54,025 bases of DNA from Clostridia bacterium (GTDB lineage Bacteria; Bacillota; Clostridia; Christensenellales; CAG-138), in assembly GCA_017525875.1 (NCBI GenBank), contig JAFXSG010000023.1, forward strand, positions 1 through 54,025. Reading direction: 5' to 3'. Shown piece after piece: positions 1 to 54,025 of the stretch (positions within the stretch are counted from its first letter, which is position 1; every line of letters starts with the position of its first letter). The position numbers and the translations under genes are program-made. The notes below the pieces were generated by a model. That model ran no database searches. It saw only the letters and a list, made by a program, of their open reading frames with translations, and was not told where the DNA came from.

Positions 1-425
<425 letters not shown>

Positions 426-477
426 CTAAAGCTTATTTTAAAGTTTATCTCATGCCCTTTCGGGCGGGATTTCCGGA

Positions 478-1080
478 TCAAGTCCTGACTTTGACCATCG
501 TATGGCGGATGATCTTGCCTTTTACGCGGAAGCCCTTCTGGAGCACCGCGGTGATAGTGCCGCTTTCCGCTTCGGACTCATTGTCCTGCATAACGGCTTC
601 GTGGATGTTGGGATCGAACTGGCCGTCGGCCTCGATCTCCTCCATACCGCATTTTTCAAGGCAGGCGATGAGCTGCTTGTAGATCTGCTCGATGCCCTTT
701 GCGAAGGGCGAGTCATCGTCGTTTGCAAAAGCTCTTTCGAAATTGTCGAGCACCGGAAGCAGGGCTTTGATGACTTCCCTCGCGCCGTCGTCAATGCTTT
801 CCGAACGGATCGATGCGTTGCGCTTGCGGAAGTTTGCAAACTCCGCCTGGATGCGCTGCGCGTCGAGGATGGAACTGTCGACGTTTGCTTTCAATTCTTC
901 AATCTGCTTCTGCATATCGGCGATCCTCTGCTGCGCCTGCTCAAACTCTTCTTTGGTGAGCACGACTCCTTCGTCGCCGGAAGAGGGTTCGGGTTCCGCC
1001 GTTTCGTTCACGGTCTCGGGAGTTCCCTGCTCCTCGGGCACTGTTTCGGGAGTCTTTTCTTTCTTACTATCCTTAGCCAT
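478..1080 (-). CDS. grpE: Nucleotide exchange factor GrpE
   Basis: Cochaperone that releases ADP from DnaK. The 200-residue product has a charged, low-complexity N-terminus (about 1-45, Lys/Glu/Pro rich), a long helical dimerisation segment (about 50-110) containing AEFANFRKRN, and the conserved C-terminal beta domain with PVLDNFERA and the FDPNIHEAVM motif. An upstream in-frame Met at 1101 exists, but GGAGG lies 5 bases before the ATG at 1080, so that start is preferred. It sits between hrcA (35-base gap) and dnaK in the heat-shock operon. Confidence 0.96.
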   Translation of the reverse strand: MAKDSKKEKTPETVPEEQGTPETVNETAEPEPSSGDEGVVLTKEEFEQAQQRIADMQKQIEELKANVDSSILDAQRIQAEFANFRKRNASIRSESIDDGAREVIKALLPVLDNFERAFANDDDSPFAKGIEQIYKQLIACLEKCGMEEIEADGQFDPNIHEAVMQDNESEAESGTITAVLQKGFRVKGKIIRHTMVKVRT

Positions 1081-1115
1081 TGCTGCCTCCATGATTCGCA
1101 ATAGATGCGAAGTTG

Positions 1116-2171
1116 TTATTGATCGTTATTGTTTTCGCTGCCGCTCCCGAGCATGGAGCTGAGCACTTTTCCGAGGCTTTCGCTCATGCAGCGCAGCACG
1201 GCAACGACTTTGCCGTAGTCCATCCTCGTGGGGCCGATGACGCCCATCGAGCCGACCTGCTCGCCTCCGACGCGGTAGCTGACGGTGACGACCGAGCAAT
1301 CCTTGAGCTCCGGATTGTCGTTCTCGTTGCCGATGCGGACGGAGATCTCTACGCCTTCGTTCTCGGAGAGCACCTCGGAAAGCATCTCGCCGCGCTCGAT
1401 CTCCGAGAGGAAGCTCTTTGCCTTGGCTACGTCGGAATACTCCGGGAAATCAAGCATTTTGGAAGCGCCGACGACTTCGACGCTCTGCTTCCCAAGATCC
1501 TTGTCGAGGCTTCCGAGCATCTCGGCGACGGTATCCGCCTGCTCGCCGATCTCCTCGCGGAGCAGCGGCAGAAGCGTTTTGTGCACGTCCGTCAGGCGGT
1601 AGCCGATCATGCGCTCGTTCATGAGCTTTGAGATCTTTTCAAGGTCCTGAGCGGTGATGCCCTTCGGCACCTTGAGCATCGTGGAGTTCGTTGCGCCGGA
1701 ATTGGTAACGACTACCGCTAGCGCCGAGCCTTCCGATACGGGGATCAGGCTGATGTGCTTGAGCCTTGCGTTGCGCAAGTGAGGGCTTTGAACGACGGAG
1801 GTGTAGTTCGTGATGCCGGAGAGCATTCGCGCCGTTTCCTTGATGACGTCGCCCACCTCGCTCACACGCTGTTCGAGATGCCTCCGGATGTATTCCGCTT
1901 CATCATCTGTGATATGCGCTCTGTCCATGATATTGTTCACGTACAGGCGGTATGCTTTCTCGCTCGGGACGCGGCCCGCGCTGGTGTGGGGCTGTTCAAG
2001 AAAACCGAGCTCCGTAAGGTCGCTCATTTCGTTGCGGATCGTCGCTGGCGAAAGCTCGATATCGTCGCGCTTCGAGAGCGTTCTAGACCCGACCGGCGCG
2101 GCGGTGAGAATATAGTCATCGATGATAGCGCGAAGGATATTCATTTTTCTAACGTCGAGAAGCTGTGTCAT
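1116..2171 (-). CDS. hrcA: Heat-inducible transcription repressor HrcA
   Basis: Repressor of class I heat-shock genes; it binds the CIRCE inverted repeat and is kept active by GroEL in characterised Firmicutes. The 351-residue protein has an N-terminal winged helix (RKMNILRAIIDDYI, then SPATIRNEMSDL and the HTSAGRVPS signature at about 55-65), followed by the GAF-like HrcA domain with LNERMIG and a conserved C-terminal GPTRMDYGKV block. An in-frame upstream extension to 2252 overlaps the CIRCE element; AAGGAAGG just before 2171 supports the shorter start. First gene of the operon, with its own operator immediately upstream, hence autoregulated. Confidence 0.96.
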   Translation of the reverse strand: MTQLLDVRKMNILRAIIDDYILTAAPVGSRTLSKRDDIELSPATIRNEMSDLTELGFLEQPHTSAGRVPSEKAYRLYVNNIMDRAHITDDEAEYIRRHLEQRVSEVGDVIKETARMLSGITNYTSVVQSPHLRNARLKHISLIPVSEGSALAVVVTNSGATNSTMLKVPKGITAQDLEKISKLMNERMIGYRLTDVHKTLLPLLREEIGEQADTVAEMLGSLDKDLGKQSVEVVGASKMLDFPEYSDVAKAKSFLSEIERGEMLSEVLSENEGVEISVRIGNENDNPELKDCSVVTVSYRVGGEQVGSMGVIGPTRMDYGKVVAVLRCMSESLGKVLSSMLGSGSENNNDQ

Positions 2172-2245
2172 TCTATCCTTCCTTTCTCTGCCGCAGTGTT
2201 CATGAAAACCGCCCGGCTTACACCGGTACTGTTTTCGTTCGGATG

Positions 2246-2272
2246 TTAGCACTCATCCCTTTCGAGTGCTAA
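2246..2272. promoter_or_regulatory. CIRCE operator for HrcA
   Basis: Perfect 9-9-9 inverted repeat: TTAGCACTC at 2246-2254, a 9-base spacer, GAGTGCTAA at 2264-2272. This is the exact CIRCE consensus. It lies 3 bases past the -10 of the hrcA promoter, so bound HrcA would cover the transcription start. Confidence 0.98.
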
Positions 2273-2275
2273 CAC

Positions 2276-2304
2276 ATTTTACCGCACTTTTCGGTTTTAG
2301 TCAA
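2276..2304 (-). promoter_or_regulatory. Sigma-A promoter of hrcA-grpE-dnaK
   Basis: On the minus strand TTGACT (2304-2299), a 17-base spacer and TAAAAT (2281-2276), directly followed by the CIRCE element. Near-consensus housekeeping promoter. Confidence 0.88.
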
Positions 2305-2331
2305 TAGTATTCTCAGACCTAAGATAATATA

Positions 2332-2360
2332 TTTTAGTTTATCGTAAAATGCGTTATAAT
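2332..2360 (+). promoter_or_regulatory. Putative promoter of radical SAM activase gene
   Basis: A perfect TATAAT at 2355-2360 lies 27 bases before the start codon. The -35 region around 2332-2338 (TTTTAG/TTTAGT) is a poor match, so only the -10 is convincing. It is divergent from the hrcA promoter. Confidence 0.45.
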
Positions 2361-2387
2361 CAAGGCATCAAACCAAGGAGAACGGCT

Positions 2388-3083
2388 ATGATCATAAAAG
2401 GTTTGCAAAAGCTGACGCTTCTCGATTATCCCGGCAAGGTCGCCTGCACGGTGTTCACAGGCTGGTGCAATTTCCGCTGCCCGTTCTGCCAGAACTCCGA
2501 ACTCGTCATCTCACCCGCGCTCAACCGTACGATACCGGATCGGGAGATCTTCGATTATCTGAACAAACGCAGCGGTATGCTCGACGGGATATGCATCACC
2601 GGAGGCGAGCCGCTCGTGCAGGAGGATCTCATCCAGTTCATTGAAAAATGCAAACAGCTCGGCTACCTTGTGAAGCTCGATACCAACGGCTATCTTTCGG
2701 ACAAGCTCGCGGAAATACTATACCTCGGGATCGTCGATTACGTCGCGATGGATATCAAGGCCGCTCCGGAGAACTACCCGAGGCTGACGGGCGTTGCGGA
2801 CCTCGATATCAAGCCCATCCTCGAGAGCGTAAACCTGCTCAAGGAATGCGGCCTGCCGCACGAGTTCAGAACGACGGTCGTGGGCGATATGCACACCGCG
2901 GATGATTTTGTGAAGATCGCGGACTGGCTCGAAGGTGAGGAGAAATACTTCCTGCAGAAGTTCGTCGACTCAGGCGCCATCATCGAGGGCGGGCACAAGG
3001 CCCCGTCCGACGATACCATGCGCGAATACCTTGAGATCGTTCAAAAAAAGATCCCGGGCGCGGAGCTCAGAGGCGTTGAATAA
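2388..3083 (+). CDS. Anaerobic ribonucleoside-triphosphate reductase activating protein, NrdG2-like radical SAM
   Basis: Radical SAM glycyl-radical-enzyme activase of the NrdG2/PflA type, expected to use SAM and a 4Fe-4S cluster to place a glycyl radical on an anaerobic reductase or a similar enzyme. The 231-residue protein has the CxxxCxxC motif as CNFRCPFC at about residues 27-34, the N-terminal LLDYPGKVACTVF block, and TGGEPL for SAM binding at about 73-78. AAGGAG lies 7 bases before 2388; the in-frame ATG at 2349 lacks a ribosome binding site. No nrdD or other glycyl radical enzyme is visible nearby, so the partner is unknown. Confidence 0.85.
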   Translation: MIIKGLQKLTLLDYPGKVACTVFTGWCNFRCPFCQNSELVISPALNRTIPDREIFDYLNKRSGMLDGICITGGEPLVQEDLIQFIEKCKQLGYLVKLDTNGYLSDKLAEILYLGIVDYVAMDIKAAPENYPRLTGVADLDIKPILESVNLLKECGLPHEFRTTVVGDMHTADDFVKIADWLEGEEKYFLQKFVDSGAIIEGGHKAPSDDTMREYLEIVQKKIPGAELRGVE

Positions 3084-3094
3084 AAGCCAAAATG

Positions 3095-3130
3095 AAAAGC
3101 GGAGCAAGGTGCCTGCCCCGCTTCTTTTTT
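3095..3130 (+). terminator. Rho-independent terminator after the activase gene
   Basis: AAGCGG (3097-3102) pairs with CCGCTT (3118-3123), with an inner GC-rich stem, then T6 at 3125-3130. An A-rich left flank could let it also serve the converging minus-strand gene. Confidence 0.75.
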
Positions 3131-3136
3131 ATGCTG

Positions 3137-4024
3137 TTATCTGATCGAGTCCGCCCAGGCGAGCATGATCTCCATCGCTCTTTCGGAGTTTTCAAGTTCA
3201 TAGGAAAGATGGAGCGTATAGAGAACGCTGCCGTTTGATACATAGCCGTCAAGCCCTCCGCGGCGGCCGTTATCGACGCCGTCGATGGTTAAAAGTTCAA
3301 AATCAAGACCGTTCTGCGTCGTTCGGTGCTCGATATCCGTCTCCCAGCCGCGTTCATTTGGCCAGAAGCTGCTGAGCTCAAGCTCCTTTCCGTTATAGCT
3401 ATCTGTGATCACAATGATATTTGGCTGCATATTGATATGATCCGTTTCAGAGCTTATATCATCATAGGATATCGTAACGCTCAGTATCCTGCCCGCATCG
3501 CTGCCGCGCACGGTGAGCAAGACCTCTGAACCGTCGTAGTGAGTGATACCGTGGATATCGGAAAACCCGAGGTCGGACGGATGCCCTCCGCACGGAGGAA
3601 GCTGAGGAGCGCAGATCTTATCGTAACCTATGCGCTGGATCGCTTCCGCAATACCCGGATAGATCTCCGTTACGGTGCGGGGATCGATGAAAACACTGCT
3701 GTGAACAGGCTGCGGGACATGGTTTTTGATCTGTTCGGCTATTTTTTCGGGGATGTCAGTGAGGCCCGAAAGCTCTTTCTGACGGATCTTATCGAGATCT
3801 ACGCGGATCGTGAAGCCGCTTTCGGTGACCGTTTTGATCTTTTTGGTTTCCATTTTTTTCGACTCCGCATAGGCGGTCACGCTGCCGAGCACTATCAAAA
3901 GGCACGCGGCCGCGGCGATCCAGCGCAGAACACTCTTTGATTTTCGTGATTTTTTAGGCAGTTCGGTATCGATAACGTCGCTGTCAAGTTCAGTCAGAGC
4001 TTCCATGAATTCATTTCCGTTCAT
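3137..4024 (-). CDS. Putative membrane-anchored anti-sigma factor
   Basis: A 295-residue single-pass membrane protein. About 33 cytoplasmic residues (MNGNEFMEALTELDSDVI...) precede one transmembrane helix (about 34-52, WIAAAACLLIVLGSVTAYA) and an extracytoplasmic domain of about 240 residues that I cannot assign to a family. Its ATG overlaps the stop of the ECF sigma gene by 4 bases (ATGA), giving translational coupling. A short cytoplasmic N-terminus, one helix and an outer sensor domain is the usual architecture of anti-sigma factors encoded with their sigma. The role is inferred from position and topology, not from a recognised anti-sigma domain. Confidence 0.7.
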   Translation of the reverse strand: MNGNEFMEALTELDSDVIDTELPKKSRKSKSVLRWIAAAACLLIVLGSVTAYAESKKMETKKIKTVTESGFTIRVDLDKIRQKELSGLTDIPEKIAEQIKNHVPQPVHSSVFIDPRTVTEIYPGIAEAIQRIGYDKICAPQLPPCGGHPSDLGFSDIHGITHYDGSEVLLTVRGSDAGRILSVTISYDDISSETDHINMQPNIIVITDSYNGKELELSSFWPNERGWETDIEHRTTQNGLDFELLTIDGVDNGRRGGLDGYVSNGSVLYTLHLSYELENSERAMEIMLAWADSIR

Positions 4025-4581
4025 AGTAAATGACCCTCCTTTTCAAGATATTGCCTCAGCTCGTTTCGCACGCGGAAGAGCATGGATTTGACCTTGCTCT
4101 GCGTCATGCCGCAGTTTAAGGCGATCGTCTTCAAGGGCTCCATGTACCAGTACCGGCGGACGAACACAGCGCGTTTTTCGGTTGAAATGCCTCTCAGAAA
4201 CGAGCTTACGGTGCGTATCAGCTCGCGGCTCTCGACCTCTGTCTCCGTTGAATACGGTGCGGGCAGGCAGCTTTCAAGCTCTTTGGAAAGCTCCGTGAAT
4301 TCCGCGCTGCGCTTTGCAGCGGCCCCTGCTTTGATCCTGTTGATCGCAGCAGAGCGAACGAGCTTTGCAAGGAAAGCGGGCAGGTATTCCGTCGGCTCAT
4401 GCGGCGGAACGGCGTTCCACGCGGCAAAGTAGGCGTCGTTCACGCATTCTTCAGCCGTTTCACGGTCGCCGAGAATGCCGAAAGCGATCGCGCAGAGCTT
4501 TCCGCCGTATTTTTCGCGCAGTTCATCGAGGGCGCTTTCGTCCCTTGCGAGCAATGCGGCAACGATCTCACCGTCTGTCAA
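4021..4581 (-). CDS. ECF-type RNA polymerase sigma factor
   Basis: Alternative sigma-70 family factor of 186 residues, the usual ECF size. Region 2 lies at about 15-85 (YGGKLCAIAFGILGD, ECVNDAYFAAW) and region 4 at about 125-180 (RRYWYMEPLKTIALNCG, SKVKSMLFRVRNELR), with no region 1 or 3. The start is TTG at 4581, supported by a strong AAGGAGGAG 7 bases upstream. A possible promoter TTGATA-17-TATCAG precedes it. It forms a two-gene unit with the overlapping membrane protein downstream, the standard sigma/anti-sigma arrangement; the inducing signal and regulon are unknown. Confidence 0.9.
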   Translation of the reverse strand: MTDGEIVAALLARDESALDELREKYGGKLCAIAFGILGDRETAEECVNDAYFAAWNAVPPHEPTEYLPAFLAKLVRSAAINRIKAGAAAKRSAEFTELSKELESCLPAPYSTETEVESRELIRTVSSFLRGISTEKRAVFVRRYWYMEPLKTIALNCGMTQSKVKSMLFRVRNELRQYLEKEGHLL

Positions 4582-4658
4582 ATCCCCGCTCCTCCTTCCT
4601 TGCTGATAAAGGCCTTCACTTACTATATCAACTTTTTCCCGTCGCGGTTTCGTTGATC

Positions 4659-5378
4659 TTATATCGGCTTTATATAATCTGAAACAACTTCGATCAGCGC
4701 ATCCGCCTCGCGAGGAGAATAACGCGGCGATATCGCAAGGGAGATGAGGTCGAACCTGCTTTCCGTGTGATAAGCGGTATAGTCGCTGAAAACCCTGAAG
4801 GGTATCTCGGGTTCCCTGCCGTTTTTGCCCTCAAACAAAGCGGAGGCAAACGAGGAGAGGCGGATATGATCATACTCCCCTTCCCCGTTTTTCTCGGCAA
4901 ATGAAGGGATATCGGGCCTTGACCTCGGATTGCGGACGTTCTCGAGCGCGTCCACCCAGCGGAACGCGAGCGCGAACAAAAGGTAGTTCGCCTCATCAAG
5001 CTGCTTCATGCGGTAATACCTTTCTATATCCGCCCGCTTATCGGGAGCAAGCGTGATCACCGAATTCAGCACGAACCCCGGCCCGGGCCTGCCGATGCCG
5101 AGATCGCTGTGCGCGTCGACGTGCGTGACGGAAAACGGAGCGGTCAGTTTGCCGGCTTTTAGCAGCTCGTCCCACAAAAGCAGCGCGCAGTCGTGCGTTT
5201 CGAACACCCTGCCGGGTATCGGCGAGGCTTTGCTGAGGCCGCAGTTGGTCTCCAGGAACGACCTGACGCGGTCTTCGCCCCAGGGCTCGTGCCCGATGAG
5301 CTGAGGGCGCTCGCCTTCATCAGCAAGCTCGCAGCAATCAGCGAGGAAAAAATCAAGATCGATATCGAGCACGCGCAT
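4659..5378 (-). CDS. UPF0489 family protein (arginase-like fold suspected)
   Basis: A 239-residue protein opening MRVLDIDLDFF and carrying SVTHVDAHSDLG at about residue 85-96, the two hallmark segments of the UPF0489 (C5orf22-like) family. The Asp/His-rich motifs resemble metal ligands of arginase/deacetylase-type ureohydrolases, so a metal-dependent hydrolase is a reasonable guess, but no activity is established that I know of. It overlaps the preceding acetyltransferase by one base (TGATG) and is probably translated from the same message. Confidence 0.7.
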   Translation of the reverse strand: MRVLDIDLDFFLADCCELADEGERPQLIGHEPWGEDRVRSFLETNCGLSKASPIPGRVFETHDCALLLWDELLKAGKLTAPFSVTHVDAHSDLGIGRPGPGFVLNSVITLAPDKRADIERYYRMKQLDEANYLLFALAFRWVDALENVRNPRSRPDIPSFAEKNGEGEYDHIRLSSFASALFEGKNGREPEIPFRVFSDYTAYHTESRFDLISLAISPRYSPREADALIEVVSDYIKPI

Positions 5379-5884
5379 CAGTCTTCCGCTCCCCTTTTCA
5401 ATATGATATCGAACATTTTCGCACAGCTCCCGCGGTAATGCAGGCAGCTGCCGTTCCCGTTTTCGCCGATGGGTTCAAGGCCGAGATGCAAGAGGATGCC
5501 CTGCGATCTCAGGTTCAGCTTGTGCGCGTAAGCCTCGACAAAAGGCGTTTCCTTCGGCACGATACCGTACAGATGCTCATACAGCTTTTCAAAAACGCCT
5601 GTGCCGTGAAACTCAGGCTTCAGCTGGATCTCCTCCATCATGAAGGTTTCGGCGTTCACGAAATACTGGAAATAACCGATCAGCTCGTCCCCTGAATAGA
5701 TCAGGATGATCTTTCTCGGCTCCTTTTGCAGTGCGGGACCGACGGCGCCGCGCCACTCCTCCCAGTCCTCCTCGCGGGTAAAGCCCGAGGGAGCGATCGC
5801 GTTCATATTATTATAAAGAAGATCGAACAGCAGGGGCAAAAACTCATCCGTGCGGGACTTATCGAGAAATTCAAAGCGGATCAT
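5378..5884 (-). CDS. GNAT family N-acetyltransferase
   Basis: A 168-residue acetyltransferase of the GNAT fold: an N-terminal acceptor-side segment, ELIGYFQYFVNAETFMMEEI as strands 3-4, and the acetyl-CoA loop region FHGTGVFEKLYEHLYG, where QxxGxG/A is replaced by EFHGTGVF. The acceptor is unknown. AAAGGAG precedes the ATG. It is the first gene of a two-gene unit with the UPF0489 gene. Confidence 0.75.
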   Translation of the reverse strand: MIRFEFLDKSRTDEFLPLLFDLLYNNMNAIAPSGFTREEDWEEWRGAVGPALQKEPRKIILIYSGDELIGYFQYFVNAETFMMEEIQLKPEFHGTGVFEKLYEHLYGIVPKETPFVEAYAHKLNLRSQGILLHLGLEPIGENGNGSCLHYRGSCAKMFDIILKRGAED

Positions 5885-5911
5885 TTGCTTTCTCCTTTAT
5901 CTGATACTTGT

Positions 5912-5940
5912 ATTATGCTTCAAACGCGACACTTTTGCAA
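5912..5940 (-). promoter_or_regulatory. Promoter of the acetyltransferase-UPF0489 unit
   Basis: TTGCAA (5940-5935), a 17-base spacer, CATAAT (5917-5912) on the minus strand, 28 bases before the start codon. Confidence 0.65.
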
Positions 5941-5944
5941 GAGC

Positions 5945-5967
5945 AAAAAAGGAGCGCAGTGCGCTCC
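5945..5967 (-). terminator. Terminator of the substrate-binding protein gene
   Basis: GGAGCG (5951-5956) pairs with CGCTCC (5962-5967) around a 5-base loop; on the minus strand it is followed by T6 (5950-5945). It sits 17 bases after the stop at 5985. Confidence 0.8.
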
Positions 5968-5984
5968 CGTACAGGCGGTAATGA

Positions 5985-6989
5985 TCATTTGCCGAGTTCA
6001 CGAACGGCCTTCTCCGCAAACGAGTTGTCGATAAGCTCTGTAAAGCCGACCCTCTTTGAAAGCTCGCCGTTCGTTTCCATAATGTCCTGCAGCCGCGTGA
6101 ACGCGTCCTCGGTCATGACCGGCGTTTTCATCCATGAATCGGTCTCACGGTAGTTCTTTGCCACGAGCGCGAGCGTTTCCGTATCGGCGTCGGGGAAAAA
6201 CGATCTCATCGCCTCCGCGATCTCGCTGTCGGACGCGTTCCACACGAACTGCTGCCCGCGGTACACCGCACGAACGAAGGCTTCAACGAGCCCGGGATCC
6301 TTTTTCACGGTATCGGGCATCGTCATGAACGCTGTGTACGGCACTTCGCCGGACTCCAGCCCGATATTCGCCACGATGTAACCACTGCCGGCGCGCTCGA
6401 AAAGGGTCGCCGTGGGCTCGAACAGCGTCACGTAATCGCCGGTACCGCCCTCGAACGCACCGCCCATAAGGTTGAATTGGACGTTTGAAATAACCTCCAC
6501 GTCCTCGCCGGGAACAAGGCCGTTTTTGCGGAGCACGTAGTTGAGAGTCATAAAGGGCATTCCGCCCGGTCTGCCTCCGATGACGGACTTGCCGCGAAGA
6601 TCCTCCCAGGAGAAACGGTCGGTCGGTTCGCGGCCGATCAAAAACGAGCCGTCTCTTTTCGTGAGCTGCCCGATGACGACCGGGTGCTCGCTTGAGCCCT
6701 CGTTAACAACGTAGACGCCCGTCTCCGGCCCCATCAGGGCAAACTCTGCTTCTCCCGCGATCAGCGCGGTCATGCTCTTGTCGCTGCCGCCGCCGGTGAC
6801 GATCTCAAGCTCGATCCCCTCATCGGCAAAGTAACCGAGCCCCGCCGCGGCGTAAAGCGGCGCATAGAAGACGGAACGCGTGACTTCGTTCAGCGTGACG
6901 TGCCTGAGTTCGCCGTTATCGCCCGCGCAGCCGATAAAGCACGGCACAAGAAGAAGCGAAGCAAATATCAAAGCAAGGACCTTTTTCAT
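5985..6989 (-). CDS. ABC transporter substrate-binding lipoprotein, NMT1/THI5-SsuA-like
   Basis: A 334-residue secreted solute-binding protein. The N-terminus is a lipoprotein signal: MKKVLALIFASLLLVPCFIGC, with Cys at residue 21 as the likely lipidated residue. The mature part carries YAPLYAAAGLGYFADEGIELEI, GGGSDKSMTALIAGEAEFALMGPE and GRPGGMPFMTLNYVLRKNG, characteristic of the NMT1/SsuA/TauA periplasmic-binding family for sulfonates, nitrate or thiamine precursors. AGGAGG precedes the ATG. No permease or ATPase gene adjoins it, so it either works with a transporter elsewhere or has another role; the ligand cannot be named. Confidence 0.87.
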   Translation of the reverse strand: MKKVLALIFASLLLVPCFIGCAGDNGELRHVTLNEVTRSVFYAPLYAAAGLGYFADEGIELEIVTGGGSDKSMTALIAGEAEFALMGPETGVYVVNEGSSEHPVVIGQLTKRDGSFLIGREPTDRFSWEDLRGKSVIGGRPGGMPFMTLNYVLRKNGLVPGEDVEVISNVQFNLMGGAFEGGTGDYVTLFEPTATLFERAGSGYIVANIGLESGEVPYTAFMTMPDTVKKDPGLVEAFVRAVYRGQQFVWNASDSEIAEAMRSFFPDADTETLALVAKNYRETDSWMKTPVMTEDAFTRLQDIMETNGELSKRVGFTELIDNSFAEKAVRELGK

Positions 6990-7017
6990 TCAATGACCTC
7001 CTATTGGTTCTTGCTCT

Positions 7018-7047
7018 ATAATATTCGCGGAGAGATTTTTGGTGCAA
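7018..7047 (-). promoter_or_regulatory. Promoter of the substrate-binding protein gene
   Basis: TTGCAC (7047-7042), an 18-base spacer, TATTAT (7023-7018) on the minus strand. The rest of the gap 6990-7129 shows nothing else recognisable. Confidence 0.6.
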
Positions 7048-7129
7048 AAAGCCTATCGGCGTATCCGCGCAAGGATGAGCCGACTAAAAAGGCATTTTTT
7101 CGCGCCCGGCTGCGCTAAAATGTCCAAAG

Positions 7130-7150
7130 AAAAAGCCCGCCGGAGCGGGC
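7130..7150 (-). terminator. Terminator of pgsA
   Basis: GCCCGC (7135-7140) pairs with GCGGGC (7145-7150) around a CGGA tetraloop; on the minus strand a T5 tract (7134-7130) follows. Confidence 0.82.
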
Positions 7151-7167
7151 CTTAAAAAGCTGTAATA

Positions 7168-7710
7168 CTATTTTTCCTCGATCCTGCCGTTGCCCTTCTT
7201 TCTTATGAAGGTCTTGATGCCGTAGTGGAAGAAAGAGGCGATTGCGACGGCGATCGCAAGCCAGTAGACGTACAAGTGGATATTCAGCACGCCCCAGATG
7301 AGGTGGATGAAGGTAAGCACGATCGCACAGCCGAAAAGGCCGGTCGCGATCTTGCCGAACCAGTCGGCATACACCACGACTTTTTTGGTATAAAGCACCG
7401 CGCCGACAGTGATCATCAGCACTTCCTTCGCAAGAACGATGATCAGTATATAGAGCGGGATCTCGCGAACGGCGTAGAAGCAGCTCAGCACTGCTATCAG
7501 CATAAGCTTATCCGCAAGCGGGTCGAGCACCTTGCCGGCGTTCGTGATCCAGTTGTTGCGCCTTGCAAGCCATCCGTCGAGCACGTCCGTTCCGAACGCC
7601 GCAAGATAGACGATCAGGCACCAGAGGTACTGCTGCTTTGTGAAAAGCCAGATGAACACGCCGACGAGCAGCAGCCTGAAAACCGAAAGAATATTGGGGA
7701 TATGCTTCAT
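7168..7710 (-). CDS. pgsA: CDP-diacylglycerol-glycerol-3-phosphate 3-phosphatidyltransferase
   Basis: Integral membrane enzyme that makes phosphatidylglycerolphosphate from CDP-diacylglycerol and glycerol 3-phosphate, the committed step to phosphatidylglycerol. The 180-residue product has the CDP-alcohol phosphotransferase motif DGxxARxxxxxxxxGxxxDxxxD, seen as DGWLARR...GKVLDPLADK at about residues 46-68, and about five hydrophobic helices. AAAGGAATTAT before 7710 supports the start MKHIPNILS rather than the upstream Met at 7746. It lies 58 bases after the peptidoglycan-binding protein gene and may be co-transcribed. Confidence 0.93.
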   Translation of the reverse strand: MKHIPNILSVFRLLLVGVFIWLFTKQQYLWCLIVYLAAFGTDVLDGWLARRNNWITNAGKVLDPLADKLMLIAVLSCFYAVREIPLYILIIVLAKEVLMITVGAVLYTKKVVVYADWFGKIATGLFGCAIVLTFIHLIWGVLNIHLYVYWLAIAVAIASFFHYGIKTFIRKKGNGRIEEK

Positions 7711-7768
7711 ATAATTCCTTTCGGCGCGTTTACAAAAGCGCGTCAAAACAAATAAAAATAAACCTAAT

Positions 7769-8566
7769 TCATCTTCCCGCGGCGAGGTTAACGTTCACGC
7801 TGTGCTCCGCGTCCGGAAGCTTGCCCACGTGGGACAGGCTGCCGCTGAAGAACACGCAGACGTGGCCGTCCATGCCGTTGCCGTCGCGCGTGTCGGAGCC
7901 ATGGGGCCAGCACTGCATAGAAGCGGCAACGTTGCTGCCGTTCACCACGACCACGACGGGGCGCTTGAGATAGTTGTATTCACCGCCGCAGATCGTATCG
8001 AAGGCCGCCTTTTCGGATGCGGAGGCGAGCTCCATTTCGGCATGGTTTTCGCCGCCGGTGAACACGAACTGCATGCTTTCGCCCGTGTAGCAGTCATAGA
8101 CGTAGCAGACCGTTCCGGGAACGAGCGCCTCCTTGACCGAGAGCCAGTCGGCAGCGGTTCCGGTGACCTTGATATCGGAAACGGGGCCGCGCGGCATGTG
8201 CACCGAATCGGGGATCTTGACCTTCGGCGCCTCGTGCGAGAACAGGAGCTCGAGCGTTGCGGGGCCTACCCTGCCGTCGACAGCGATATCATTGCCGAGA
8301 TTTGAGCAGCGCTTCTGGAAAGCCTCGGCAGCCTTGACCGTCATCGAGCGGAAAACACCGGTCGGGCGGAAGCAGAGATAACCGAGCTCGCGAAGACGGA
8401 GCTGGATGCGGACTACCGTTTCGCCCGCGTCGTTCTCCTGCCAGATCTTGACGGGATCGGAGGACGCCGTGGTTTCTCCGCCGGATTCCGCGTAGGCAAG
8501 CGCAAAAAGTGAAACGAGCGCAAATGCGAACGCCGTGAACAGAGCAAGTTTTCGTTTGAAGCTCAT
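7769..8566 (-). CDS. Secreted peptidoglycan-binding domain protein with conserved unknown C-terminal domain
   Basis: A 265-residue exported protein. A signal peptide (about 1-26, ending ALAYA) is followed by a PG_binding_1 repeat at about 45-110 (VVRIQLRLRELGYL, DGRVGPATLELLF). The C-terminal half (about 130-265) carries VVVVNGSNVAASMQCWPHG and MDGHVCVFFSGSLSH. From memory, related clostridial proteins have a His-Cys-containing block here, but I cannot assign a catalytic family. AAAGGAGG precedes the ATG. A role in wall binding or remodelling is inferred. Confidence 0.75.
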   Translation of the reverse strand: MSFKRKLALFTAFAFALVSLFALAYAESGGETTASSDPVKIWQENDAGETVVRIQLRLRELGYLCFRPTGVFRSMTVKAAEAFQKRCSNLGNDIAVDGRVGPATLELLFSHEAPKVKIPDSVHMPRGPVSDIKVTGTAADWLSVKEALVPGTVCYVYDCYTGESMQFVFTGGENHAEMELASASEKAAFDTICGGEYNYLKRPVVVVVNGSNVAASMQCWPHGSDTRDGNGMDGHVCVFFSGSLSHVGKLPDAEHSVNVNLAAGR

Positions 8567-8592
8567 GCGCGCCTCCTTTCTCTCACTAAACT

Positions 8593-8621
8593 ATTATATC
8601 ACAGTATTTCAAAACCTTCAA
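8593..8621 (-). promoter_or_regulatory. Promoter of the peptidoglycan-binding protein gene
   Basis: TTGAAG (8621-8616), a 17-base spacer, TATAAT (8598-8593) on the minus strand, 26 bases before the start codon. Confidence 0.8.
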
Positions 8622-8635
8622 TATTAAGAAATGGA

Positions 8636-8671
8636 ATTGCCGCAGTCCATTGGAGGCAGAACTGCGGCAAT
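8636..8671 (-). terminator. Strong hairpin after htrA, possible terminator
   Basis: Perfect 11-bp stem: 8636-8646 pairs with 8661-8671 around a 14-base loop. On the minus strand it is followed only by TCCATTTCTT, a weak U tract, so termination may be inefficient. It stands between htrA and the next promoter. Confidence 0.5.
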
Positions 8672-8767
8672 CTTTCTCGGGAGCGGGATTCGCTGCCGCT
8701 CCTCTGATCAGGAAGAAAACCATAGCGGGGCGCTCCTGGGGGTCGGGAGCGCTGCCCGCGGAAAATG

Positions 8768-10111
8768 TCATTCGTTCGGGAGTGCGCGCTCGCCGAGCGT
8801 TACAGAAACGTCGACGTTTTGCCTGTCGCGCAGAACGGTGAGCGTCACTGTGTCGCCGATCTTATAGGAGTTCAGCGTTCTGACCAAACTGTCCGTGCCG
8901 GAGATGCTGATGCCGTCAATCGAAAGGATGATGTCGCTCTCACGGAGCCCGGCGGCTTCTGCCGGGCTGCCGGCTTCGACCGTAACGATCTTCGGGTAGG
9001 TATAGTAGCTGGTGAAGAAGCCGTAGCCGGAGAGCGTCACGTCCTCCGTGGAAACGCCGAGATATGCGCGGCCCGTCACGAAGCCGTAATCCATAAGGTC
9101 GCTCACGATATTGCCGACGACCGCGGAGGGGATCGCAAAGCCGAGGCCTTCGATGGATTCGCCCGCACTCTTAGCGTTCACGATGCCGATCAGCGCACCG
9201 TCGGACTGGCGGAACAGGCCGCCGCCGGAATTACCGTGGTTGATGGCCGCATCGGTCTGCAGCAGGGTCATTTCCTGACCGTCGATCTTGATCTGGCGGT
9301 CAAGGCCGCTGACGACGCCTTCGGTATAGGTGTTGGAGAGCACGCCGAGCGCGTTGCCGATCGCGAACACGCCTTCGCCGACGCGGAGATCAGCCGAGTT
9401 TCCGAGCGCCGCGTAGGGATAATCGCTGCCCTCGATCTTGATCACCGCGAGGTCGTTGATGACGTCGCGGCCGACGAGCCTCGCCTCGGTGCTCGTGCCG
9501 TCGTTCAGATAGACGTAGATCTTGTTTGCGCCTTCGACGACGTGATTACAGGTCACGATATAGCCGTCCGCGGTGATGAGCACGCCGGAGCCGGAGCTTT
9601 GGGTGACCGTGGAATAGCCGCTCTGCACCATGACGTCGATGCTGACGACGGTGTTCATGCAGCTGTCGATCATTGCGTATTTATCGGTTTCCTTCACGGT
9701 GTTGGCGGCGAACTGCAGCGTCTCACTGGGCAGCCCCTCTCTTGAGGGAACGTTCGTGCTCTGAGCGGCGGCGCCGGAGCCGTCATCGGTCGCGTCAGGG
9801 CTTTGCGTGACTGTTCTTTCCGCAACACGCGCTTCGATCTGTTTTACGTAGCCGGAGAAGTATTTGAACCCGGCGAACGCAAGTCCGACGATCAGCGCAA
9901 CGACAACAAAGCATGCGATCGCTGCGCCGAGCGGCATCCTTATCCGCTGTTTGTTCGGCTTCTCCGTGAGGGAAGCCGCGGGTGCATCGGGAGCGGCTGA
10001 CCGGTCCGGGTCATCGGCACGCTCGGGTTCGATATAGCTTTCAAAAGCCTCCCGGCTTTCAAGATACAGTTCACTGTTTTCGGGTTCAAGTTCGTTTCGT
10101 TCGGTATCCAT
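8768..10111 (-). CDS. htrA: Membrane-anchored HtrA/DegP-type serine protease with PDZ domain
   Basis: Envelope quality-control protease of 447 residues. A highly acidic cytoplasmic N-terminus (about 1-65) is followed by one transmembrane helix (about 66-95), an S1C trypsin-like domain with the triad His (VTCNHVVEG), Asp (INDLAVIKI) and Ser (HGNSGGGLF), and a C-terminal PDZ domain (about 355-440, EAAGLRESDIILSIDG). AAAGGAG lies 8 bases before the ATG at 10111; the in-frame ATG at 10129 lacks a site. It is divergent from the two-component operon, which may control it, but no operator is visible. Confidence 0.93.
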   Translation of the reverse strand: MDTERNELEPENSELYLESREAFESYIEPERADDPDRSAAPDAPAASLTEKPNKQRIRMPLGAAIACFVVVALIVGLAFAGFKYFSGYVKQIEARVAERTVTQSPDATDDGSGAAAQSTNVPSREGLPSETLQFAANTVKETDKYAMIDSCMNTVVSIDVMVQSGYSTVTQSSGSGVLITADGYIVTCNHVVEGANKIYVYLNDGTSTEARLVGRDVINDLAVIKIEGSDYPYAALGNSADLRVGEGVFAIGNALGVLSNTYTEGVVSGLDRQIKIDGQEMTLLQTDAAINHGNSGGGLFRQSDGALIGIVNAKSAGESIEGLGFAIPSAVVGNIVSDLMDYGFVTGRAYLGVSTEDVTLSGYGFFTSYYTYPKIVTVEAGSPAEAAGLRESDIILSIDGISISGTDSLVRTLNSYKIGDTVTLTVLRDRQNVDVSVTLGERALPNE

Positions 10112-10250
10112 GGTATTGACTCCTTTCATTTCGTTTTACCGTTAGTTTCATCCGTACCGCGGATGAATATGTGTTCGGGAAGGAAACGCTGATGCTTCGG
10201 CTGCGGGCCCTGCTGCCGTCCTTTCGCCGGTAAAAACTTTTTACAATAGC

Positions 10251-10278
10251 ATTATAACAAATGAATGTGGCATCGCAA
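10251..10278 (-). promoter_or_regulatory. Promoter of htrA
   Basis: TTGCGA (10278-10273), a 16-base spacer, TATAAT (10256-10251) on the minus strand, giving a leader of about 130 bases. The 330-base gap 10112-10441 otherwise holds only the divergent response-regulator promoter; no repeat or operator was recognised. Confidence 0.65.
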
Positions 10279-10381
10279 CACTGTTCATAGGGGCTATTTT
10301 AAGGCAAAACTTGTACTAAATATGGCAGATTTCAGAATTTTGGCAAAAAGCGGACAGCGCGGTGACAAGTTAAAAACATGC

Positions 10382-10410
10382 TTGAAACTTACAATAAAAA
10401 GCACTATAAT
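10382..10410 (+). promoter_or_regulatory. Promoter of the two-component operon
   Basis: TTGAAA (10382-10387), a 17-base spacer, perfect TATAAT (10405-10410), 31 bases before the response-regulator start. Confidence 0.82.
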
Positions 10411-10441
10411 CTAATCAAACCCGTAGAAAGGATCCTTAAAA

Positions 10442-11212
10442 ATGCCCACTAAGCAGCAAATCCTGATCTGTGACGATCAGCGTATAATCCACGAGACCCT
10501 CGGCGTTTACCTCAAGAACGAAGGCTTCGACTATATCTCAGCTTTCGACGGAGACCAGGCGATCGAGGAGTTCAACCGCGTCAAGCCCAGCCTGATCACC
10601 CTTGACCTCATGATGCCGAAAAAGAACGGCATGGACGTTTGCCGCATCATCAGGCAGACGAGCAACGTGCCGATCATCATGCTGACCGCGAAATCCGAGG
10701 AGATCGACCGCGTGCTCGGCCTCGAGCTCGGCGCCGACGACTACATCGTGAAGCCGTTCAGCCCCCGTGAGGTCGTTGCCCGCATCAAGGCCGTGCTTCG
10801 CCGCTTCAACACGCAGGAGAGCGAACCCGCGGAGCTCCTGCGCTACGGCAACCTGGAGATCAACATCAACAACTACGATATCCGCATCGACGGCGAGCGC
10901 CTTCCGTTCACGCCTAAGGAAGTGGAGATCTTCCAGCTCCTCGCCTCCCACCCCGGGAAGGTGTTTTCAAGGGAAAAGATCCTCTCCCTCGTCTGGGGCT
11001 ACGACTACTACGGAGACACGAGAGAGCTCCGCGCGGTCGACACGCAGATAAAGCGCATCCGCCAGAAGATCGCGCAGCACGAAAAGAAGGGCTGGGAGCT
11101 TCGCACGGTGTACGGCGTGGGCTACAGGTTCGAGCTCGTTGACGATTCTCACCCTGCGAAGGAAGAGCGTCCCGGTAAGGATGAAAGGAATTTCCGAGAA
11201 GAGGTCCAATAA
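10442..11212 (+). CDS. OmpR/PhoB-family response regulator
   Basis: DNA-binding response regulator of 256 residues. The receiver domain (about 6-118) has the acidic pair DD at 11-12, the phospho-acceptor D55 in ITLDLMMPKKNG, the switch Thr in IIMLTAK and the conserved Lys in DYIVKPFSP. The winged-helix Trans_reg_C domain spans about 130-230 (FTPKEVEIFQLLASHPGKVFSR, RAVDTQIKRIRQKI). About 25 charged residues extend beyond the domain. AAAGGA precedes the ATG. It is co-transcribed with the histidine kinase 53 bases downstream. Similarity is to PhoB/WalR-type regulators; the exact regulon is not evident. Confidence 0.93.
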   Translation: MPTKQQILICDDQRIIHETLGVYLKNEGFDYISAFDGDQAIEEFNRVKPSLITLDLMMPKKNGMDVCRIIRQTSNVPIIMLTAKSEEIDRVLGLELGADDYIVKPFSPREVVARIKAVLRRFNTQESEPAELLRYGNLEININNYDIRIDGERLPFTPKEVEIFQLLASHPGKVFSREKILSLVWGYDYYGDTRELRAVDTQIKRIRQKIAQHEKKGWELRTVYGVGYRFELVDDSHPAKEERPGKDERNFREEVQ

Positions 11213-11265
11213 CAGAACAGCAAAACGGGCGGCATCCTTACAGCGGGTGCCGCTGTGATCAATAA

Positions 11266-13041
11266 ATGCAGCGTTCAAGTTTACTTCGAATAATAATATT
11301 TGTATTTGCGGCCATGCTCATCCTCGTGGTGGCGGTCGTTGCCGTGCTGTTTTCGATCATCGGTCACGATATGTATGCCGAATACAGGGCAAACGAGCTC
11401 GTGCCGAAGGCCGAGATCATTTCGCAGCAGGTGTCAAAGCTCAGTGAAGAGCGCGCGGACCGGCGCACGATCGCCAGGATGATCTATTCAAACGAATATT
11501 CCGTGACGGACACCGCGACCTACGTCGTGGATACGCTCGGAGGCTTCGTAACGACCGACGGGATAGACGACAGCATGGAATGCATGCCCACACTGCTTTC
11601 CTACGCCGAAAAGATCATGGACGGCGAGACGGTGAAGATCCCGAACTCCAAGCTGGGCGTTATCGTCGGCGTGCCGATCTATGAAAAGAGCGGCGGCATT
11701 ATCGGCGCCGTGCTGCTTCTGCAGCGCCATATCTCGCTCCAGGAGCACGTCAACTCCCTCGCGCTCACTTTCGGCCTCGTGCTGCTCGGCGTGCTGCTTC
11801 TGACGCTGATCCCGTCCTTCCTCGTCGTTCGCTCGCTGACGAAGCCCATTAGGAACATTTCCGATTCCGCGCTGAAGATGGCGAAGGGCGATCTCTCCGT
11901 TCGCGCCGAAGTCAGCGGCAGCTTTGAAGCGCAGCACCTTGCAGAGTCCTTCAACGTGCTCGCCGGCGCGCTCGAAAGCAATATCGAAGACCTGATCGTT
12001 GAGAGGAACAGGCTTTCGGCCGTCCTGAACGGCATAGGCGAAGGCATAATCGCGGTCGACCGCCAGGGCGAGATCACGCATTTCAATCCGTCTTCAGTGC
12101 ATTTGCTCGGCGGCGAAGGCGGCAAGCCCTCCGATTACCCGAATTACAGCATCGTTTCGGATCTTATCAACAAAGCGATCGCCACCGACTCCCCCGCCGG
12201 AACGACCTTCGGCATTGCGGACCGCCGCATCAGCGTTGCGGTAAAGCCCATATACGAGGACAGCGGGAGCTTATACGGCGCCGTTGCCCTGATGCGCGAC
12301 GTGACCGAGAGCGAACGCCTTGAGCAGACGCGGCGCGATTACGTTGCGAACGTCAGCCACGAGCTGCGCACGCCTATCGCGTCTATCCGAGGCCTTGCCG
12401 AAGCGCTCGACGACGGCATGGTCACCGAGCCCGCCGACAGGAAGCGCTATTACGGCTATATCCTGCACGAATCCATGCGGCTTTCATCGCTGATAGACGA
12501 CCTTTTGGAGCTCTCGCGCCTGCAGAGCGGCGGCGTTGCGTTCTCAAAGCTCAAAACGGAGCTCTACGAGATCCTTTACGACGTTGCGGACAGGATGAAC
12601 GAATCCGCCCAGCCGCGCGGCAAGACGGTCGTGCTGCACGTGCCAGAGGGCGAATACATGGCCCTCACCAACGCGGACAGGTTCGAGCAGGTGCTGATCG
12701 CGCTTACCGACAACGCAATAAAGCACGGCGACGACGGCTGCGAAGTGACGATCGATATGGGCATTTCCGAGGGCGGAGATAGCTATATCCTGACCGTATC
12801 GAACCCCGCAGAGGTCGACGAAAAGGATCTTGAGCATATCTTCGAGCGTTTCTACAAGGCGGACAAGGCGCACACCGGCGAAGGCACCGGCCTCGGGCTC
12901 GCGATCGTGTCCGAGGTGCTGAATCTGCTCGGCGAAAAGATACGCGTCACCTGTGAAAACGGAATGATCAGATTCAGCTTCACCGTTAAGCGCGACGCGG
13001 CAGGCGGCGAGCCGGAGCTGCCCGTACTCCCCGCACTGTAA
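11266..13041 (+). CDS. Sensor histidine kinase (HAMP-PAS-HisKA-HATPase)
   Basis: Transmembrane sensor kinase of 591 residues partnering the upstream regulator. Order: TM1 (about 8-33), an extracytoplasmic sensor of about 130 residues, TM2 (about 166-188), HAMP (about 190-243), PAS (about 250-348), HisKA with the phospho-acceptor H365 in VSHELRTPIAS, and HATPase_c with the N box LTDNAIKHG, FERFYKAD and GTGLGLAIV. This is the WalK/PhoR layout. The start has no clear ribosome binding site. A 6-bp hairpin (11241-11255, CAGCGG/CCGCTG) sits 11 bases upstream of the ATG and may keep kinase translation below that of the regulator. Confidence 0.92.
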   Translation: MQRSSLLRIIIFVFAAMLILVVAVVAVLFSIIGHDMYAEYRANELVPKAEIISQQVSKLSEERADRRTIARMIYSNEYSVTDTATYVVDTLGGFVTTDGIDDSMECMPTLLSYAEKIMDGETVKIPNSKLGVIVGVPIYEKSGGIIGAVLLLQRHISLQEHVNSLALTFGLVLLGVLLLTLIPSFLVVRSLTKPIRNISDSALKMAKGDLSVRAEVSGSFEAQHLAESFNVLAGALESNIEDLIVERNRLSAVLNGIGEGIIAVDRQGEITHFNPSSVHLLGGEGGKPSDYPNYSIVSDLINKAIATDSPAGTTFGIADRRISVAVKPIYEDSGSLYGAVALMRDVTESERLEQTRRDYVANVSHELRTPIASIRGLAEALDDGMVTEPADRKRYYGYILHESMRLSSLIDDLLELSRLQSGGVAFSKLKTELYEILYDVADRMNESAQPRGKTVVLHVPEGEYMALTNADRFEQVLIALTDNAIKHGDDGCEVTIDMGISEGGDSYILTVSNPAEVDEKDLEHIFERFYKADKAHTGEGTGLGLAIVSEVLNLLGEKIRVTCENGMIRFSFTVKRDAAGGEPELPVLPAL

Positions 13042-13045
13042 TACC

Positions 13046-14002
13046 ATGGAATACTTAATCCGACCTGATGAACATAATAACGATACGGCACACCGCTGCT
13101 TCCTCTGCCCGCTCGGATGCGGCGCGGACAGGGCCGCGGAGCGCGGCGCGTGCGGCGTGGGCTGCTTTGATCCCAAAGAAACGCCCGACCCGTACACCGC
13201 GGCGCTGGTTGCAAGAGCGGCCAGGCATTACTATGAGGAGCCGCCGATCTCCGGCACGCGGGGCAGCGGCGCGATCTTCTTTTCGGGCTGCAATATGGCC
13301 TGCATTTTCTGCCAAAATCACGACATCAGCCGGGCGTCAAAGGGCAGGCTCACTGATCCTTCGTCGCTTGCGGATATCATGCTGAGGCTCGAGGAGCTCG
13401 GTTCTCACAATATCAACCTCGTCACGCCTTCTCCGCACACGGAGCTGCTTCTCAGCGCGATCCCTCTCGCACGGAGCCGCGGGCTGACCGTCCCGATAGT
13501 TTATAACACGAATTCCTATGAAAAGGTCGAAACGCTCAAACGCCTTGAAGGCCTGATCGATATTTACCTGCCGGATCTCAAATACCGCTCCCCCGTCCCC
13601 GCAAAGAAATACAGCGGCAGAAGCGACTATTTCGAGATCGCGTCCAAGGCCGTGCTAGAGATGCAGCGACAGTGCGGCGTGCTTGAACAGGACGAAAACG
13701 GCATCGCAGTGCGCGGCGTGATCGTTCGCCACCTGGTTTTGCCAGGCTCCGTGGACGAAGCGCGCGGAGTGCTCGATTTCATTCACGACAATATGCCGCT
13801 TGAGACGCATATCTCGCTGATGAGCCAGTACACGCCCATGGGTGAAAACCTTCCGAGACCGCTCGAGCGAAGGCTCCTCAGGCGCGAATACAGGCGCGCG
13901 CTGGATTACTGCATCTCGCTTGGCTTCACAAACGTTTTAGCTCAGGAGATGACTTCCGCCGAAAGCGCTTTTACGCCCGAATTCAACGGATTCTTTGAAT
14001 GA
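13046..14002 (+). CDS. PflX-like radical SAM protein
   Basis: A 318-residue radical SAM protein of the COG1313/PflX group, related to pyruvate formate-lyase activating enzymes. An N-terminal Cys-rich block (CFLCPLGCGADR, GACGVG) precedes the SAM motif CNMACIFC at about residues 87-94 and a TIM-barrel body (NINLVTPSPHTE, PDLKYRS, RHLVLPGS). The substrate is not established for this group. It starts 4 bases after the kinase stop and has no ribosome binding site of its own, which implies translational coupling. The operon ends in the terminator at 14018. Confidence 0.85.
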   Translation: MEYLIRPDEHNNDTAHRCFLCPLGCGADRAAERGACGVGCFDPKETPDPYTAALVARAARHYYEEPPISGTRGSGAIFFSGCNMACIFCQNHDISRASKGRLTDPSSLADIMLRLEELGSHNINLVTPSPHTELLLSAIPLARSRGLTVPIVYNTNSYEKVETLKRLEGLIDIYLPDLKYRSPVPAKKYSGRSDYFEIASKAVLEMQRQCGVLEQDENGIAVRGVIVRHLVLPGSVDEARGVLDFIHDNMPLETHISLMSQYTPMGENLPRPLERRLLRREYRRALDYCISLGFTNVLAQEMTSAESAFTPEFNGFFE

Positions 14003-14017
14003 CATTTGATCGATCGC

Positions 14018-14050
14018 CCCGGAGAGCAGCTGCTTTTCCGGGCTTTTTAT
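14018..14050 (+). terminator. Terminator of the two-component/PflX operon
   Basis: CCCGGA (14018-14023) pairs with TCCGGG (14037-14042) with an internal AGCAGCTGCT palindrome, then T5 from 14044. Confidence 0.8.
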
Positions 14051-14141
14051 TAGCGAAATTTGGCATTCACCTTTTTGCCCCTACGGCACATAATAAGGAT
14101 TGCGGGGCTTTGCCCGCAAAATCTGCGCACGGGGAGAGATT

Positions 14142-14900
14142 ATGAAGCTGTACTCCATCGGCACGAACGAGTATGAAGCGGACGTTGAAAAACTGATAAG
14201 AAGGCGGCTTTCACGGCAGGAGCCTTTGACCCTGCCGATCGCGGCCGAGAAGCGGACCGGCGGAAGCTTCGTGACCGTCGGAACGGACAGCGACGAGGAA
14301 CGCCTTGCGCTCTCCGCGGCCCTTGCGGAGGTCTTGACGGAGGATATCAGGTATTTTGCGATCGCGGACATGGCCGCCAAGCTGCCGTTCTCACCGGGTG
14401 AAAAAAGGCGGATCCTTACCGCCGCGCTGGAAAACGCATGCCGGTTCATAGACCTGTCAGCCGTCGCCGCGAGGGTATTCGATTATCTTTCATCAAGCAG
14501 TACTTTGATACTTGAAGGCTTTCTCAGGTTTCGGATGCAGGACGTGCTCGAGACCTGGAGCGTCTGCGTCGACGCGGCGGCGGAGCAGCAGATACTTGCG
14601 GATGAGTTCCGGGAGCTTTCGGCGCTGATCGGGCTTTTTGCGGCGTTCAGGCCATTGGAAGAGCCTGCGCTGACGGTCGTGCTGCACCACGACGGGAGCT
14701 GTACGATAACCGAACAAAGGGACGAGGGCGAGGGCTTTCGCATCGACTGCGCGCCCGAATGCGGCGACAGCGTGACGGACCTTATCCGCGGCATGGAGCC
14801 GAGATCGATCAGGATCGTCGATATGAGCCTCGGAAAATGCGAAAAGCTCCGGACGACTATCTCGGAGCGTTTCGGAGCTTTGATAACGGATGATGAATGA
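14142..14900 (+). CDS. ytxC: Putative sporulation protein YtxC
   Basis: A 252-residue protein with the LILEGFLRFRMQDVLETW segment (about 126-143) that is the signature of the YtxC-like sporulation family. Its exact role in spore formation is not defined. GGGGAGA 4-5 bases before 14142 supports the start MKLYSIG; the longer frame from 14100 has no such site. The stop codon TGA abuts the converging stop of the glycosylase gene with no intervening base. It is one of two sporulation markers in the window (with YunB). Confidence 0.8.
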   Translation: MKLYSIGTNEYEADVEKLIRRRLSRQEPLTLPIAAEKRTGGSFVTVGTDSDEERLALSAALAEVLTEDIRYFAIADMAAKLPFSPGEKRRILTAALENACRFIDLSAVAARVFDYLSSSSTLILEGFLRFRMQDVLETWSVCVDAAAEQQILADEFRELSALIGLFAAFRPLEEPALTVVLHHDGSCTITEQRDEGEGFRIDCAPECGDSVTDLIRGMEPRSIRIVDMSLGKCEKLRTTISERFGALITDDE

Positions 14901-15797
14901 TCAGCCTTCGTGCGCGGTTTTTTTGCCCAACTGAACGGCTCTTGCGTGGAAGAAGATGTATTGCTGGATGATGCCCGAGTACTCGCCTATGCTCTTGACG
15001 ACCTCGCGCATCTCCGCCTTTTTCGGCGGCACGCTGCCGAAAAACAGCTCGTTCATCGCCCTGTCGATCCACACGTCGATCGGGAAAGCATCGGTGTGGC
15101 CGAGGGAAAACAGCAGTATGCAGTCGCAGACCTTGGGGCCGACGCCTTTGAAAGAAAGCAGCTCTCTGCGCGCGTCCTCGAGGCTCATAGAACGAAGCTT
15201 TTCAAGGTCGTAGCCGTCTGCGATCTTCTTTGCCGATTCGATGATATACGGCGCGCGATAGCCCGCGCCTATCGCGGTCAGCCGATCCTCCGGCAGGGAC
15301 GCGATGGCTTCCGGAGTCGGGAAAGAATACATTTCCATGCCTTCGAAATCGAGCTTGTCGCCGCAGAGCGCGCAGAGCCTGTCGATGATCCCGCTGATGC
15401 GCTTTATGTTGTTGTTTGCGGAGATTATGAACGAGATCAGCGCTTCGAACGGCTCCTGGTTGAATACGCGGATGCCGGTCGCTCCGGGCAGGCACACGGC
15501 AAGGCGGGGATCCTGTGCGATGATGTTTTCGATCTCGCTGTAATCGCGTTCAAGGTCGAAATAGTCGATGAAGAAGCGCTCCTCGCCGCTGTCGCACGGG
15601 AAGACGGTGAGGTATTGCCCGATCTGAGCAGCACGCACCGGCCTGCCGCGCAGCACGCATACGTATGCGCAGCGCTCCCCCGCTCTTTGAGGAACGCGTT
15701 TCCAGCGGAACGCCTGACCGCAGTCGGCGCTCTTTGCAAGATCGAAGCCCGAAAGCTCCGAAACGAAAAGTGTTTTGTCTTTTACTTCGTATTTCAT
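14901..15797 (-). CDS. ogg: 8-oxoguanine DNA glycosylase/AP lyase (OGG1 family)
   Basis: Base-excision repair enzyme that removes 8-oxoguanine from DNA. The 298-residue protein has the OGG1-type N-terminal domain (GQAFRWKRV at about 27-35) and a helix-hairpin-helix GPD domain with LLSFKGVGPKVCDCILLFS, supplying the catalytic Lys, and DAFPIDVWIDR, supplying the catalytic Asp, at about 222-260. Length and both domains fit the OGG1/Clostridium Ogg group rather than MutM or AlkA. There is no ribosome binding site; the -10 lies 6 bases from the ATG (see the promoter entry), which predicts a leaderless message. Confidence 0.93.
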   Translation of the reverse strand: MKYEVKDKTLFVSELSGFDLAKSADCGQAFRWKRVPQRAGERCAYVCVLRGRPVRAAQIGQYLTVFPCDSGEERFFIDYFDLERDYSEIENIIAQDPRLAVCLPGATGIRVFNQEPFEALISFIISANNNIKRISGIIDRLCALCGDKLDFEGMEMYSFPTPEAIASLPEDRLTAIGAGYRAPYIIESAKKIADGYDLEKLRSMSLEDARRELLSFKGVGPKVCDCILLFSLGHTDAFPIDVWIDRAMNELFFGSVPPKKAEMREVVKSIGEYSGIIQQYIFFHARAVQLGKKTAHEG

Positions 15798-15803
15798 ACT
15801 GCT

Positions 15804-15832
15804 ATTTTACAACATTATTCGCGTTTTGAGAA
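15804..15832 (-). promoter_or_regulatory. Promoter of ogg giving a probable leaderless mRNA
   Basis: TTCTCA (15832-15827), a 17-base spacer, TAAAAT (15809-15804) on the minus strand. Only 6 bases separate the -10 from the ATG, so transcription should begin at or near the A of the start codon. The -35 is weak (4 of 6). Confidence 0.5.
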
Positions 15833-15838
15833 GATACA

Positions 15839-15865
15839 AAAAGCGCAGCCCGAAGCTGCGCTTTT
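15839..15865 (-). terminator. Terminator of the rplU-prp-rpmA operon
   Basis: Perfect 11-bp stem 15839-15849 / 15855-15865 (AAAAGCGCAGC / GCTGCGCTTTT) with a 5-base loop. Its T-rich arm plus TTTTTG on the minus strand ends the ribosomal operon just before the ogg promoter. Confidence 0.88.
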
Positions 15866-15882
15866 GTATGTCGTTTCAAATA

Positions 15883-16173
15883 TTAGCCCGCGATTTCCTC
15901 GGGGTAAACGCTGACGCACCTCTTGCCGCCATGCTTCGTCTCAAAACGAAGAATGCCGTCAACCTTTGCAAACAGAGTGTCATCCTTGCCGATACCGACG
16001 TTGTTGCCGGGATGGAAGTGAGTGCCGCGCTGCCTGACGAGGATGTTGCCCGCAAGAACGAACTGACCGTCCGCACGCTTGGGCCCGAGACGCTTGGATT
16101 CGCTGTCACGACCGTTGCGGGAACTGCCGACGCCCTTTTTATGAGCAAAAAGCTGCAGATTGATCCGGAACAT
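15883..16173 (-). CDS. rpmA: 50S ribosomal protein L27 with cleavable N-terminal extension
   Basis: Large-subunit protein at the peptidyl transferase centre, 96 residues. It opens [18 protein letters not shown]: the Firmicutes-type extension ending LQLF, which the protease Prp removes to expose the AHKKG N-terminus that reaches the active site. AGGGAGG before 16173 sets the start; the in-frame upstream Met at 16209 lies inside prp. It starts one base after the prp stop. Downstream is the operon terminator. Confidence 0.97.
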
Positions 16174-16174
16174 A

Positions 16175-16504
16175 TTAAACCTCCCTCTTCTCAAGTTTGA
16201 GATAATCACTATAATCAGTTTCGATGGAACGAAGCCCTGCGAGCATCGTCCCTAAGATAAGCTCCGCCTGCTCGAATTGTTTCCCTTGGACGGTTTTTTC
16301 GAGCATCAGGTGAAGCTCTCCGTCCGAAATATCAAGCGCGCACGGTGCTTTCACTACCTCCGTAATGCCGATCACAGCGGTTTGCGTGATCGCGGAGACT
16401 GCCGCGCAGACGATGTCCTCGCCCGCTTCGGCATAGCCCGTGTGACCGATCGCGTCGAACCCTACGAGCCTGCCGCGCTTACTCCAGACGGTGATCTCGG
16501 TCAT
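16175..16504 (-). CDS. prp: Ribosomal-processing cysteine protease Prp
   Basis: Small cysteine protease (109 residues) that trims the N-terminal extension of L27 in Firmicutes. The catalytic dyad is visible as H21 and C33 in [18 protein letters not shown]. It lies between rplU and rpmA, its usual place, and its substrate's cleavage motif is intact in the next gene. Confidence 0.94.
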
Positions 16505-16515
16505 GTAATTACCTC

Positions 16516-16821
16516 TCAGCCGATTGAAAGGATCCTGACCTTGGTATAGGGCTGACGATGGCCTTGCTTTTTACGATAGTCCTTTTTGGGCTTATACTTG
16601 AAAACGACTACCTTCTTGCCCTTGCCATGCTCCAGCACCTCAGCCTTGGCGCAAACGCCTTCGAGAACGGGCTTGCCGATCTGAACGTTGTCGCCTTCAG
16701 CCATCATCAGTACGTCGAAATTGACGTTTGCACCGACCTCATTATCGAGCTTCTCGACCATGATCTCGCTGCCGACTTCGACCTTGTACTGCTTACCGCC
16801 GGTTACGATGATTGCGTACAT
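16516..16821 (-). CDS. rplU: 50S ribosomal protein L21
   Basis: Ribosomal protein of 101 residues binding 23S r[20 protein letters not shown] and [19 protein letters not shown] are the family signatures at the N- and C-terminal ends. GAGGAGGAT precedes the ATG. First gene of rplU-prp-rpmA, preceded by a structured leader and a near-consensus promoter. Confidence 0.97.
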
Positions 16822-16912
16822 TAAAGTTTATCCTCCTCTTACCAGTCTCGCCCTTGTGGTGGATGCGGGAAAACCCCGGGCATCGCTTTAAAACCGTTTC
16901 GGAGCGGCTCAC
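16822..16912 (-). ncRNA. Probable L21 leader RNA (autoregulatory)
   Basis: The untranslated leader of about 90 bases contains a GATGC...GCATC stem with an inner GGG/CCC pair around a GTTTT loop (revcomp of 16859-16881) and the segment GACTGGTAAGAGGAGG leading into rplU. Firmicutes rplU leaders are known structured elements bound by a protein of the operon; assignment here is by position and fold, not by a covariance search. Confidence 0.6.
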
Positions 16913-16918
16913 CAAGTT

Positions 16919-16947
16919 ATTGTACTGCATCCGGCACGCTTTGTCAA
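16919..16947 (-). promoter_or_regulatory. Promoter of rplU-prp-rpmA
   Basis: TTGACA (16947-16942), a 17-base spacer, TACAAT (16924-16919) on the minus strand. It starts 23 bases after the plsX stop, with no terminator between, so read-through from the lipid operon is possible. Confidence 0.88.
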
Positions 16948-16969
16948 GCGGGATTTAACAAAACAGGGA

Positions 16970-18004
16970 TTATATTTTTTGTTCTGCGCTTTCGGCGGGC
17001 GTTATCGCGGCGATGGACTCAGCGATGCGGGCGTTCAGCTTTGCTCGGCACATCCTGTATGCCTGATCCATGCAGACGGCGACTGCTTCGCGGCTTGAAG
17101 CGCCGTGGCCTTTGACGACGGTCTTCTCGCAGCCGAGCAGAACGCTGCCGCCGTAATTCTGATAATCCATGAAATCCTTGAAGCCCATAAGCATATCCTT
17201 CATCATCAGCGCGCCGAGCTTGTAGCGAGCGGACTTGTTTATCTCGGACTTCAGTTTTTTCAGCATTTCAAGCGCGGTGCCCTCGGTGGTCTTGATAAGC
17301 ACGTTGCCCGCGAACCCGTCGCAGACGACGAGATCATATTTGCCTGTCAGCAGATCGCGGCTTTCCATGTTGCCCACGAAATTAATGCCCGGCGCGCCTG
17401 AAAGCAGCGGGAAGGCCTCCTTGCGGAGCTTGTCTCCCTTTTCGGTCTCGGTGCCGATATTCAGCATCGCTACGCGGGGACTGTCTATCCCGAACGCGCT
17501 TTCAAGGTAGCGGCTGCCCATGACGGCGAACTGAACGAGCTGCTCGGGAGTGATGTCTACGTTCGCGCCGCTGTCGCACACGCCGACTATACCGCCGCTC
17601 ATAGTGGGCAGTATCGGGCAGAAGGCCGGGCGGCGAATACCGCGGATCCTGCCGATGCGCAGCGTTGACGCGGCTACGAGCGCGCCTGTTGCACCTGTGG
17701 AGACGAGCGCGTCAACAGTCTCGTCTTCGCGAAGGAGGTTGATCGCGCGGATCATGGAGCTGTCCTTCTTGTGGCGGATCGCGTCGGTGGGCTTGTCCTC
17801 CCCCGTTATCATCTCCGGGGCATGGATGACCTCGATCCGGCTCGCCAATGCGCCCGCGTCCGAAAGCAGCGGAGTTATCGCGCTTTCGTCGCCGACAAAA
17901 ACGACGGCAAGATCGTCATGCCTGCGCATCGCGGCAAGGCCGCCGAGGGCGTTTGCATCGGGGCTGTGATCCCCGCCGAGACAGTCGACTGCTATTTTTA
18001 TCAT
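16970..18004 (-). CDS. plsX: Phosphate acyltransferase PlsX
   Basis: Peripheral membrane enzyme interconverting acyl-ACP and acyl-phosphate, the donor for PlsY in phosphatidic acid synthesis. The 344-residue product opens MIKIAVDCLGGDHSPDA and carries RPAFCPILPT, GANVDITPEQLVQFA and VCDGFAGNVLIKTTEG, all PlsX signatures. GGAG lies 8 bases before the ATG at 18004, better spaced than the ATG at 18010. It is the last gene of the DUF308-fakA-degV-GNAT-plsX run. Acyl-phosphate is also what FakA makes, so the operon joins exogenous and endogenous acyl supply. Confidence 0.95.
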   Translation of the reverse strand: MIKIAVDCLGGDHSPDANALGGLAAMRRHDDLAVVFVGDESAITPLLSDAGALASRIEVIHAPEMITGEDKPTDAIRHKKDSSMIRAINLLREDETVDALVSTGATGALVAASTLRIGRIRGIRRPAFCPILPTMSGGIVGVCDSGANVDITPEQLVQFAVMGSRYLESAFGIDSPRVAMLNIGTETEKGDKLRKEAFPLLSGAPGINFVGNMESRDLLTGKYDLVVCDGFAGNVLIKTTEGTALEMLKKLKSEINKSARYKLGALMMKDMLMGFKDFMDYQNYGGSVLLGCEKTVVKGHGASSREAVAVCMDQAYRMCRAKLNARIAESIAAITPAESAEQKI

Positions 18005-18006
18005 GG

Positions 18007-19137
18007 TCATATCTCCCCGTCAAGCTTTTTCACGTAGGAGCGCCTGCGCTTGTGAACGACCTGCCTGAAGCGCTTCCACTGGTTGAGTATCGCGTAATTG
18101 TTCTCGAGGTTGAGGTTCGTTTCGGCGTATTCGATGCCGTCCTCGCGGAGCATGCGCATGAGCCCTGCGGAGATGCAGGAACCGATGCCGCGGTTGGCGT
18201 ACTGCGGGTCTACGGCGATCAGGCCGAGGTCTATCACCTTCGGCTTTTTGATCGCGGAGAGCAGCCGGACGAGAGCGGCGGGAGTGAGACGCCCCTGCGA
18301 CTTCTGCACCGCTTTTGCGATGGACGGGAAGCAGATGCCGAGGCAGACGAGCCTGTTGTTTTCATCGAGGATGACAGCAACGTGTTTGAGGTCGATGATG
18401 AGCATAAAGTTGTCGATCATCATCTTTTTCATGCCGGGCGTGAACGGGACGGTGCCGTAGATGTTTTCATAGGCAACGTCGAGCAGCTCAAAGAACGCGT
18501 TGCCGTAGCGGTCGATGAAATTTCGAGTGTTCTTCGCCTCGCCGAAATGAAGGTTGTACCGCTTCATGATGTAGTCCGCGGTCTTTTCGAGGCGGCCGTC
18601 GTCGTCCTCGGGAAGGTAGATCTTGCTCTCGAGCCAGTCCACTTCCTTTTCATAGCCGCAGTTCTCGATCAGTTTGCCGTAATATTCGGCGTTGTACTGC
18701 TCCTCAAACGTGGAGAGCTGATCGAAGCCCTCGACGAGCAGGCCTTCCCTCTCAAGGTCGGAAAACCCGAGCGGGCCGCAGACGGTGTCCATGCCCTTTG
18801 ATATGGCCCAATCCTCGACTGCGGCGAACAGCGCGTCGGCAACGGCCTGATCGTCAATCGCATCGAATCGGGTGAAACGGACGCGGCGCTCGCTGTTCTT
18901 CGCGTTCGCGGCCTTCTGGAGGATGCCGCTGATCCTGCCGACCATCTTTTCGCCGTCGTAGGCATTGAAATAAACGGCCTCGCAGGTGTCGTTGTAGACG
19001 AAATCGGAACGGAAGATCTTCTTTTCGTCGCCGTAGAGCGGCGGGACGAAATACGGATTGTTTTTATACATTTTCAGCGGGAACTCAAGGAATTCCTTCT
19101 GCTGCTTTTTGGTGAGCGCCTCTTTGACTTCTATCAT
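18007..19137 (-). CDS. GNAT family acetyltransferase, YghO-like
   Basis: A 376-residue protein with the N-terminal block FLEFPLKMYKNNPYFVPPL typical of the YghO-like GNAT group and a C-terminal acetyl-CoA fold (IDLGLIAVDPQYANRGIGS, NLENNYAILNQWKRF). The substrate is unknown. An in-frame GTG at 19146 is possible, but AGGTGA spaced 5 bases from the ATG at 19137 is better. It ends 2 bases before plsX and follows degV by 12 bases, so it is embedded in the lipid operon and may act on lipid precursors; that is inference from context. Confidence 0.75.
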   Translation of the reverse strand: MIEVKEALTKKQQKEFLEFPLKMYKNNPYFVPPLYGDEKKIFRSDFVYNDTCEAVYFNAYDGEKMVGRISGILQKAANAKNSERRVRFTRFDAIDDQAVADALFAAVEDWAISKGMDTVCGPLGFSDLEREGLLVEGFDQLSTFEEQYNAEYYGKLIENCGYEKEVDWLESKIYLPEDDDGRLEKTADYIMKRYNLHFGEAKNTRNFIDRYGNAFFELLDVAYENIYGTVPFTPGMKKMMIDNFMLIIDLKHVAVILDENNRLVCLGICFPSIAKAVQKSQGRLTPAALVRLLSAIKKPKVIDLGLIAVDPQYANRGIGSCISAGLMRMLREDGIEYAETNLNLENNYAILNQWKRFRQVVHKRRRSYVKKLDGEI

Positions 19138-19149
19138 TCGTATCACCTT

Positions 19150-20019
19150 TTATCTGTGGATAGAATGGAAGCAGATGCCTGTCGCGTTCGGGCCGCAGTG
19201 TGCGCCGGCGGTCGGGTTGACGTCCACGATCTGGATATCGAGATCCTTGCCGAACTTTTCGATGAGCATGTTTTTGAGCTCGTTCACGATCTCGTCCGTG
19301 TCGGAGTTCGCGATGATGACCCTATGACCCTTCACGTTGTCGCCAAGCTCCACGACGTAGTTTATAAGCCTGTCCATCGCCTTCTGACGGCCCTTCTCCT
19401 TGCCGATGCTGACCATCTTGCCCTCCTCGTTCATGTATATGATCGGGCGGATGCCGAGCAGCGTGCCCATCGTGCCGGCGATGCCGGAGACCCTGCCGCT
19501 GTGCCTGAAGAAACGCAGATCGTCCGCGAAGAAATACACCGCGAAATGATCGGCCTCGCGCCTGCCCCACTCCACGAGTTCCTCGGCTGTTTTGCCTGCG
19601 AGATACATATCGCCGATTTCCTGGAGCATATTGAGGCTGATGATCGATATGCCCTTTGTATCTATCTCGTAGAATTTGCGCTCCGGGTACTTCTCCTGCA
19701 GTTCCCTGACGGCCTGATCCATGCTCTCGAACGTGGCGGACATGGCCCTTGAGAAATGGACGTAGAGGATGTCGTTCCCCTCGGCAAACACTGGCTCGAA
19801 GTAAGTGATGTAATTTTCCTTGTTGAGCGCGCTTGTGTTCGGAATAACGCCGCTCCTCAGCATATCGTAATAGGCGTGGCTGTCGAACTTATCAAAATCG
19901 ACGTAGGGGTAGACGGTCTTTCCGTCGATGCTGTAAGGCATGCTGATGAGCCTGTAACCGTATTTTGCGGCGATCTCCGGGGTGACGTCGGTATCGGTGT
20001 CTGTGAATAAAACGAGCAT
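19150..20019 (-). CDS. DegV family protein, probable fatty acid-binding FakB
   Basis: DegV proteins bind a single fatty acid and, as FakB, present it to FakA for phosphorylation. This 289-residue protein shows the two-domain DegV pattern: VLFTDTDTDVTPEIAAKYG at the N-terminus, FSRAMSATFESMDQA, and the C-terminal FFRHSGRVSGIAGTMGTLLGIRPI with PTAGAHCGPNATG. The N-terminal motif is DTDTD rather than the usual DS(T/S)xD, a departure. GGAGGG 4 bases before 20019 sets the start. It follows fakA by 16 bases, which supports the FakB role. Confidence 0.88.
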   Translation of the reverse strand: MLVLFTDTDTDVTPEIAAKYGYRLISMPYSIDGKTVYPYVDFDKFDSHAYYDMLRSGVIPNTSALNKENYITYFEPVFAEGNDILYVHFSRAMSATFESMDQAVRELQEKYPERKFYEIDTKGISIISLNMLQEIGDMYLAGKTAEELVEWGRREADHFAVYFFADDLRFFRHSGRVSGIAGTMGTLLGIRPIIYMNEEGKMVSIGKEKGRQKAMDRLINYVVELGDNVKGHRVIIANSDTDEIVNELKNMLIEKFGKDLDIQIVDVNPTAGAHCGPNATGICFHSIHR

Positions 20020-20035
20020 GATTCCCTCCAAAAAA

Positions 20036-21699
20036 TTATTCAAAAACGATGATATAATCGTAGATCGGCTGTCCGCCGTCTATAAGGATCACTTCTGTCC
20101 TGCGGAAGCGCTGTTTAAGCTCCGCTTCGAGCGCCTGCCTCTGCCCGTCGGCGGTATCTCTGCCGCAGAGGATGAGCATGATATCGTAGTCCCCCGCTCC
20201 GAGCTTGTCCGCAAGGGCGACGGCGGCAGCGTTCGCGGTCTTTTCGTCCGCATAAACGTCGTCCCCGACGAAGGAGATGTAATCCCCGAGGACGACGTTC
20301 ACTCCGTTCATAGTCGCGTTCCTCGAGGCCTTTGACACGGCGCCGGTGACGACGCTTTCGATGATCTCCCGCTGCTCCGCGATGATCTGCTCCGTATCGC
20401 CTGAGGAGGTGTCGAGCATCGAGATCGCGGCGTAGCCCTCGCCGACGGTCTTAGTGGGGATGATGCGGATCTCGGCCTTGTCGTAGAGCTCCGCCGCCTG
20501 CTTCGCTGTCAGGATCACGTTGCCGTTGTTCGGGAAAACGAGGATGGTATCGGCGTTGATCTCCCGGAACGCGCGGACGAAATCCTCCGCAGAGGGGTTC
20601 ATGGACTGGCCTCCCTCGATGACCCAGTCGACGCCGAGCGAATAGAAGGTGGTCTTGATTCCGTCGCCCGCCGCTACGCTGACGATGCCGTAACGCTTAT
20701 GCGGCTTCGGCGCGGGCGCGGAGAAGCGGTTCTCGACCTCGGATTCGTTGTGCTGAAGGGTCATGTTTTCGATCTTGAGGGTGAGGAACTCGCCGTAGTT
20801 CTGGCAATATTCGAGCACCTGACCCGGGTGCATCGTATGCACGTGCGCCTTGACGATGGAACCGTCCCTGAACGCGACGACGGACTCGCCGACGGAGTTC
20901 AGGTAGTCGATGAACGCGGGAAAATCGAAGGAATCTATATCGGTCTTCGCGCGCTGCAGGCGGAGCAGGAACTCCGTGCAGTAGCCGAAATCCAGCACGC
21001 TGTCCTCGGTGAACAGGGATACGTCGACGGCCTTTTGGGCGGCTTGCGGCTCCTCTTCGCCTTCGAACGCCTCGCCTTCGACCGCTCGGCGCATTCCCTC
21101 GGCTATATAGATGAAGCCCGCGCCGCCGCTGTCGACCACGCCGGATTCCTTTAGCACGGCAAGCAGCTCCGGAGTGCGGTCGAGCGAACGCTTGAGCTCC
21201 TGGGTGAAGTCGTAAAAATAGCTCTGGGCGGAGCTTGAGCCGGACAGCTTTTCGGCGGCGTAGCGCACCGCGTCCTTGTAAACGGTCAGGATAGTGCCCT
21301 CGACCGGAACGGAGACCGCACGGTAGGCTTCGTCCACGCCCAGCTCGAACGCGTGGCAGAGCGTTTTGAGGTCGCAGGTACGAGAGCCCTGAAGGCCGCG
21401 GGCGATGCCGGAGAATATCCTCGAAAGGATAACGCCCGAATTGCCGCGCGCGCCGAGCAGCATGCCCTTCGCGACGGCCTGAGCGACGGCGCCGAGATCT
21501 GCGTACTCGTCCGAATGGATCGCCTGCGCGCCGGAGTCGATGGTCATATACATATTGTCGCCCGTATCGCCGTCGGGATCGGGAAAACGTTCAGGTCGTT
21601 GACGATCTGGCGGTTCGCCTGAAGGTTCACCGCGCCGGAGCGTATCATGCTCGCATAGAGCTCGCCGTCGATGATATTGGTTTTAAGTCTTGCTTCCAT
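20036..21699 (-). CDS. fakA: Fatty acid kinase FakA/YloV (DAK2 domain), interrupted by a -1 frameshift
   Basis: ATP-dependent kinase that phosphorylates fatty acid held by FakB/DegV to acyl-phosphate. The gene starts at ATG 21699 (GGAG 6 bases upstream) with MEARLKTNIIDGELYASM and QIVNDLNVFP. It then leaves frame: the expected PDGDTGDNM, which binds the Mg-ATP, is encoded in the -1 frame and continues to 20036 with RGNSGVILSRIFSG and SGGAGFIYI. Reading through gives about 554 residues, the normal YloV length. Without a shift, translation stops at 21544 after 51 codons. The junction is the heptamer T TTC CCG (21586-21580). Either one C is missing from the C run (mutation or assembly error) or the ribosome slips. 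Confidence 0.85.
21580..21586 (-). other. Candidate -1 slippery heptamer in fakA
   Basis: On the minus strand the zero frame reads GTT TTC CCG ATC; the bases T TTC CCG fit X XXY YYZ. A -1 slip re-pairs TTC/CCG as TTT/CCC, and the next codon GAT opens D-P-D-G-D-T-G, exactly the conserved FakA motif. One missing C in the same run would look identical. Confidence 0.45.
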
Positions 21700-21711
21700 G
21701 ATTTGCTCCTA

Positions 21712-22299
21712 TCAGCCGTTCTTCGGATCGATAACGTCCGGATACTGGTTTTTGATGATCTTGACGGTGTAGATCACGACTACGAGGTTAAGGATGCCCT
21801 GGGTTATCAGCGCAATGCCGAGCATCGTCATGAGCGCCTTGGCGCTTTCCCACGGGTGGAACGCGATGATCACACCGAACGCCGCGGTGAGCACGGCGAC
21901 AACGACGATCAGCCACCACGCGGTGATGCCGAAGTTCTTTGCGTCGATAGCGATGCGGATGCGGAACAGCGCGTCGGCTACTATCGCGATGCCGAGCGCG
22001 ATCATCATCGCCGAAACGAGGTATGAGGGCTTGAGCAGCACGGCGATACCGAGTATCATCATCAGGATGCCGAACTGAAGATCGTACTGGAACGCAAGTC
22101 GGTAGAGATCCTTGGAAAAGTAGCCGACGAGCTTGATGACGCCGAAAACGATCATGGCGACGCCGAGGATGCTCCAGACAGCCTGGAGCGAAAGCTCGGG
22201 AAGGATAATAAAAACTGCCCCGATAACGCAAAAAACGATCGACATAACGATGTAGCCGATCTTCGCTATCTTCATCGGAGCAACGGAGCGCATTTTCAT
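21712..22299 (-). CDS. DUF308 (HdeD-like) membrane protein
   Basis: A 195-residue integral membrane protein with six hydrophobic segments in three similar hairpins (for example GYIVMSIVFCVIGAVFIILP, FGILMMILGIAVLLKP, LIVVVAVLTAAFGVIIAF), the DUF308/HdeD repeat pattern. Function is unknown in Firmicutes; HdeD is linked to acid resistance in enterobacteria. AAAGGA precedes the ATG. It ends 12 bases before fakA and is probably the first gene of the lipid operon. Confidence 0.82.
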   Translation of the reverse strand: MKMRSVAPMKIAKIGYIVMSIVFCVIGAVFIILPELSLQAVWSILGVAMIVFGVIKLVGYFSKDLYRLAFQYDLQFGILMMILGIAVLLKPSYLVSAMMIALGIAIVADALFRIRIAIDAKNFGITAWWLIVVVAVLTAAFGVIIAFHPWESAKALMTMLGIALITQGILNLVVVIYTVKIIKNQYPDVIDPKNG

Positions 22300-22389
22300 T
22301 TCGTTGATCCTTTGCCTTTGCCCTGCAAAGACACCCTTTCTGAATGATATTTGCCGTTTCGCGCAAGCAAAATTGATGCGATGGCTCGC

Positions 22390-22428
22390 TCAAAGGCAAA
22401 GCCATAAAGCTTGAAAACGTTTTTTCAA
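22390..22428 (-). CDS. Possible 12-residue leader peptide upstream of DUF308 gene
   Basis: A strong ribosome binding site AAAGGAG (22443-22437) lies 8 bases before a TTG that opens the short frame MKKRFQALWLCL, ending at TGA 22392-22390. It sits in the leader of about 165 bases of the DUF308-fakA operon, whose 276-base gap (22300-22575) holds no other recognisable gene. It could be a leader peptide or chance; no attenuator structure was identified. Confidence 0.25.
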   Translation of the reverse strand: MKKRFQALWLCL

Positions 22429-22471
22429 ACTTTTCACTCCTTTATATCAATTTTATTATAGAATAGCCGCG

Positions 22472-22499
22472 GTTATAGAAAAACGGGCAGTTCCGTCAA
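22472..22499 (-). promoter_or_regulatory. Promoter of the DUF308-fakA-degV-GNAT-plsX operon
   Basis: TTGACG (22499-22494), a 16-base spacer, TATAAC (22477-22472) on the minus strand. A second TATAAT at 22460-22455 lacks a good -35. Confidence 0.55.
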
Positions 22500-22575
22500 T
22501 TTTTCCAAAAACACGACAATGCGCGCCAAATGACCGAAATTCGGACAAACAGCACGCATTGCACAAAAATATATG

Positions 22576-23127
22576 TTATTTTGCTTCGGGCCGCATACCT
22601 TCCGCATACGCGGCAAGCAGTTCGCAGAAGCGGTGGATCCGCTCGTCGCTTATGCGCTCCATATCGCTGTTGACCCAGTCCATAGCCAGGCCGAAAAGCT
22701 GGCATTTGCAGAGCTTGTTCGTGAGCAGCCGGTCCTCTTCGGAGACCGACTTCCCGGCGAAAATATTGCCGGTGTACGCAGTGACGAGCTTTTCGCAGAC
22801 GTTCCAAAGATAGCCTTCGAGCAGTTCACGGTCCATGCAGCGGTAAACGTGCAGTACGGTCGATCTGTTCTTATCTGCGAAGTTCATGGCTTCGATAAAG
22901 CATTTTTCGACCGGATCGCTCGGAGTGTAGTCGGCGATCAGCTTGTCGGCCTCGTCCATCACGATCTCCTCGAGGAGGGTCGGAACGTCCTGAAAATGAT
23001 AGTAGAAGGAATTGCGGTTGATGCCGCATTCTTCGACGATATCGCGGACGGAGATCTTGTTCAAGGGCTTTTCGGAAAGCAGCTTCAGAAAAGCGTTCCT
23101 GATCGCGATCTTTGTGAAATTCGGCAT
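22576..23127 (-). CDS. TetR/AcrR family transcriptional regulator
   Basis: A 183-residue one-component regulator. The TetR helix-turn-helix spans about 8-52 (KIAIRNAFLKLLSEKPLNKI, VRDIVEECGINRNSFYYHF); the C-terminal ligand domain resembles the group also seen in dihydroxyacetone-kinase regulators. AAAGGAGGG precedes the ATG at 23127; the longer frame from 23184 overlaps the promoter. Located just upstream of the DUF308-fakA operon on the same strand, it is a candidate regulator of that lipid operon; no operator was identified. Confidence 0.85.
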   Translation of the reverse strand: MPNFTKIAIRNAFLKLLSEKPLNKISVRDIVEECGINRNSFYYHFQDVPTLLEEIVMDEADKLIADYTPSDPVEKCFIEAMNFADKNRSTVLHVYRCMDRELLEGYLWNVCEKLVTAYTGNIFAGKSVSEEDRLLTNKLCKCQLFGLAMDWVNSDMERISDERIHRFCELLAAYAEGMRPEAK

Positions 23128-23155
23128 GCCGTTCCCTCCTTTCTTCAACTGATTT

Positions 23156-23184
23156 ATTTTAGCATAATTCGAGCTTCGTTGCAA
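23156..23184 (-). promoter_or_regulatory. Promoter of the tetR-family gene
   Basis: TTGCAA (23184-23179), a 17-base spacer, TAAAAT (23161-23156) on the minus strand. The -35 lies 5 bases past the yunB stop. Confidence 0.75.
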
Positions 23185-23189
23185 GCCGC

Positions 23190-23879
23190 TCAGTCAGCTT
23201 CGGTCGGTATGAGGTTCAGCGCGTCTTCCATATTGCTCACGTCCGTATAGGCGTTCGGCACTCCGCCGATAACTATCGCCTCGCATACGGGCGAGGAACA
23301 GCTGACGGTGACGGTATGCGCGCTCGAGCCGACCATGACGCGAAGCTCGGCGGTGAGTTCGAGCTCCGCCGTGTAGCGCGTCTGATTGACGCCCGCAGCT
23401 TCGAATCTTGATGAAAACCTGCTCGTTACCGCGCCGAGAGGCTCGATCCCGGCCCGAACGGCCGCTCCCCTCCCGGCAAGCAGGGCGATGCGGCTCATGG
23501 TGCCGGCGGTGAGCGAAACGGTTATCTCATCTACGTTTTGGAGCTTCTCCTGCGCACGGCTTACGACGCTCGACGCGATCACGGAGAGCCTTGCGGAGTC
23601 TATATAAAGGAACGATACGCCGTCGGCGCCTGTCTGCTCCCGGGTCAGGCCCTCGGTAAGCCCGGACGAGCTGAGTTCGCGCATCGTTTCGAGGAAGGAA
23701 TCGTTGAGGAGCCTCGAAAAGATCCGCTTTGCACTCTCCTCGGCTGCGATCTCAAGCGGCTTCGCGGTCAGCGCGTTTGCAAGAATGAGCAGTAAAAGTA
23801 AGCCCGCAAGAGCTGCTGCCGCCGCCCGCCTTAGCTTCTTCTTTTTCAGCCTGCGTTCAATACGACCGATGTCTTCCAT
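23190..23879 (-). CDS. yunB: Sporulation protein YunB
   Basis: A 229-residue protein with a basic N-terminus, one transmembrane helix (about 20-38, AAAAALAGLLLLLILANAL) and the YunB domain (ILARVVSSAIV-like block around SVIASSVVSRAQEKL, FSSRFEAAGVNQTRYTAELE). YunB is sigma-E dependent in Bacillus subtilis and important for sporulation; its molecular role is not settled. GGAGGT 6 bases before 23879 supports the start MEDIGRIERR over the Met at 23912. It is divergent from the next membrane protein gene. Confidence 0.85.
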   Translation of the reverse strand: MEDIGRIERRLKKKKLRRAAAAALAGLLLLLILANALTAKPLEIAAEESAKRIFSRLLNDSFLETMRELSSSGLTEGLTREQTGADGVSFLYIDSARLSVIASSVVSRAQEKLQNVDEITVSLTAGTMSRIALLAGRGAAVRAGIEPLGAVTSRFSSRFEAAGVNQTRYTAELELTAELRVMVGSSAHTVTVSCSSPVCEAIVIGGVPNAYTDVSNMEDALNLIPTEAD

Positions 23880-23936
23880 GGCTGCACCTCCCATAAGCAG
23901 GCTATGCGGCAAGGCGCCCCGCGGTGAGCTTTACCG

Positions 23937-23965
23937 TTGAAAAAAAGGCAGACCTATGTTATAAT
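23937..23965 (+). promoter_or_regulatory. Promoter giving a probable leaderless mRNA
   Basis: TTGAAA (23937-23942), a 17-base spacer, perfect TATAAT (23960-23965). The ATG of the next gene begins only 6 bases later at 23972, so the predicted start of transcription coincides with the start codon. Confidence 0.78.
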
Positions 23966-23971
23966 CGCGGT

Positions 23972-25336
23972 ATGGAAGAACCGATCGAAAAAACCGAAGA
24001 AAAGCAGTACAAAGAAAAGCAGCCGCGGCAGACCGCGCACACGATGCTTGCCGTGATCATCCCGGCGCTTATGCTCGGCGGCTTCGTGCTTTTCGCGCTG
24101 CTTTCAAGGCGGACGAACCTTATGGAGCTTGCGCTAGCTGCGCTGTCCGTCATATTTTTTGCAGTGCTCACGCTGCTGATGCTGCCCAAATTCCTTGCTT
24201 TTTTCAAACCGGAGCGCATGCGTTCCCCCTCTCAAAAGCTCGGCGAGCGCAGTATCAAACGCCTGCATCCGATCTTTCAGATAATCATTTGGGCGATCAT
24301 CGCCCAGATCATTGCTTATGCCGTGGTGTTCATTGCCGACGGCGTCATGAACGGCGTCAGCGGGACGGTCATCGCCGCCTATCCGCGCCTGTTCATCGCT
24401 TCGGGCGGGCTTGAGTTCGGCGAGAACACGCGCACGCTCATCGGTTCGCTCGGCGCGCTCTCGTTCGTGCTGCCGCAGCATCTTGAACGGATCATATCGG
24501 GTCCCGCCTATCTCATACCGATCTTCATAATCAATATGCTCGTGATCTGCGGCGATTCGCTGCTGCTTTACGAGCTTTTGCTCCACGATTATGACAAACG
24601 CAGCTCAAAGTTCGCAGTATCGCTCCTGCTCGCTTCGCCGACGATGCTGCTGCTTCTGCAGCCGCTCAGCGGCGTTTCGCTCTTTTTAGCGCTCTCGCTC
24701 GGCTCGCTGCTGTTTGCCAGGAAAAAACGCCCGCTGCCGGCGGGGCTGTGCGCGCTGCTTGCCTGCGCCGTGAACCTGCTTGCGGTATTGCTGTTCGTGC
24801 CGATCCTGATGGAAGGCCTGCGCGGCTGCGTCATTTATTCCGCAAAGACTGCCGATAAAGGCCGCGAAAAGACTTCCTCGTTAATTGCCGGGACCGTTAT
24901 CGGCGCCTTACTGCCCCTGCTCGCGGGCGGTGCGGCAGTGTTCTTTCACATACGCACCGGAAAAGGTATTCCCGCGTTTTTTGAGCAGCCACGGTACTTT
25001 TTCGAGCCTCTCGGACGACTGGCCGACAGCTTGACGGAGGCGTCCGCTTTCGGCAAACTGCTGCTTCCGGCGCTTGCGATCATAGCTTTTGCGGTTCTCG
25101 CGTTCATCGCCTGCCGCCGTATGCGTTCAAGCTTCGCAGTGTTCTCACTGATTTGGCTCGCCATCGCGCCTTCCGTGCTGCCGGTCTCGCTTACAGTGTT
25201 CACGGTGTTCTCGTTTACACTGCTTCCGGCGGCGGAATCCTCGGTCTTCAGCCGCAGATATCTTAGAGCGCTTTACACCTTCGTCATCGCTGCGATAACT
25301 GTTCTTTTCATATTCTTTGCTTTTGTCAGGCAGTAA
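23972..25336 (+). CDS. Polytopic membrane protein of unknown function
   Basis: A 454-residue protein with a charged N-terminus (about 1-27, Glu/Lys rich) and roughly ten to eleven hydrophobic helices. The general pattern, with a long loop after TM3 and Gly/Leu-rich helices, recalls GT-C type mannosyltransferase-like proteins, but I see no diagnostic motif. There is no ribosome binding site before MEEPIEKTEEK and the promoter -10 is only 6 bases away, so translation from a leaderless message is expected; the frame is open upstream to 23924 but that start would precede the promoter. It is followed by the SRP RNA gene. Confidence 0.7.
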   Translation: MEEPIEKTEEKQYKEKQPRQTAHTMLAVIIPALMLGGFVLFALLSRRTNLMELALAALSVIFFAVLTLLMLPKFLAFFKPERMRSPSQKLGERSIKRLHPIFQIIIWAIIAQIIAYAVVFIADGVMNGVSGTVIAAYPRLFIASGGLEFGENTRTLIGSLGALSFVLPQHLERIISGPAYLIPIFIINMLVICGDSLLLYELLLHDYDKRSSKFAVSLLLASPTMLLLLQPLSGVSLFLALSLGSLLFARKKRPLPAGLCALLACAVNLLAVLLFVPILMEGLRGCVIYSAKTADKGREKTSSLIAGTVIGALLPLLAGGAAVFFHIRTGKGIPAFFEQPRYFFEPLGRLADSLTEASAFGKLLLPALAIIAFAVLAFIACRRMRSSFAVFSLIWLAIAPSVLPVSLTVFTVFSFTLLPAAESSVFSRRYLRALYTFVIAAITVLFIFFAFVRQ

Positions 25337-25348
25337 GCGAAATCGGGC

Positions 25349-25377
25349 TTGCAATATTCCGCGCGATAGTGTATAAT
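25349..25377 (+). promoter_or_regulatory. Promoter of the SRP RNA gene
   Basis: TTGCAA (25349-25354), a 17-base spacer, perfect TATAAT (25372-25377). Predicted transcription start is about 25384. Confidence 0.85.
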
Positions 25378-25383
25378 GCTTGC

Positions 25384-25653
25384 GTTGCGCCAGACGGGGA
25401 GTTAGCGGTGCCCTGAACCTGCAATCCGCTGTAGCAGGGTTGGATTCCCGCCCCGAGGCACACGCTTGCGCAGCCGGCTCGGCCGGAATCGCGTTGAAGA
25501 CCGGGTCCCGTGCAATCGGCTGCCGTGAACCATGTCAGGTCCTGACGGAAGCAGCATTAAGCGGATATGACGGTGTGCCGCGGGTATGCCTGATCCGAGC
25601 GATTCCTCCGTGCATCGTGCGGGAGTCGTGTGTCGAAGGGTGGGTGCGCAGCA
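25384..25653 (+). ncRNA. ffs: Signal recognition particle RNA, large Firmicutes type
   Basis: About 270 bases, the size of the Bacillus/Clostridium SRP RNA with an Alu-like domain. The Alu-domain part GTTAGCGGTGCCCTG and CCTGCAATCCGCTGTAGCAG lies at 25400-25440, and the S-domain core GTCAGGTCCTGACGGAAGCA at about 25534-25553 contains the Ffh-binding asymmetric loop and GGAA tetraloop. The ends (TGCGC near 25385, GCGCA near 25646) pair. It is flanked by a consensus promoter and a terminator, so it is an independent unit. Exact ends are estimated. Confidence 0.94.
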
Positions 25654-25659
25654 TTTTTG

Positions 25660-25690
25660 AACCGACGGTCTCGCCGGTTTTTTCTTTTTC
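25660..25690 (+). terminator. Terminator of the SRP RNA gene
   Basis: AACCG (25660-25664) pairs with CGGTT (25675-25679), followed by a T-rich tract to about 25690. Confidence 0.78.
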
Positions 25691-25728
25691 CGGATATTAT
25701 TTGCGCATACCTTTCTTCCAATGTATAC

Positions 25729-25756
25729 TTGCAAAATTCATAATATGTGATAAAAT
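25729..25756 (+). promoter_or_regulatory. Promoter of the GT2-GtrA operon
   Basis: TTGCAA (25729-25734), a 16-base spacer, TAAAAT (25751-25756). The leader of about 70 bases ends in a CCGGC/GCCGG hairpin (25809-25823) just before the start codon. Confidence 0.65.
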
Positions 25757-25833
25757 AATAGGGTTGAATACAGATAGTATTATAGAGTTAAGACCGAAAT
25801 ATGAAAGGCCGGCTTTTTGCCGGGTTGTGAAAA

Positions 25834-26895
25834 ATGATAGTTGTTATCCCGGCGTACGAGCCGGACGAAAAACTGAAAGCCGTTGTCGGTCAGCTGAAGG
25901 CCGAAACGGATTACAGCATCATCGTGGTCGACGACGGAAGTTCCCCGGCCTGCTCCGCTGTTTTTGATGAGATCGGGCCTCTTGCGAAGGTCATACATCA
26001 CGACGTCAATCACGGCAAGGGCCGCGCGATGAAGACCGCGTTCGAATACGTCAGAGATTCCGGCGAATTCCCGGAGGACGAGGGCATCGTCACGGTCGAC
26101 GCCGACGGGCAGCATCTGCTTGCGGACATAATCGCCGTCTCCCGCGAATGGGAGCAGCACAGGGACGCGCTCGTGCTCGGCGGCAGAAGGTTCACCGGCA
26201 ACGTCCCCCTTCGTTCCCGCATGGGCAACGGCATCACGAGGTTCGTCTTCGCGATCACGACAGGCGTGCGCGTTTACGATACGCAGACGGGTCTTCGCGC
26301 GTTCTCCGTCTCCCTGATCGATACGATGCTGGGAATCGGCGGCGACAGATATGAATACGAGATCAACCAGCTGCTCTACTGCACGAAGCATCATATCGAC
26401 ATCGTCGAAGTGCCGATTGAGACCGTGTATCTCAATGAGAACAAGTCCTCGCATTTCAACACGGTAAAGGACTCCTGGCGCATCTATAAGACGATATTCA
26501 AATTCATGGGTGCGAGCTTCGTGAGCTGGATCGTAGACTACGTTTTACTGCTCCTGTTCAACCTTATCTTCACGGCTGCTTTCAAAAACGGCGCGCCGGT
26601 GCTCTTCGGCAAACCGCTCGACCCGAAGCTGCCTTCGATCGTGCTCGCAAGGTCCGCAAGCTCCACCGTGAACTATTTCCTCAATAAAAAAGTCGTTTTC
26701 CGTTCTGCGAACAAGCTCAGCTATCTACTGTACGTCATCAGCGTGATAGTCCTGCTTGGCGCGAACTACCTCATCATCAAGCTGCTGACTGAAGCGGGCG
26801 TGAAGCTCTGGCTTGCCCAGCTCATCGCGCAGGTCATCATCTACCCGTTCAATTTCGTCATTCAGCGCAAGATCGTGTTCCGTGAACGGGACTGA
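25834..26895 (+). CDS. Glycosyltransferase family 2 fused to a GtrA-like flippase domain
   Basis: A 353-residue fusion. Residues 1-210 are a GT2 domain like dolichyl-phosphate mannose synthase: MIVVIPAYEPDEKL, IIVVDDGSSP, VTVDADGQHLL (the DxD) and the membrane-proximal VYLNENKSSHF. Residues about 225-353 form a four-helix GtrA domain (SWIVDYVLLLLFNLIF, ARSASSTVNYFLNKKVVF). Such enzymes make a lipid-linked sugar and move it across the membrane for envelope glycosylation. Shine-Dalgarno is weak and a hairpin precedes the ATG, which may limit initiation. The NAGPA-domain gene follows after 15 bases. Confidence 0.88.
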   Translation: MIVVIPAYEPDEKLKAVVGQLKAETDYSIIVVDDGSSPACSAVFDEIGPLAKVIHHDVNHGKGRAMKTAFEYVRDSGEFPEDEGIVTVDADGQHLLADIIAVSREWEQHRDALVLGGRRFTGNVPLRSRMGNGITRFVFAITTGVRVYDTQTGLRAFSVSLIDTMLGIGGDRYEYEINQLLYCTKHHIDIVEVPIETVYLNENKSSHFNTVKDSWRIYKTIFKFMGASFVSWIVDYVLLLLFNLIFTAAFKNGAPVLFGKPLDPKLPSIVLARSASSTVNYFLNKKVVFRSANKLSYLLYVISVIVLLGANYLIIKLLTEAGVKLWLAQLIAQVIIYPFNFVIQRKIVFRERD

Positions 26896-26910
26896 GTTTT
26901 TGTTAAGATT

Positions 26911-27933
26911 ATGAAGAGAAATACCGTAAAAATCATCGCAGTTGTTTTGGCAGATGCAGTCGTTTTCACCGCGCTCCTTCTCGGCTTTGCCTGGTTCCAC
27001 CACGCAAAACCCAAGAAGCTGCCCGGCACGAACGTCATCGACCTTCGCCCCACCGCCGTTCCGACGGCAACGCCTGCTCCGAGCGAGACTCCCACAGCGA
27101 CCGAGCTGCCGCCTGACGTCACGCCCGAGCCCACGCCGGAGCCCACGCCCGAACCCATCACCGGCCTTCTCGGCGCCAAATTCACCGAAAAGTTCACCGA
27201 CGGTGAGGTCATCTATACCGACGAATGCTACCGCTCGAAGAACGTTGCGATCGAGATATCGGAGCACGATATGAAGGTCCAATGGTGCCCGGTGCACTAT
27301 TTCGTTGCCGATATCTACGTTCGCGATATCACGAGCCTGCGCTGCGCCGTGTCCGACGCTTCCAACAACAAGGAATGGGTGCAGGATATGGCCAACAAAG
27401 TGGATGCGATCGTTGCGGTCTCCGGAGACTACTTCCTGTTCCACAACCGCGGCCTCGCGATCCGCAACGGCGTGCTCCTGCGCGATAAGCTCCACAGCGA
27501 GCAGGACGTATGTGTGATCTACAGGGACGGCACAATGGAGACCTATCTCAAGGGTCAGGTGGACGTGAACGCGATCCTCGCGCGCGATCCGTATCACGCT
27601 TTCAGCTTTGGTCCGCGCCTGCTCGAAAACGGGCTGCCGATGACCTCGTTCAACACGAGCGTCGAGACCTGGAATCCCCGCTGCGCGATCGGCTACTACG
27701 AGCCCGGTCATTACTGCTTCGTGCTTGTGGACGGCAGGGATACGGAATATTCGCTCGGCCTTGAGATGGGCGAGCTTTCCAAGCTGATGTATGAACTCGG
27801 CTGCACCGAAGCATATAATCTTGACGGCGGAATGACGGCCATGATGGCCTACAAGGGCGACCTCATCTCCCACCCCTGCGGCGGCGGAAGGAAGAACTGC
27901 GACATCGTCTACGTTGCGGAGCCCCTCTCCTGA
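26911..27933 (+). CDS. Exported phosphodiester glycosidase (NAGPA-domain) protein
   Basis: A 340-residue envelope protein: N-terminal signal anchor (about 7-30), a Thr/Pro/Glu-rich linker (about 45-85, with repeated TPEP), then a NAGPA-type phosphodiester glycosidase domain (VAVSGDYFLFHNRGLAIRNG, FSFGPRLLENG, YNLDGGMTAMMAYKG). The family includes the human uncovering enzyme and bacterial exopolysaccharide or teichoic-acid related proteins. It follows the GT2-GtrA gene and may trim or modify the glycan made with it; that link is inferred. Confidence 0.85.
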   Translation: MKRNTVKIIAVVLADAVVFTALLLGFAWFHHAKPKKLPGTNVIDLRPTAVPTATPAPSETPTATELPPDVTPEPTPEPTPEPITGLLGAKFTEKFTDGEVIYTDECYRSKNVAIEISEHDMKVQWCPVHYFVADIYVRDITSLRCAVSDASNNKEWVQDMANKVDAIVAVSGDYFLFHNRGLAIRNGVLLRDKLHSEQDVCVIYRDGTMETYLKGQVDVNAILARDPYHAFSFGPRLLENGLPMTSFNTSVETWNPRCAIGYYEPGHYCFVLVDGRDTEYSLGLEMGELSKLMYELGCTEAYNLDGGMTAMMAYKGDLISHPCGGGRKNCDIVYVAEPLS

Positions 27934-27957
27934 ATCGGCTGAAAGTAGGAGCTAATT

Positions 27958-28236
27958 ATGAATAACAAAGCAAAAAGGAATTATTCGATCCCCAACAAAA
28001 GAAGGCTCGTCCACGTGCTTTTATCGCATCTGACCGCGATGCTCGCTATCATCGTGATAATCTGCTTCATCATCGACCGGTTCAATACCGCGATGGAGTT
28101 CATGACGAGCGAGCTGTCCAAATGGCTTATCGGCGTCCTTGCAGTGCTCGCGCTCATCACCTCCGTGCTGACGATCATCGGGCTGTGGGTCAAACCCAAG
28201 GAAAACAGAGAGACCGGCGACCGCAGACAGCGCTGA
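27958..28236 (+). CDS. Small two-helix membrane protein of unknown function
   Basis: A 92-residue protein with two hydrophobic helices (about 22-38 and 55-77) and basic ends (MNNKAKRNYSIPNKRR; ENRETGDRRQR). TAGGAG 6 bases before the ATG marks it as a real gene. It is the last gene of the GT2-GtrA/NAGPA operon, 24 bases after the glycosidase. No family recognised. Confidence 0.7.
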   Translation: MNNKAKRNYSIPNKRRLVHVLLSHLTAMLAIIVIICFIIDRFNTAMEFMTSELSKWLIGVLAVLALITSVLTIIGLWVKPKENRETGDRRQR

Positions 28237-28280
28237 ACCGTTTGACATAGAATAAGAGATTGACCTGAACGGGTCCAAAA

Positions 28281-28312
28281 AACAGGCGTGAACGCATTTG
28301 TTCACGCCTGTT
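28281..28312. terminator. Bidirectional terminator between converging operons
   Basis: Perfect 13-bp stem: AACAGGCGTGAAC (28281-28293) and GTTCACGCCTGTT (28300-28312) with a 6-base loop. T tracts flank both sides (TTTTTTGG on the minus strand; TTTGCTTTTG on the plus strand). It serves the envelope operon and thiI. Confidence 0.92.
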
Positions 28313-28327
28313 TGCTTTTGTTTCTGA

Positions 28328-29515
28328 TCAGATCAGCTTCGGGTCGGACGCCTTTACGATCAGCGTTTCGGTCTCCTCCATCGCCTTTTCGACGAGCTCG
28401 GTGAAATCCACCGCTTCCTCGCTGGCACGGATATCCGCTACCTCCGGCCTTGTGACGGGATGCTTCGGCACGAACACCGTGCAGCAGTCCTCATACGGCA
28501 GAATGCTCGTGTCGTAGGTGCCGATGCGGCGAGAATAGTCCATGATCTCGTCCTTGTCAAAGCCGATCAGCGGGCGGAAAACGGGCATTGAGACAGCGTC
28601 GTCCGTCACGCAGAGGCTCTCGAGCGTTTGGCTCGCGACCTGGCCGAGCGCCTCGCCGGTGATGAGCGCGCGTGCACCGTCATTCACCGCGATCTTCTCC
28701 GCGATTTCCATCATCAGCCTGCGCATGATAACGGTGGTCTCTTTATCCGGGCAGTTGTCGTAGATGGTCATCTGGATATCGGTGAACGGCACGAGATGCA
28801 GGCGAATCGGGCCGGCGTATGCGGAAAGCAGCCTCGTGAGCTCCACCACCTTGTCCCTCGCGCGCTCGCTCGTGTAGGGATAACTGTAAAAATGCACGGC
28901 GCTGAGGTTGAGCCCGCGCTTTGCCATCATGTAACCAGCGACGGGGCTGTCGATACCGCCGGAAACAAGCAGCATGGCCCTTCCCGCGGAGCCGACGGGC
29001 ATACCGTTCGCGCATGGGATCTCCTCGGCGTAGATATACGCCTTTTCGCGGATCTCGACCGAGAGCGCGACCTCGGGCTTGTGGATGTCCACGTGTACGG
29101 TCGGGAACTTTTCCAGAACGAGATGACCGAGCTCGCGGTTGATCTCGTCCGAATTCATGAAATAGTTCTTGTCCGACCTGCGGGCGAACACCTTGAAGCT
29201 GAGGTCCGGCTTAGCCGCAACCTGCTTCTCCATCAGGCTGAACGCGGTTTCGACGACGCAGTTCCAATCCTTATCCACGCCGAGCGCGGGGCTGATCGAA
29301 TGGATGCCGAATACCTTTTTCAGCCTTTCCATAGCCTCGTCAAAGCGGTCCTCCGAGATCTCGGTCACGTAGATCCTCCCCTGCTCCCTGTGCACCTTGC
29401 AGTGGATCCCCCTGAGTGCGCCTTTAATGTTTTCGATCAGCTTTGCCTCGAAAAACGGGCGGTTCAGGCCCTTGAGGTGGATCTCGGTGTAGCGAACAAG
29501 TATAACTCTTTCCAT
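28328..29515 (-). CDS. thiI: tRNA 4-thiouridine synthetase ThiI
   Basis: Makes 4-thiouridine at tRNA position 8 and supplies sulfur for thiamine in some species. The 395-residue protein has a ferredoxin-like/THUMP N-terminal region (about 1-165) and a PP-loop ATPase with AMLLVSGGIDSPVAGYMM at about 179-196. It ends without the C-terminal rhodanese domain found in enterobacteria, as is usual in Firmicutes, where a dedicated cysteine desulfurase delivers sulfur. That enzyme is encoded 49 bases upstream. Confidence 0.94.
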   Translation of the reverse strand: MERVILVRYTEIHLKGLNRPFFEAKLIENIKGALRGIHCKVHREQGRIYVTEISEDRFDEAMERLKKVFGIHSISPALGVDKDWNCVVETAFSLMEKQVAAKPDLSFKVFARRSDKNYFMNSDEINRELGHLVLEKFPTVHVDIHKPEVALSVEIREKAYIYAEEIPCANGMPVGSAGRAMLLVSGGIDSPVAGYMMAKRGLNLSAVHFYSYPYTSERARDKVVELTRLLSAYAGPIRLHLVPFTDIQMTIYDNCPDKETTVIMRRLMMEIAEKIAVNDGARALITGEALGQVASQTLESLCVTDDAVSMPVFRPLIGFDKDEIMDYSRRIGTYDTSILPYEDCCTVFVPKHPVTRPEVADIRASEEAVDFTELVEKAMEETETLIVKASDPKLI

Positions 29516-29564
29516 CGTGTTTCCATTCCGTATATCGATATCGTTTTGTTATTCTTTCATGAGC

Positions 29565-30701
29565 TCAGCGCCGGCGGAACCTGCGCAGGATATTGAGGCT
29601 GTCCTCGATGAGCTGCGCAGCAGTATCGGCCTCTTCCCCGGTGTTGTCCGGGCAGAAGCTGAAACGGATCGCGCCGTCCTGCCGTTCCCCCGTGACGCCC
29701 ATCGCGTTAAGGATGCGGTTCTTGCCCCTGTGCCTTGCCGCGCATGCGGAACCGGTCGAAACGAGCAGGCCCTTGTCCATCAGCGAATGGAGCAGCACCT
29801 CGCCGCGCACGCCGAGAAAGCTCATATTGAGGATGTAGGCGGCGCCGTCTTCGACCGCAGGACCGTTCAGCCGCACGTCGCGAATGCGGGAAAGGTTTTC
29901 AAATAGGCGTTTTTTGACGGCGAACATCCTTTCGGTGTACTCCTCACGGTTTTTAACGTAGTCCGCCGCGGCGGCGTTAAGCGCCATGACGCCCGGCACA
30001 TTCGTGGTGCCGGATCTGAGGCCGCTCTCCTGCCCGCCTCCGAGCTGACCGCCCGCGAAGCGGACGCCTCTTTTCACGAACAGACCGCCAACGCCCTTCG
30101 GAGCGTGCAGCTTGTGCCCGCTGAAGGAGTACATATCGCAGTTCACAGCCGGCTGCTTGATAAATGCCTGCACGCCGTCCGAATGGAACACGGCGTTCGG
30201 GGCCTTCTCCTTGGCGATGCGGTATAGCGAGGAAATGTCGTTGATCGCGCCGACCTCGTTGTTGACGTGCATGATGCTGATGAAGCCGGTGTTCGCTGTC
30301 AGCGCCTCTGAAAACTCCTTTTCATTGAGCCTTCCGTCGGGCTGAACGCCGATGAAGACCACGTCGTAGCCCTCCGACTTCATTGCGGTAAACGGTTCGT
30401 AGACCGACGGATGCTCCACCGCGGAGGTGATGATGCGGCACTTGTCCCGCCTTGCGGCGAGCGTTCCGGAGAGCGCGACGTTGTTGCTCTCGGTGCCGCC
30501 GCTTGTGAAGATCAGCTCGGAGGGGTCCGCGCGGAACGCGGCGGCCAGCCTTGCTCTTGCCGCGTTGACCTCTTTTTCAAGGCGGACCGCCGGTGTGTAT
30601 GCGGCTGCCGGGTTGAAGAATTGCTCCGTCATGTACCGGAGCGCCGTTTCCGCGGCCTCGGTGCTGACGCGCGTCGTGGCGCTGTTATCGAAATAGATCA
30701 T
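29565..30701 (-). CDS. Cysteine desulfurase (NifS/IscS family, probably NifZ-like partner of ThiI)
   Basis: PLP enzyme converting cysteine to alanine with a persulfide on its active-site Cys. Of 378 residues: MIYFDNSATT at the start, the PLP Lys K197 in YSFSGHKLHAPKG, and the persulfide Cys C320 in STGSACAARHRGK. ATP-free and cytoplasmic. Immediately upstream of thiI, so it most likely feeds ThiI as NifZ does in Bacillus rather than serving general Fe-S assembly. The ribosome binding site is weak. Confidence 0.9.
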   Translation of the reverse strand: MIYFDNSATTRVSTEAAETALRYMTEQFFNPAAAYTPAVRLEKEVNAARARLAAAFRADPSELIFTSGGTESNNVALSGTLAARRDKCRIITSAVEHPSVYEPFTAMKSEGYDVVFIGVQPDGRLNEKEFSEALTANTGFISIMHVNNEVGAINDISSLYRIAKEKAPNAVFHSDGVQAFIKQPAVNCDMYSFSGHKLHAPKGVGGLFVKRGVRFAGGQLGGGQESGLRSGTTNVPGVMALNAAAADYVKNREEYTERMFAVKKRLFENLSRIRDVRLNGPAVEDGAAYILNMSFLGVRGEVLLHSLMDKGLLVSTGSACAARHRGKNRILNAMGVTGERQDGAIRFSFCPDNTGEEADTAAQLIEDSLNILRRFRRR

Positions 30702-30750
30702 AGTTCAAACCGTTCCGCGGGAAGCGAAACGCCTTTCATTAAAGACTATT

Positions 30751-30785
30751 CGGGAGCATACCGGGCGGATGCCGATAGACTCCCG
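30751..30785. other. Intergenic hairpin upstream of the desulfurase gene
   Basis: CGGGAG (30751-30756) pairs with CTCCCG (30780-30785), with an inner GCAT/ATGC pairing. No T tract follows on the minus strand, so it is not an obvious terminator for the penicillin-binding protein gene read from the other end; it may be a leader structure. The 117-base gap contains no other feature. Confidence 0.35.
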
Positions 30786-30818
30786 TTTGTCTATACTATG
30801 CTGTTTTGGCCTTGTCCG

Positions 30819-33725
30819 TTACGGCCTCGGCGCGATGGTCACAAACGGCGACGGAGTGATGTTCGGCTCCGGCGTGGAATAGGGCGGCTCCGTGGGCGGC
30901 GGCCCCGGTTCGTTCGTCGGCGTCGGCGTCGGATCAGGACCGTTTACGGGCGGATAAGCGGCGCTCAGCACCTCGTAATTCCGCTTGAGCTCGCTCAGAT
31001 AGCGATAGATGCGCTGCGCGTCGTCCGTGATCAGCGCTTCCTGCAGGCGCATGATGCCCGCCTCAAGCAGCGCGCGGTCGGTGGGGCTGAGAGTCTGGAC
31101 CGCGTTGAGATAGCTTCTGACGGTCGTTATAAGCTCGTTGGCCTGGTTCTTGAGCTCTTCGACAGAGATATTGATCGTGCCGCCGCTGCCGTGGATGCCG
31201 CAGGACTGCTCGCCGTGGATGGTGCTTGCGATAAAGTCCGCGGGCGAAAGATCCGATCGGACGGCGTTCGGGATGTACTCAAGCAGCATTTCGTCCTCAA
31301 GCCTTGCGTAGAGCGAGTCGGACGGGATGAGCACTATGCATTTCTGGTAGCGCGTGCTGTCCGGGCACTCGGCGCACGCAAGCGCGTTGGACGCCATGCA
31401 GTAGTCGACCACGCAGTGCATATCACAGTATTCGTTCGGCATGCGGTCGAGCGCGACCCAGTCGTAGACGGGAGTATGATCGGTATCAAGCATGCAGTCT
31501 TCGGTCGCGAGCTTGCCGGAGACCGGGCAGATAGCGACCTTCGCAACGCCGATATCCTGCGGCGAAACGTCGATAATTGGCTTGTCGGAAAGCCCCCTGT
31601 GCACGCTGGACATGAACGCCTGCCAGAGCGGCGCGGCGGAGTTGCCGCCGGTGGAGCCGGTCGCAAGCTTTTCGGAGAACTTGTCGTGACCGATCCAGAG
31701 CGACGCGGTATAGTAGCCGGTGTAGCCGGCGAAATAGACGGAGGTGTAGTCGTCGTTGGTACCGGTCTTGCCGGCGACGGTCATTCCGCTGATCTGCGCG
31801 TTGGTACCGGTGCCGTGATCGACTACGTCCTTGAGCATGTCGGTGAGGATGTACGCCGTCTGCTCCGAGAAGACGCGGCGCCTCTCGCGGATCTTGTTCG
31901 CGTCGAGCAGCACGCTGCCGTCGTCCCTGATGACGTAGGAGAACGCCATCGGCTCGAGATAAGTGCCGCCGTTTGCGATGCAGGCGTATGCCGCGCTCAT
32001 TTCAAGCGGAGTGATGCCGGAGGTGCCGAGCGCAAGACCGGGGCCGTCAACGTTGATCCTCGAGCGGTCGACGCCGAGCTGTTCGAGGTATTTCGCTGCG
32101 CGTTCGGGCACGACGTAGTCGAACAGCGTTCTTGCCGCAACGATATTGAGCGATTGCGTAACGCCGGTGCGTATCGAGCAGAGGCCCTCGTAGCGGCGCG
32201 AGCCGATCTTCGGATAGCCGCGCTCGCCGCCGTAACCGTCGATGGGTATTTCGGCATTGAGGATGTTCGTGCCGGGCATGACGCCGCATTCGAGCGCGGG
32301 CCCGTACACGGCGAGCGGTTTGATGGACGAGCCGACGGGCATATCGCTCTGATACGCCCTGTTCCACTGCCGTTTCTGGATGGGCTCTTCCCTGCCTCCG
32401 ATAAGCGCGATGATCTCGCCCGTGTGCTGGTCGATGATGACAGCTGCCGCCTGGGGCTGCGCCGCGATGATGCCGGAGCTCGGGTCGGTGATCTCGTTTG
32501 CGCTGGAGTTCCTGAGGCCGGGATAGCGGTCCCAGTTCGTGATGATCTGCTGAACGCTGTTCTGGATATCCGGATCGACGGTCAGGTAGATGTGGTAGCC
32601 GCCGGTCGAAAGCTCCTTCTCCACAGCGGAACGGTTGGCCATGGTGTTGGAAAGGCCGCGCTCCTTGAGCAGATGCGTTTCAACGTCGTATATGGCGTAC
32701 TCAACGAAATATGCCATATCGTAAAGCTGTTTTTGCTTGCTGACCTGCAGGACCCTGACCTTTTCGCGTAGTGCGGCCTGGTATTCGAGCTTTGTGATCA
32801 GCTTATTGTCGTACATCGCCTTGAGCACCACGTCCGTACGGTCGTCGGTAACGTCCATCTTGTTGGTGCCGTCCTCGTAGAAGCGGCGGTAGGTGTTCGC
32901 CCTCGGGTTGTAGACGTTCGGCTTCTGGACCATGCCTGCGAGCATGGCGCACTCCCTGAGCGAAAGCTCATACATCTCCTTGCCGAAATAATCCTTCGCG
33001 GCGGTCTTGAAGCCGTAGTTGGAGTCCCCGAGATACACGTCGTTCATGTAGGCCTCGAGTATCTTGTCCTTGCTCATCGTGTTCTCGAGCTCGTAAGCAA
33101 GATAAGCCTCCTGGATCTTGCGCTTGTAGCTCTGCTCGTTGGTAAGGATCTTGTTCTTGATCAGCTGCTGCGTGATCGTGGAACCGCCGTGCGTTTTGCT
33201 GTTGCGCAGCGTGTTGACGACCGCGGAGAAAAGGCGCTTGAAGTCCAGACCGCCGTGCTTGTAGAAGCGGACGTCCTCGATGGCGATGAGCGCTTTTTTG
33301 AGCCTGTCCGGGATCTCGTCGATATCGGCCCAGTCACGGTATTCCATTCCGGCAAAGGTCGTTATCATATTGCCGTTGCGGTCGTAGATATAGCTCGTCC
33401 TGTCGCTGACGGTGAGCTTCGTGAGGTCCAGCGTGGGCGTTGTGTCGACGTAGGCCTTTGCAACGCCGAGCACCAGCCCGAGCCCCACGAAGGCGAGCAC
33501 GACGCCGACGAGCACGAGCGTTTTTATAACGGAGAACAGGATCGTGAGCACGAGGCTCCTCGGCCTTGTGCGCTGGACGAAGACCGGCTTTTCCTCGCTC
33601 TTTTTGTTCTTTGACGAAGGCTTTGCGCCGCTGCCGCGCGATTTCGCGGGAACGTAGACGCCCGTATCGGAACTTGCGCCGGAAGCGCCGCCCGCTCCTC
33701 TCCTTGAGTTATTCTTATCTTCCAT
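30819..33725 (-). CDS. Class A penicillin-binding protein 1A (transglycosylase/transpeptidase)
   Basis: Bifunctional peptidoglycan synthase of 968 residues. A basic cytoplasmic N-terminus (about 1-57) and one transmembrane helix (about 58-90) precede the GT51 domain with catalytic E150 in IAIEDVRFYKHGG and GGSTITQQ (about 180-187). The transpeptidase domain has S466xxK (GSSIKP), SLN at about 525-527 and KTGT near 665. After about residue 730 there is a Cys-containing region and a Pro/Thr/Glu-rich tail (PTPTPTNEPGPPPTEPP). Longer than typical PBP1A because of the two ends. Confidence 0.95.
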   Translation of the reverse strand: MEDKNNSRRGAGGASGASSDTGVYVPAKSRGSGAKPSSKNKKSEEKPVFVQRTRPRSLVLTILFSVIKTLVLVGVVLAFVGLGLVLGVAKAYVDTTPTLDLTKLTVSDRTSYIYDRNGNMITTFAGMEYRDWADIDEIPDRLKKALIAIEDVRFYKHGGLDFKRLFSAVVNTLRNSKTHGGSTITQQLIKNKILTNEQSYKRKIQEAYLAYELENTMSKDKILEAYMNDVYLGDSNYGFKTAAKDYFGKEMYELSLRECAMLAGMVQKPNVYNPRANTYRRFYEDGTNKMDVTDDRTDVVLKAMYDNKLITKLEYQAALREKVRVLQVSKQKQLYDMAYFVEYAIYDVETHLLKERGLSNTMANRSAVEKELSTGGYHIYLTVDPDIQNSVQQIITNWDRYPGLRNSSANEITDPSSGIIAAQPQAAAVIIDQHTGEIIALIGGREEPIQKRQWNRAYQSDMPVGSSIKPLAVYGPALECGVMPGTNILNAEIPIDGYGGERGYPKIGSRRYEGLCSIRTGVTQSLNIVAARTLFDYVVPERAAKYLEQLGVDRSRINVDGPGLALGTSGITPLEMSAAYACIANGGTYLEPMAFSYVIRDDGSVLLDANKIRERRRVFSEQTAYILTDMLKDVVDHGTGTNAQISGMTVAGKTGTNDDYTSVYFAGYTGYYTASLWIGHDKFSEKLATGSTGGNSAAPLWQAFMSSVHRGLSDKPIIDVSPQDIGVAKVAICPVSGKLATEDCMLDTDHTPVYDWVALDRMPNEYCDMHCVVDYCMASNALACAECPDSTRYQKCIVLIPSDSLYARLEDEMLLEYIPNAVRSDLSPADFIASTIHGEQSCGIHGSGGTINISVEELKNQANELITTVRSYLNAVQTLSPTDRALLEAGIMRLQEALITDDAQRIYRYLSELKRNYEVLSAAYPPVNGPDPTPTPTNEPGPPPTEPPYSTPEPNITPSPFVTIAPRP

Positions 33726-33796
33726 TTTATGATCCTTTCGGTCTTATGAGTCGGAGATCCGGCGCGGAAACACTGCGCTCAGATTATTCCAACTAT

Positions 33797-33825
33797 ATTA
33801 TAGCACACTGTCTTCGCTTTTACAA
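33797..33825 (-). promoter_or_regulatory. Promoter of the penicillin-binding protein gene
   Basis: TTGTAA (33825-33820), a 17-base spacer, TATAAT (33802-33797) on the minus strand. Leader about 65 bases, ending in GAAAGGATC before the ATG. Confidence 0.78.
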
Positions 33826-33848
33826 GAAAAGGACCGCATTAAGCGGCC
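33826..33848 (-). terminator. Terminator of the galM unit
   Basis: GGACCGC (33831-33837) and GCGGCC (33843-33848) form a stem with a bulged base; TTTTCTTG follows on the minus strand. Its T tract touches the -35 of the next promoter. Confidence 0.6.
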
Positions 33849-33883
33849 TCGGGATGGTTCATTACTGTGTTTAAATGATGGCA

Positions 33884-34930
33884 TTATCGGTCGTTCAGGA
33901 AAACGAGCATCGTATTCTGAACGTATTTCTCCCCCGCTCTCAGCACGGAGGAAGGCAGATCGGGTCTGTTGGGGCTGTTCGTGCAGCCGCCGGTCTCGAG
34001 GCAAAATCCGCCGTGAGGTCCGTACGCGGCGCCGCCTTTTCCGGGAAGCCTGTCGGGTATGGATCCGCCGGTGTAGAACTGCACCGCGGGCGCGGAGGTG
34101 AAGCAGCGCATTCGTATCCCGGTCCGGTCCGAGCGCGCTTCCGCGAAGCTGCGCATCGAATAACGGTCGTCTGTTTTGCCGTTCAGGATATAGCAGTGGT
34201 CGAAGCCCCTCGCCTTTTCGGTCTGGTGAAAGCCGCTCCCGGTAAAGTCACCGATGCGTTTTTCGCGGCGCAGGTCCATCGGCGTAGCATCGACCGGCGC
34301 GGAGCCGGGCAGCGGGATGTTCTCCTCGTCCGTCGGAAGAAAGCTGTCCGCATCGATCCTGATCCGCTGATCGAGAACGCTGCCGGACCCGTGCCCGGAA
34401 AGGTTGAAATAGCTGTGGTTCACAAGGTTCATCACCGTGTCGGAAGAGCTTGCGCCGCGATACCGGATATAGAGCACGCTGCCCATGATCCTGTAAGTCA
34501 CGCTGACCTTCGCGGCGCCGGGAAATCCGCCGTCGCCATCCGGGCTTTCGAGCGAAAGCGTTATCATACTGCGCGACGCGCTCTCGATCCTCCAGTTCCT
34601 CCTGTGATAGCCGCTTTTGCCGCTGTGGAGGCAGTTCCCGCCTTCGTTCGCCTCGAGCGCGTATCTCTTTCCGTTGAGCTCGAAGGCGGCTCCGCTGATC
34701 CGGTTCGCGAAGCGGCCGACGACCGCGCCGAAGCAGGAAGCGTCCGCTACATACTCTTCGAGCGTGTCGAAGCCGAGCACGACGTCGGTCATTTTGCCGT
34801 TTCGATCCCTCACGGAAAGGCTCTGTATCGCCGCCCCGTAGGTGATCACCCCGACCGACATCAGCCTGCTTGAAAGCCGGTGGATATAGACTTCCTCTCC
34901 CGAAGGGAGCTTGCCGAAAACAGCTTTCAT
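33884..34930 (-). CDS. galM: Galactose mutarotase (aldose 1-epimerase)
   Basis: Cytoplasmic enzyme interconverting alpha and beta anomers of galactose or glucose. The 348-residue product carries GGNCLHSGKSGYH (first catalytic His), VMNLVNHSYFNLSGHG (second His) and GGFCLETGGCTNSPNRPDLP (catalytic Glu). It begins one base after the stop of the upstream gene (TGA T ATG), with AGGA 9 bases before, so it is translationally coupled. No galactose pathway genes adjoin. Confidence 0.92.
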   Translation of the reverse strand: MKAVFGKLPSGEEVYIHRLSSRLMSVGVITYGAAIQSLSVRDRNGKMTDVVLGFDTLEEYVADASCFGAVVGRFANRISGAAFELNGKRYALEANEGGNCLHSGKSGYHRRNWRIESASRSMITLSLESPDGDGGFPGAAKVSVTYRIMGSVLYIRYRGASSSDTVMNLVNHSYFNLSGHGSGSVLDQRIRIDADSFLPTDEENIPLPGSAPVDATPMDLRREKRIGDFTGSGFHQTEKARGFDHCYILNGKTDDRYSMRSFAEARSDRTGIRMRCFTSAPAVQFYTGGSIPDRLPGKGGAAYGPHGGFCLETGGCTNSPNRPDLPSSVLRAGEKYVQNTMLVFLNDR

Positions 34931-34931
34931 A

Positions 34932-35993
34932 TCATGCGGTCCTGCCAAGCTCTATGCAGCAAACGCCTCCGTGCTCTCCGTGCTGAACGATCAGCAGCTT
35001 TTCTCCCTCGACAACGAGGAAGAAGCCGGAGGCAGGTACGCATTCTGTGCAGACGAATTCGCTCATATCGAACGACGGACCCTCATCCGGCTTCAGCACG
35101 GCATGCCATGAGCAGTCGAACCGGTCGAGGCGCTCGTGAACGGGCTCGGAGAGCGTGAAGAAAAAGTCGACCGAGTCGCTGCCCTTTTTGAACCTGCGCA
35201 GGCCGAGCGTGCCGCCGAGCTCCGCGTCGAGGATGAGGCAGCCGTCATCGTCGCTGAAAACGTATTCGTCCTGCCTTGTGCCGTCGTCGCGGAGAATATA
35301 GGCGCAGCTGCCGCGCCAGTAGCCGCTGATCACCCGCGCCGCCTGCTCGTCCGTGTTTTCGATATCCGCGCCGATGCGGATCTCGGAGCCGTTATCCTCG
35401 AAGAAGCAGTCGGTCTGCCTCTCGGGTACCGCGCAGGAAAGGATGATATCGCGGAATTCGCCCAGCACCTTCTCCCCGCCCTTAGGGTCGATCTGCTCGA
35501 AGCTGACTCTGTAGCTCTCGTATCGCCCGCCGCCCAGCTCTCTGTCGTTGAACGCTACGGAAACGCTTGCCGTCGGCGCGTCGAGCGCCTGCTCATCGCT
35601 GTATGGCAGTTTTTCCCAGACGGGGAGATTGTATTCGTCCGAAAACGCGCGAAGCTTTGTGAGGACCTCTTCCGGCACGGTGTATTTGCGCACGATCAGC
35701 GGGAAGCAGTACATCCCGCTTTCGCGAACGGTCAGAACGGGGCCGTCGTCGGTCCGCTCGATATCCGCGTTAAAGGTGTCGCCGTTCATGCCGCCTCCGC
35801 AGTGATACGATGCGGCGATCAGCTCGCCGTGCTTTGAGTCGATCCTTTGGATCTCCGAGAGCGTGACGCCCTTTTTCAGTTTTCCGTCCTTGTCATACGG
35901 ATCGTTCCTGAACAGCTTAAGACACATGAAGATACCTCCCGCTAAAAGAAGCGCAGTTAAAATTATGATGAGGATGATCAAAGATTTTTTCAT
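34932..35993 (-). CDS. Membrane-anchored protein of unknown function
   Basis: A 353-residue protein with an N-terminal signal anchor (about 3-24, SLIILIIILTALLLAGGIFMCL). A Cys at the helix end (IFMC) has no clear lipobox. The exported part holds YHCGGGMNGDTFNADI, ESYRVSFEQIDP and a C-terminal FFLVVEGEKLLIVQHGE block; no family recognised. AAAGGCGGA before 35993 sets the start. It heads a two-gene unit with galM, though a functional link is not apparent. Confidence 0.7.
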   Translation of the reverse strand: MKKSLIILIIILTALLLAGGIFMCLKLFRNDPYDKDGKLKKGVTLSEIQRIDSKHGELIAASYHCGGGMNGDTFNADIERTDDGPVLTVRESGMYCFPLIVRKYTVPEEVLTKLRAFSDEYNLPVWEKLPYSDEQALDAPTASVSVAFNDRELGGGRYESYRVSFEQIDPKGGEKVLGEFRDIILSCAVPERQTDCFFEDNGSEIRIGADIENTDEQAARVISGYWRGSCAYILRDDGTRQDEYVFSDDDGCLILDAELGGTLGLRRFKKGSDSVDFFFTLSEPVHERLDRFDCSWHAVLKPDEGPSFDMSEFVCTECVPASGFFLVVEGEKLLIVQHGEHGGVCCIELGRTA

Positions 35994-36031
35994 AGCAGTT
36001 CCGCCTTTCGGGCATTTGCTTTTATATATTG

Positions 36032-36060
36032 ATTTTACCATATCGCGCGTGCATACGCAA
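36032..36060 (-). promoter_or_regulatory. Promoter of the membrane protein-galM unit
   Basis: TTGCGT (36060-36055), a 17-base spacer, TAAAAT (36037-36032) on the minus strand. Confidence 0.65.
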
Positions 36061-36077
36061 CAAAATTGTTTGCATGC

Positions 36078-36115
36078 ATTCTCTTATTGGGAGAATGTTA
36101 TTGAACTAATCTCCC
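36078..36115. promoter_or_regulatory. Inverted repeats at the replication-protein promoter, possible operator
   Basis: ATTCTC/GAGAAT (about 36078-36096) and GGGAGA/TCTCCC (36089-36094 and 36110-36115) overlap each other and enclose the -35 hexamer at 36101. The second repeat centres on the -35, as expected for a repressor site. Confidence 0.45.
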
Positions 36116-36129
36116 GTTAATGATATAAT
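36101..36129 (+). promoter_or_regulatory. Promoter of the replication-like protein gene
   Basis: TTGAAC (36101-36106), a 17-base spacer, perfect TATAAT (36124-36129). It leaves a leader of about 125 bases with no Shine-Dalgarno; a GAGGGA/TCCCT hairpin lies near 36137-36157. Confidence 0.75.
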
Positions 36130-36260
36130 AATAGTAGAGGGACGTATCGCTCCCTGAATACTCATAATCAATTCATCAGAGCAGCCGATCTGACCGCAAG
36201 TCACGCTCCGTTCTCTTCGGGCGCTGCGCTCCGCCTGCCGACACGGCACGAAAATCAGCT

Positions 36261-37196
36261 ATGGAAACCGAAAACAACGAAAACCGGGGATTTACCTATA
36301 TCCCGTACTGGATGTGCGAGCTTGGGCTGCGCTCATCCGAACTCATTACCTATGCCGTTATCTACGGCTACACGCTGCGCTGCGGCTCCTACACGGGCTC
36401 GCTCGCGTTTCTCGCAAAGCGCGCCTGCCTCACAAAGCAGGGCGTGATAAAGGTCCTGGGCCGCCTGACCGATCTCGGGCATATAACGAGACGGCAGATC
36501 GGCTTTCACAAGCGCTACGGCACCGCTCTCTTTGCCTACTTCGCATTGGTGAACGGGCAGCTCCCGAAGCTCCGAAGCAGAGAGAGCGAAAACGACCGTG
36601 AACGGAGTTTAACGGACCGGTCAACCGGGTTCGCGGCTCCTGTGAACCGGGTTTACCCCATAAATAAAGAAACAAATAAAGATCAAAACAAAGTATTACC
36701 TTCTCCGTTAAAGGCCGTCACCCATGCGGGCGACGGTGAGAGTACCGAAGGCGGTAAGGATCATTCTTCAAAAGGAGTCCCTTCGAAGGGAGCCTGCAGC
36801 TGTGAACAGGCGGAGCTTGAAGCGGAGTTCGAGGAGCTGTGGAAGCTTTACCCGAGGAAGCAGGGCCGGAGCGAGGCAAGGCGCGCGTATATCTTCGCCA
36901 GAAGGCACGGTGAGACGGCGCAGCGAGTCAGAGAAGGGCTCGAAGCGTATCTTCGCAGGATCGAGCGCGAGGGCACGCTCCCCCGCTTCGTCAAGCAGGG
37001 CGGGAACTGGTTCGTCTATCACCGCTGGGCGGACGGAGATACGCCGGCAGCGGAACGCAGGCAGGCGTCGGGCGGTGAAAAGCCGGTCAACCGCGCGCTC
37101 AACTACAGCCAGCGGCACTACACGAAGGAGTACCTCAAGAGCTGCGGCATCAGCTTCGATATTGACGATGACGATGATGAGGACGACGGCGACTGA
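36261..37196 (+). CDS. Helix-turn-helix replication protein of phage/plasmid type
   Basis: A 311-residue protein. The N-terminal ~100 residues form a winged helix like plasmid/phage replication initiators (YIPYWMCELGLRSSELI, SLAFLAKRACLTKQGVIKVL, RLTDLGHITRRQIG). A low-complexity linker (about 110-185) leads to the C-terminal domain FEELWKLYPRKQGRSEARRA common in phage replisome organisers, then NYSQRHYTKEYL and an Asp-rich tail. It is alone: no terminase, integrase, repeat or other replication gene adjoins. There is no ribosome binding site before the ATG. It may be a domesticated or remnant element gene. Confidence 0.7.
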   Translation: METENNENRGFTYIPYWMCELGLRSSELITYAVIYGYTLRCGSYTGSLAFLAKRACLTKQGVIKVLGRLTDLGHITRRQIGFHKRYGTALFAYFALVNGQLPKLRSRESENDRERSLTDRSTGFAAPVNRVYPINKETNKDQNKVLPSPLKAVTHAGDGESTEGGKDHSSKGVPSKGACSCEQAELEAEFEELWKLYPRKQGRSEARRAYIFARRHGETAQRVREGLEAYLRRIEREGTLPRFVKQGGNWFVYHRWADGDTPAAERRQASGGEKPVNRALNYSQRHYTKEYLKSCGISFDIDDDDDEDDGD

Positions 37197-37231
37197 TGCA
37201 CCCGGAAAGTGAAATATACTGCACCGGAATA

Positions 37232-37260
37232 TTGCAAATAAGGCCGAACGGGGCTATACT
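37232..37260 (+). promoter_or_regulatory. Promoter of the EamA transporter gene
   Basis: TTGCAA (37232-37237), a 17-base spacer, TATACT (37255-37260), 43 bases before the start codon. Confidence 0.7.
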
Positions 37261-37303
37261 TAAACCAAATTCGAGTGGGCTGAATGCCCGAGAGGTCAAA
37301 CAA

Positions 37304-38221
37304 ATGACAAGCAGCGAAAACCGGTCGGCAGGGGCAAAAACCATCCTCGCAGCGATCATCGGCCACGTGTTCTGGGGGTTCAGCTTCATTGCGTCCCGCA
37401 CCGCGCTGGACCGCGCGCACGTTTTCACGCTCCTCAGCCACAGGTTCCTTATCGCGTTCATCGTGATGAGCCTGCTCGTGCTCTTCCGCGTCACAAAGCT
37501 CTCGCTGCGCGGAAAGGGACGAAGAGCGCTGCTGCTCGTTCTGCTCGGCCTTGCGGAGCCTGTCGCCTACTTTTTCGGCGAACAGTACGGCATACTGCAT
37601 TCGACCACGATCTTTTCCGGCGTTATGATCGCGATGATCCCCGTAGCGGCAACGCTTGCGGCGGCTGTAGTGCTTCGAGAAAAGCCGACCGTGCTGCAGC
37701 TTGTATTCTGCCTCATCTCGATCGCGGGCGTCGTCGGCATCGGCCTCATGAACCGCTCGAGCGGCAGTATCGACTCGATCGGCGTTTTCGCGCTCATCGG
37801 CTGCGTGCTCGCCGCCGTTGTATACACGCTTCTGAGCCGGGGCCTTTCGCAGGAGTTCACGCCGTTTGAAAGGACTTATATGATGATCGCCGTCGGCGCC
37901 GCCGTGTTCACGGCGCTGGCGCTCATACGTGCAAAGGGCAGTATCGGCGCATATCTCTCGCCGTTTTCAGAGGCGCCGTACACGCTTTCCGTGCTGTTCC
38001 TTTCGCTGTTCTGCTCCGTGGCCGCGTACTTCCTCTCGTCCTACGCGATCACGCATATGAGCGTCGCAAGAACGACGGTGTTTGCGAACCTGACCACCGC
38101 CGTATCCGTGTTCGCGGGCGCGGTGATCCTGCACGAGCCATTCAGCGCGGTCGGCATAATCTGCTGCGTGCTTATCCTGGCGGGTATATGGGGCGTTCAG
38201 AAAGCGGCGAGGGATAACTGA
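37304..38221 (+). CDS. EamA/DMT family transporter
   Basis: Drug/metabolite-superfamily permease of 305 residues with ten predicted helices in two EamA repeats (about 10-145 and 155-295): GHVFWGFSFIASRTAL at the start of the first and GCVLAAVVYTLLSRGL in the second, with conserved terminal helix IICCVLILAGIWGVQK. The substrate cannot be inferred. GAGAGGTC before 37304 and a promoter inside the longer open frame rule out the start at 37196. FeoAB follows after 14 bases, so the two are probably co-transcribed. Confidence 0.85.
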   Translation: MTSSENRSAGAKTILAAIIGHVFWGFSFIASRTALDRAHVFTLLSHRFLIAFIVMSLLVLFRVTKLSLRGKGRRALLLVLLGLAEPVAYFFGEQYGILHSTTIFSGVMIAMIPVAATLAAAVVLREKPTVLQLVFCLISIAGVVGIGLMNRSSGSIDSIGVFALIGCVLAAVVYTLLSRGLSQEFTPFERTYMMIAVGAAVFTALALIRAKGSIGAYLSPFSEAPYTLSVLFLSLFCSVAAYFLSSYAITHMSVARTTVFANLTTAVSVFAGAVILHEPFSAVGIICCVLILAGIWGVQKAARDN

Positions 38222-38235
38222 GTTTGGAGGAAAAC

Positions 38236-40602
38236 ATGACTCTGAAAGAACTGAAGACCGGCTGTAAAGCCGTCATAACCGCCGTTCACGGCGACGGTGC
38301 GCTAAGGCAGCATTTTTTGGACATGGGCATCATACCCGGCGCGGAGATCGCCACGGTCAAGTTCGCGCCGATGGGCGACCCCGTCGAGTACCTCATCCAC
38401 GATTACAAGCTGACGCTCCGCCTTGCGGAGGCCGCCGAGATCGATATCGAGGCGCTTGAGCCAGAGAAGAAGCCGGAGAAGACGGCAGCTCCCGAGAAAA
38501 AGCGCCGCGAGCACAGGCCCAAAACGCCCCACCCCGGCCTCGGTGAAGGCGGCAAATACCACGATGACGAGGCTGCCGATCCCCTGCCGGACGGCACCGT
38601 GCTGACATTTGCGCTCGTAGGCAATCAGAACAGCGGAAAGACCACGCTGTTCAACCAGCTCACGGGTTCCAACCAGCACGTGGGAAACTTCCCCGGTGTT
38701 ACGGTCGACCGCAAGGACGGACCCATCCGCGGGCACGACGGTACGCTCGTTACGGATCTTCCCGGCATCTATTCGATGAGCCCGTACTCCAGCGAGGAGA
38801 TAGTTTCACGCAATTTCGTGCTCAACGATAAACCGAAGGGCATCATCGATATCGTCGACGCTACGAACATAGAACGAAATCTGTATCTGACGATGCAGCT
38901 GCTCGAAATGAACGTTCCGACCGTCGTCGCGCTCAATATGATGGATGAGATGACGTCCAACGGCGGAACGGTCGACATCAACCGCATGGAGGCGATGCTC
39001 GGCGTGCCGGTCATCCCTATCTCCGCCTCCAAAAACGAGGGCGTTTCGGAGCTCGTCGACCACGCGCTGCACATCGCCAAATACCAGGAAAAGCCCATGC
39101 GGCAGGATTTCTGCGACGACAGTGAGAACGGCGGCGCGGTTCACCGCTGCATCCACGCGATCAGCCACCTCGTTGAGGACCATGCGACGGCGGCGGGCCT
39201 CCCGGTCCGTTTTGCGGCAAACAAGGTCATCGAAGGCGACAAGCTCATCATCGAACAGCTCAAGCTCGATCAGAACGAGCTCGAGATGGTGGAGCACATC
39301 ATTATTCAGATGGAAAAGGAGCGCGGGCTCGACCGCGCGGCCGCTATCGCGGACATGCGCTACGCCTTCATCAAAAAGGTCTGCGCGGCGACCGTCAAAA
39401 AGCCTCACGAGAGCCGTGAGCGGATCCGCAGCGAAAAGATCGACCGCATCCTGACCGGCAAATACACGGCTATCCCCGCGTTCATTTTGATCATGGCGCT
39501 CGTATTCGTGCTCACCTTCAACGTGTTCGGCGCGGCGCTGCAAAAGCTCTTCGAGCTCGGCATCGACAAGCTGACCGGCCTTGTGGAACGCGGGCTTATC
39601 GCGGCGAACGTGAACGAGGTCGTGCGCGGGCTCGTCGTTGACGGCATCCTGCAGGGCGTCGGAAGCGTTCTGAGCTTCCTCCCGCTGATCGTCGTGCTGT
39701 TCTTCTTCCTTTCGCTGCTTGAGGACAGCGGCTATATCGCACGCGTCGCCTTCGTGATGGACAAGCTGCTGCGCCGAATCGGTCTTTCGGGCCGCAGTAT
39801 CGTGCCCATGCTGATCGGCTTCGGCTGCACGGTGCCCGCGGTCATGGCGACGCGCACGCTCCCGAGCGAACGCGACAGGAAGATGACGATCCTGCTGACG
39901 CCGTTCATGAGCTGCTCCGCGAAGCTGCCGATCTATGCGTTCTTCATCGCGGCCTTCTTCCACAAATACCGCGCGTTCATGATGACCGGGCTATACGTGC
40001 TCGGGATCGTTATCGGCATTCTGATCGCGCTCATATTCAAGAAGACGCTGTTCCGCGGCGAGGCTGCGCCCTTCGTTATGGAGCTGCCGAACTACCGCCT
40101 GCCGAGCGCCAAAAACGTGCTTCAGCTGCTTTGGGAAAAGGCCAAGGACTTCCTCTCGAGGGCGTTCACGGTCATCCTGATCGCGACTATCGTCGTCTGG
40201 CTGCTGCAGAGCCTCGATCTGCATTTCAACCTCGTTACGGATTCGAGCTCAAGCATCCTTGCGAAGCTCTCCGGCCTGCTCGTGCCCGTCATGAAGCCCG
40301 TCGGCCTCGGCGACTGGCGCATCTGCACCTCGCTGATAAGCGGCTTTATGGCGAAGGAAAGCGTCGTTTCCTCGTTTGAGATTCTGTTCGGCGAAAGCGT
40401 GAAGACGGCGATCTCCTCGCTCTCCGCGCTTTGCCTGCTGGTCTTCTCGCTGCTGTATACGCCCTGCGTCGCTTCGATCGCCGCTATCCGCCGCGAGCTG
40501 GGGCGCAAGTGGGCGCTCGGCGTTGTAGCCTGGCAGTGCGCTGTCGCGTGGGTCGCGGCGCTCATCGTCCACACGATCGGCCTTTTGATCGGGCTGATCT
40601 GA
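38236..40602 (+). CDS. feoB: FeoA-FeoB fusion, ferrous iron transporter
   Basis: GTP-driven Fe(II) uptake protein of 788 residues carrying FeoA and FeoB in one chain. The FeoA-like SH3 domain spans about 1-72 (LRQHFLDMGIIPGAEI), a charged linker (about 73-118) follows, then the G domain with G1 GNQNSGKTT (about 130-138), G3 DLPG, G4 NMMD, and the membrane part with two gate repeats (GFGCTVPAVMATRTL and CSAKLPIYAF; CTSLISGFMAKESVVSSF). GGAGG 5 bases before 38236 sets the start. No Fur-type operator was recognised upstream. Confidence 0.94.
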   Translation: MTLKELKTGCKAVITAVHGDGALRQHFLDMGIIPGAEIATVKFAPMGDPVEYLIHDYKLTLRLAEAAEIDIEALEPEKKPEKTAAPEKKRREHRPKTPHPGLGEGGKYHDDEAADPLPDGTVLTFALVGNQNSGKTTLFNQLTGSNQHVGNFPGVTVDRKDGPIRGHDGTLVTDLPGIYSMSPYSSEEIVSRNFVLNDKPKGIIDIVDATNIERNLYLTMQLLEMNVPTVVALNMMDEMTSNGGTVDINRMEAMLGVPVIPISASKNEGVSELVDHALHIAKYQEKPMRQDFCDDSENGGAVHRCIHAISHLVEDHATAAGLPVRFAANKVIEGDKLIIEQLKLDQNELEMVEHIIIQMEKERGLDRAAAIADMRYAFIKKVCAATVKKPHESRERIRSEKIDRILTGKYTAIPAFILIMALVFVLTFNVFGAALQKLFELGIDKLTGLVERGLIAANVNEVVRGLVVDGILQGVGSVLSFLPLIVVLFFFLSLLEDSGYIARVAFVMDKLLRRIGLSGRSIVPMLIGFGCTVPAVMATRTLPSERDRKMTILLTPFMSCSAKLPIYAFFIAAFFHKYRAFMMTGLYVLGIVIGILIALIFKKTLFRGEAAPFVMELPNYRLPSAKNVLQLLWEKAKDFLSRAFTVILIATIVVWLLQSLDLHFNLVTDSSSSILAKLSGLLVPVMKPVGLGDWRICTSLISGFMAKESVVSSFEILFGESVKTAISSLSALCLLVFSLLYTPCVASIAAIRRELGRKWALGVVAWQCAVAWVAALIVHTIGLLIGLI

Positions 40603-40629
40603 TAAAAATCCTCATAAACGCTGTAAAAG

Positions 40630-40661
40630 CAGCCCTGTCGGACGACCTTCCGACAGGGCTG
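40630..40661 (+). terminator. Terminator of the EamA-FeoAB unit
   Basis: Perfect 12-bp stem: CAGCCCTGTCGG (40630-40641) and CCGACAGGGCTG (40650-40661), then TTTCATG. Convergent with the rhodanese gene and may act in both directions. Confidence 0.78.
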
Positions 40662-40693
40662 TTTCATGCTTAGCTTCCAAATGATCGCCCGGA

Positions 40694-41566
40694 TCAGCGC
40701 TCTAAGGGGCCTTTGTAGTCCTCTATGCCGCCGATGCTCCGAACGTTCGTGTAGCCGATCATGTTGAGCGCGGGAACGCTCCGTGAGCTGCGCACGCCGC
40801 TCAGGCAGTAGGTAAAGATCGGCGTGTCATAATCGTCTACCGAGTCTTCGACCTCGCGCAGGCGCGAAAGCGGGATATTGACCGCGCCGGGGATATGACC
40901 TGAGGCGAATTCGTCCTCGTCGCGCACGTCAATAAGGACCGCGCCTTCGGTGTTTTTGAACTCCACAATACCGGCATTTATATCGTTTTTCCTGAAAAAC
41001 ACGTTCATGCTCTCTTCCTTTACGGCGGGTCTGTCTGGATGGATAACGTATGCGTCGAGTACCTCGCCGATATACATCGTGTGGGGATCGGCCTGTTCCG
41101 CGCTGCATCCGGGAGTGCCCTCCGGGTAGAACCTTGCGCGCATCGCAGGCGGGATCAGCCCGAGCTTCTGCTGCTCCCGGTAGATCACGCGGCATTCGAC
41201 CGTGAGCGGATATTGAGCGATCCCGGGCACGGAATTGGCGTTCGGCGGCTCCAAAGCGAGCTTTGCCTCGGCTGTTTTATCGATATCACGGCCGGAAAGC
41301 GAACCGCAGACGCGGTCGATAACGGGATCGCGTTCACCCAGCGGTATGCTCAGCGTGAACTCGCCTGTCTTGTCGAGCTGTGACTTCGTGTAGCGGCTCT
41401 CGCGCACGTAAACTGTGAAGACAGGCGTGTTCCAAAGGATGCCGAGCGCGCCCCAGCCGATGGACATCGAGTTGAACTTATCGCCGTTCGTGTTGAGCAG
41501 GATGCCGCGCCTGAGCTCCTCATTGATCTTCCCCGCGTACTCTGCGAGCTTTATCTTCTCTTTCAT
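40694..41566 (-). CDS. Flavin reductase-like domain fused to a rhodanese domain
   Basis: A 290-residue fusion. Residues about 1-190 form a flavin reductase-like FMN-binding split barrel (LNTNGDKFNSMSIGWGALG, PVFTVYVRESRYTKSQLDK); residues about 200-290 form a rhodanese domain with active-site Cys in FTYCLSGVRSS and the CH2A-like LIDVRDEDEFASGHIPGA. This pairs an NAD(P)H or electron-handling flavin module with a sulfane-sulfur carrier, so a role in sulfur or redox metabolism is plausible. It overlaps the small upstream gene by 4 bases (ATGA). Confidence 0.85.
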   Translation of the reverse strand: MKEKIKLAEYAGKINEELRRGILLNTNGDKFNSMSIGWGALGILWNTPVFTVYVRESRYTKSQLDKTGEFTLSIPLGERDPVIDRVCGSLSGRDIDKTAEAKLALEPPNANSVPGIAQYPLTVECRVIYREQQKLGLIPPAMRARFYPEGTPGCSAEQADPHTMYIGEVLDAYVIHPDRPAVKEESMNVFFRKNDINAGIVEFKNTEGAVLIDVRDEDEFASGHIPGAVNIPLSRLREVEDSVDDYDTPIFTYCLSGVRSSRSVPALNMIGYTNVRSIGGIEDYKGPLER

Positions 41567-41880
41567 TCTCCGTCCTCCGCCCTTAGTTTTTTAAGCATAT
41601 CGGTGATCGTGCCGTTTGCAAACATGCCGTAGAGAAGGCCGGGCGTTTCCTCCTCCGCTTCAAACGCGCGGCGCAGCCCGGAAAGAACCGCCTCCGCGTT
41701 CTCGTTCTCCGGATCGGGCGCGTCAAAAACCGCGTCCATCAGGCGGTAAACGACGTCCCAATACTCCGCAGTTGGCATTTCGGTATTCTCGATAACAGCG
41801 CGGCTTTCAAAGCTCCAGTCGGCCGGGATCACGTTATCGAGCGCCGGAATGAACTTTGTGATCTTTTCATACCGTTTCAT
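41563..41880 (-). CDS. Small protein of unknown function, coupled to the flavin reductase-rhodanese gene
   Basis: A 105-residue acidic protein with no signal peptide (MKRYEKITKFIPALDNVIP; ENTEMPTAEYWDVVYRLMD). I do not recognise the family. Its stop overlaps the next start by 4 bases and a good promoter precedes it, so it is a real coding region translated with the rhodanese fusion. Confidence 0.65.
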   Translation of the reverse strand: MKRYEKITKFIPALDNVIPADWSFESRAVIENTEMPTAEYWDVVYRLMDAVFDAPDPENENAEAVLSGLRRAFEAEEETPGLLYGMFANGTITDMLKKLRAEDGE

Positions 41881-41930
41881 GTTCCGAATCTTCCTGTTCT
41901 GAGATTTATTCGCGTCGAAATCTATATATT

Positions 41931-41958
41931 ATTTTATCATCCGAACAGGATTTGTCAA
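41931..41958 (-). promoter_or_regulatory. Promoter of the small protein-rhodanese unit
   Basis: TTGACA (41958-41953), a 16-base spacer, TAAAAT (41936-41931) on the minus strand. Confidence 0.8.
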
Positions 41959-41973
41959 TATCCGAAGCTAAAC

Positions 41974-41998
41974 AAAAAAGCAGCTTTGGCGGCTGCTT
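41974..41998 (-). terminator. Terminator of the exopolysaccharide operon
   Basis: AAGCAGC (41978-41984) pairs with GCTGCTT (41992-41998); on the minus strand the hairpin runs into T6 (41979-41974). It lies 21 bases after the GT4 stop. Confidence 0.85.
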
Positions 41999-42018
41999 GG
42001 AAAATTTTCTATTACAAT

Positions 42019-43110
42019 TTAAGCGTTTTCGACCTCGCGGACGTATTTTTCGACCACGATATTCCGGTCGAACTCCCTTTCGACCTTTGCACGGCCGTTT
42101 TTGCCGAGCCGCTCTTTCTCTTCATCCGGAAGGGCGATGAACTTTTCGAGCACGGATACGAGGCTTTGGGTATTTTTGGCCTCCACGACGAAACCGTTTA
42201 CGCCGTCCTCCACCACCTCGCGGCAGCCGCTGCGGTCGGTAGTGATGATCGGCCTGCCGGTGGCGCAGGCTTCGAGCAGAACGTTGCTTATCCCCTCCGG
42301 GTAATAGGTCGGGTGGACGATGCAGTTCATTTCCGCCATGAAACCGGCGACGTCGCGGATCATGCCGTGGTAGTTCACGATCCCCTTTGTGTGGAGCTCC
42401 CCGAGCCTGCCGCTGTATTCGTCCTCCGCAAAGCCGCAGACGTGGAACTCCGCCTCGGGATGCGTTCTTTTGATGATCTCCGCCGCTTCGAGGTATTGGT
42501 CGGTCCCCTTCTCCTTCATGATGCGGCTGATGAACGCAAAGCGGATCCTGTTGCCGCAGGGATAGGGCATGTACGGATAGCGCGAAAGGTTCACGCCGGA
42601 GCCGGGCAGCATGGCGGGCGCCCGAACAGCGATATTGCGCTCCGCGAAAAACCTGCGGTTCTCCTCATTCTGGAAGAAAACGCGCCGGATGCCGCGGAAG
42701 GCGTATTTGTAGAGCAGGACGATGATCCTTTGCGAAAGGCCGGGGTTCTCGACGGCGGTCCCGAGGCCGGTTATGTTGGCAACGAACGGGATGCCGAGCT
42801 TTCTTGCGGCGATAGCGCCGTAGATGTTCGGCTTGATGGTGAAGCCGAGGCAAATATCCGGCCCGATCTCCCGAAAAAGCTTTTTATACTCGCCGATCAG
42901 TTTGAACTCCCTGAAGGGGTTCATCCCATGCCTTTCCATCGAGATATCGTGGAATTTGGCGCCGAGCGCAACAAGATCGTCTATGCGCTCACCGTAGGGC
43001 GACGAGATATGCACATCATGCCCGTCCGCGATAAGGCGTTCGACGATCTCTAAGCGGAAGTTATAGATAACGACGTCGTGATTTACAAGAAACAGAACGG
43101 TCTTTCCCAT
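42019..43110 (-). CDS. Glycosyltransferase family 4, exopolysaccharide type
   Basis: A 363-residue GT-B glycosyltransferase. The N-terminal domain opens VLFLVNHDVVIYNFRLEI and contains FTIKPNIYGAIAARK and FVANITGLGT, as in capsule transferases such as CapM-like enzymes; the C-terminal GT4 domain has RIMKEKGTDQYLEAAEII and the donor-binding HPTYYPEGISNVLLEACATG with the EX7E pair. It adds a sugar to a lipid-linked precursor on the cytoplasmic face. Start and upstream stop share one base (TGATG). Last gene of the three-gene module. Confidence 0.9.
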   Translation of the reverse strand: MGKTVLFLVNHDVVIYNFRLEIVERLIADGHDVHISSPYGERIDDLVALGAKFHDISMERHGMNPFREFKLIGEYKKLFREIGPDICLGFTIKPNIYGAIAARKLGIPFVANITGLGTAVENPGLSQRIIVLLYKYAFRGIRRVFFQNEENRRFFAERNIAVRAPAMLPGSGVNLSRYPYMPYPCGNRIRFAFISRIMKEKGTDQYLEAAEIIKRTHPEAEFHVCGFAEDEYSGRLGELHTKGIVNYHGMIRDVAGFMAEMNCIVHPTYYPEGISNVLLEACATGRPIITTDRSGCREVVEDGVNGFVVEAKNTQSLVSVLEKFIALPDEEKERLGKNGRAKVEREFDRNIVVEKYVREVENA

Positions 43111-43988
43111 CAGTTTACGGATTCCTCAATGCTTTGTTCAAGCGAGTAGACGCGATAATCCGGATCGTGCCGGCTGAGCTCCTCTTCGAAGGTAAGGTTG
43201 CCGAAAGCCTTTGAGATCGTGTTCGAACCGCGGCCGAGCAGCTTGAAAAGCCAGTTGAAGCCCGGCACGAGAACGGTCTTTTTGCCTCTTGTCGCACGGA
43301 TCAGGCGGATGAGCTCGCTTGTGTTGGAATACTCGCGGTTGGAGGGCCAGAATATGCCCTCGTCGCCGTTCTCGATCGCGACGCGCAAGTATTCGGCGAG
43401 GTTGCCGACATAAAGCATGGAGCGCTCGTTTTTGATCTTCGGGAAGAAAAGCGCGAGCTTTGCGTATCTGAGCATCGTCGGGAAATTGCCCTTGCAGTTT
43501 TTGCCGTAGATAATCGGGCAGCGGAGGATGAGCGGACGGAAGCTTTCGTCGCGAAGCGCCATGACGCCCTTTTCCGCGCGGAACTTGCTCTCGCCGTAGA
43601 TATTGAAGGGGGCGGGCTCGCTCGACCTTGTGATCACCTTGGAGCAACCGATCGCGGCGGCGCGGCCGTAGACGAGCGAGGTGGACATGAATATGAATTG
43701 GCGGACGCCGGCGTTCCTGGCCTTTTCGGCGCAGGCGATCGCGAGATCGGTGTTGACTCGGAAATAGTTCAGGGTCTCGCTTTCGGTGAGATTGCAGAAA
43801 TCCGAATGAGCTATGCCGGCAACGTGATAAACGACGTCATACGGGGAAAAATCGAAGGTCTCCCATTCGCCGTGCTCGGTGCCGACCTCGGTGACGGCAA
43901 AGCCGCCCGCCGCCTCGAGATAGACGCGGACGAAGGTCCCGACGTATGAATTTGTGCCGACTATAAGAACTTTTTTCATATTGATCAC
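43110..43988 (-). CDS. NAD-dependent epimerase/dehydratase
   Basis: Extended short-chain dehydrogenase of 292 residues. The nucleotide-binding loop is GTNSYVG at about 11-17 (GxxxxxG), VYHVAGIAH follows, and the catalytic pair is YGESK at about 155-159 with FMSTSLVYG. It probably modifies a nucleotide sugar for the adjacent transferases; the exact reaction is not clear. Two starts are possible: GTG at 43988, overlapping the upstream stop as GTGA, or ATG at 43979. Confidence 0.83.
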   Translation of the reverse strand: MINMKKVLIVGTNSYVGTFVRVYLEAAGGFAVTEVGTEHGEWETFDFSPYDVVYHVAGIAHSDFCNLTESETLNYFRVNTDLAIACAEKARNAGVRQFIFMSTSLVYGRAAAIGCSKVITRSSEPAPFNIYGESKFRAEKGVMALRDESFRPLILRCPIIYGKNCKGNFPTMLRYAKLALFFPKIKNERSMLYVGNLAEYLRVAIENGDEGIFWPSNREYSNTSELIRLIRATRGKKTVLVPGFNWLFKLLGRGSNTISKAFGNLTFEEELSRHDPDYRVYSLEQSIEESVN

Positions 43989-44632
43989 TGATCGGTGCCC
44001 GTCTTTTTGATATCGTCTTTTGCGGCAAGCCTGCCCGTTCCGCCCTCTACGACGCCTTCGTGCTTCGCTACCGAAGCGAAGGTGCCGAAGAAGCAGCGAA
44101 TATCCATCCCGAAAGCAGTCAGGCCGCCCTTGCGGATGGCTTCCGCATACTGACCGTCGAACTTTGCCTTGACGGGGATCGGAAGCTCGTCCCTGCCGCT
44201 GATCTGAGCAAGGCCGGTGAGCCCTGGTTTAACGGCGTTCGCGCCGTATTTATCGCGCTCGGCTGTGAGGTCGTACTGGTTCCACAGCGCGGGACGCGGG
44301 CCGACAAAGCTCATCCTGCCCGAGAAGATGTTGAAAAGCTGCGGGATCTCGTCGATGCTCATGCGGCGCATCGCCTTCTGAAAGCCGCTCAGCATATCCT
44401 CCGCACGAAACTGGTGCGTGGGCGTGTCGTGCGGAACGGTCGTGGGCATGGAGCGGAATTTGATGATGTTGAACTCCGTTTTATTGATCCCGATCCTGCG
44501 CTGCCTGAAGAAGACGGGACCTTTGGAATCAAACTTTATGATGACCGCGATGATCGCCATCGGCAGCGCAAGCACGATGATGCCGAGCGATGAAAGCACG
44601 ATATCGAAAAATCTTTTGAAGAAAGGATACAT
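43985..44632 (-). CDS. Initiating sugar phosphate transferase (undecaprenyl-phosphate)
   Basis: Monotopic phosphoglycosyl transferase of 215 residues of the WcaJ/EpsL/PglC family, which loads the first sugar phosphate on undecaprenyl phosphate. One membrane segment (about 10-33) precedes the catalytic domain with GPVFFRQRRIG, FNIIKFRSM, the Asp-Glu pair in RMSIDEIPQLFNIFSGRMS and VGPRPAL, and KPGLTGLAQISGRD. GGGAGAGG precedes the ATG. First gene of the module with a near-perfect promoter. Confidence 0.93.
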   Translation of the reverse strand: MYPFFKRFFDIVLSSLGIIVLALPMAIIAVIIKFDSKGPVFFRQRRIGINKTEFNIIKFRSMPTTVPHDTPTHQFRAEDMLSGFQKAMRRMSIDEIPQLFNIFSGRMSFVGPRPALWNQYDLTAERDKYGANAVKPGLTGLAQISGRDELPIPVKAKFDGQYAEAIRKGGLTAFGMDIRCFFGTFASVAKHEGVVEGGTGRLAAKDDIKKTGTDQ

Positions 44633-44745
44633 ATCCGGCCTCTCCCTGCGGTCAGGCGGACCCGCACCGCAATTTGGACAAAAGAAGCGAACCGCCGACC
44701 TGAAAAAGCAACGATTCGCAAGGTTTTATCAAATCCAACTATATA

Positions 44746-44774
44746 ATTATAGTATAATAAGCCGGTGCTGTCAA
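44746..44774 (-). promoter_or_regulatory. Promoter of the exopolysaccharide operon
   Basis: TTGACA (44774-44769), a 17-base spacer, TATAAT (44751-44746) on the minus strand: a full consensus promoter 24 bases past the ABC transporter stop. The leader of about 110 bases shows no recognised structure. Confidence 0.92.
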
Positions 44775-44798
44775 GACGGCAGAAGGCAGTTGAACGCC

Positions 44799-46541
44799 TC
44801 AATCGCAGTGTTCCGCTGCGGTATGCTCGGCAGCTCCTCCCTCGCTGAACGCGATCACGCGGTCGCATATCGAAAGCGCGGCCGGACGGTGGGTCACGAT
44901 GATGACCGTTTTGTCCGTCAGGCTCCGAAGGTTCATGAGCAGACGCTTCTCGGTGCTTTCATCGAGCGCGCTCGTTGCCTCGTCAAGAAGAAGCACAGGC
45001 GCGCCGGAGAACAGCGCCCTCGCTATCGCAACGCGCTGCATCTGCCCCTCCGAGAGGCCGCTGCCGCGTTCGCCGAGCGGTGTATCGAGCCCGGCGGAAA
45101 GCTCCGCGAGGAAATCTCCCGCGCAGGCGATATCGAGCGCTTGGGTCAGTTTTTCGTCATCGCCGACGGAGGAGGGATCGCCGATCGAGACCACTTCGCG
45201 CAGAGTGCCGGTCATGAGCTGGTTGCCCTGCGGAACGTAGGCAAAGAGGCTTCGCCATTCCGGCGTGAGCGGGAGCTCGGCGCCGCTTGCGGTGCGGATA
45301 AAACCGCTGCCGCCGTCCGGCTTATACATGCACATCAAAAGCTTCAGCACGGTGGACTTGCCGCAGCCGCTGTGGCCGGTGAAGGCGACGTACTCTCCCC
45401 TGCCGATGCCGATGCTGAAATCCGACAGCACGGAGGGCGCCGGACCGGTTTCGTTTTCATCATCGCGGAAGGGATAGGTAAAGCTTGCGTTTTTAAGCCC
45501 GAAGGAGGAAAGCTCGCCGCGGTAGAACCGCTGCGCTTCTTCCTTTGAGACGGCTTTGCCCCGCATATCCGGCGCGAGACGCTCGACCTCCATCAGGCGT
45601 TCCGCGCTCGCGAGCATGGCGTAATACCTCGGAAGATACCCGGATATGTTCGTGAACGGCGCCTGGACCTGGGAGATCAGCTGCATGATCGCCGTCAGCG
45701 TGCCGTAGGTCACGAGCCCGTGCAGGATGCCGTACGCGCAGTAGACCACCCCTATGAGATACATTCCGTGCACGGCGACGCCGAGGCCGAATGCGGCGAG
45801 GTTGGAAAGGCGATTGCGCCTGAGCCTCGCCCGCTTGTGCTCCTCCATGTGTTCGCCCGCTTCGGCAAGCGTACGCTCCTCCGCGGAGAAGGACTTGACG
45901 ATCATCAGGCTGCCCAAATGCTCCTGCAGGAAAACGCGCAGCCTGCCGTCCTTTTCCTGGATGTTCTTATGCAGCTTTTTGAGCTTTCCGCGGAACGCGT
46001 AAGTAACGAGGATCAAAGCGATGCCGCCGGGGATCAGGATGAACGCGAAGCGGTAATCGAGCGCGATGATCATTACGAGCGCGCTCACGAGGCGGACGAT
46101 CATCCCGATCAGGCCGGGCAGGATCTCCGTGTAGGCCTTAGCGACGACGTCCGTGTCGTTCGTGAGGCGGTTCAGCCATTCGGCGGTATGCACGCCGGTG
46201 ACGGAAGCATAGTCCTTTTTGAGGATGTTTTCGGTGAGCCGTTTTTTGAAGAGGTTTTCGATCTCGGACTTTGAAAGCACGTTCAGCCAGCGCGAAAGCG
46301 CGGCGACGCCGAGCTGGAACAGCACGAGAGCGGCGATCATGATGGAGCAGCGCCAGAACGCCGGGGTATTGCCCGAGACGGCGCTGTCCACGATATTGCG
46401 CAGCAGGAGCGCGTAAAAGACGCCCGTTGCGCCGTTCACGGCGTTCAGCAGGATCAGAAGAACAACGTACCATTTTTTCCTGCCCGGGACGGCCAGGAGC
46501 CATTTCACAGTGCTGTTCACTTTTTCGCCGTTCTTGACCAT
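44799..46541 (-). CDS. ABC transporter, fused permease and ATPase (probable peptide exporter of the RiPP locus)
   Basis: Half-transporter of 580 residues. Six helices (about 24-290) form an ABC exporter membrane domain; the ATPase has Walker A GHSGCGKST (389-397), signature LSEGQMQR (496-503), Walker B VLLLDEAT (516-523) and the switch His in VTHRP. There is no N-terminal C39 leader peptidase domain, so leader removal must be done elsewhere, presumably by the S26 peptidase just upstream. The annotated ATG overlaps that gene by 25 bases; a GTG at 46520 overlapping its stop as GTGA is an alternative start. Last gene of the RiPP operon. Confidence 0.9.
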   Translation of the reverse strand: MVKNGEKVNSTVKWLLAVPGRKKWYVVLLILLNAVNGATGVFYALLLRNIVDSAVSGNTPAFWRCSIMIAALVLFQLGVAALSRWLNVLSKSEIENLFKKRLTENILKKDYASVTGVHTAEWLNRLTNDTDVVAKAYTEILPGLIGMIVRLVSALVMIIALDYRFAFILIPGGIALILVTYAFRGKLKKLHKNIQEKDGRLRVFLQEHLGSLMIVKSFSAEERTLAEAGEHMEEHKRARLRRNRLSNLAAFGLGVAVHGMYLIGVVYCAYGILHGLVTYGTLTAIMQLISQVQAPFTNISGYLPRYYAMLASAERLMEVERLAPDMRGKAVSKEEAQRFYRGELSSFGLKNASFTYPFRDDENETGPAPSVLSDFSIGIGRGEYVAFTGHSGCGKSTVLKLLMCMYKPDGGSGFIRTASGAELPLTPEWRSLFAYVPQGNQLMTGTLREVVSIGDPSSVGDDEKLTQALDIACAGDFLAELSAGLDTPLGERGSGLSEGQMQRVAIARALFSGAPVLLLDEATSALDESTEKRLLMNLRSLTDKTVIIVTHRPAALSICDRVIAFSEGGAAEHTAAEHCD

Positions 46542-46972
46542 ATAAGCCTGTTTCTGAGCCTTTTCAGGGGCATTTTGATCTTATGCGCGGCAAAGCGCAG
46601 CGGGTAGATGAAGTTCCAGAGCCGGGCGTAGAGGCGATAGCCAAGGTCCGCGGTCTTATGCCTTTTGCCTTTATGGACGAACTCGGTGAGCACGCCGAGG
46701 ACTTGCGTTTCGCGGATGCCGAACTCCTTGAAAAAATTGTTGTCCCCGCGGCAAATATAGCCTTTTTCGTCCCTGCCGATCACGCGGTGAAGCACGTAGT
46801 TATCGGGCGTGCGGTAGAGCGCGACGTCGTATTTTTTGAGCCGCTCGGGGGCTTTTTCAACGGTGACGACGTCGCCAGATGAAGCCAGCATCGGCCACAT
46901 GCTGAAGCCGTGCGTTGTGTAAACGAGCTTCCCTTCGCGCTCTATGACCTGTTCAAAAGTCAGTTCGTTCAT
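46517..46972 (-). CDS. S24/S26 family signal-peptidase-like protease
   Basis: A 151-residue protease of the S26 type. The nucleophile Ser24 lies in HGFSMWPML (GxSMxP) and the general base is His62 in YVLHRVIG, giving a Ser-His dyad as in SipW/archaeal-type peptidases rather than the bacterial Ser-Lys. There is no transmembrane helix before the Ser, unlike true signal peptidases; a basic hydrophobic C-terminal segment may associate with the membrane. It overlaps the PqqD gene by 4 bases (ATGA). Probable leader peptidase for the precursor at 48666-48824; this is inferred from context. Confidence 0.82.
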   Translation of the reverse strand: MNELTFEQVIEREGKLVYTTHGFSMWPMLASSGDVVTVEKAPERLKKYDVALYRTPDNYVLHRVIGRDEKGYICRGDNNFFKEFGIRETQVLGVLTEFVHKGKRHKTADLGYRLYARLWNFIYPLRFAAHKIKMPLKRLRNRLIWSRTAKK

Positions 46973-47229
46973 TCATCTATCGCTCCTATCGAGCGCAGTT
47001 TCGCAATAATATCGGAAACGTCCGCTGCGAGCACCTCGCGCGGGGCGTCGTATTCAAGGCACATGGCGTCGACTATCGCCTCTTCGGTCGTTCCGGAGGC
47101 AAGCATATCGACGATGAAAGCCGCGGGGCCGTTGCTGCGCGCTACGCCGCCGAAGGCCTCGCCGCCGATCGGGACAAGGTACTGCATGCCGTCGATCTCC
47201 TGCGTTAAAAAGTTTGATCTCAGCTTCAT
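46969..47229 (-). CDS. PqqD-like RiPP recognition element protein
   Basis: An 86-residue PqqD-family protein: a winged-helix fold that binds leader peptides and delivers them to maturation enzymes. Visible are the N-terminal strands (FLTQEIDGMQYLVPIGGEAF), the NGPAAFIVDML helix and the C-terminal DVSDIIAKLRSIGAID that is typical of PqqD. AAGGA 6 bases before 47229 supports this start over the Met at 47250, which overlaps the radical SAM gene. It lies between the maturase and the peptidase. Confidence 0.85.
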   Translation of the reverse strand: MKLRSNFLTQEIDGMQYLVPIGGEAFGGVARSNGPAAFIVDMLASGTTEEAIVDAMCLEYDAPREVLAADVSDIIAKLRSIGAIDE

Positions 47230-47246
47230 AACGGTTCCTTTCGCTT

Positions 47247-48617
47247 TCATTCCACCGGAGGCTCATTATCGGGTCCAGGCGGCGCGCCCGCGTCGGCCCG
47301 GCGCACGAGCTCGTAAAGCGTCGGCAGAGCGCGCATGCGCCGCACGGCCGCGCAGTCCCGATCGACGATCGGGCAATGCGTGAACGCGGTGCAGTCCGGA
47401 AGAAAAGTGCAGGTTTTGCATTCGGCGCGGAGCTTCCCGAGAGAGGTGAACTCACGGAGCGCCGCAGCATCGGTGACGCCGTCGAACACGTTCCCGTAGG
47501 ACGAGCCCTCGGGACACTGCAGGCACGGGAACAGCCTCCCGTCCGGCGCGATGAGCACGCCGCCGCCCGCCTCGTCCATCATGCAGTGATGCACGCGGAA
47601 AGCCGTGTCCAGCCCGCCCATGCGGTCATAGCGGAGACCGGAGGCTTCTATAAGATCTCCGGCTGCTATGATCGACCGCCAGAGCTCCGGGCCGTGCTCC
47701 CCCGCCCTTGCCTGATCGAGCGGAACGAAGGCGCAGCTGACCATGCTTTTGTCCCGTACGGCTGCGGACAGATCCGAAAGCACCTGCGGGATATCGGCGA
47801 TATTGTCCATATCCACGTTGCAGCGGACGCTGACTGAGACGCCGTGACGGGTCAGCGTGTTGATGTTCTCAAGGACGCGCTCATAATTGCCGGGCGACGG
47901 ATAGCGCTTGCGTTTTTCGTAGTCCGCGCGGGCGCCGTCCATGGAGAGCTGGGCGGACCACACGCGCCATTTCGAAGCCATCTTTTCGGCGAGCGCGTCG
48001 GTGATCAGGCTGCCGTTGGTGACGATGCGCGCGTCAAAATCCACGGCTCGCTTTTCAAGCTCATCGCAGATCCTGTCGATCTGCTTTTCGCCGAGCAGTG
48101 GTTCGCCGCCGAACCATATCAGCCTGGTAAAGGTCCCTTCGCGGCGCGTGCGGGCTATGAAGTCAGCCGCAGCGGCGGCGGTCTTTTCGTTCATAACGGA
48201 CTTTTGAAGACCCGCCTCATAGCAGTAGACGCAGCGCGCGTTGCAGGCGAGCGTCGGCATGATTGTGAAGGTAGAATAGCCCTTCTTCCTGAGGAAGGCG
48301 CGTTTCAGCGCGGAGACGCCCTCGTACACGGCGCACTCGTTCGCGGCTTCCGGCACAAGAAAGCGCATGCGCATCAGCTCGGTAAGCTCACTTTTTTCGG
48401 CGATCTCGCCTGCGGAAACAGGCTCAAAGCTCTCGAGCGCGATGCTGAGCTCGACGCAGTGCTTCGTGAGCGTATTGAAGGCAAAATGCCTGTTGCCGTA
48501 TTGAAAGCCGATGACGAACTGCGAAACAAAGAAGAGCCCGTCCGAGCTTGCGGACTGCTGCGGCAGGATCTTCCCGATCAGTTTATCCGGTCCGAATATC
48601 GTCTTCATGGTACACAT
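47247..48617 (-). CDS. Radical SAM/SPASM peptide maturase
   Basis: A 456-residue radical SAM enzyme of the peptide-modifying type. An N-terminal region (about 1-110) resembling a fused recognition domain precedes the 4Fe-4S motif C125-x3-C129-x2-C132 (CNARCVYC), the FGGEPLL motif (169-175) and the TIM-barrel core. The C-terminal SPASM region has C345, C365, C368, C400, C403, C409, C415 and C422, enough for two auxiliary clusters. Such enzymes install thioether, C-C or other crosslinks in a ribosomal peptide. The start is ATG at 48617 or 48608; neither has a clear ribosome binding site. The precursor gene lies 48 bases upstream. Confidence 0.9.
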   Translation of the reverse strand: MCTMKTIFGPDKLIGKILPQQSASSDGLFFVSQFVIGFQYGNRHFAFNTLTKHCVELSIALESFEPVSAGEIAEKSELTELMRMRFLVPEAANECAVYEGVSALKRAFLRKKGYSTFTIMPTLACNARCVYCYEAGLQKSVMNEKTAAAAADFIARTRREGTFTRLIWFGGEPLLGEKQIDRICDELEKRAVDFDARIVTNGSLITDALAEKMASKWRVWSAQLSMDGARADYEKRKRYPSPGNYERVLENINTLTRHGVSVSVRCNVDMDNIADIPQVLSDLSAAVRDKSMVSCAFVPLDQARAGEHGPELWRSIIAAGDLIEASGLRYDRMGGLDTAFRVHHCMMDEAGGGVLIAPDGRLFPCLQCPEGSSYGNVFDGVTDAAALREFTSLGKLRAECKTCTFLPDCTAFTHCPIVDRDCAAVRRMRALPTLYELVRRADAGAPPGPDNEPPVE

Positions 48618-48619
48618 AA

Positions 48620-48649
48620 CAGCGGCCCGAGCCTGAGCCCGGGCTGCTG
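48620..48649 (-). terminator. Intercistronic hairpin between precursor and maturase genes
   Basis: The two arms 48620-48632 and 48637-48649 form a GC-rich stem of 13 positions with one mismatch and one G-T pair around a 4-base loop. There is no T tract, so it is more likely an attenuating or RNA-stabilising structure than a full terminator. It begins 17 bases after the precursor stop and ends 3 bases before the maturase start. Confidence 0.6.
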
Positions 48650-48665
48650 CCGCATTGCTTTTGGC

Positions 48666-48824
48666 TCAGTTGCCGCAAGCGTCCTGGTCGCCCTCCCCAC
48701 CGTGCGGCGGAAGGAAGGGGGAACCGCCACCGGTGTAGGTGGTGGAGGGAGTGTCACCGGACGCGGTGACGACGTCGCCGGAGATCTCGATGATCTCCAT
48801 GCTGGCTTTTTCGTACTTCTTCAT
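48666..48824 (-). CDS. RiPP precursor peptide candidate, 52 residues
   Basis: Short gene opened by AAAGGAG 7 bases before the ATG at 48824. The peptide begins MKKYEKASMEIIEISGDVVT, a Lys/Glu/Ile leader-like segment, and passes ASG at 21-23 into a C-terminal part rich in Gly, Pro, Ser, Thr and Asp (TYTGGGSPFLPPHGG at 29-43) ending DACGN with a single Cys50. From memory, similar small peptides with an MKKYEKP...-type start are common in gut Clostridia. It sits between the kinase (48 bases) and the maturase (48 bases), the expected precursor position. Candidate modified residues are Thr/Tyr/Ser/Asp in 24-37 and Cys50. Confidence 0.8.
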   Translation of the reverse strand: MKKYEKASMEIIEISGDVVTASGDTPSTTYTGGGSPFLPPHGGEGDQDACGN

Positions 48825-48872
48825 GAATGAGCTCCTTTCATGAGACTTATGATCACCTGAGCAAGGCAGGAG

Positions 48873-49637
48873 TCATACGGGATCGGGTTTGCCCGGGTTC
48901 ATGCCGCGCCATGCGGTGAGCGCGGCGTCGGGCTGCATATTGCAGCGCAGGCGGTAGAACGGGACCGACGCGGCGAGCTTGCTTTCAAGCTCGAGTATCG
49001 TGCGCATGTTCTCCGGAGAACAGGATGAGAACACCTGACGGAGCAGCAGCGGGAACCTTTCCGGGGCTTCGAGCGGGACGATGGAATTCGTTTCGCCCCT
49101 TTCGAGCGAGACGATCGCTTTCAGCGGCGACCGAGCATTGCAGCCGAGGCCGTGCTTGCCGTACCACGGCGTTCCGAACACGGTGACGCCGCTTGATTCG
49201 ACGCGGAGCATCGGCTTATCGTCGTTGATCATGCGGCACCTGCCGGGGAATGCCTCGCGCCAGAGCCTTGTGTGCGTGCTCTTCCCCGTTCCGCTTTTGG
49301 CGGTGAAGATATAGGTCTCCCCGTCCATTTCAAGGGCGGAGCCGTGCATGAGCAGCACGTTCTTTTGGACGAGCGCCTCTGCGAGCAGGGTGTGGATGGC
49401 GCCGTTTTCGAGGTACCAAAGCCTGTAGCTCCGGTCGCCCCTGCCCTCAGCTATATCCGCCCTGCGGAAGCTCTCCTTGACCCTCGCGATATCGTCTTCG
49501 GAGGGTTCGATAGTGATCTCCGCCTCCCGCCCTGTCAGGTAATCGCGGAAATAGTCTTTATTCTTCGGATATCGGGCGCGGATCTCGACGGGTATCCCGG
49601 CGATCTCGGCGGTAAATACAGTTTGATCCCCGTTCAT
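48873..49637 (-). CDS. HPr-kinase-like kinase of the RiPP locus
   Basis: A 254-residue kinase related to HPr(Ser) kinase. The key elements are His98 in LLMHGSALE, the P-loop AKSGTGKST (113-121), and the Asp pair in MINDDKPML (about 136-144), the HprK Walker-B-like motif. It lacks the HprK N-terminal domain and true HPr context. Similar stand-alone kinases occur in lasso and other peptide clusters, where they phosphorylate the peptide. GAGGGA before 49637 sets the start MNGDQTVFT; the frame up to 49724 overlaps the promoter. First gene of the operon. Confidence 0.82.
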   Translation of the reverse strand: MNGDQTVFTAEIAGIPVEIRARYPKNKDYFRDYLTGREAEITIEPSEDDIARVKESFRRADIAEGRGDRSYRLWYLENGAIHTLLAEALVQKNVLLMHGSALEMDGETYIFTAKSGTGKSTHTRLWREAFPGRCRMINDDKPMLRVESSGVTVFGTPWYGKHGLGCNARSPLKAIVSLERGETNSIVPLEAPERFPLLLRQVFSSCSPENMRTILELESKLAASVPFYRLRCNMQPDAALTAWRGMNPGKPDPV

Positions 49638-49695
49638 GGGCAAGTCCCTCTTGAACTCAGAGCAATTCGCAGAATGCGTAAACTTCTTCGCATAC

Positions 49696-49724
49696 AGTAT
49701 ATATATCGTCCCGCAAAAAGTCAA
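49696..49724 (-). promoter_or_regulatory. Promoter of the RiPP operon
   Basis: TTGACT (49724-49719), a 17-base spacer, TATACT (49701-49696) on the minus strand. No other promoter was found between here and the ABC transporter, so kinase, precursor, maturase, PqqD, peptidase and exporter are probably one transcript. Confidence 0.85.
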
Positions 49725-49766
49725 GCGTTCCGCCTAATATTCTGCTTTGCAGGGCTTCGCACACGA

Positions 49767-49796
49767 TTGACCGCGTCAGGCGCGGTATGCTATAAT
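49767..49796 (+). promoter_or_regulatory. Divergent promoter of the nucleotidyltransferase gene
   Basis: TTGACC (49767-49772), an 18-base spacer, perfect TATAAT (49791-49796). Its -35 is 42 bases from the -35 of the RiPP operon, so the two could share regulation. Confidence 0.8.
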
Positions 49797-49825
49797 AAGC
49801 CAAATCGTTTTCATGGGAGCCGGAC

Positions 49826-51052
49826 ATGAACAGCACACAGCAAGCGTCCATCAAGCTACTAGCGCACTGCCTGAATGAAGAAAGCAGCGCTTCTTCTTTT
49901 ATGCCCCTTTCAGCGGACGACCCCGCATGGAAGGAGCTGTATGAGGAGCTGTTTGCCCACAAGGTGTTTTCGCTGTGCGACAAATGGCTGCTCGGCGCGC
50001 CCCTTGCGGACGAGGAGCTCAAGGCACGCTGGAAAAACGATGATTACAAGGTCCAGTTCCACTGCCTGCGGGTCATGGCTGCGCAGGCTGAGCTTTGCGC
50101 TCTGCTCGCCGAAAACGGGATCGACGCCGTCGTCATGAAGGGCGCTGCGGCGGCTGTGAACTATCCCGCCCCGTTCCTCAGAGCCATGGGAGACATCGAC
50201 CTGCTCGTGCGGCGCCGCGACTATGATTCGGCGTGCAGTCTGGCGGAGGAAAACGGCTATATCCTCAACAATACCGATCCGAACGTTACGCATCACTGCG
50301 CTTTCATTAAAAACGGGATTGAGGTCGAGATCCACAGAAGGCCCGGCAGCGTTACGGAGACGAACGAGTCCCTTATCGCGCTTTTCGAGGAAGGCATCAC
50401 AAACAGGCAGACCGCCTCGATCGACAAATTCAGCTTCCCCGTTCTGCCCGCTGATCTCAACGGGCTGGTGCTTCTTCTGCATATAAACCAGCATCTGCGC
50501 GCCGGTCTCGGCCTGAGGCAGATCATAGACTGGATGACGTTCGCTTCCCGCGAGCTGACCGGCGACGGCTATGACAAGCTGCTCCGTCCCCTGCTTACGC
50601 GGCTCGGGCTCGACCGTTTTGCCGCCTCGGTGACCGCGCTTTGCAGGAGGTATCTCGGCCTTGAAGGAGACTTTTCCTGGGCCGACGGGATCGCGGAAGA
50701 CGTTACCGACGAGTTCATGGAATACATTATGAGCATGGGCAATTTCGGCTCCAAGGCGGACAGTGGAGACCGCATCTCTTCCGCTTATTCCCGCGCGAAG
50801 AATCCGTTCAGGCTCATCTCCATCCTGCAAAAGAGCGGCTTGCGGCACTGGGACGCGGCGAAGAAGCACGCGCTGCTCCGCCCGTTTGCCTGGATCCGGC
50901 AGGGCTTTGTGACGCTGCGCGATATGAAAAAGAACGATATCCCGCTCAGCAAGCTGAAGCAGCTGCGCGCGTCCGGCGAAAAGAACCGCGAGCTCTATGA
51001 AAAGCTCGGCCTTACTTCGGAGAACAAAATGAACACGGGCGTAGTCGACTGA
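49826..51052 (+). CDS. Nucleotidyltransferase family protein (NTP_transf_5 type)
   Basis: A 408-residue protein of the uncharacterised nucleotidyltransferase family found in peptide and polysaccharide clusters. Its core is VVMKGAAAAVNYPAPFLRAMGDIDLLV: Lys105-Gly-Ala, Arg119 and the metal-binding Asp pair D123 and D125 in MGDIDLLV. A helical domain follows (VLLLHINQHLRAGLGLRQIIDW at about 211-232). GGGAG precedes the ATG. It is divergent from the HPr-kinase-like gene with a shared control region. It may nucleotidylate the peptide or a sugar; the substrate is unknown. Confidence 0.82.
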   Translation: MNSTQQASIKLLAHCLNEESSASSFMPLSADDPAWKELYEELFAHKVFSLCDKWLLGAPLADEELKARWKNDDYKVQFHCLRVMAAQAELCALLAENGIDAVVMKGAAAAVNYPAPFLRAMGDIDLLVRRRDYDSACSLAEENGYILNNTDPNVTHHCAFIKNGIEVEIHRRPGSVTETNESLIALFEEGITNRQTASIDKFSFPVLPADLNGLVLLLHINQHLRAGLGLRQIIDWMTFASRELTGDGYDKLLRPLLTRLGLDRFAASVTALCRRYLGLEGDFSWADGIAEDVTDEFMEYIMSMGNFGSKADSGDRISSAYSRAKNPFRLISILQKSGLRHWDAAKKHALLRPFAWIRQGFVTLRDMKKNDIPLSKLKQLRASGEKNRELYEKLGLTSENKMNTGVVD

Positions 51053-51069
51053 CAGCAGGCGAACATATA

Positions 51070-51104
51070 AAAACAGGCAAAGCCTTTTCGGCTTTGCCTG
51101 TTTT
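51070..51104. terminator. Bidirectional terminator
   Basis: Perfect 15-bp stem: 51070-51084 and 51090-51104 (AAAACAGGCAAAGCC and its complement) around a 5-base loop, with T runs on both strands. It ends the nucleotidyltransferase gene and the converging protease gene. Confidence 0.92.
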
Positions 51105-51117
51105 GTTCATTGACGCA

Positions 51118-54025
51118 TCAGGAAACGATGTTCATGACCAGGCGCATGATCAGCACGGCGTCGGAGGCGGTAAGCTGCCCGTCGCCGTCCATATCGCCGT
51201 TCACGAAGCCCTGACCGGTGATCGTGGTGATGCTCATCGCGTGGCGCATAACAAGCAGCGCGTCCGCGGCGGTGACTTCGCCGTCAAGATCGACGTCGCC
51301 GAGGAGGGTCACGGAAGGACCGTTCTCCTCGTAGAGCGCGGTGACGGTGAGATCGGAGGTGACGACGGAGAAATCAACGTCCCAGCCGATGAAGGTGTAG
51401 CCCTCGCGGGAAGGATCGTCCGGCGCGGTGGCGAAGCCGCCGTAGACGACCGTCTCGGTCTTGAGGACGGCGCCGTTCCAGTCGACGAAGGTGACGGTGT
51501 ATCTGTTGATTTCATACATGGCCGTGATGTTCTTGTCGAAGGTCACGTTGGTATAGTCGCCGGACCAGCCGGTGAAGGTGTAGCCCTCGCGGATGGGATC
51601 GGCGGGAGGCGTCGCGTCCCCGCCGTATTCGACGGTCTGCACCTTGAGCACGGTGCCGTCCCAGTCGCGGAAGGTGACGGTATAGGTATTGATCGTGTAC
51701 TGAGCGGTGACGGTCAAATCGCTCGTGACGTTCGAGAAATCGACGTCCCAGCCGGTGAAGGTGTAGCCCACTCGGCTCGGATCCGAGGGAGCGGTGGCGG
51801 CGCCGCCTTCGGGAACGCTCTCGGTCTTGAGCACGGCGCCGTCCCAGTCGACAAAGGTGACGGTGTAGTAGACCGGCTCGGGTTCGGAAGCGGAGACCCA
51901 CTTGTAGAACCTGATCAGGCCGTTCGTGCTCTTGCTGGTGGTGAAGTAGTTGCTGTTGGTGCTGAGGGCGAGGTAATAATAGCCCTCGGAGTCGATCTGG
52001 TTGTTGAGGTCGCCGTTCTGATACAGCCACGCAACGGGCGTTGCGGAGGGATAGAGATACTCGGATGAGTCGAGACCCATGTACTTTCCGTTGCCGAGGT
52101 TCTTGAAGGTGTAACCCGCGGAAGCGGTGCCGGATTCGATCTCCCAAAGGATCGTGTTGGCGTCCAGAGAGGCGGGAACGGTGACGGTATTGTCGCTGTT
52201 CACGGTCACGCCGTGAGCCGTGAGATAGTGGTTGCTTGAATAGATCGTGTTGCCGACGGCCTGGCTGCCGGAGCAGATGATGTACTGCCCGCCCACCTCG
52301 AGCTCGCTCGTGAGGATATAGCCCTCGAACTCGCTCACGGTGACGTTTGCCGTCGCGGTCGCGACGACTGCGCCGGTATCGGGATCGGTCGCGGTGGCGG
52401 TGATGACCGCAGTGCCCGCGGCGACGCCAAGCACGGACGCGCTGTTCTTGCTGCCGGCAACGGTCGCGACGTTCGCGTTGCTGCTGGTCCACGCAATCTC
52501 GTAGTTATTGGCGTTCTGCGGGACCTTGTTGACGGTCAGCGTTGCGGAATTGCCGACGACGACCTCAGCGTTCTCGGGAGTCAGCGTCATGGAGACGAGA
52601 TCGACGGGATCGATCGATCCGCCCTCGCCGGTGAGCGTGTAGACGGAAGATGTGTTGTGGCCGTAGTCGCCCACCTTGACGTAGACGGTGCTGTAATTGC
52701 CGATGCTGAGGGTGAGGTCGCTGTCCGCTCCCCTGCTCGTTTCGCAGATTGCCTGCTCCGTGATCTTGGTGGTGCAGGCCGCGTTAGAGTAAACGCCGAT
52801 CCACGCTGCGTAATGCTCGTCGTGTACGCGTACGGTCAGCGTGCCGTTCTCGACCTTCCAGTAGGTCACTTCCGGAGCGGTATTGTCGACCGTCATGGGG
52901 AGCACGATCTCGGCGCACTCGTTCTGGTCCGGAGTGAAGCCGGGATTGTCGAGGTAGTGATAGAGCTTGAAGACGATGTGCGTGCCCTCGGCAAGGCCGG
53001 TCGGCGCCCAGCTGGTGAAGAGGTCGCCGATATTGTCGGAGCTGTGATAGAAGGTGGCGGAGGAGTTGCCGTTCGGGTAGTTCCAGGCCTTGGGCATGTA
53101 GGAAAGGTCGACGTCGACGTAGGTCTCGCCGGTGTCCTCGTTGTAGATCCTGATGCCGCCCTCGCCCGCGTTGCGGATCAGGTCGTAGGTGAGCTTATCG
53201 ATCTGCTCGTAATAGGTATCGCCGTTCGGAGAGAGCGTGCAGCGGTCGGCAAGCCAGTCGCTGGAGGTCACGTACGGGTTTGCGCCGAAGAGCATGTAGC
53301 TCGAGCCGCTTGTGACGGCGCCGACCTCGGCCTGATAGCTGTGGATATTGTAGTGGTTTATGCCCTGGATCTCGTCGATGTAGGTGTAACGGTCGAAGAC
53401 GGAGGCCCGGTTCCAGTTGCCGTAGAAGCCGAGGAACGGGACGACGAGGTCCACGGTGCCGTCGCAGACGACGAAGCCGTCGATATAGATGCCGTTCGGG
53501 AACTTGCTGTCAAGATCGCTCTTGATGCTGCTGTTCAGGGTGACGGTCAGAGTGACGTTCTTAGTGCTGTTCGCGGGAACGGTCACGGACGTGTCGCCGC
53601 TTATCGTCGCGGAGGAGGTGATGTTCCTGTTCGAGCCGGAGAGGGTGACGACGCTCTGGCTGTTGACGGTGGCGGTACCGGTGTTCTCGGTGAGAACGGT
53701 GGTGTTCATCGTGTAGGAGAGGGCCGTGCTGCCGAAGTTGACGATGTTGAAGCTCAGCGTGTAGACGCCGGTCTTATTCGGGTCGTCGCCAATCTCGAGC
53801 TTCGGTCGCTCGCAGCCGTCCACTGTGATGTAGGCCTTGGTGGTGATGGCCTTCTGAAGGTCGATGATGCCTGCGCCCTGGGTGCGAGGAGAGGTCGCGG
53901 AAACGGGGTTCGCGGTGCACATCAGCAGGCGGTTGACCATCGCGATCTTATCGCGGCCGGTGAGGTTCGGCCAGGTAGCCGAAACGTAATTGGTGAGCAG
54001 CGCCTGCGCGCCGGCGACGTGCGGG
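51118..54025 (-). CDS. Secreted subtilisin-like (S8) serine protease, C-terminal part, with Big_2, InlB repeats and dockerin
   Basis: The visible 968 residues are the 3' part of a large exported protein; the gene runs off the right edge. It opens PHVAGAQALLTNYV, which in subtilases directly follows the catalytic GTSMA, so the active Ser lies just outside. A long Fn3-like/lactocepin-type region (53940-52620) is followed by a Big_2 domain (about 52600-52325, VVGNSATLTVNKVP), an unassigned domain (about 52320-51880), three InlB-type repeats and a C-terminal dockerin with two Asp-rich calcium motifs (DVDLDGEVTAADALLVMR; DMDGDGQLTASDAVLIMR). It is expected to act outside the cell, perhaps docked to a scaffold. 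Confidence 0.9.
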   Translation of the reverse strand, partial: PHVAGAQALLTNYVSATWPNLTGRDKIAMVNRLLMCTANPVSATSPRTQGAGIIDLQKAITTKAYITVDGCERPKLEIGDDPNKTGVYTLSFNIVNFGSTALSYTMNTTVLTENTGTATVNSQSVVTLSGSNRNITSSATISGDTSVTVPANSTKNVTLTVTLNSSIKSDLDSKFPNGIYIDGFVVCDGTVDLVVPFLGFYGNWNRASVFDRYTYIDEIQGINHYNIHSYQAEVGAVTSGSSYMLFGANPYVTSSDWLADRCTLSPNGDTYYEQIDKLTYDLIRNAGEGGIRIYNEDTGETYVDVDLSYMPKAWNYPNGNSSATFYHSSDNIGDLFTSWAPTGLAEGTHIVFKLYHYLDNPGFTPDQNECAEIVLPMTVDNTAPEVTYWKVENGTLTVRVHDEHYAAWIGVYSNAACTTKITEQAICETSRGADSDLTLSIGNYSTVYVKVGDYGHNTSSVYTLTGEGGSIDPVDLVSMTLTPENAEVVVGNSATLTVNKVPQNANNYEIAWTSSNANVATVAGSKNSASVLGVAAGTAVITATATDPDTGAVVATATANVTVSEFEGYILTSELEVGGQYIICSGSQAVGNTIYSSNHYLTAHGVTVNSDNTVTVPASLDANTILWEIESGTASAGYTFKNLGNGKYMGLDSSEYLYPSATPVAWLYQNGDLNNQIDSEGYYYLALSTNSNYFTTSKSTNGLIRFYKWVSASEPEPVYYTVTFVDWDGAVLKTESVPEGGAATAPSDPSRVGYTFTGWDVDFSNVTSDLTVTAQYTINTYTVTFRDWDGTVLKVQTVEYGGDATPPADPIREGYTFTGWSGDYTNVTFDKNITAMYEINRYTVTFVDWNGAVLKTETVVYGGFATAPDDPSREGYTFIGWDVDFSVVTSDLTVTALYEENGPSVTLLGDVDLDGEVTAADALLVMRHAMSITTITGQGFVNGDMDGDGQLTASDAVLIMRLVMNIVS
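51322..51873 (-). repeat. Three tandem InlB-type (Listeria-Bacteroides) repeats
   Basis: Three consecutive units of about 60-65 residues inside the protease gene, each with TVTF.DW(D/N)G.VLK, GG.A..P.DP and GYTF.GW. The DNA copies are strongly similar, which makes the stretch prone to recombination and assembly collapse. Confidence 0.85.

Follow-up and report, generated by a model that had tools for sequence, protein, structure and literature searches.

A candidate RiPP locus of gut Clostridia combining a radical SAM maturase with an HprK-type kinase and an S26-fold protease

SynChlorMet cassettes are composed of radical SAM/SPASM enzymes, present as two maturases, and a kinase-like protein, while in the HPr-rel-A system (TIGR04352, TIGR04353) an HprK-like kinase is found together with a PqqD protein and, to our knowledge, without a maturase. 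The systems leading to phosphorylated or phosphoglycosylated lasso peptides (paeninodin with PadeK, pseudomycoidin with PsmK/PsmN, and the BsfK system) share with the locus described here a PqqD-type binder, an HprK-like kinase with His, GKS and Asp-Asp motifs, a nucleotidyltransferase and an ABC exporter, as well as a short precursor whose leader is of the Tyr-x-x-Pro-x-hydrophobic type and which has a Thr close to the cleavage site. According to excerpts of the respective reports, BsfK phosphorylates its own precursor, and does so faster when its PqqD-type protein is present (PMC10368454), and PsmK together with the nucleotidyltransferase PsmN yields a phosphate and subsequently hexoses (PMC9266682). 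Unlike these lasso systems, our locus shows no B2 protease or cyclase, and their place is taken by a radical SAM enzyme and a protease of the S26 type. No description of its gene set was found among the open-licence papers searched; the words kinase, nucleotidyl, phosphoryl and S26 are absent from a review covering radical SAM RiPPs of microbiomes (PMC8326336), and the kinases mentioned in excerpts of a study on RiPP mining in Bacteroidales (PMC10352776) are histidine kinases.

The window, by which we refer to the whole analysed stretch of 54,025 nucleotides, carries on its minus strand a run of genes coding for a kinase of the HPr kinase/PEPCK fold, a 52-residue peptide, a radical SAM/SPASM maturase, a PqqD protein, an S26-fold protease and an ABC exporter, with a gene of the NTP_transf_5 family located divergently from this kinase operon on the plus strand. 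A preliminary description had listed these genes and placed the NTP_transf_5 gene at a distance of about 200 bp; each of them was recovered at its position and the divergent gap measures 188 bp. The spacing is operon-like, with 48 bp on either side of the peptide gene followed by overlaps of 4, 4 and 25 bp, and in Pfam the locus proteins match Radical_SAM, PqqD, ABC_membrane with ABC_tran, and NTP_transf_5. Polysaccharide genes come after the operon.

The kinase (48873..49637, minus strand) comprises 254 residues from an ATG at 49637, which is a more likely start than the TTG at 49724, from which the frame is readable as 48873-49724. Its assignment as an HprK/PEPCK-fold enzyme is based on the predicted fold, a P-loop and the His, Lys and Asp-Asp residues, with the PEPCK match in Pfam remaining below threshold. 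An AlphaFold model with a pLDDT of 96.3 resembles PEPCK and L. casei HprK/P in Foldseek comparisons, with E values down to 5e-7 at TM scores of about 0.5 or less. The residues His98, Lys119, Asp139 and Asp140 are all retained in 33 of 39 aligned kinases, the first Asp of the motif being absent from five and the His from one, and the motif is as in the lasso precursor kinases described in the same excerpts of PMC10368454, although the kinases of three lasso-type loci are only distantly similar (20-31 bits under the window kinase profile). The SynChlorMet model ScmC (TIGR04249) matches 29 of the 39 kinases at E<=0.001, so that a kinase-like protein of related family is shared with that cassette, as is a radical SAM/SPASM enzyme; however, there is one maturase in the window locus, and neither the kinase (22.5 of the 125 bits required for ScmC) nor the maturase (69.1 of 400 for ScmE, TIGR04250) attains the cut-off. 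The same holds for the HPr-rel-A models, with 17.2 of 200 bits for TIGR04352 and 14.8 of 35 for TIGR04353.

In the maturase (47247..48617, minus strand; 456 residues; Pfam Radical_SAM 59 bits), the CxxxCxxC motif formed by C125, C129 and C132 and the C-terminal cysteines C345, C365, C400, C403, C409, C415 and C422 are invariant in 14 of 14 aligned proteins. It stays under the cut-off of every NCBIfam model among the matches listed (25 of 62), where TIGR04463 (C-rich targets) and the PapB-type ranthipeptide maturases are among the closest named models with 131.9 and 94.8 bits; their cut-offs of 525 and 340 bits are not reached, and the putative core of the window peptide has one Cys. The adjacent PqqD-type protein (46969..47250, minus strand; 93 residues; Pfam PqqD 49.3 bits) would serve as a leader-binding RRE protein, its best NCBIfam match being the lasso-type model NF033530 at 33.7 bits with a cut-off of 70. 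The preliminary description of a Ser-His peptidase of the S26 type is borne out by the protease (46517..46972, minus strand; 151 residues), in which Ser24 and His62 are conserved without exception across the 36 aligned relatives. Its predicted fold (pLDDT 94.9) resembles those of signal peptidases and of LexA/UmuD, with E values no better than 1.7e-3. This protein has no Pfam match, scores 37.7 bits against TIGR02228 (cut-off 51.85) and shows no obvious membrane anchor, the highest mean hydropathy over 19 residues being 0.58. For the exporter (44799..46541, minus strand), Pfam recovers ABC_membrane and ABC_tran and no C39 domain, as had been proposed, and the NTP_transf_5 nucleotidyltransferase (49826..51052, plus strand; 408 residues; Pfam 131.4 bits) contains a D-x-D motif within GDIDLLV at residue 122.

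The 52-residue peptide (48666..48824, minus strand) consists of a leader, MKKYEKASMEIIEISGDVVTAS, and a putative core, GDTPSTTYTGGGSPFLPPHGGEGDQDACGN, with the boundary at a predicted cut site. A shared leader pattern, Y-x-x-P-x-M-E-V-I…D-V-I-x-T-S-C/G, is followed by a variable core, and such peptides are found near 77 of 118 distinct maturase ORFs; in the bacterial family of the host, 36 of 48 maturase hits have one within 5 kb. A hand-picked model of 26 leaders, of which the window peptide is a member, matches it in its own genome with an E value of 1.7e-15 and detects leader peptides in 46 of 103 genomes of this bacterial family, the window genome included; since the leader recurs in this manner, the peptide is not a chance reading frame, and its prior designation as a true precursor-type gene stands. 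None of the 26 members tested belongs to a family in Pfam or NCBIfam. Signal peptidases follow a -3/-1 rule, which fits the residues at the junction, since position -1 is Ser in 61 and Gly in four of 65 pattern-matched peptides and position -3 is Thr, Val or Leu in 55 of them; the pattern demanded Ser, Gly or Ala, leaving out 10 of 75 peptides. A C-terminal HGxxGN..AC motif, present in the nearest kinase loci, was considered as a kinase signature and dropped upon testing on the maturase tree, where it changes just four times and offers too few informative pairs.

Together, these features lead us to propose, with a probability of roughly two in three, that the locus encodes a RiPP pathway of a modular peptide-modification family of gut Clostridia, in which maturase and kinase would modify the peptide before it is cut by the S26 protease and exported by the ABC transporter. 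In the mechanism that we envisage, the PqqD protein would bind the YxxPxM-type leader and present the precursor, the radical SAM enzyme would modify the core, probably in form of a cross-link, and the HprK-type kinase would phosphorylate the precursor on Ser or Thr, whereas the NTP_transf_5 protein may add a nucleotide or sugar onto this phosphate. Cleavage is expected close to the T-x-S|C/G junction, which is conserved; the chemical steps, the cut site and their order are inferred. The product may carry a phosphate or a nucleotide. At the level of sequence, this proposal draws on the genes, the leader/core pattern, the catalytic residues, predicted folds and co-occurrence. Against it stand the scarcity of the full set, the 41 of 118 maturase ORFs at which no leader-type peptide was recognised (some contigs being cut and a few ORFs being fragments), the six of 39 kinases with motif gaps and the behaviour of NTP_transf_5 on the maturase tree. 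Moreover, three of 22 kinase-linked peptides contain neither Ser nor Thr past the putative cut; the kinase target is thus not a core Ser or Thr in every case, and a strict version of the mechanism in this respect was discarded.

The recurrence of the components with maturases of the window family, which had been anticipated, is evident for kinase, PqqD, S26, exporter and NTP_transf_5. The kinase is found near 45 of the 118 maturase ORFs, in 43 cases with PqqD, and homologous loci thus do not consistently lack peptide or kinase, a pattern that would have spoken against the initial proposal. Conserved co-occurrence of all six families, which would have supported it, is not observed, as the complete set is rare and occurs at six of 118 maturase ORFs (with the same reservation for cut contigs and fragments). 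The order NTP_transf_5, kinase, peptide, maturase, PqqD is kept in three genomes of the same genus, and in Ruminococcus flavefaciens ND2009 peptide, maturase, kinase, PqqD and S26 are consecutive. NTP_transf_5 lies near 15 of 114 maturase ORFs, in six loci on the strand of the operon and downstream of S26. On the maturase tree, where the kinase state changed at least 24 times, a joint gain and loss of NTP_transf_5 with the kinase was not supported (on average 1.6 independent pairs for and 1.8 against), and the joint change of kinase and S26 is suggestive only (7 versus 1 pairs, median p 0.07).

Across the 103 genomes, with kinship ignored, the kinase is present in 43 of 46 genomes with a leader peptide versus 15 of 57 others, S26 in 44 and the maturase in 24 of the 46, and NTP_transf_5 in 50 of 58 kinase genomes. 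The leader peptide thus tracks kinase and S26 more than the maturase, and the kinase, which had been introduced as an addition to a radical SAM locus, is no mere accessory, since it also occurs with peptides that have no maturase nearby. This invites a reading that is compatible with the RiPP pathway proposed above and wider in scope, in which the kinase module (kinase, PqqD, S26, ABC exporter and sometimes NTP_transf_5) serves as a common hub that processes scattered precursors, with an optional maturase acting on some of them, and to which we assign a little less than even odds. It is favoured by the 76 of 119 leader peptides of the bacterial family that are orphans, with no maturase or kinase hit within 5 kb, by the presence of the kinase in 21 of the 22 genomes that have a peptide but no maturase hit, and by three kinase modules without maturase that have a leader peptide just upstream. 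The window genome itself encodes one S26 of the window family and two leader peptides, one of them an orphan on contig C44, which the hub of the window would also process. Conversely, a recognised peptide adjoins the kinase in only three of 20 fetched kinase regions away from maturases, as judged with a profile of 73 training peptides including at least two false ORFs; kinase and S26 occur without a recognised peptide in 14 genomes; orphans may be unmodified or relics; their count is inflated by contig breaks; and one of them, inspected closely, adjoins PqqD and S26. Orphan peptides follow a secreted-protein gene in seven of 27 cases, compared to 46 of 982 controls (p 3e-4) and to nine of 139 when the controls come from these same loci (p 0.006).

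A more specific version, which constitutes the novel part of our interpretation, is offered tentatively, as a picture that we would sooner expect to fail in some part than to hold in full. It describes a kinase-centred system of gut Clostridia, where a hub of kinase, PqqD, S26 and exporter, its S26 typically present once per genome, would act in trans on many scattered leader peptides, many encoded off the hub and some immediately behind a gene for a large secreted surface protein (of the cohesin, amylase or InlB-repeat type). The products would be phosphorylated, sometimes radical-cross-linked, and act together with the cell surface, not as classic antibiotics, the window uniting hub, maturase and one precursor in a single operon. 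If the hub indeed serves scattered precursors, maturase-centred genome mining would miss most substrates, and what these peptides do in gut bacteria could be tested in the sequenced and named R. flavefaciens ND2009. The locus ties radical SAM maturases to a lasso-type phosphorylating module via one leader family.

We consider it unlikely that kinase and NTP_transf_5 would instead act on a different target, whether a small molecule or a protein, for instance components of exopolysaccharides or surface proteins, and be merely co-regulated with the peptide. The divergent orientation of NTP_transf_5, the polysaccharide genes following the operon, the similar genes that by eye lie amid exopolysaccharide-type genes in the lasso-type loci L193 and L194, and a second kinase-PqqD-NTP_transf_5 module of the genome, which has no maturase, would agree with such a target, but PqqD accompanies nearly all maturase-linked kinases, the leader peptide tracks the kinase across genomes, and the characterised relatives from lasso clusters, as far as excerpts of these reports describe them, phosphorylate the precursor. 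A lasso-peptide-like product whose fold would be made by a radical cross-link is highly improbable, as, despite the similarity of the Y-x-x-P-x-M leader to the lasso contacts Tyr(-17), Pro(-14) and Leu(-12) in excerpts of PMC10368454 (with Ala at the place of Pro in the window leader), the lasso-type albeit sub-threshold relative of PqqD and the kinase-like and NTP_transf_5 genes that do occur, as initially claimed, in the lasso-type loci L193-L195, these kinases score low under the window kinase profile, no asparagine-synthetase-like cyclase is found among the locus proteins, and a lasso cluster was rejected since the B2 transglutaminase-type leader protease (PF13471) has no match at E<=0.001 in the genome, which is 92% complete.

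With respect to regulation, a consensus scan places the highest-scoring sigma-70-like sites of the divergent gap such that one points to the kinase (49696..49724, minus strand; TTGACT-17-TATACT, 10/12) and the other to NTP_transf_5 (49767..49796, plus strand; TTGACC-18-TATAAT with extended -10, 11/12). That one promoter drives the operon is a prediction from consensus matching only, and weaker sites (9/12) are also found inside the operon. The same approach identified a 12/12 site at 44774-44746, ahead of the gene next after the operon, and a terminator-like hairpin of 15 pairs (51070..51104) between NTP_transf_5 and a convergent surface-protein gene, which the scan assigns to the minus strand, in the direction of the latter, and which may serve both genes.

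The six tightly spaced minus-strand genes and the single divergent gene that the preliminary description had placed at 44799-51052 are present in the window, and their reading as a RiPP-type locus has good support, with a chemistry that we infer from the genes. Pfam named the radical SAM/SPASM maturase, the PqqD protein, the ABC exporter and the NTP_transf_5 protein, and it returned solely a sub-threshold PEPCK match for the kinase and no match for the S26 protease. The folds of the latter two are placed by structure prediction, where the kinase model (pLDDT 96.3) resembles PEPCK and HPr kinase/phosphorylase (Foldseek, lowest E 5e-7, TM no higher than about 0.5) and the protease model (pLDDT 94.9) resembles signal peptidases and LexA/UmuD (Foldseek probability 1.00 in the top rows, E no better than 1.7e-3). 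The kinase ORF has a possible TTG start at 49724, and an ATG at 49637 would yield 254 residues, a length near that of its relatives. Pattern matches alone predict consensus promoters within the divergent gap of 188 bp, as well as a perfect sigma-70-like site (44774-44746) after the ABC gene. Directly after the operon, polysaccharide-type genes for a sugar transferase, an epimerase and a glycosyltransferase occupy 42019-44632 (minus strand). Convergent to the NTP_transf_5 gene, 51118-54024 (minus strand, truncated by the window end) encodes a large, apparently secreted protein with InlB-type repeats and a dockerin-like C-terminus recognized by eye.

The kinase had been described as added to this locus, and while its presence stands, the evidence speaks rather for another role than that of an addition. 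Among 103 genomes of the bacterial family, it was found in 43 of the 46 carrying the leader peptide but in only 15 of the 57 lacking it (Fisher p 1e-12, ignoring relatedness, as do all tests on this set). The S26 protease (44/46 vs 15/57, six weak matches under 37 bits left out) and NTP_transf_5 (38/46 vs 16/57) were distributed similarly, whereas the maturase was present in only 24 of the 46 peptide genomes (7/57 without peptide), and 21 of the 22 peptide genomes without a maturase match contain the kinase. Counted by genus (n=26), the peptide occurs in 7, the kinase in 11, S26 in 12 and the maturase in 6; kinase and S26 coexist without a recognized peptide in 14 of the 103 genomes. The kinase is thus not a bystander and fits better as one component of a widespread module, to which the maturase is optional. 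No maturase was located within 5 kb of 72 of 90 kinase matches, and of 20 such regions examined, 16 contain PqqD and/or S26 by profile and nine a same-strand ABC exporter beside them. A leader peptide immediately precedes the kinase in three (L165, L166, L168), and the same profile detected none in the other 17. The kinase stands alone in L174 and L180, is accompanied by NTP_transf_5 in L179 and is not visible in the gene map of L162. On a separate contig of the window's own genome (C21; L158 6917-9518), a second module, adjoining a 2464-residue repeat protein, comprises kinase, PqqD, a small membrane-type protein and NTP_transf_5 but no maturase. A 115-residue ORF just upstream (9606-9953) resembles by eye a 97-residue ORF in L179 (N-termini MSKxxF…VIGGGT.Q.G), and the two perhaps constitute a second precursor family.

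The maturase was detected in 31 of the 103 genomes, including its own (E<=1e-25), and at no fewer than 79 loci of the genome collection. Judged by record title, the matches listed from this collection come mainly from Clostridia of gut and rumen, among them Ruminococcus flavefaciens ND2009; two are Prevotella-type records. Among all these matches, 118 distinct maturase ORFs (90 bits or more, deduplicated by their last 250 residues, a few being fragments) have a leader-type peptide nearby in 77 cases and a kinase in 45, accompanied by PqqD in 43 of the 45; the complete set surrounds six. In three genomes of the same genus, a divergent NTP_transf_5 gene is followed by kinase, peptide, maturase and PqqD in this order; two of these genomes also show S26 and ABC, the contig of the third stopping inside PqqD. 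NTP_transf_5 follows S26 on the operon's strand in six loci (L077, L078, L079, L083, L087, L121), which supports its membership in the system. On a FastTree phylogeny of 114 of the 118 listed maturases, short or low-scoring ones left out, kinase, S26 and NTP_transf_5 change state at least 24, 20 and 12 times, respectively, and thus behave as modules. Arrays of four (L054 7396-13550) and three maturases (L146 5227-9293) have several leader peptides close by. The Prevotella-type records (L151, L152) extend maturase, PqqD, one or two kinases, weak S26-like genes and peptides of the KKKFEKP type to Bacteroidota.

The cores attached to the recurrent leader MKKYEKPxMEVIEL..DVITxSC/G are highly variable, some loci encode two peptides, and none of 26 examples matched Pfam or NCBIfam (E<=0.01). 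The search pattern for the junction, which admits Ser, Gly and Ala at -1, matches 65 of 75 peptides; in these, position -1 holds Ser in 61 cases and Gly in four, position -3 holds Thr, Val or Leu in 55, and position +1 holds Cys in 27 and Gly in 18. Signal peptidases follow a small-residue rule at their cut junction, and since the junction fits this rule, the natural choice of candidate leader protease is S26; the window protein has no obvious membrane anchor. In L047, L048, L049 and L050, two different precursors precede each maturase, one with an ELPELP/IELPDF-type end and the other Cys-rich, and a similar ending appears in the maturase-less kinase modules L166 and L168.

Lasso peptides provide the closest experimental models. 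According to four papers taken as a set (PMC8498205, PMC10368454, PMC9266682, PMC7533575), HprK-like kinases phosphorylate the lasso precursor, with His, Lys and Asp-Asp residues mattering in catalysis; the PqqD-type B1 protein of the bsf cluster speeds this phosphorylation, hexoses on the phosphate of pseudomycoidin require a nucleotidyltransferase gene, and lasso genes of rumen bacteria are accompanied by kinase, PqqD and nucleotidyltransferase genes. The counterparts in the window kinase are His98, Lys119, Asp139 and Asp140, and 33 of 39 aligned kinases retain all four; in the others, the first Asp is replaced by Gly (five kinases) or the His by Tyr (one). Among 196 genomes of the class, four loci exceeded the cut-off for the transglutaminase-type leader protease B2 and are lasso-type by B2 alone. 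Three of them (L193, L194, L195) contain kinase-like (20-31 bits) and NTP_transf_5 genes (39-204 bits), and by these profiles two of the three have PqqD and two an ABC exporter, so that the module is shared in kind; the fourth (L196) has no kinase, PqqD or NTP_transf_5 match by the same profiles. The window kinase nevertheless looks like a clade of its own, and the closest named model, ScmC of the SynChlorMet cassette, is matched at E<=0.001 by 29 of the 39 kinases, well below its cut-off. The most economical reading of the sequences is that PqqD would capture the leader, the maturase would introduce a radical modification and the kinase would phosphorylate the peptide, which S26 would then cut before its export; NTP_transf_5 would act on the phosphate. 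Because three of 22 kinase-linked cores contain neither Ser nor Thr, the phosphosite may be the conserved junction Thr/Ser. Our searches of open-access papers returned no description of this gene set.

A maturase match was located within 5 kb of 41 of the 119 leader-peptide matches (E<=0.001), a kinase match within this distance of 15 and both of 13, leaving 76 orphans near neither, matches on cut contigs counted among them. The genome that contains the window has one such orphan (G000:C44:87110-87196, E 5e-9; L199 9581-9697), with the sequence MKKYTELDMDVISFVKNDIVTASGDGNDDGGFDKDIDD and a Shine-Dalgarno-like site. It is located between genes of secreted repeat proteins, is followed by a hairpin with a T run (by eye) and shares the junction T-A-S-G-D with the window peptide. 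Since the only S26 of the family in this genome is in the window, the window's enzymes are candidates if this orphan is processed. Twenty hand-picked stretches around other orphans, together with the one from this genome, cover 27 of the 76. By one common method, seven of these orphans stand directly behind an ORF on their own strand that has at least 250 residues and a signal-peptide-like start; the corresponding counts are 46 among 982 control genes (Fisher p 3e-4) and 9 among the 139 genes in those stretches (p 0.006). Four are undecided, since their upstream ORF leaves the stretch, and the remaining 16 lack this arrangement, including two behind a 1337-residue ORF without signal peptide; a looser count places 10 of 27 behind secreted proteins. 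Among six large proteins preceding peptides, one is without a Pfam match, cohesin was identified in two, alpha-amylase in one and InlB/Listeria-Bacteroides-type repeats in four.
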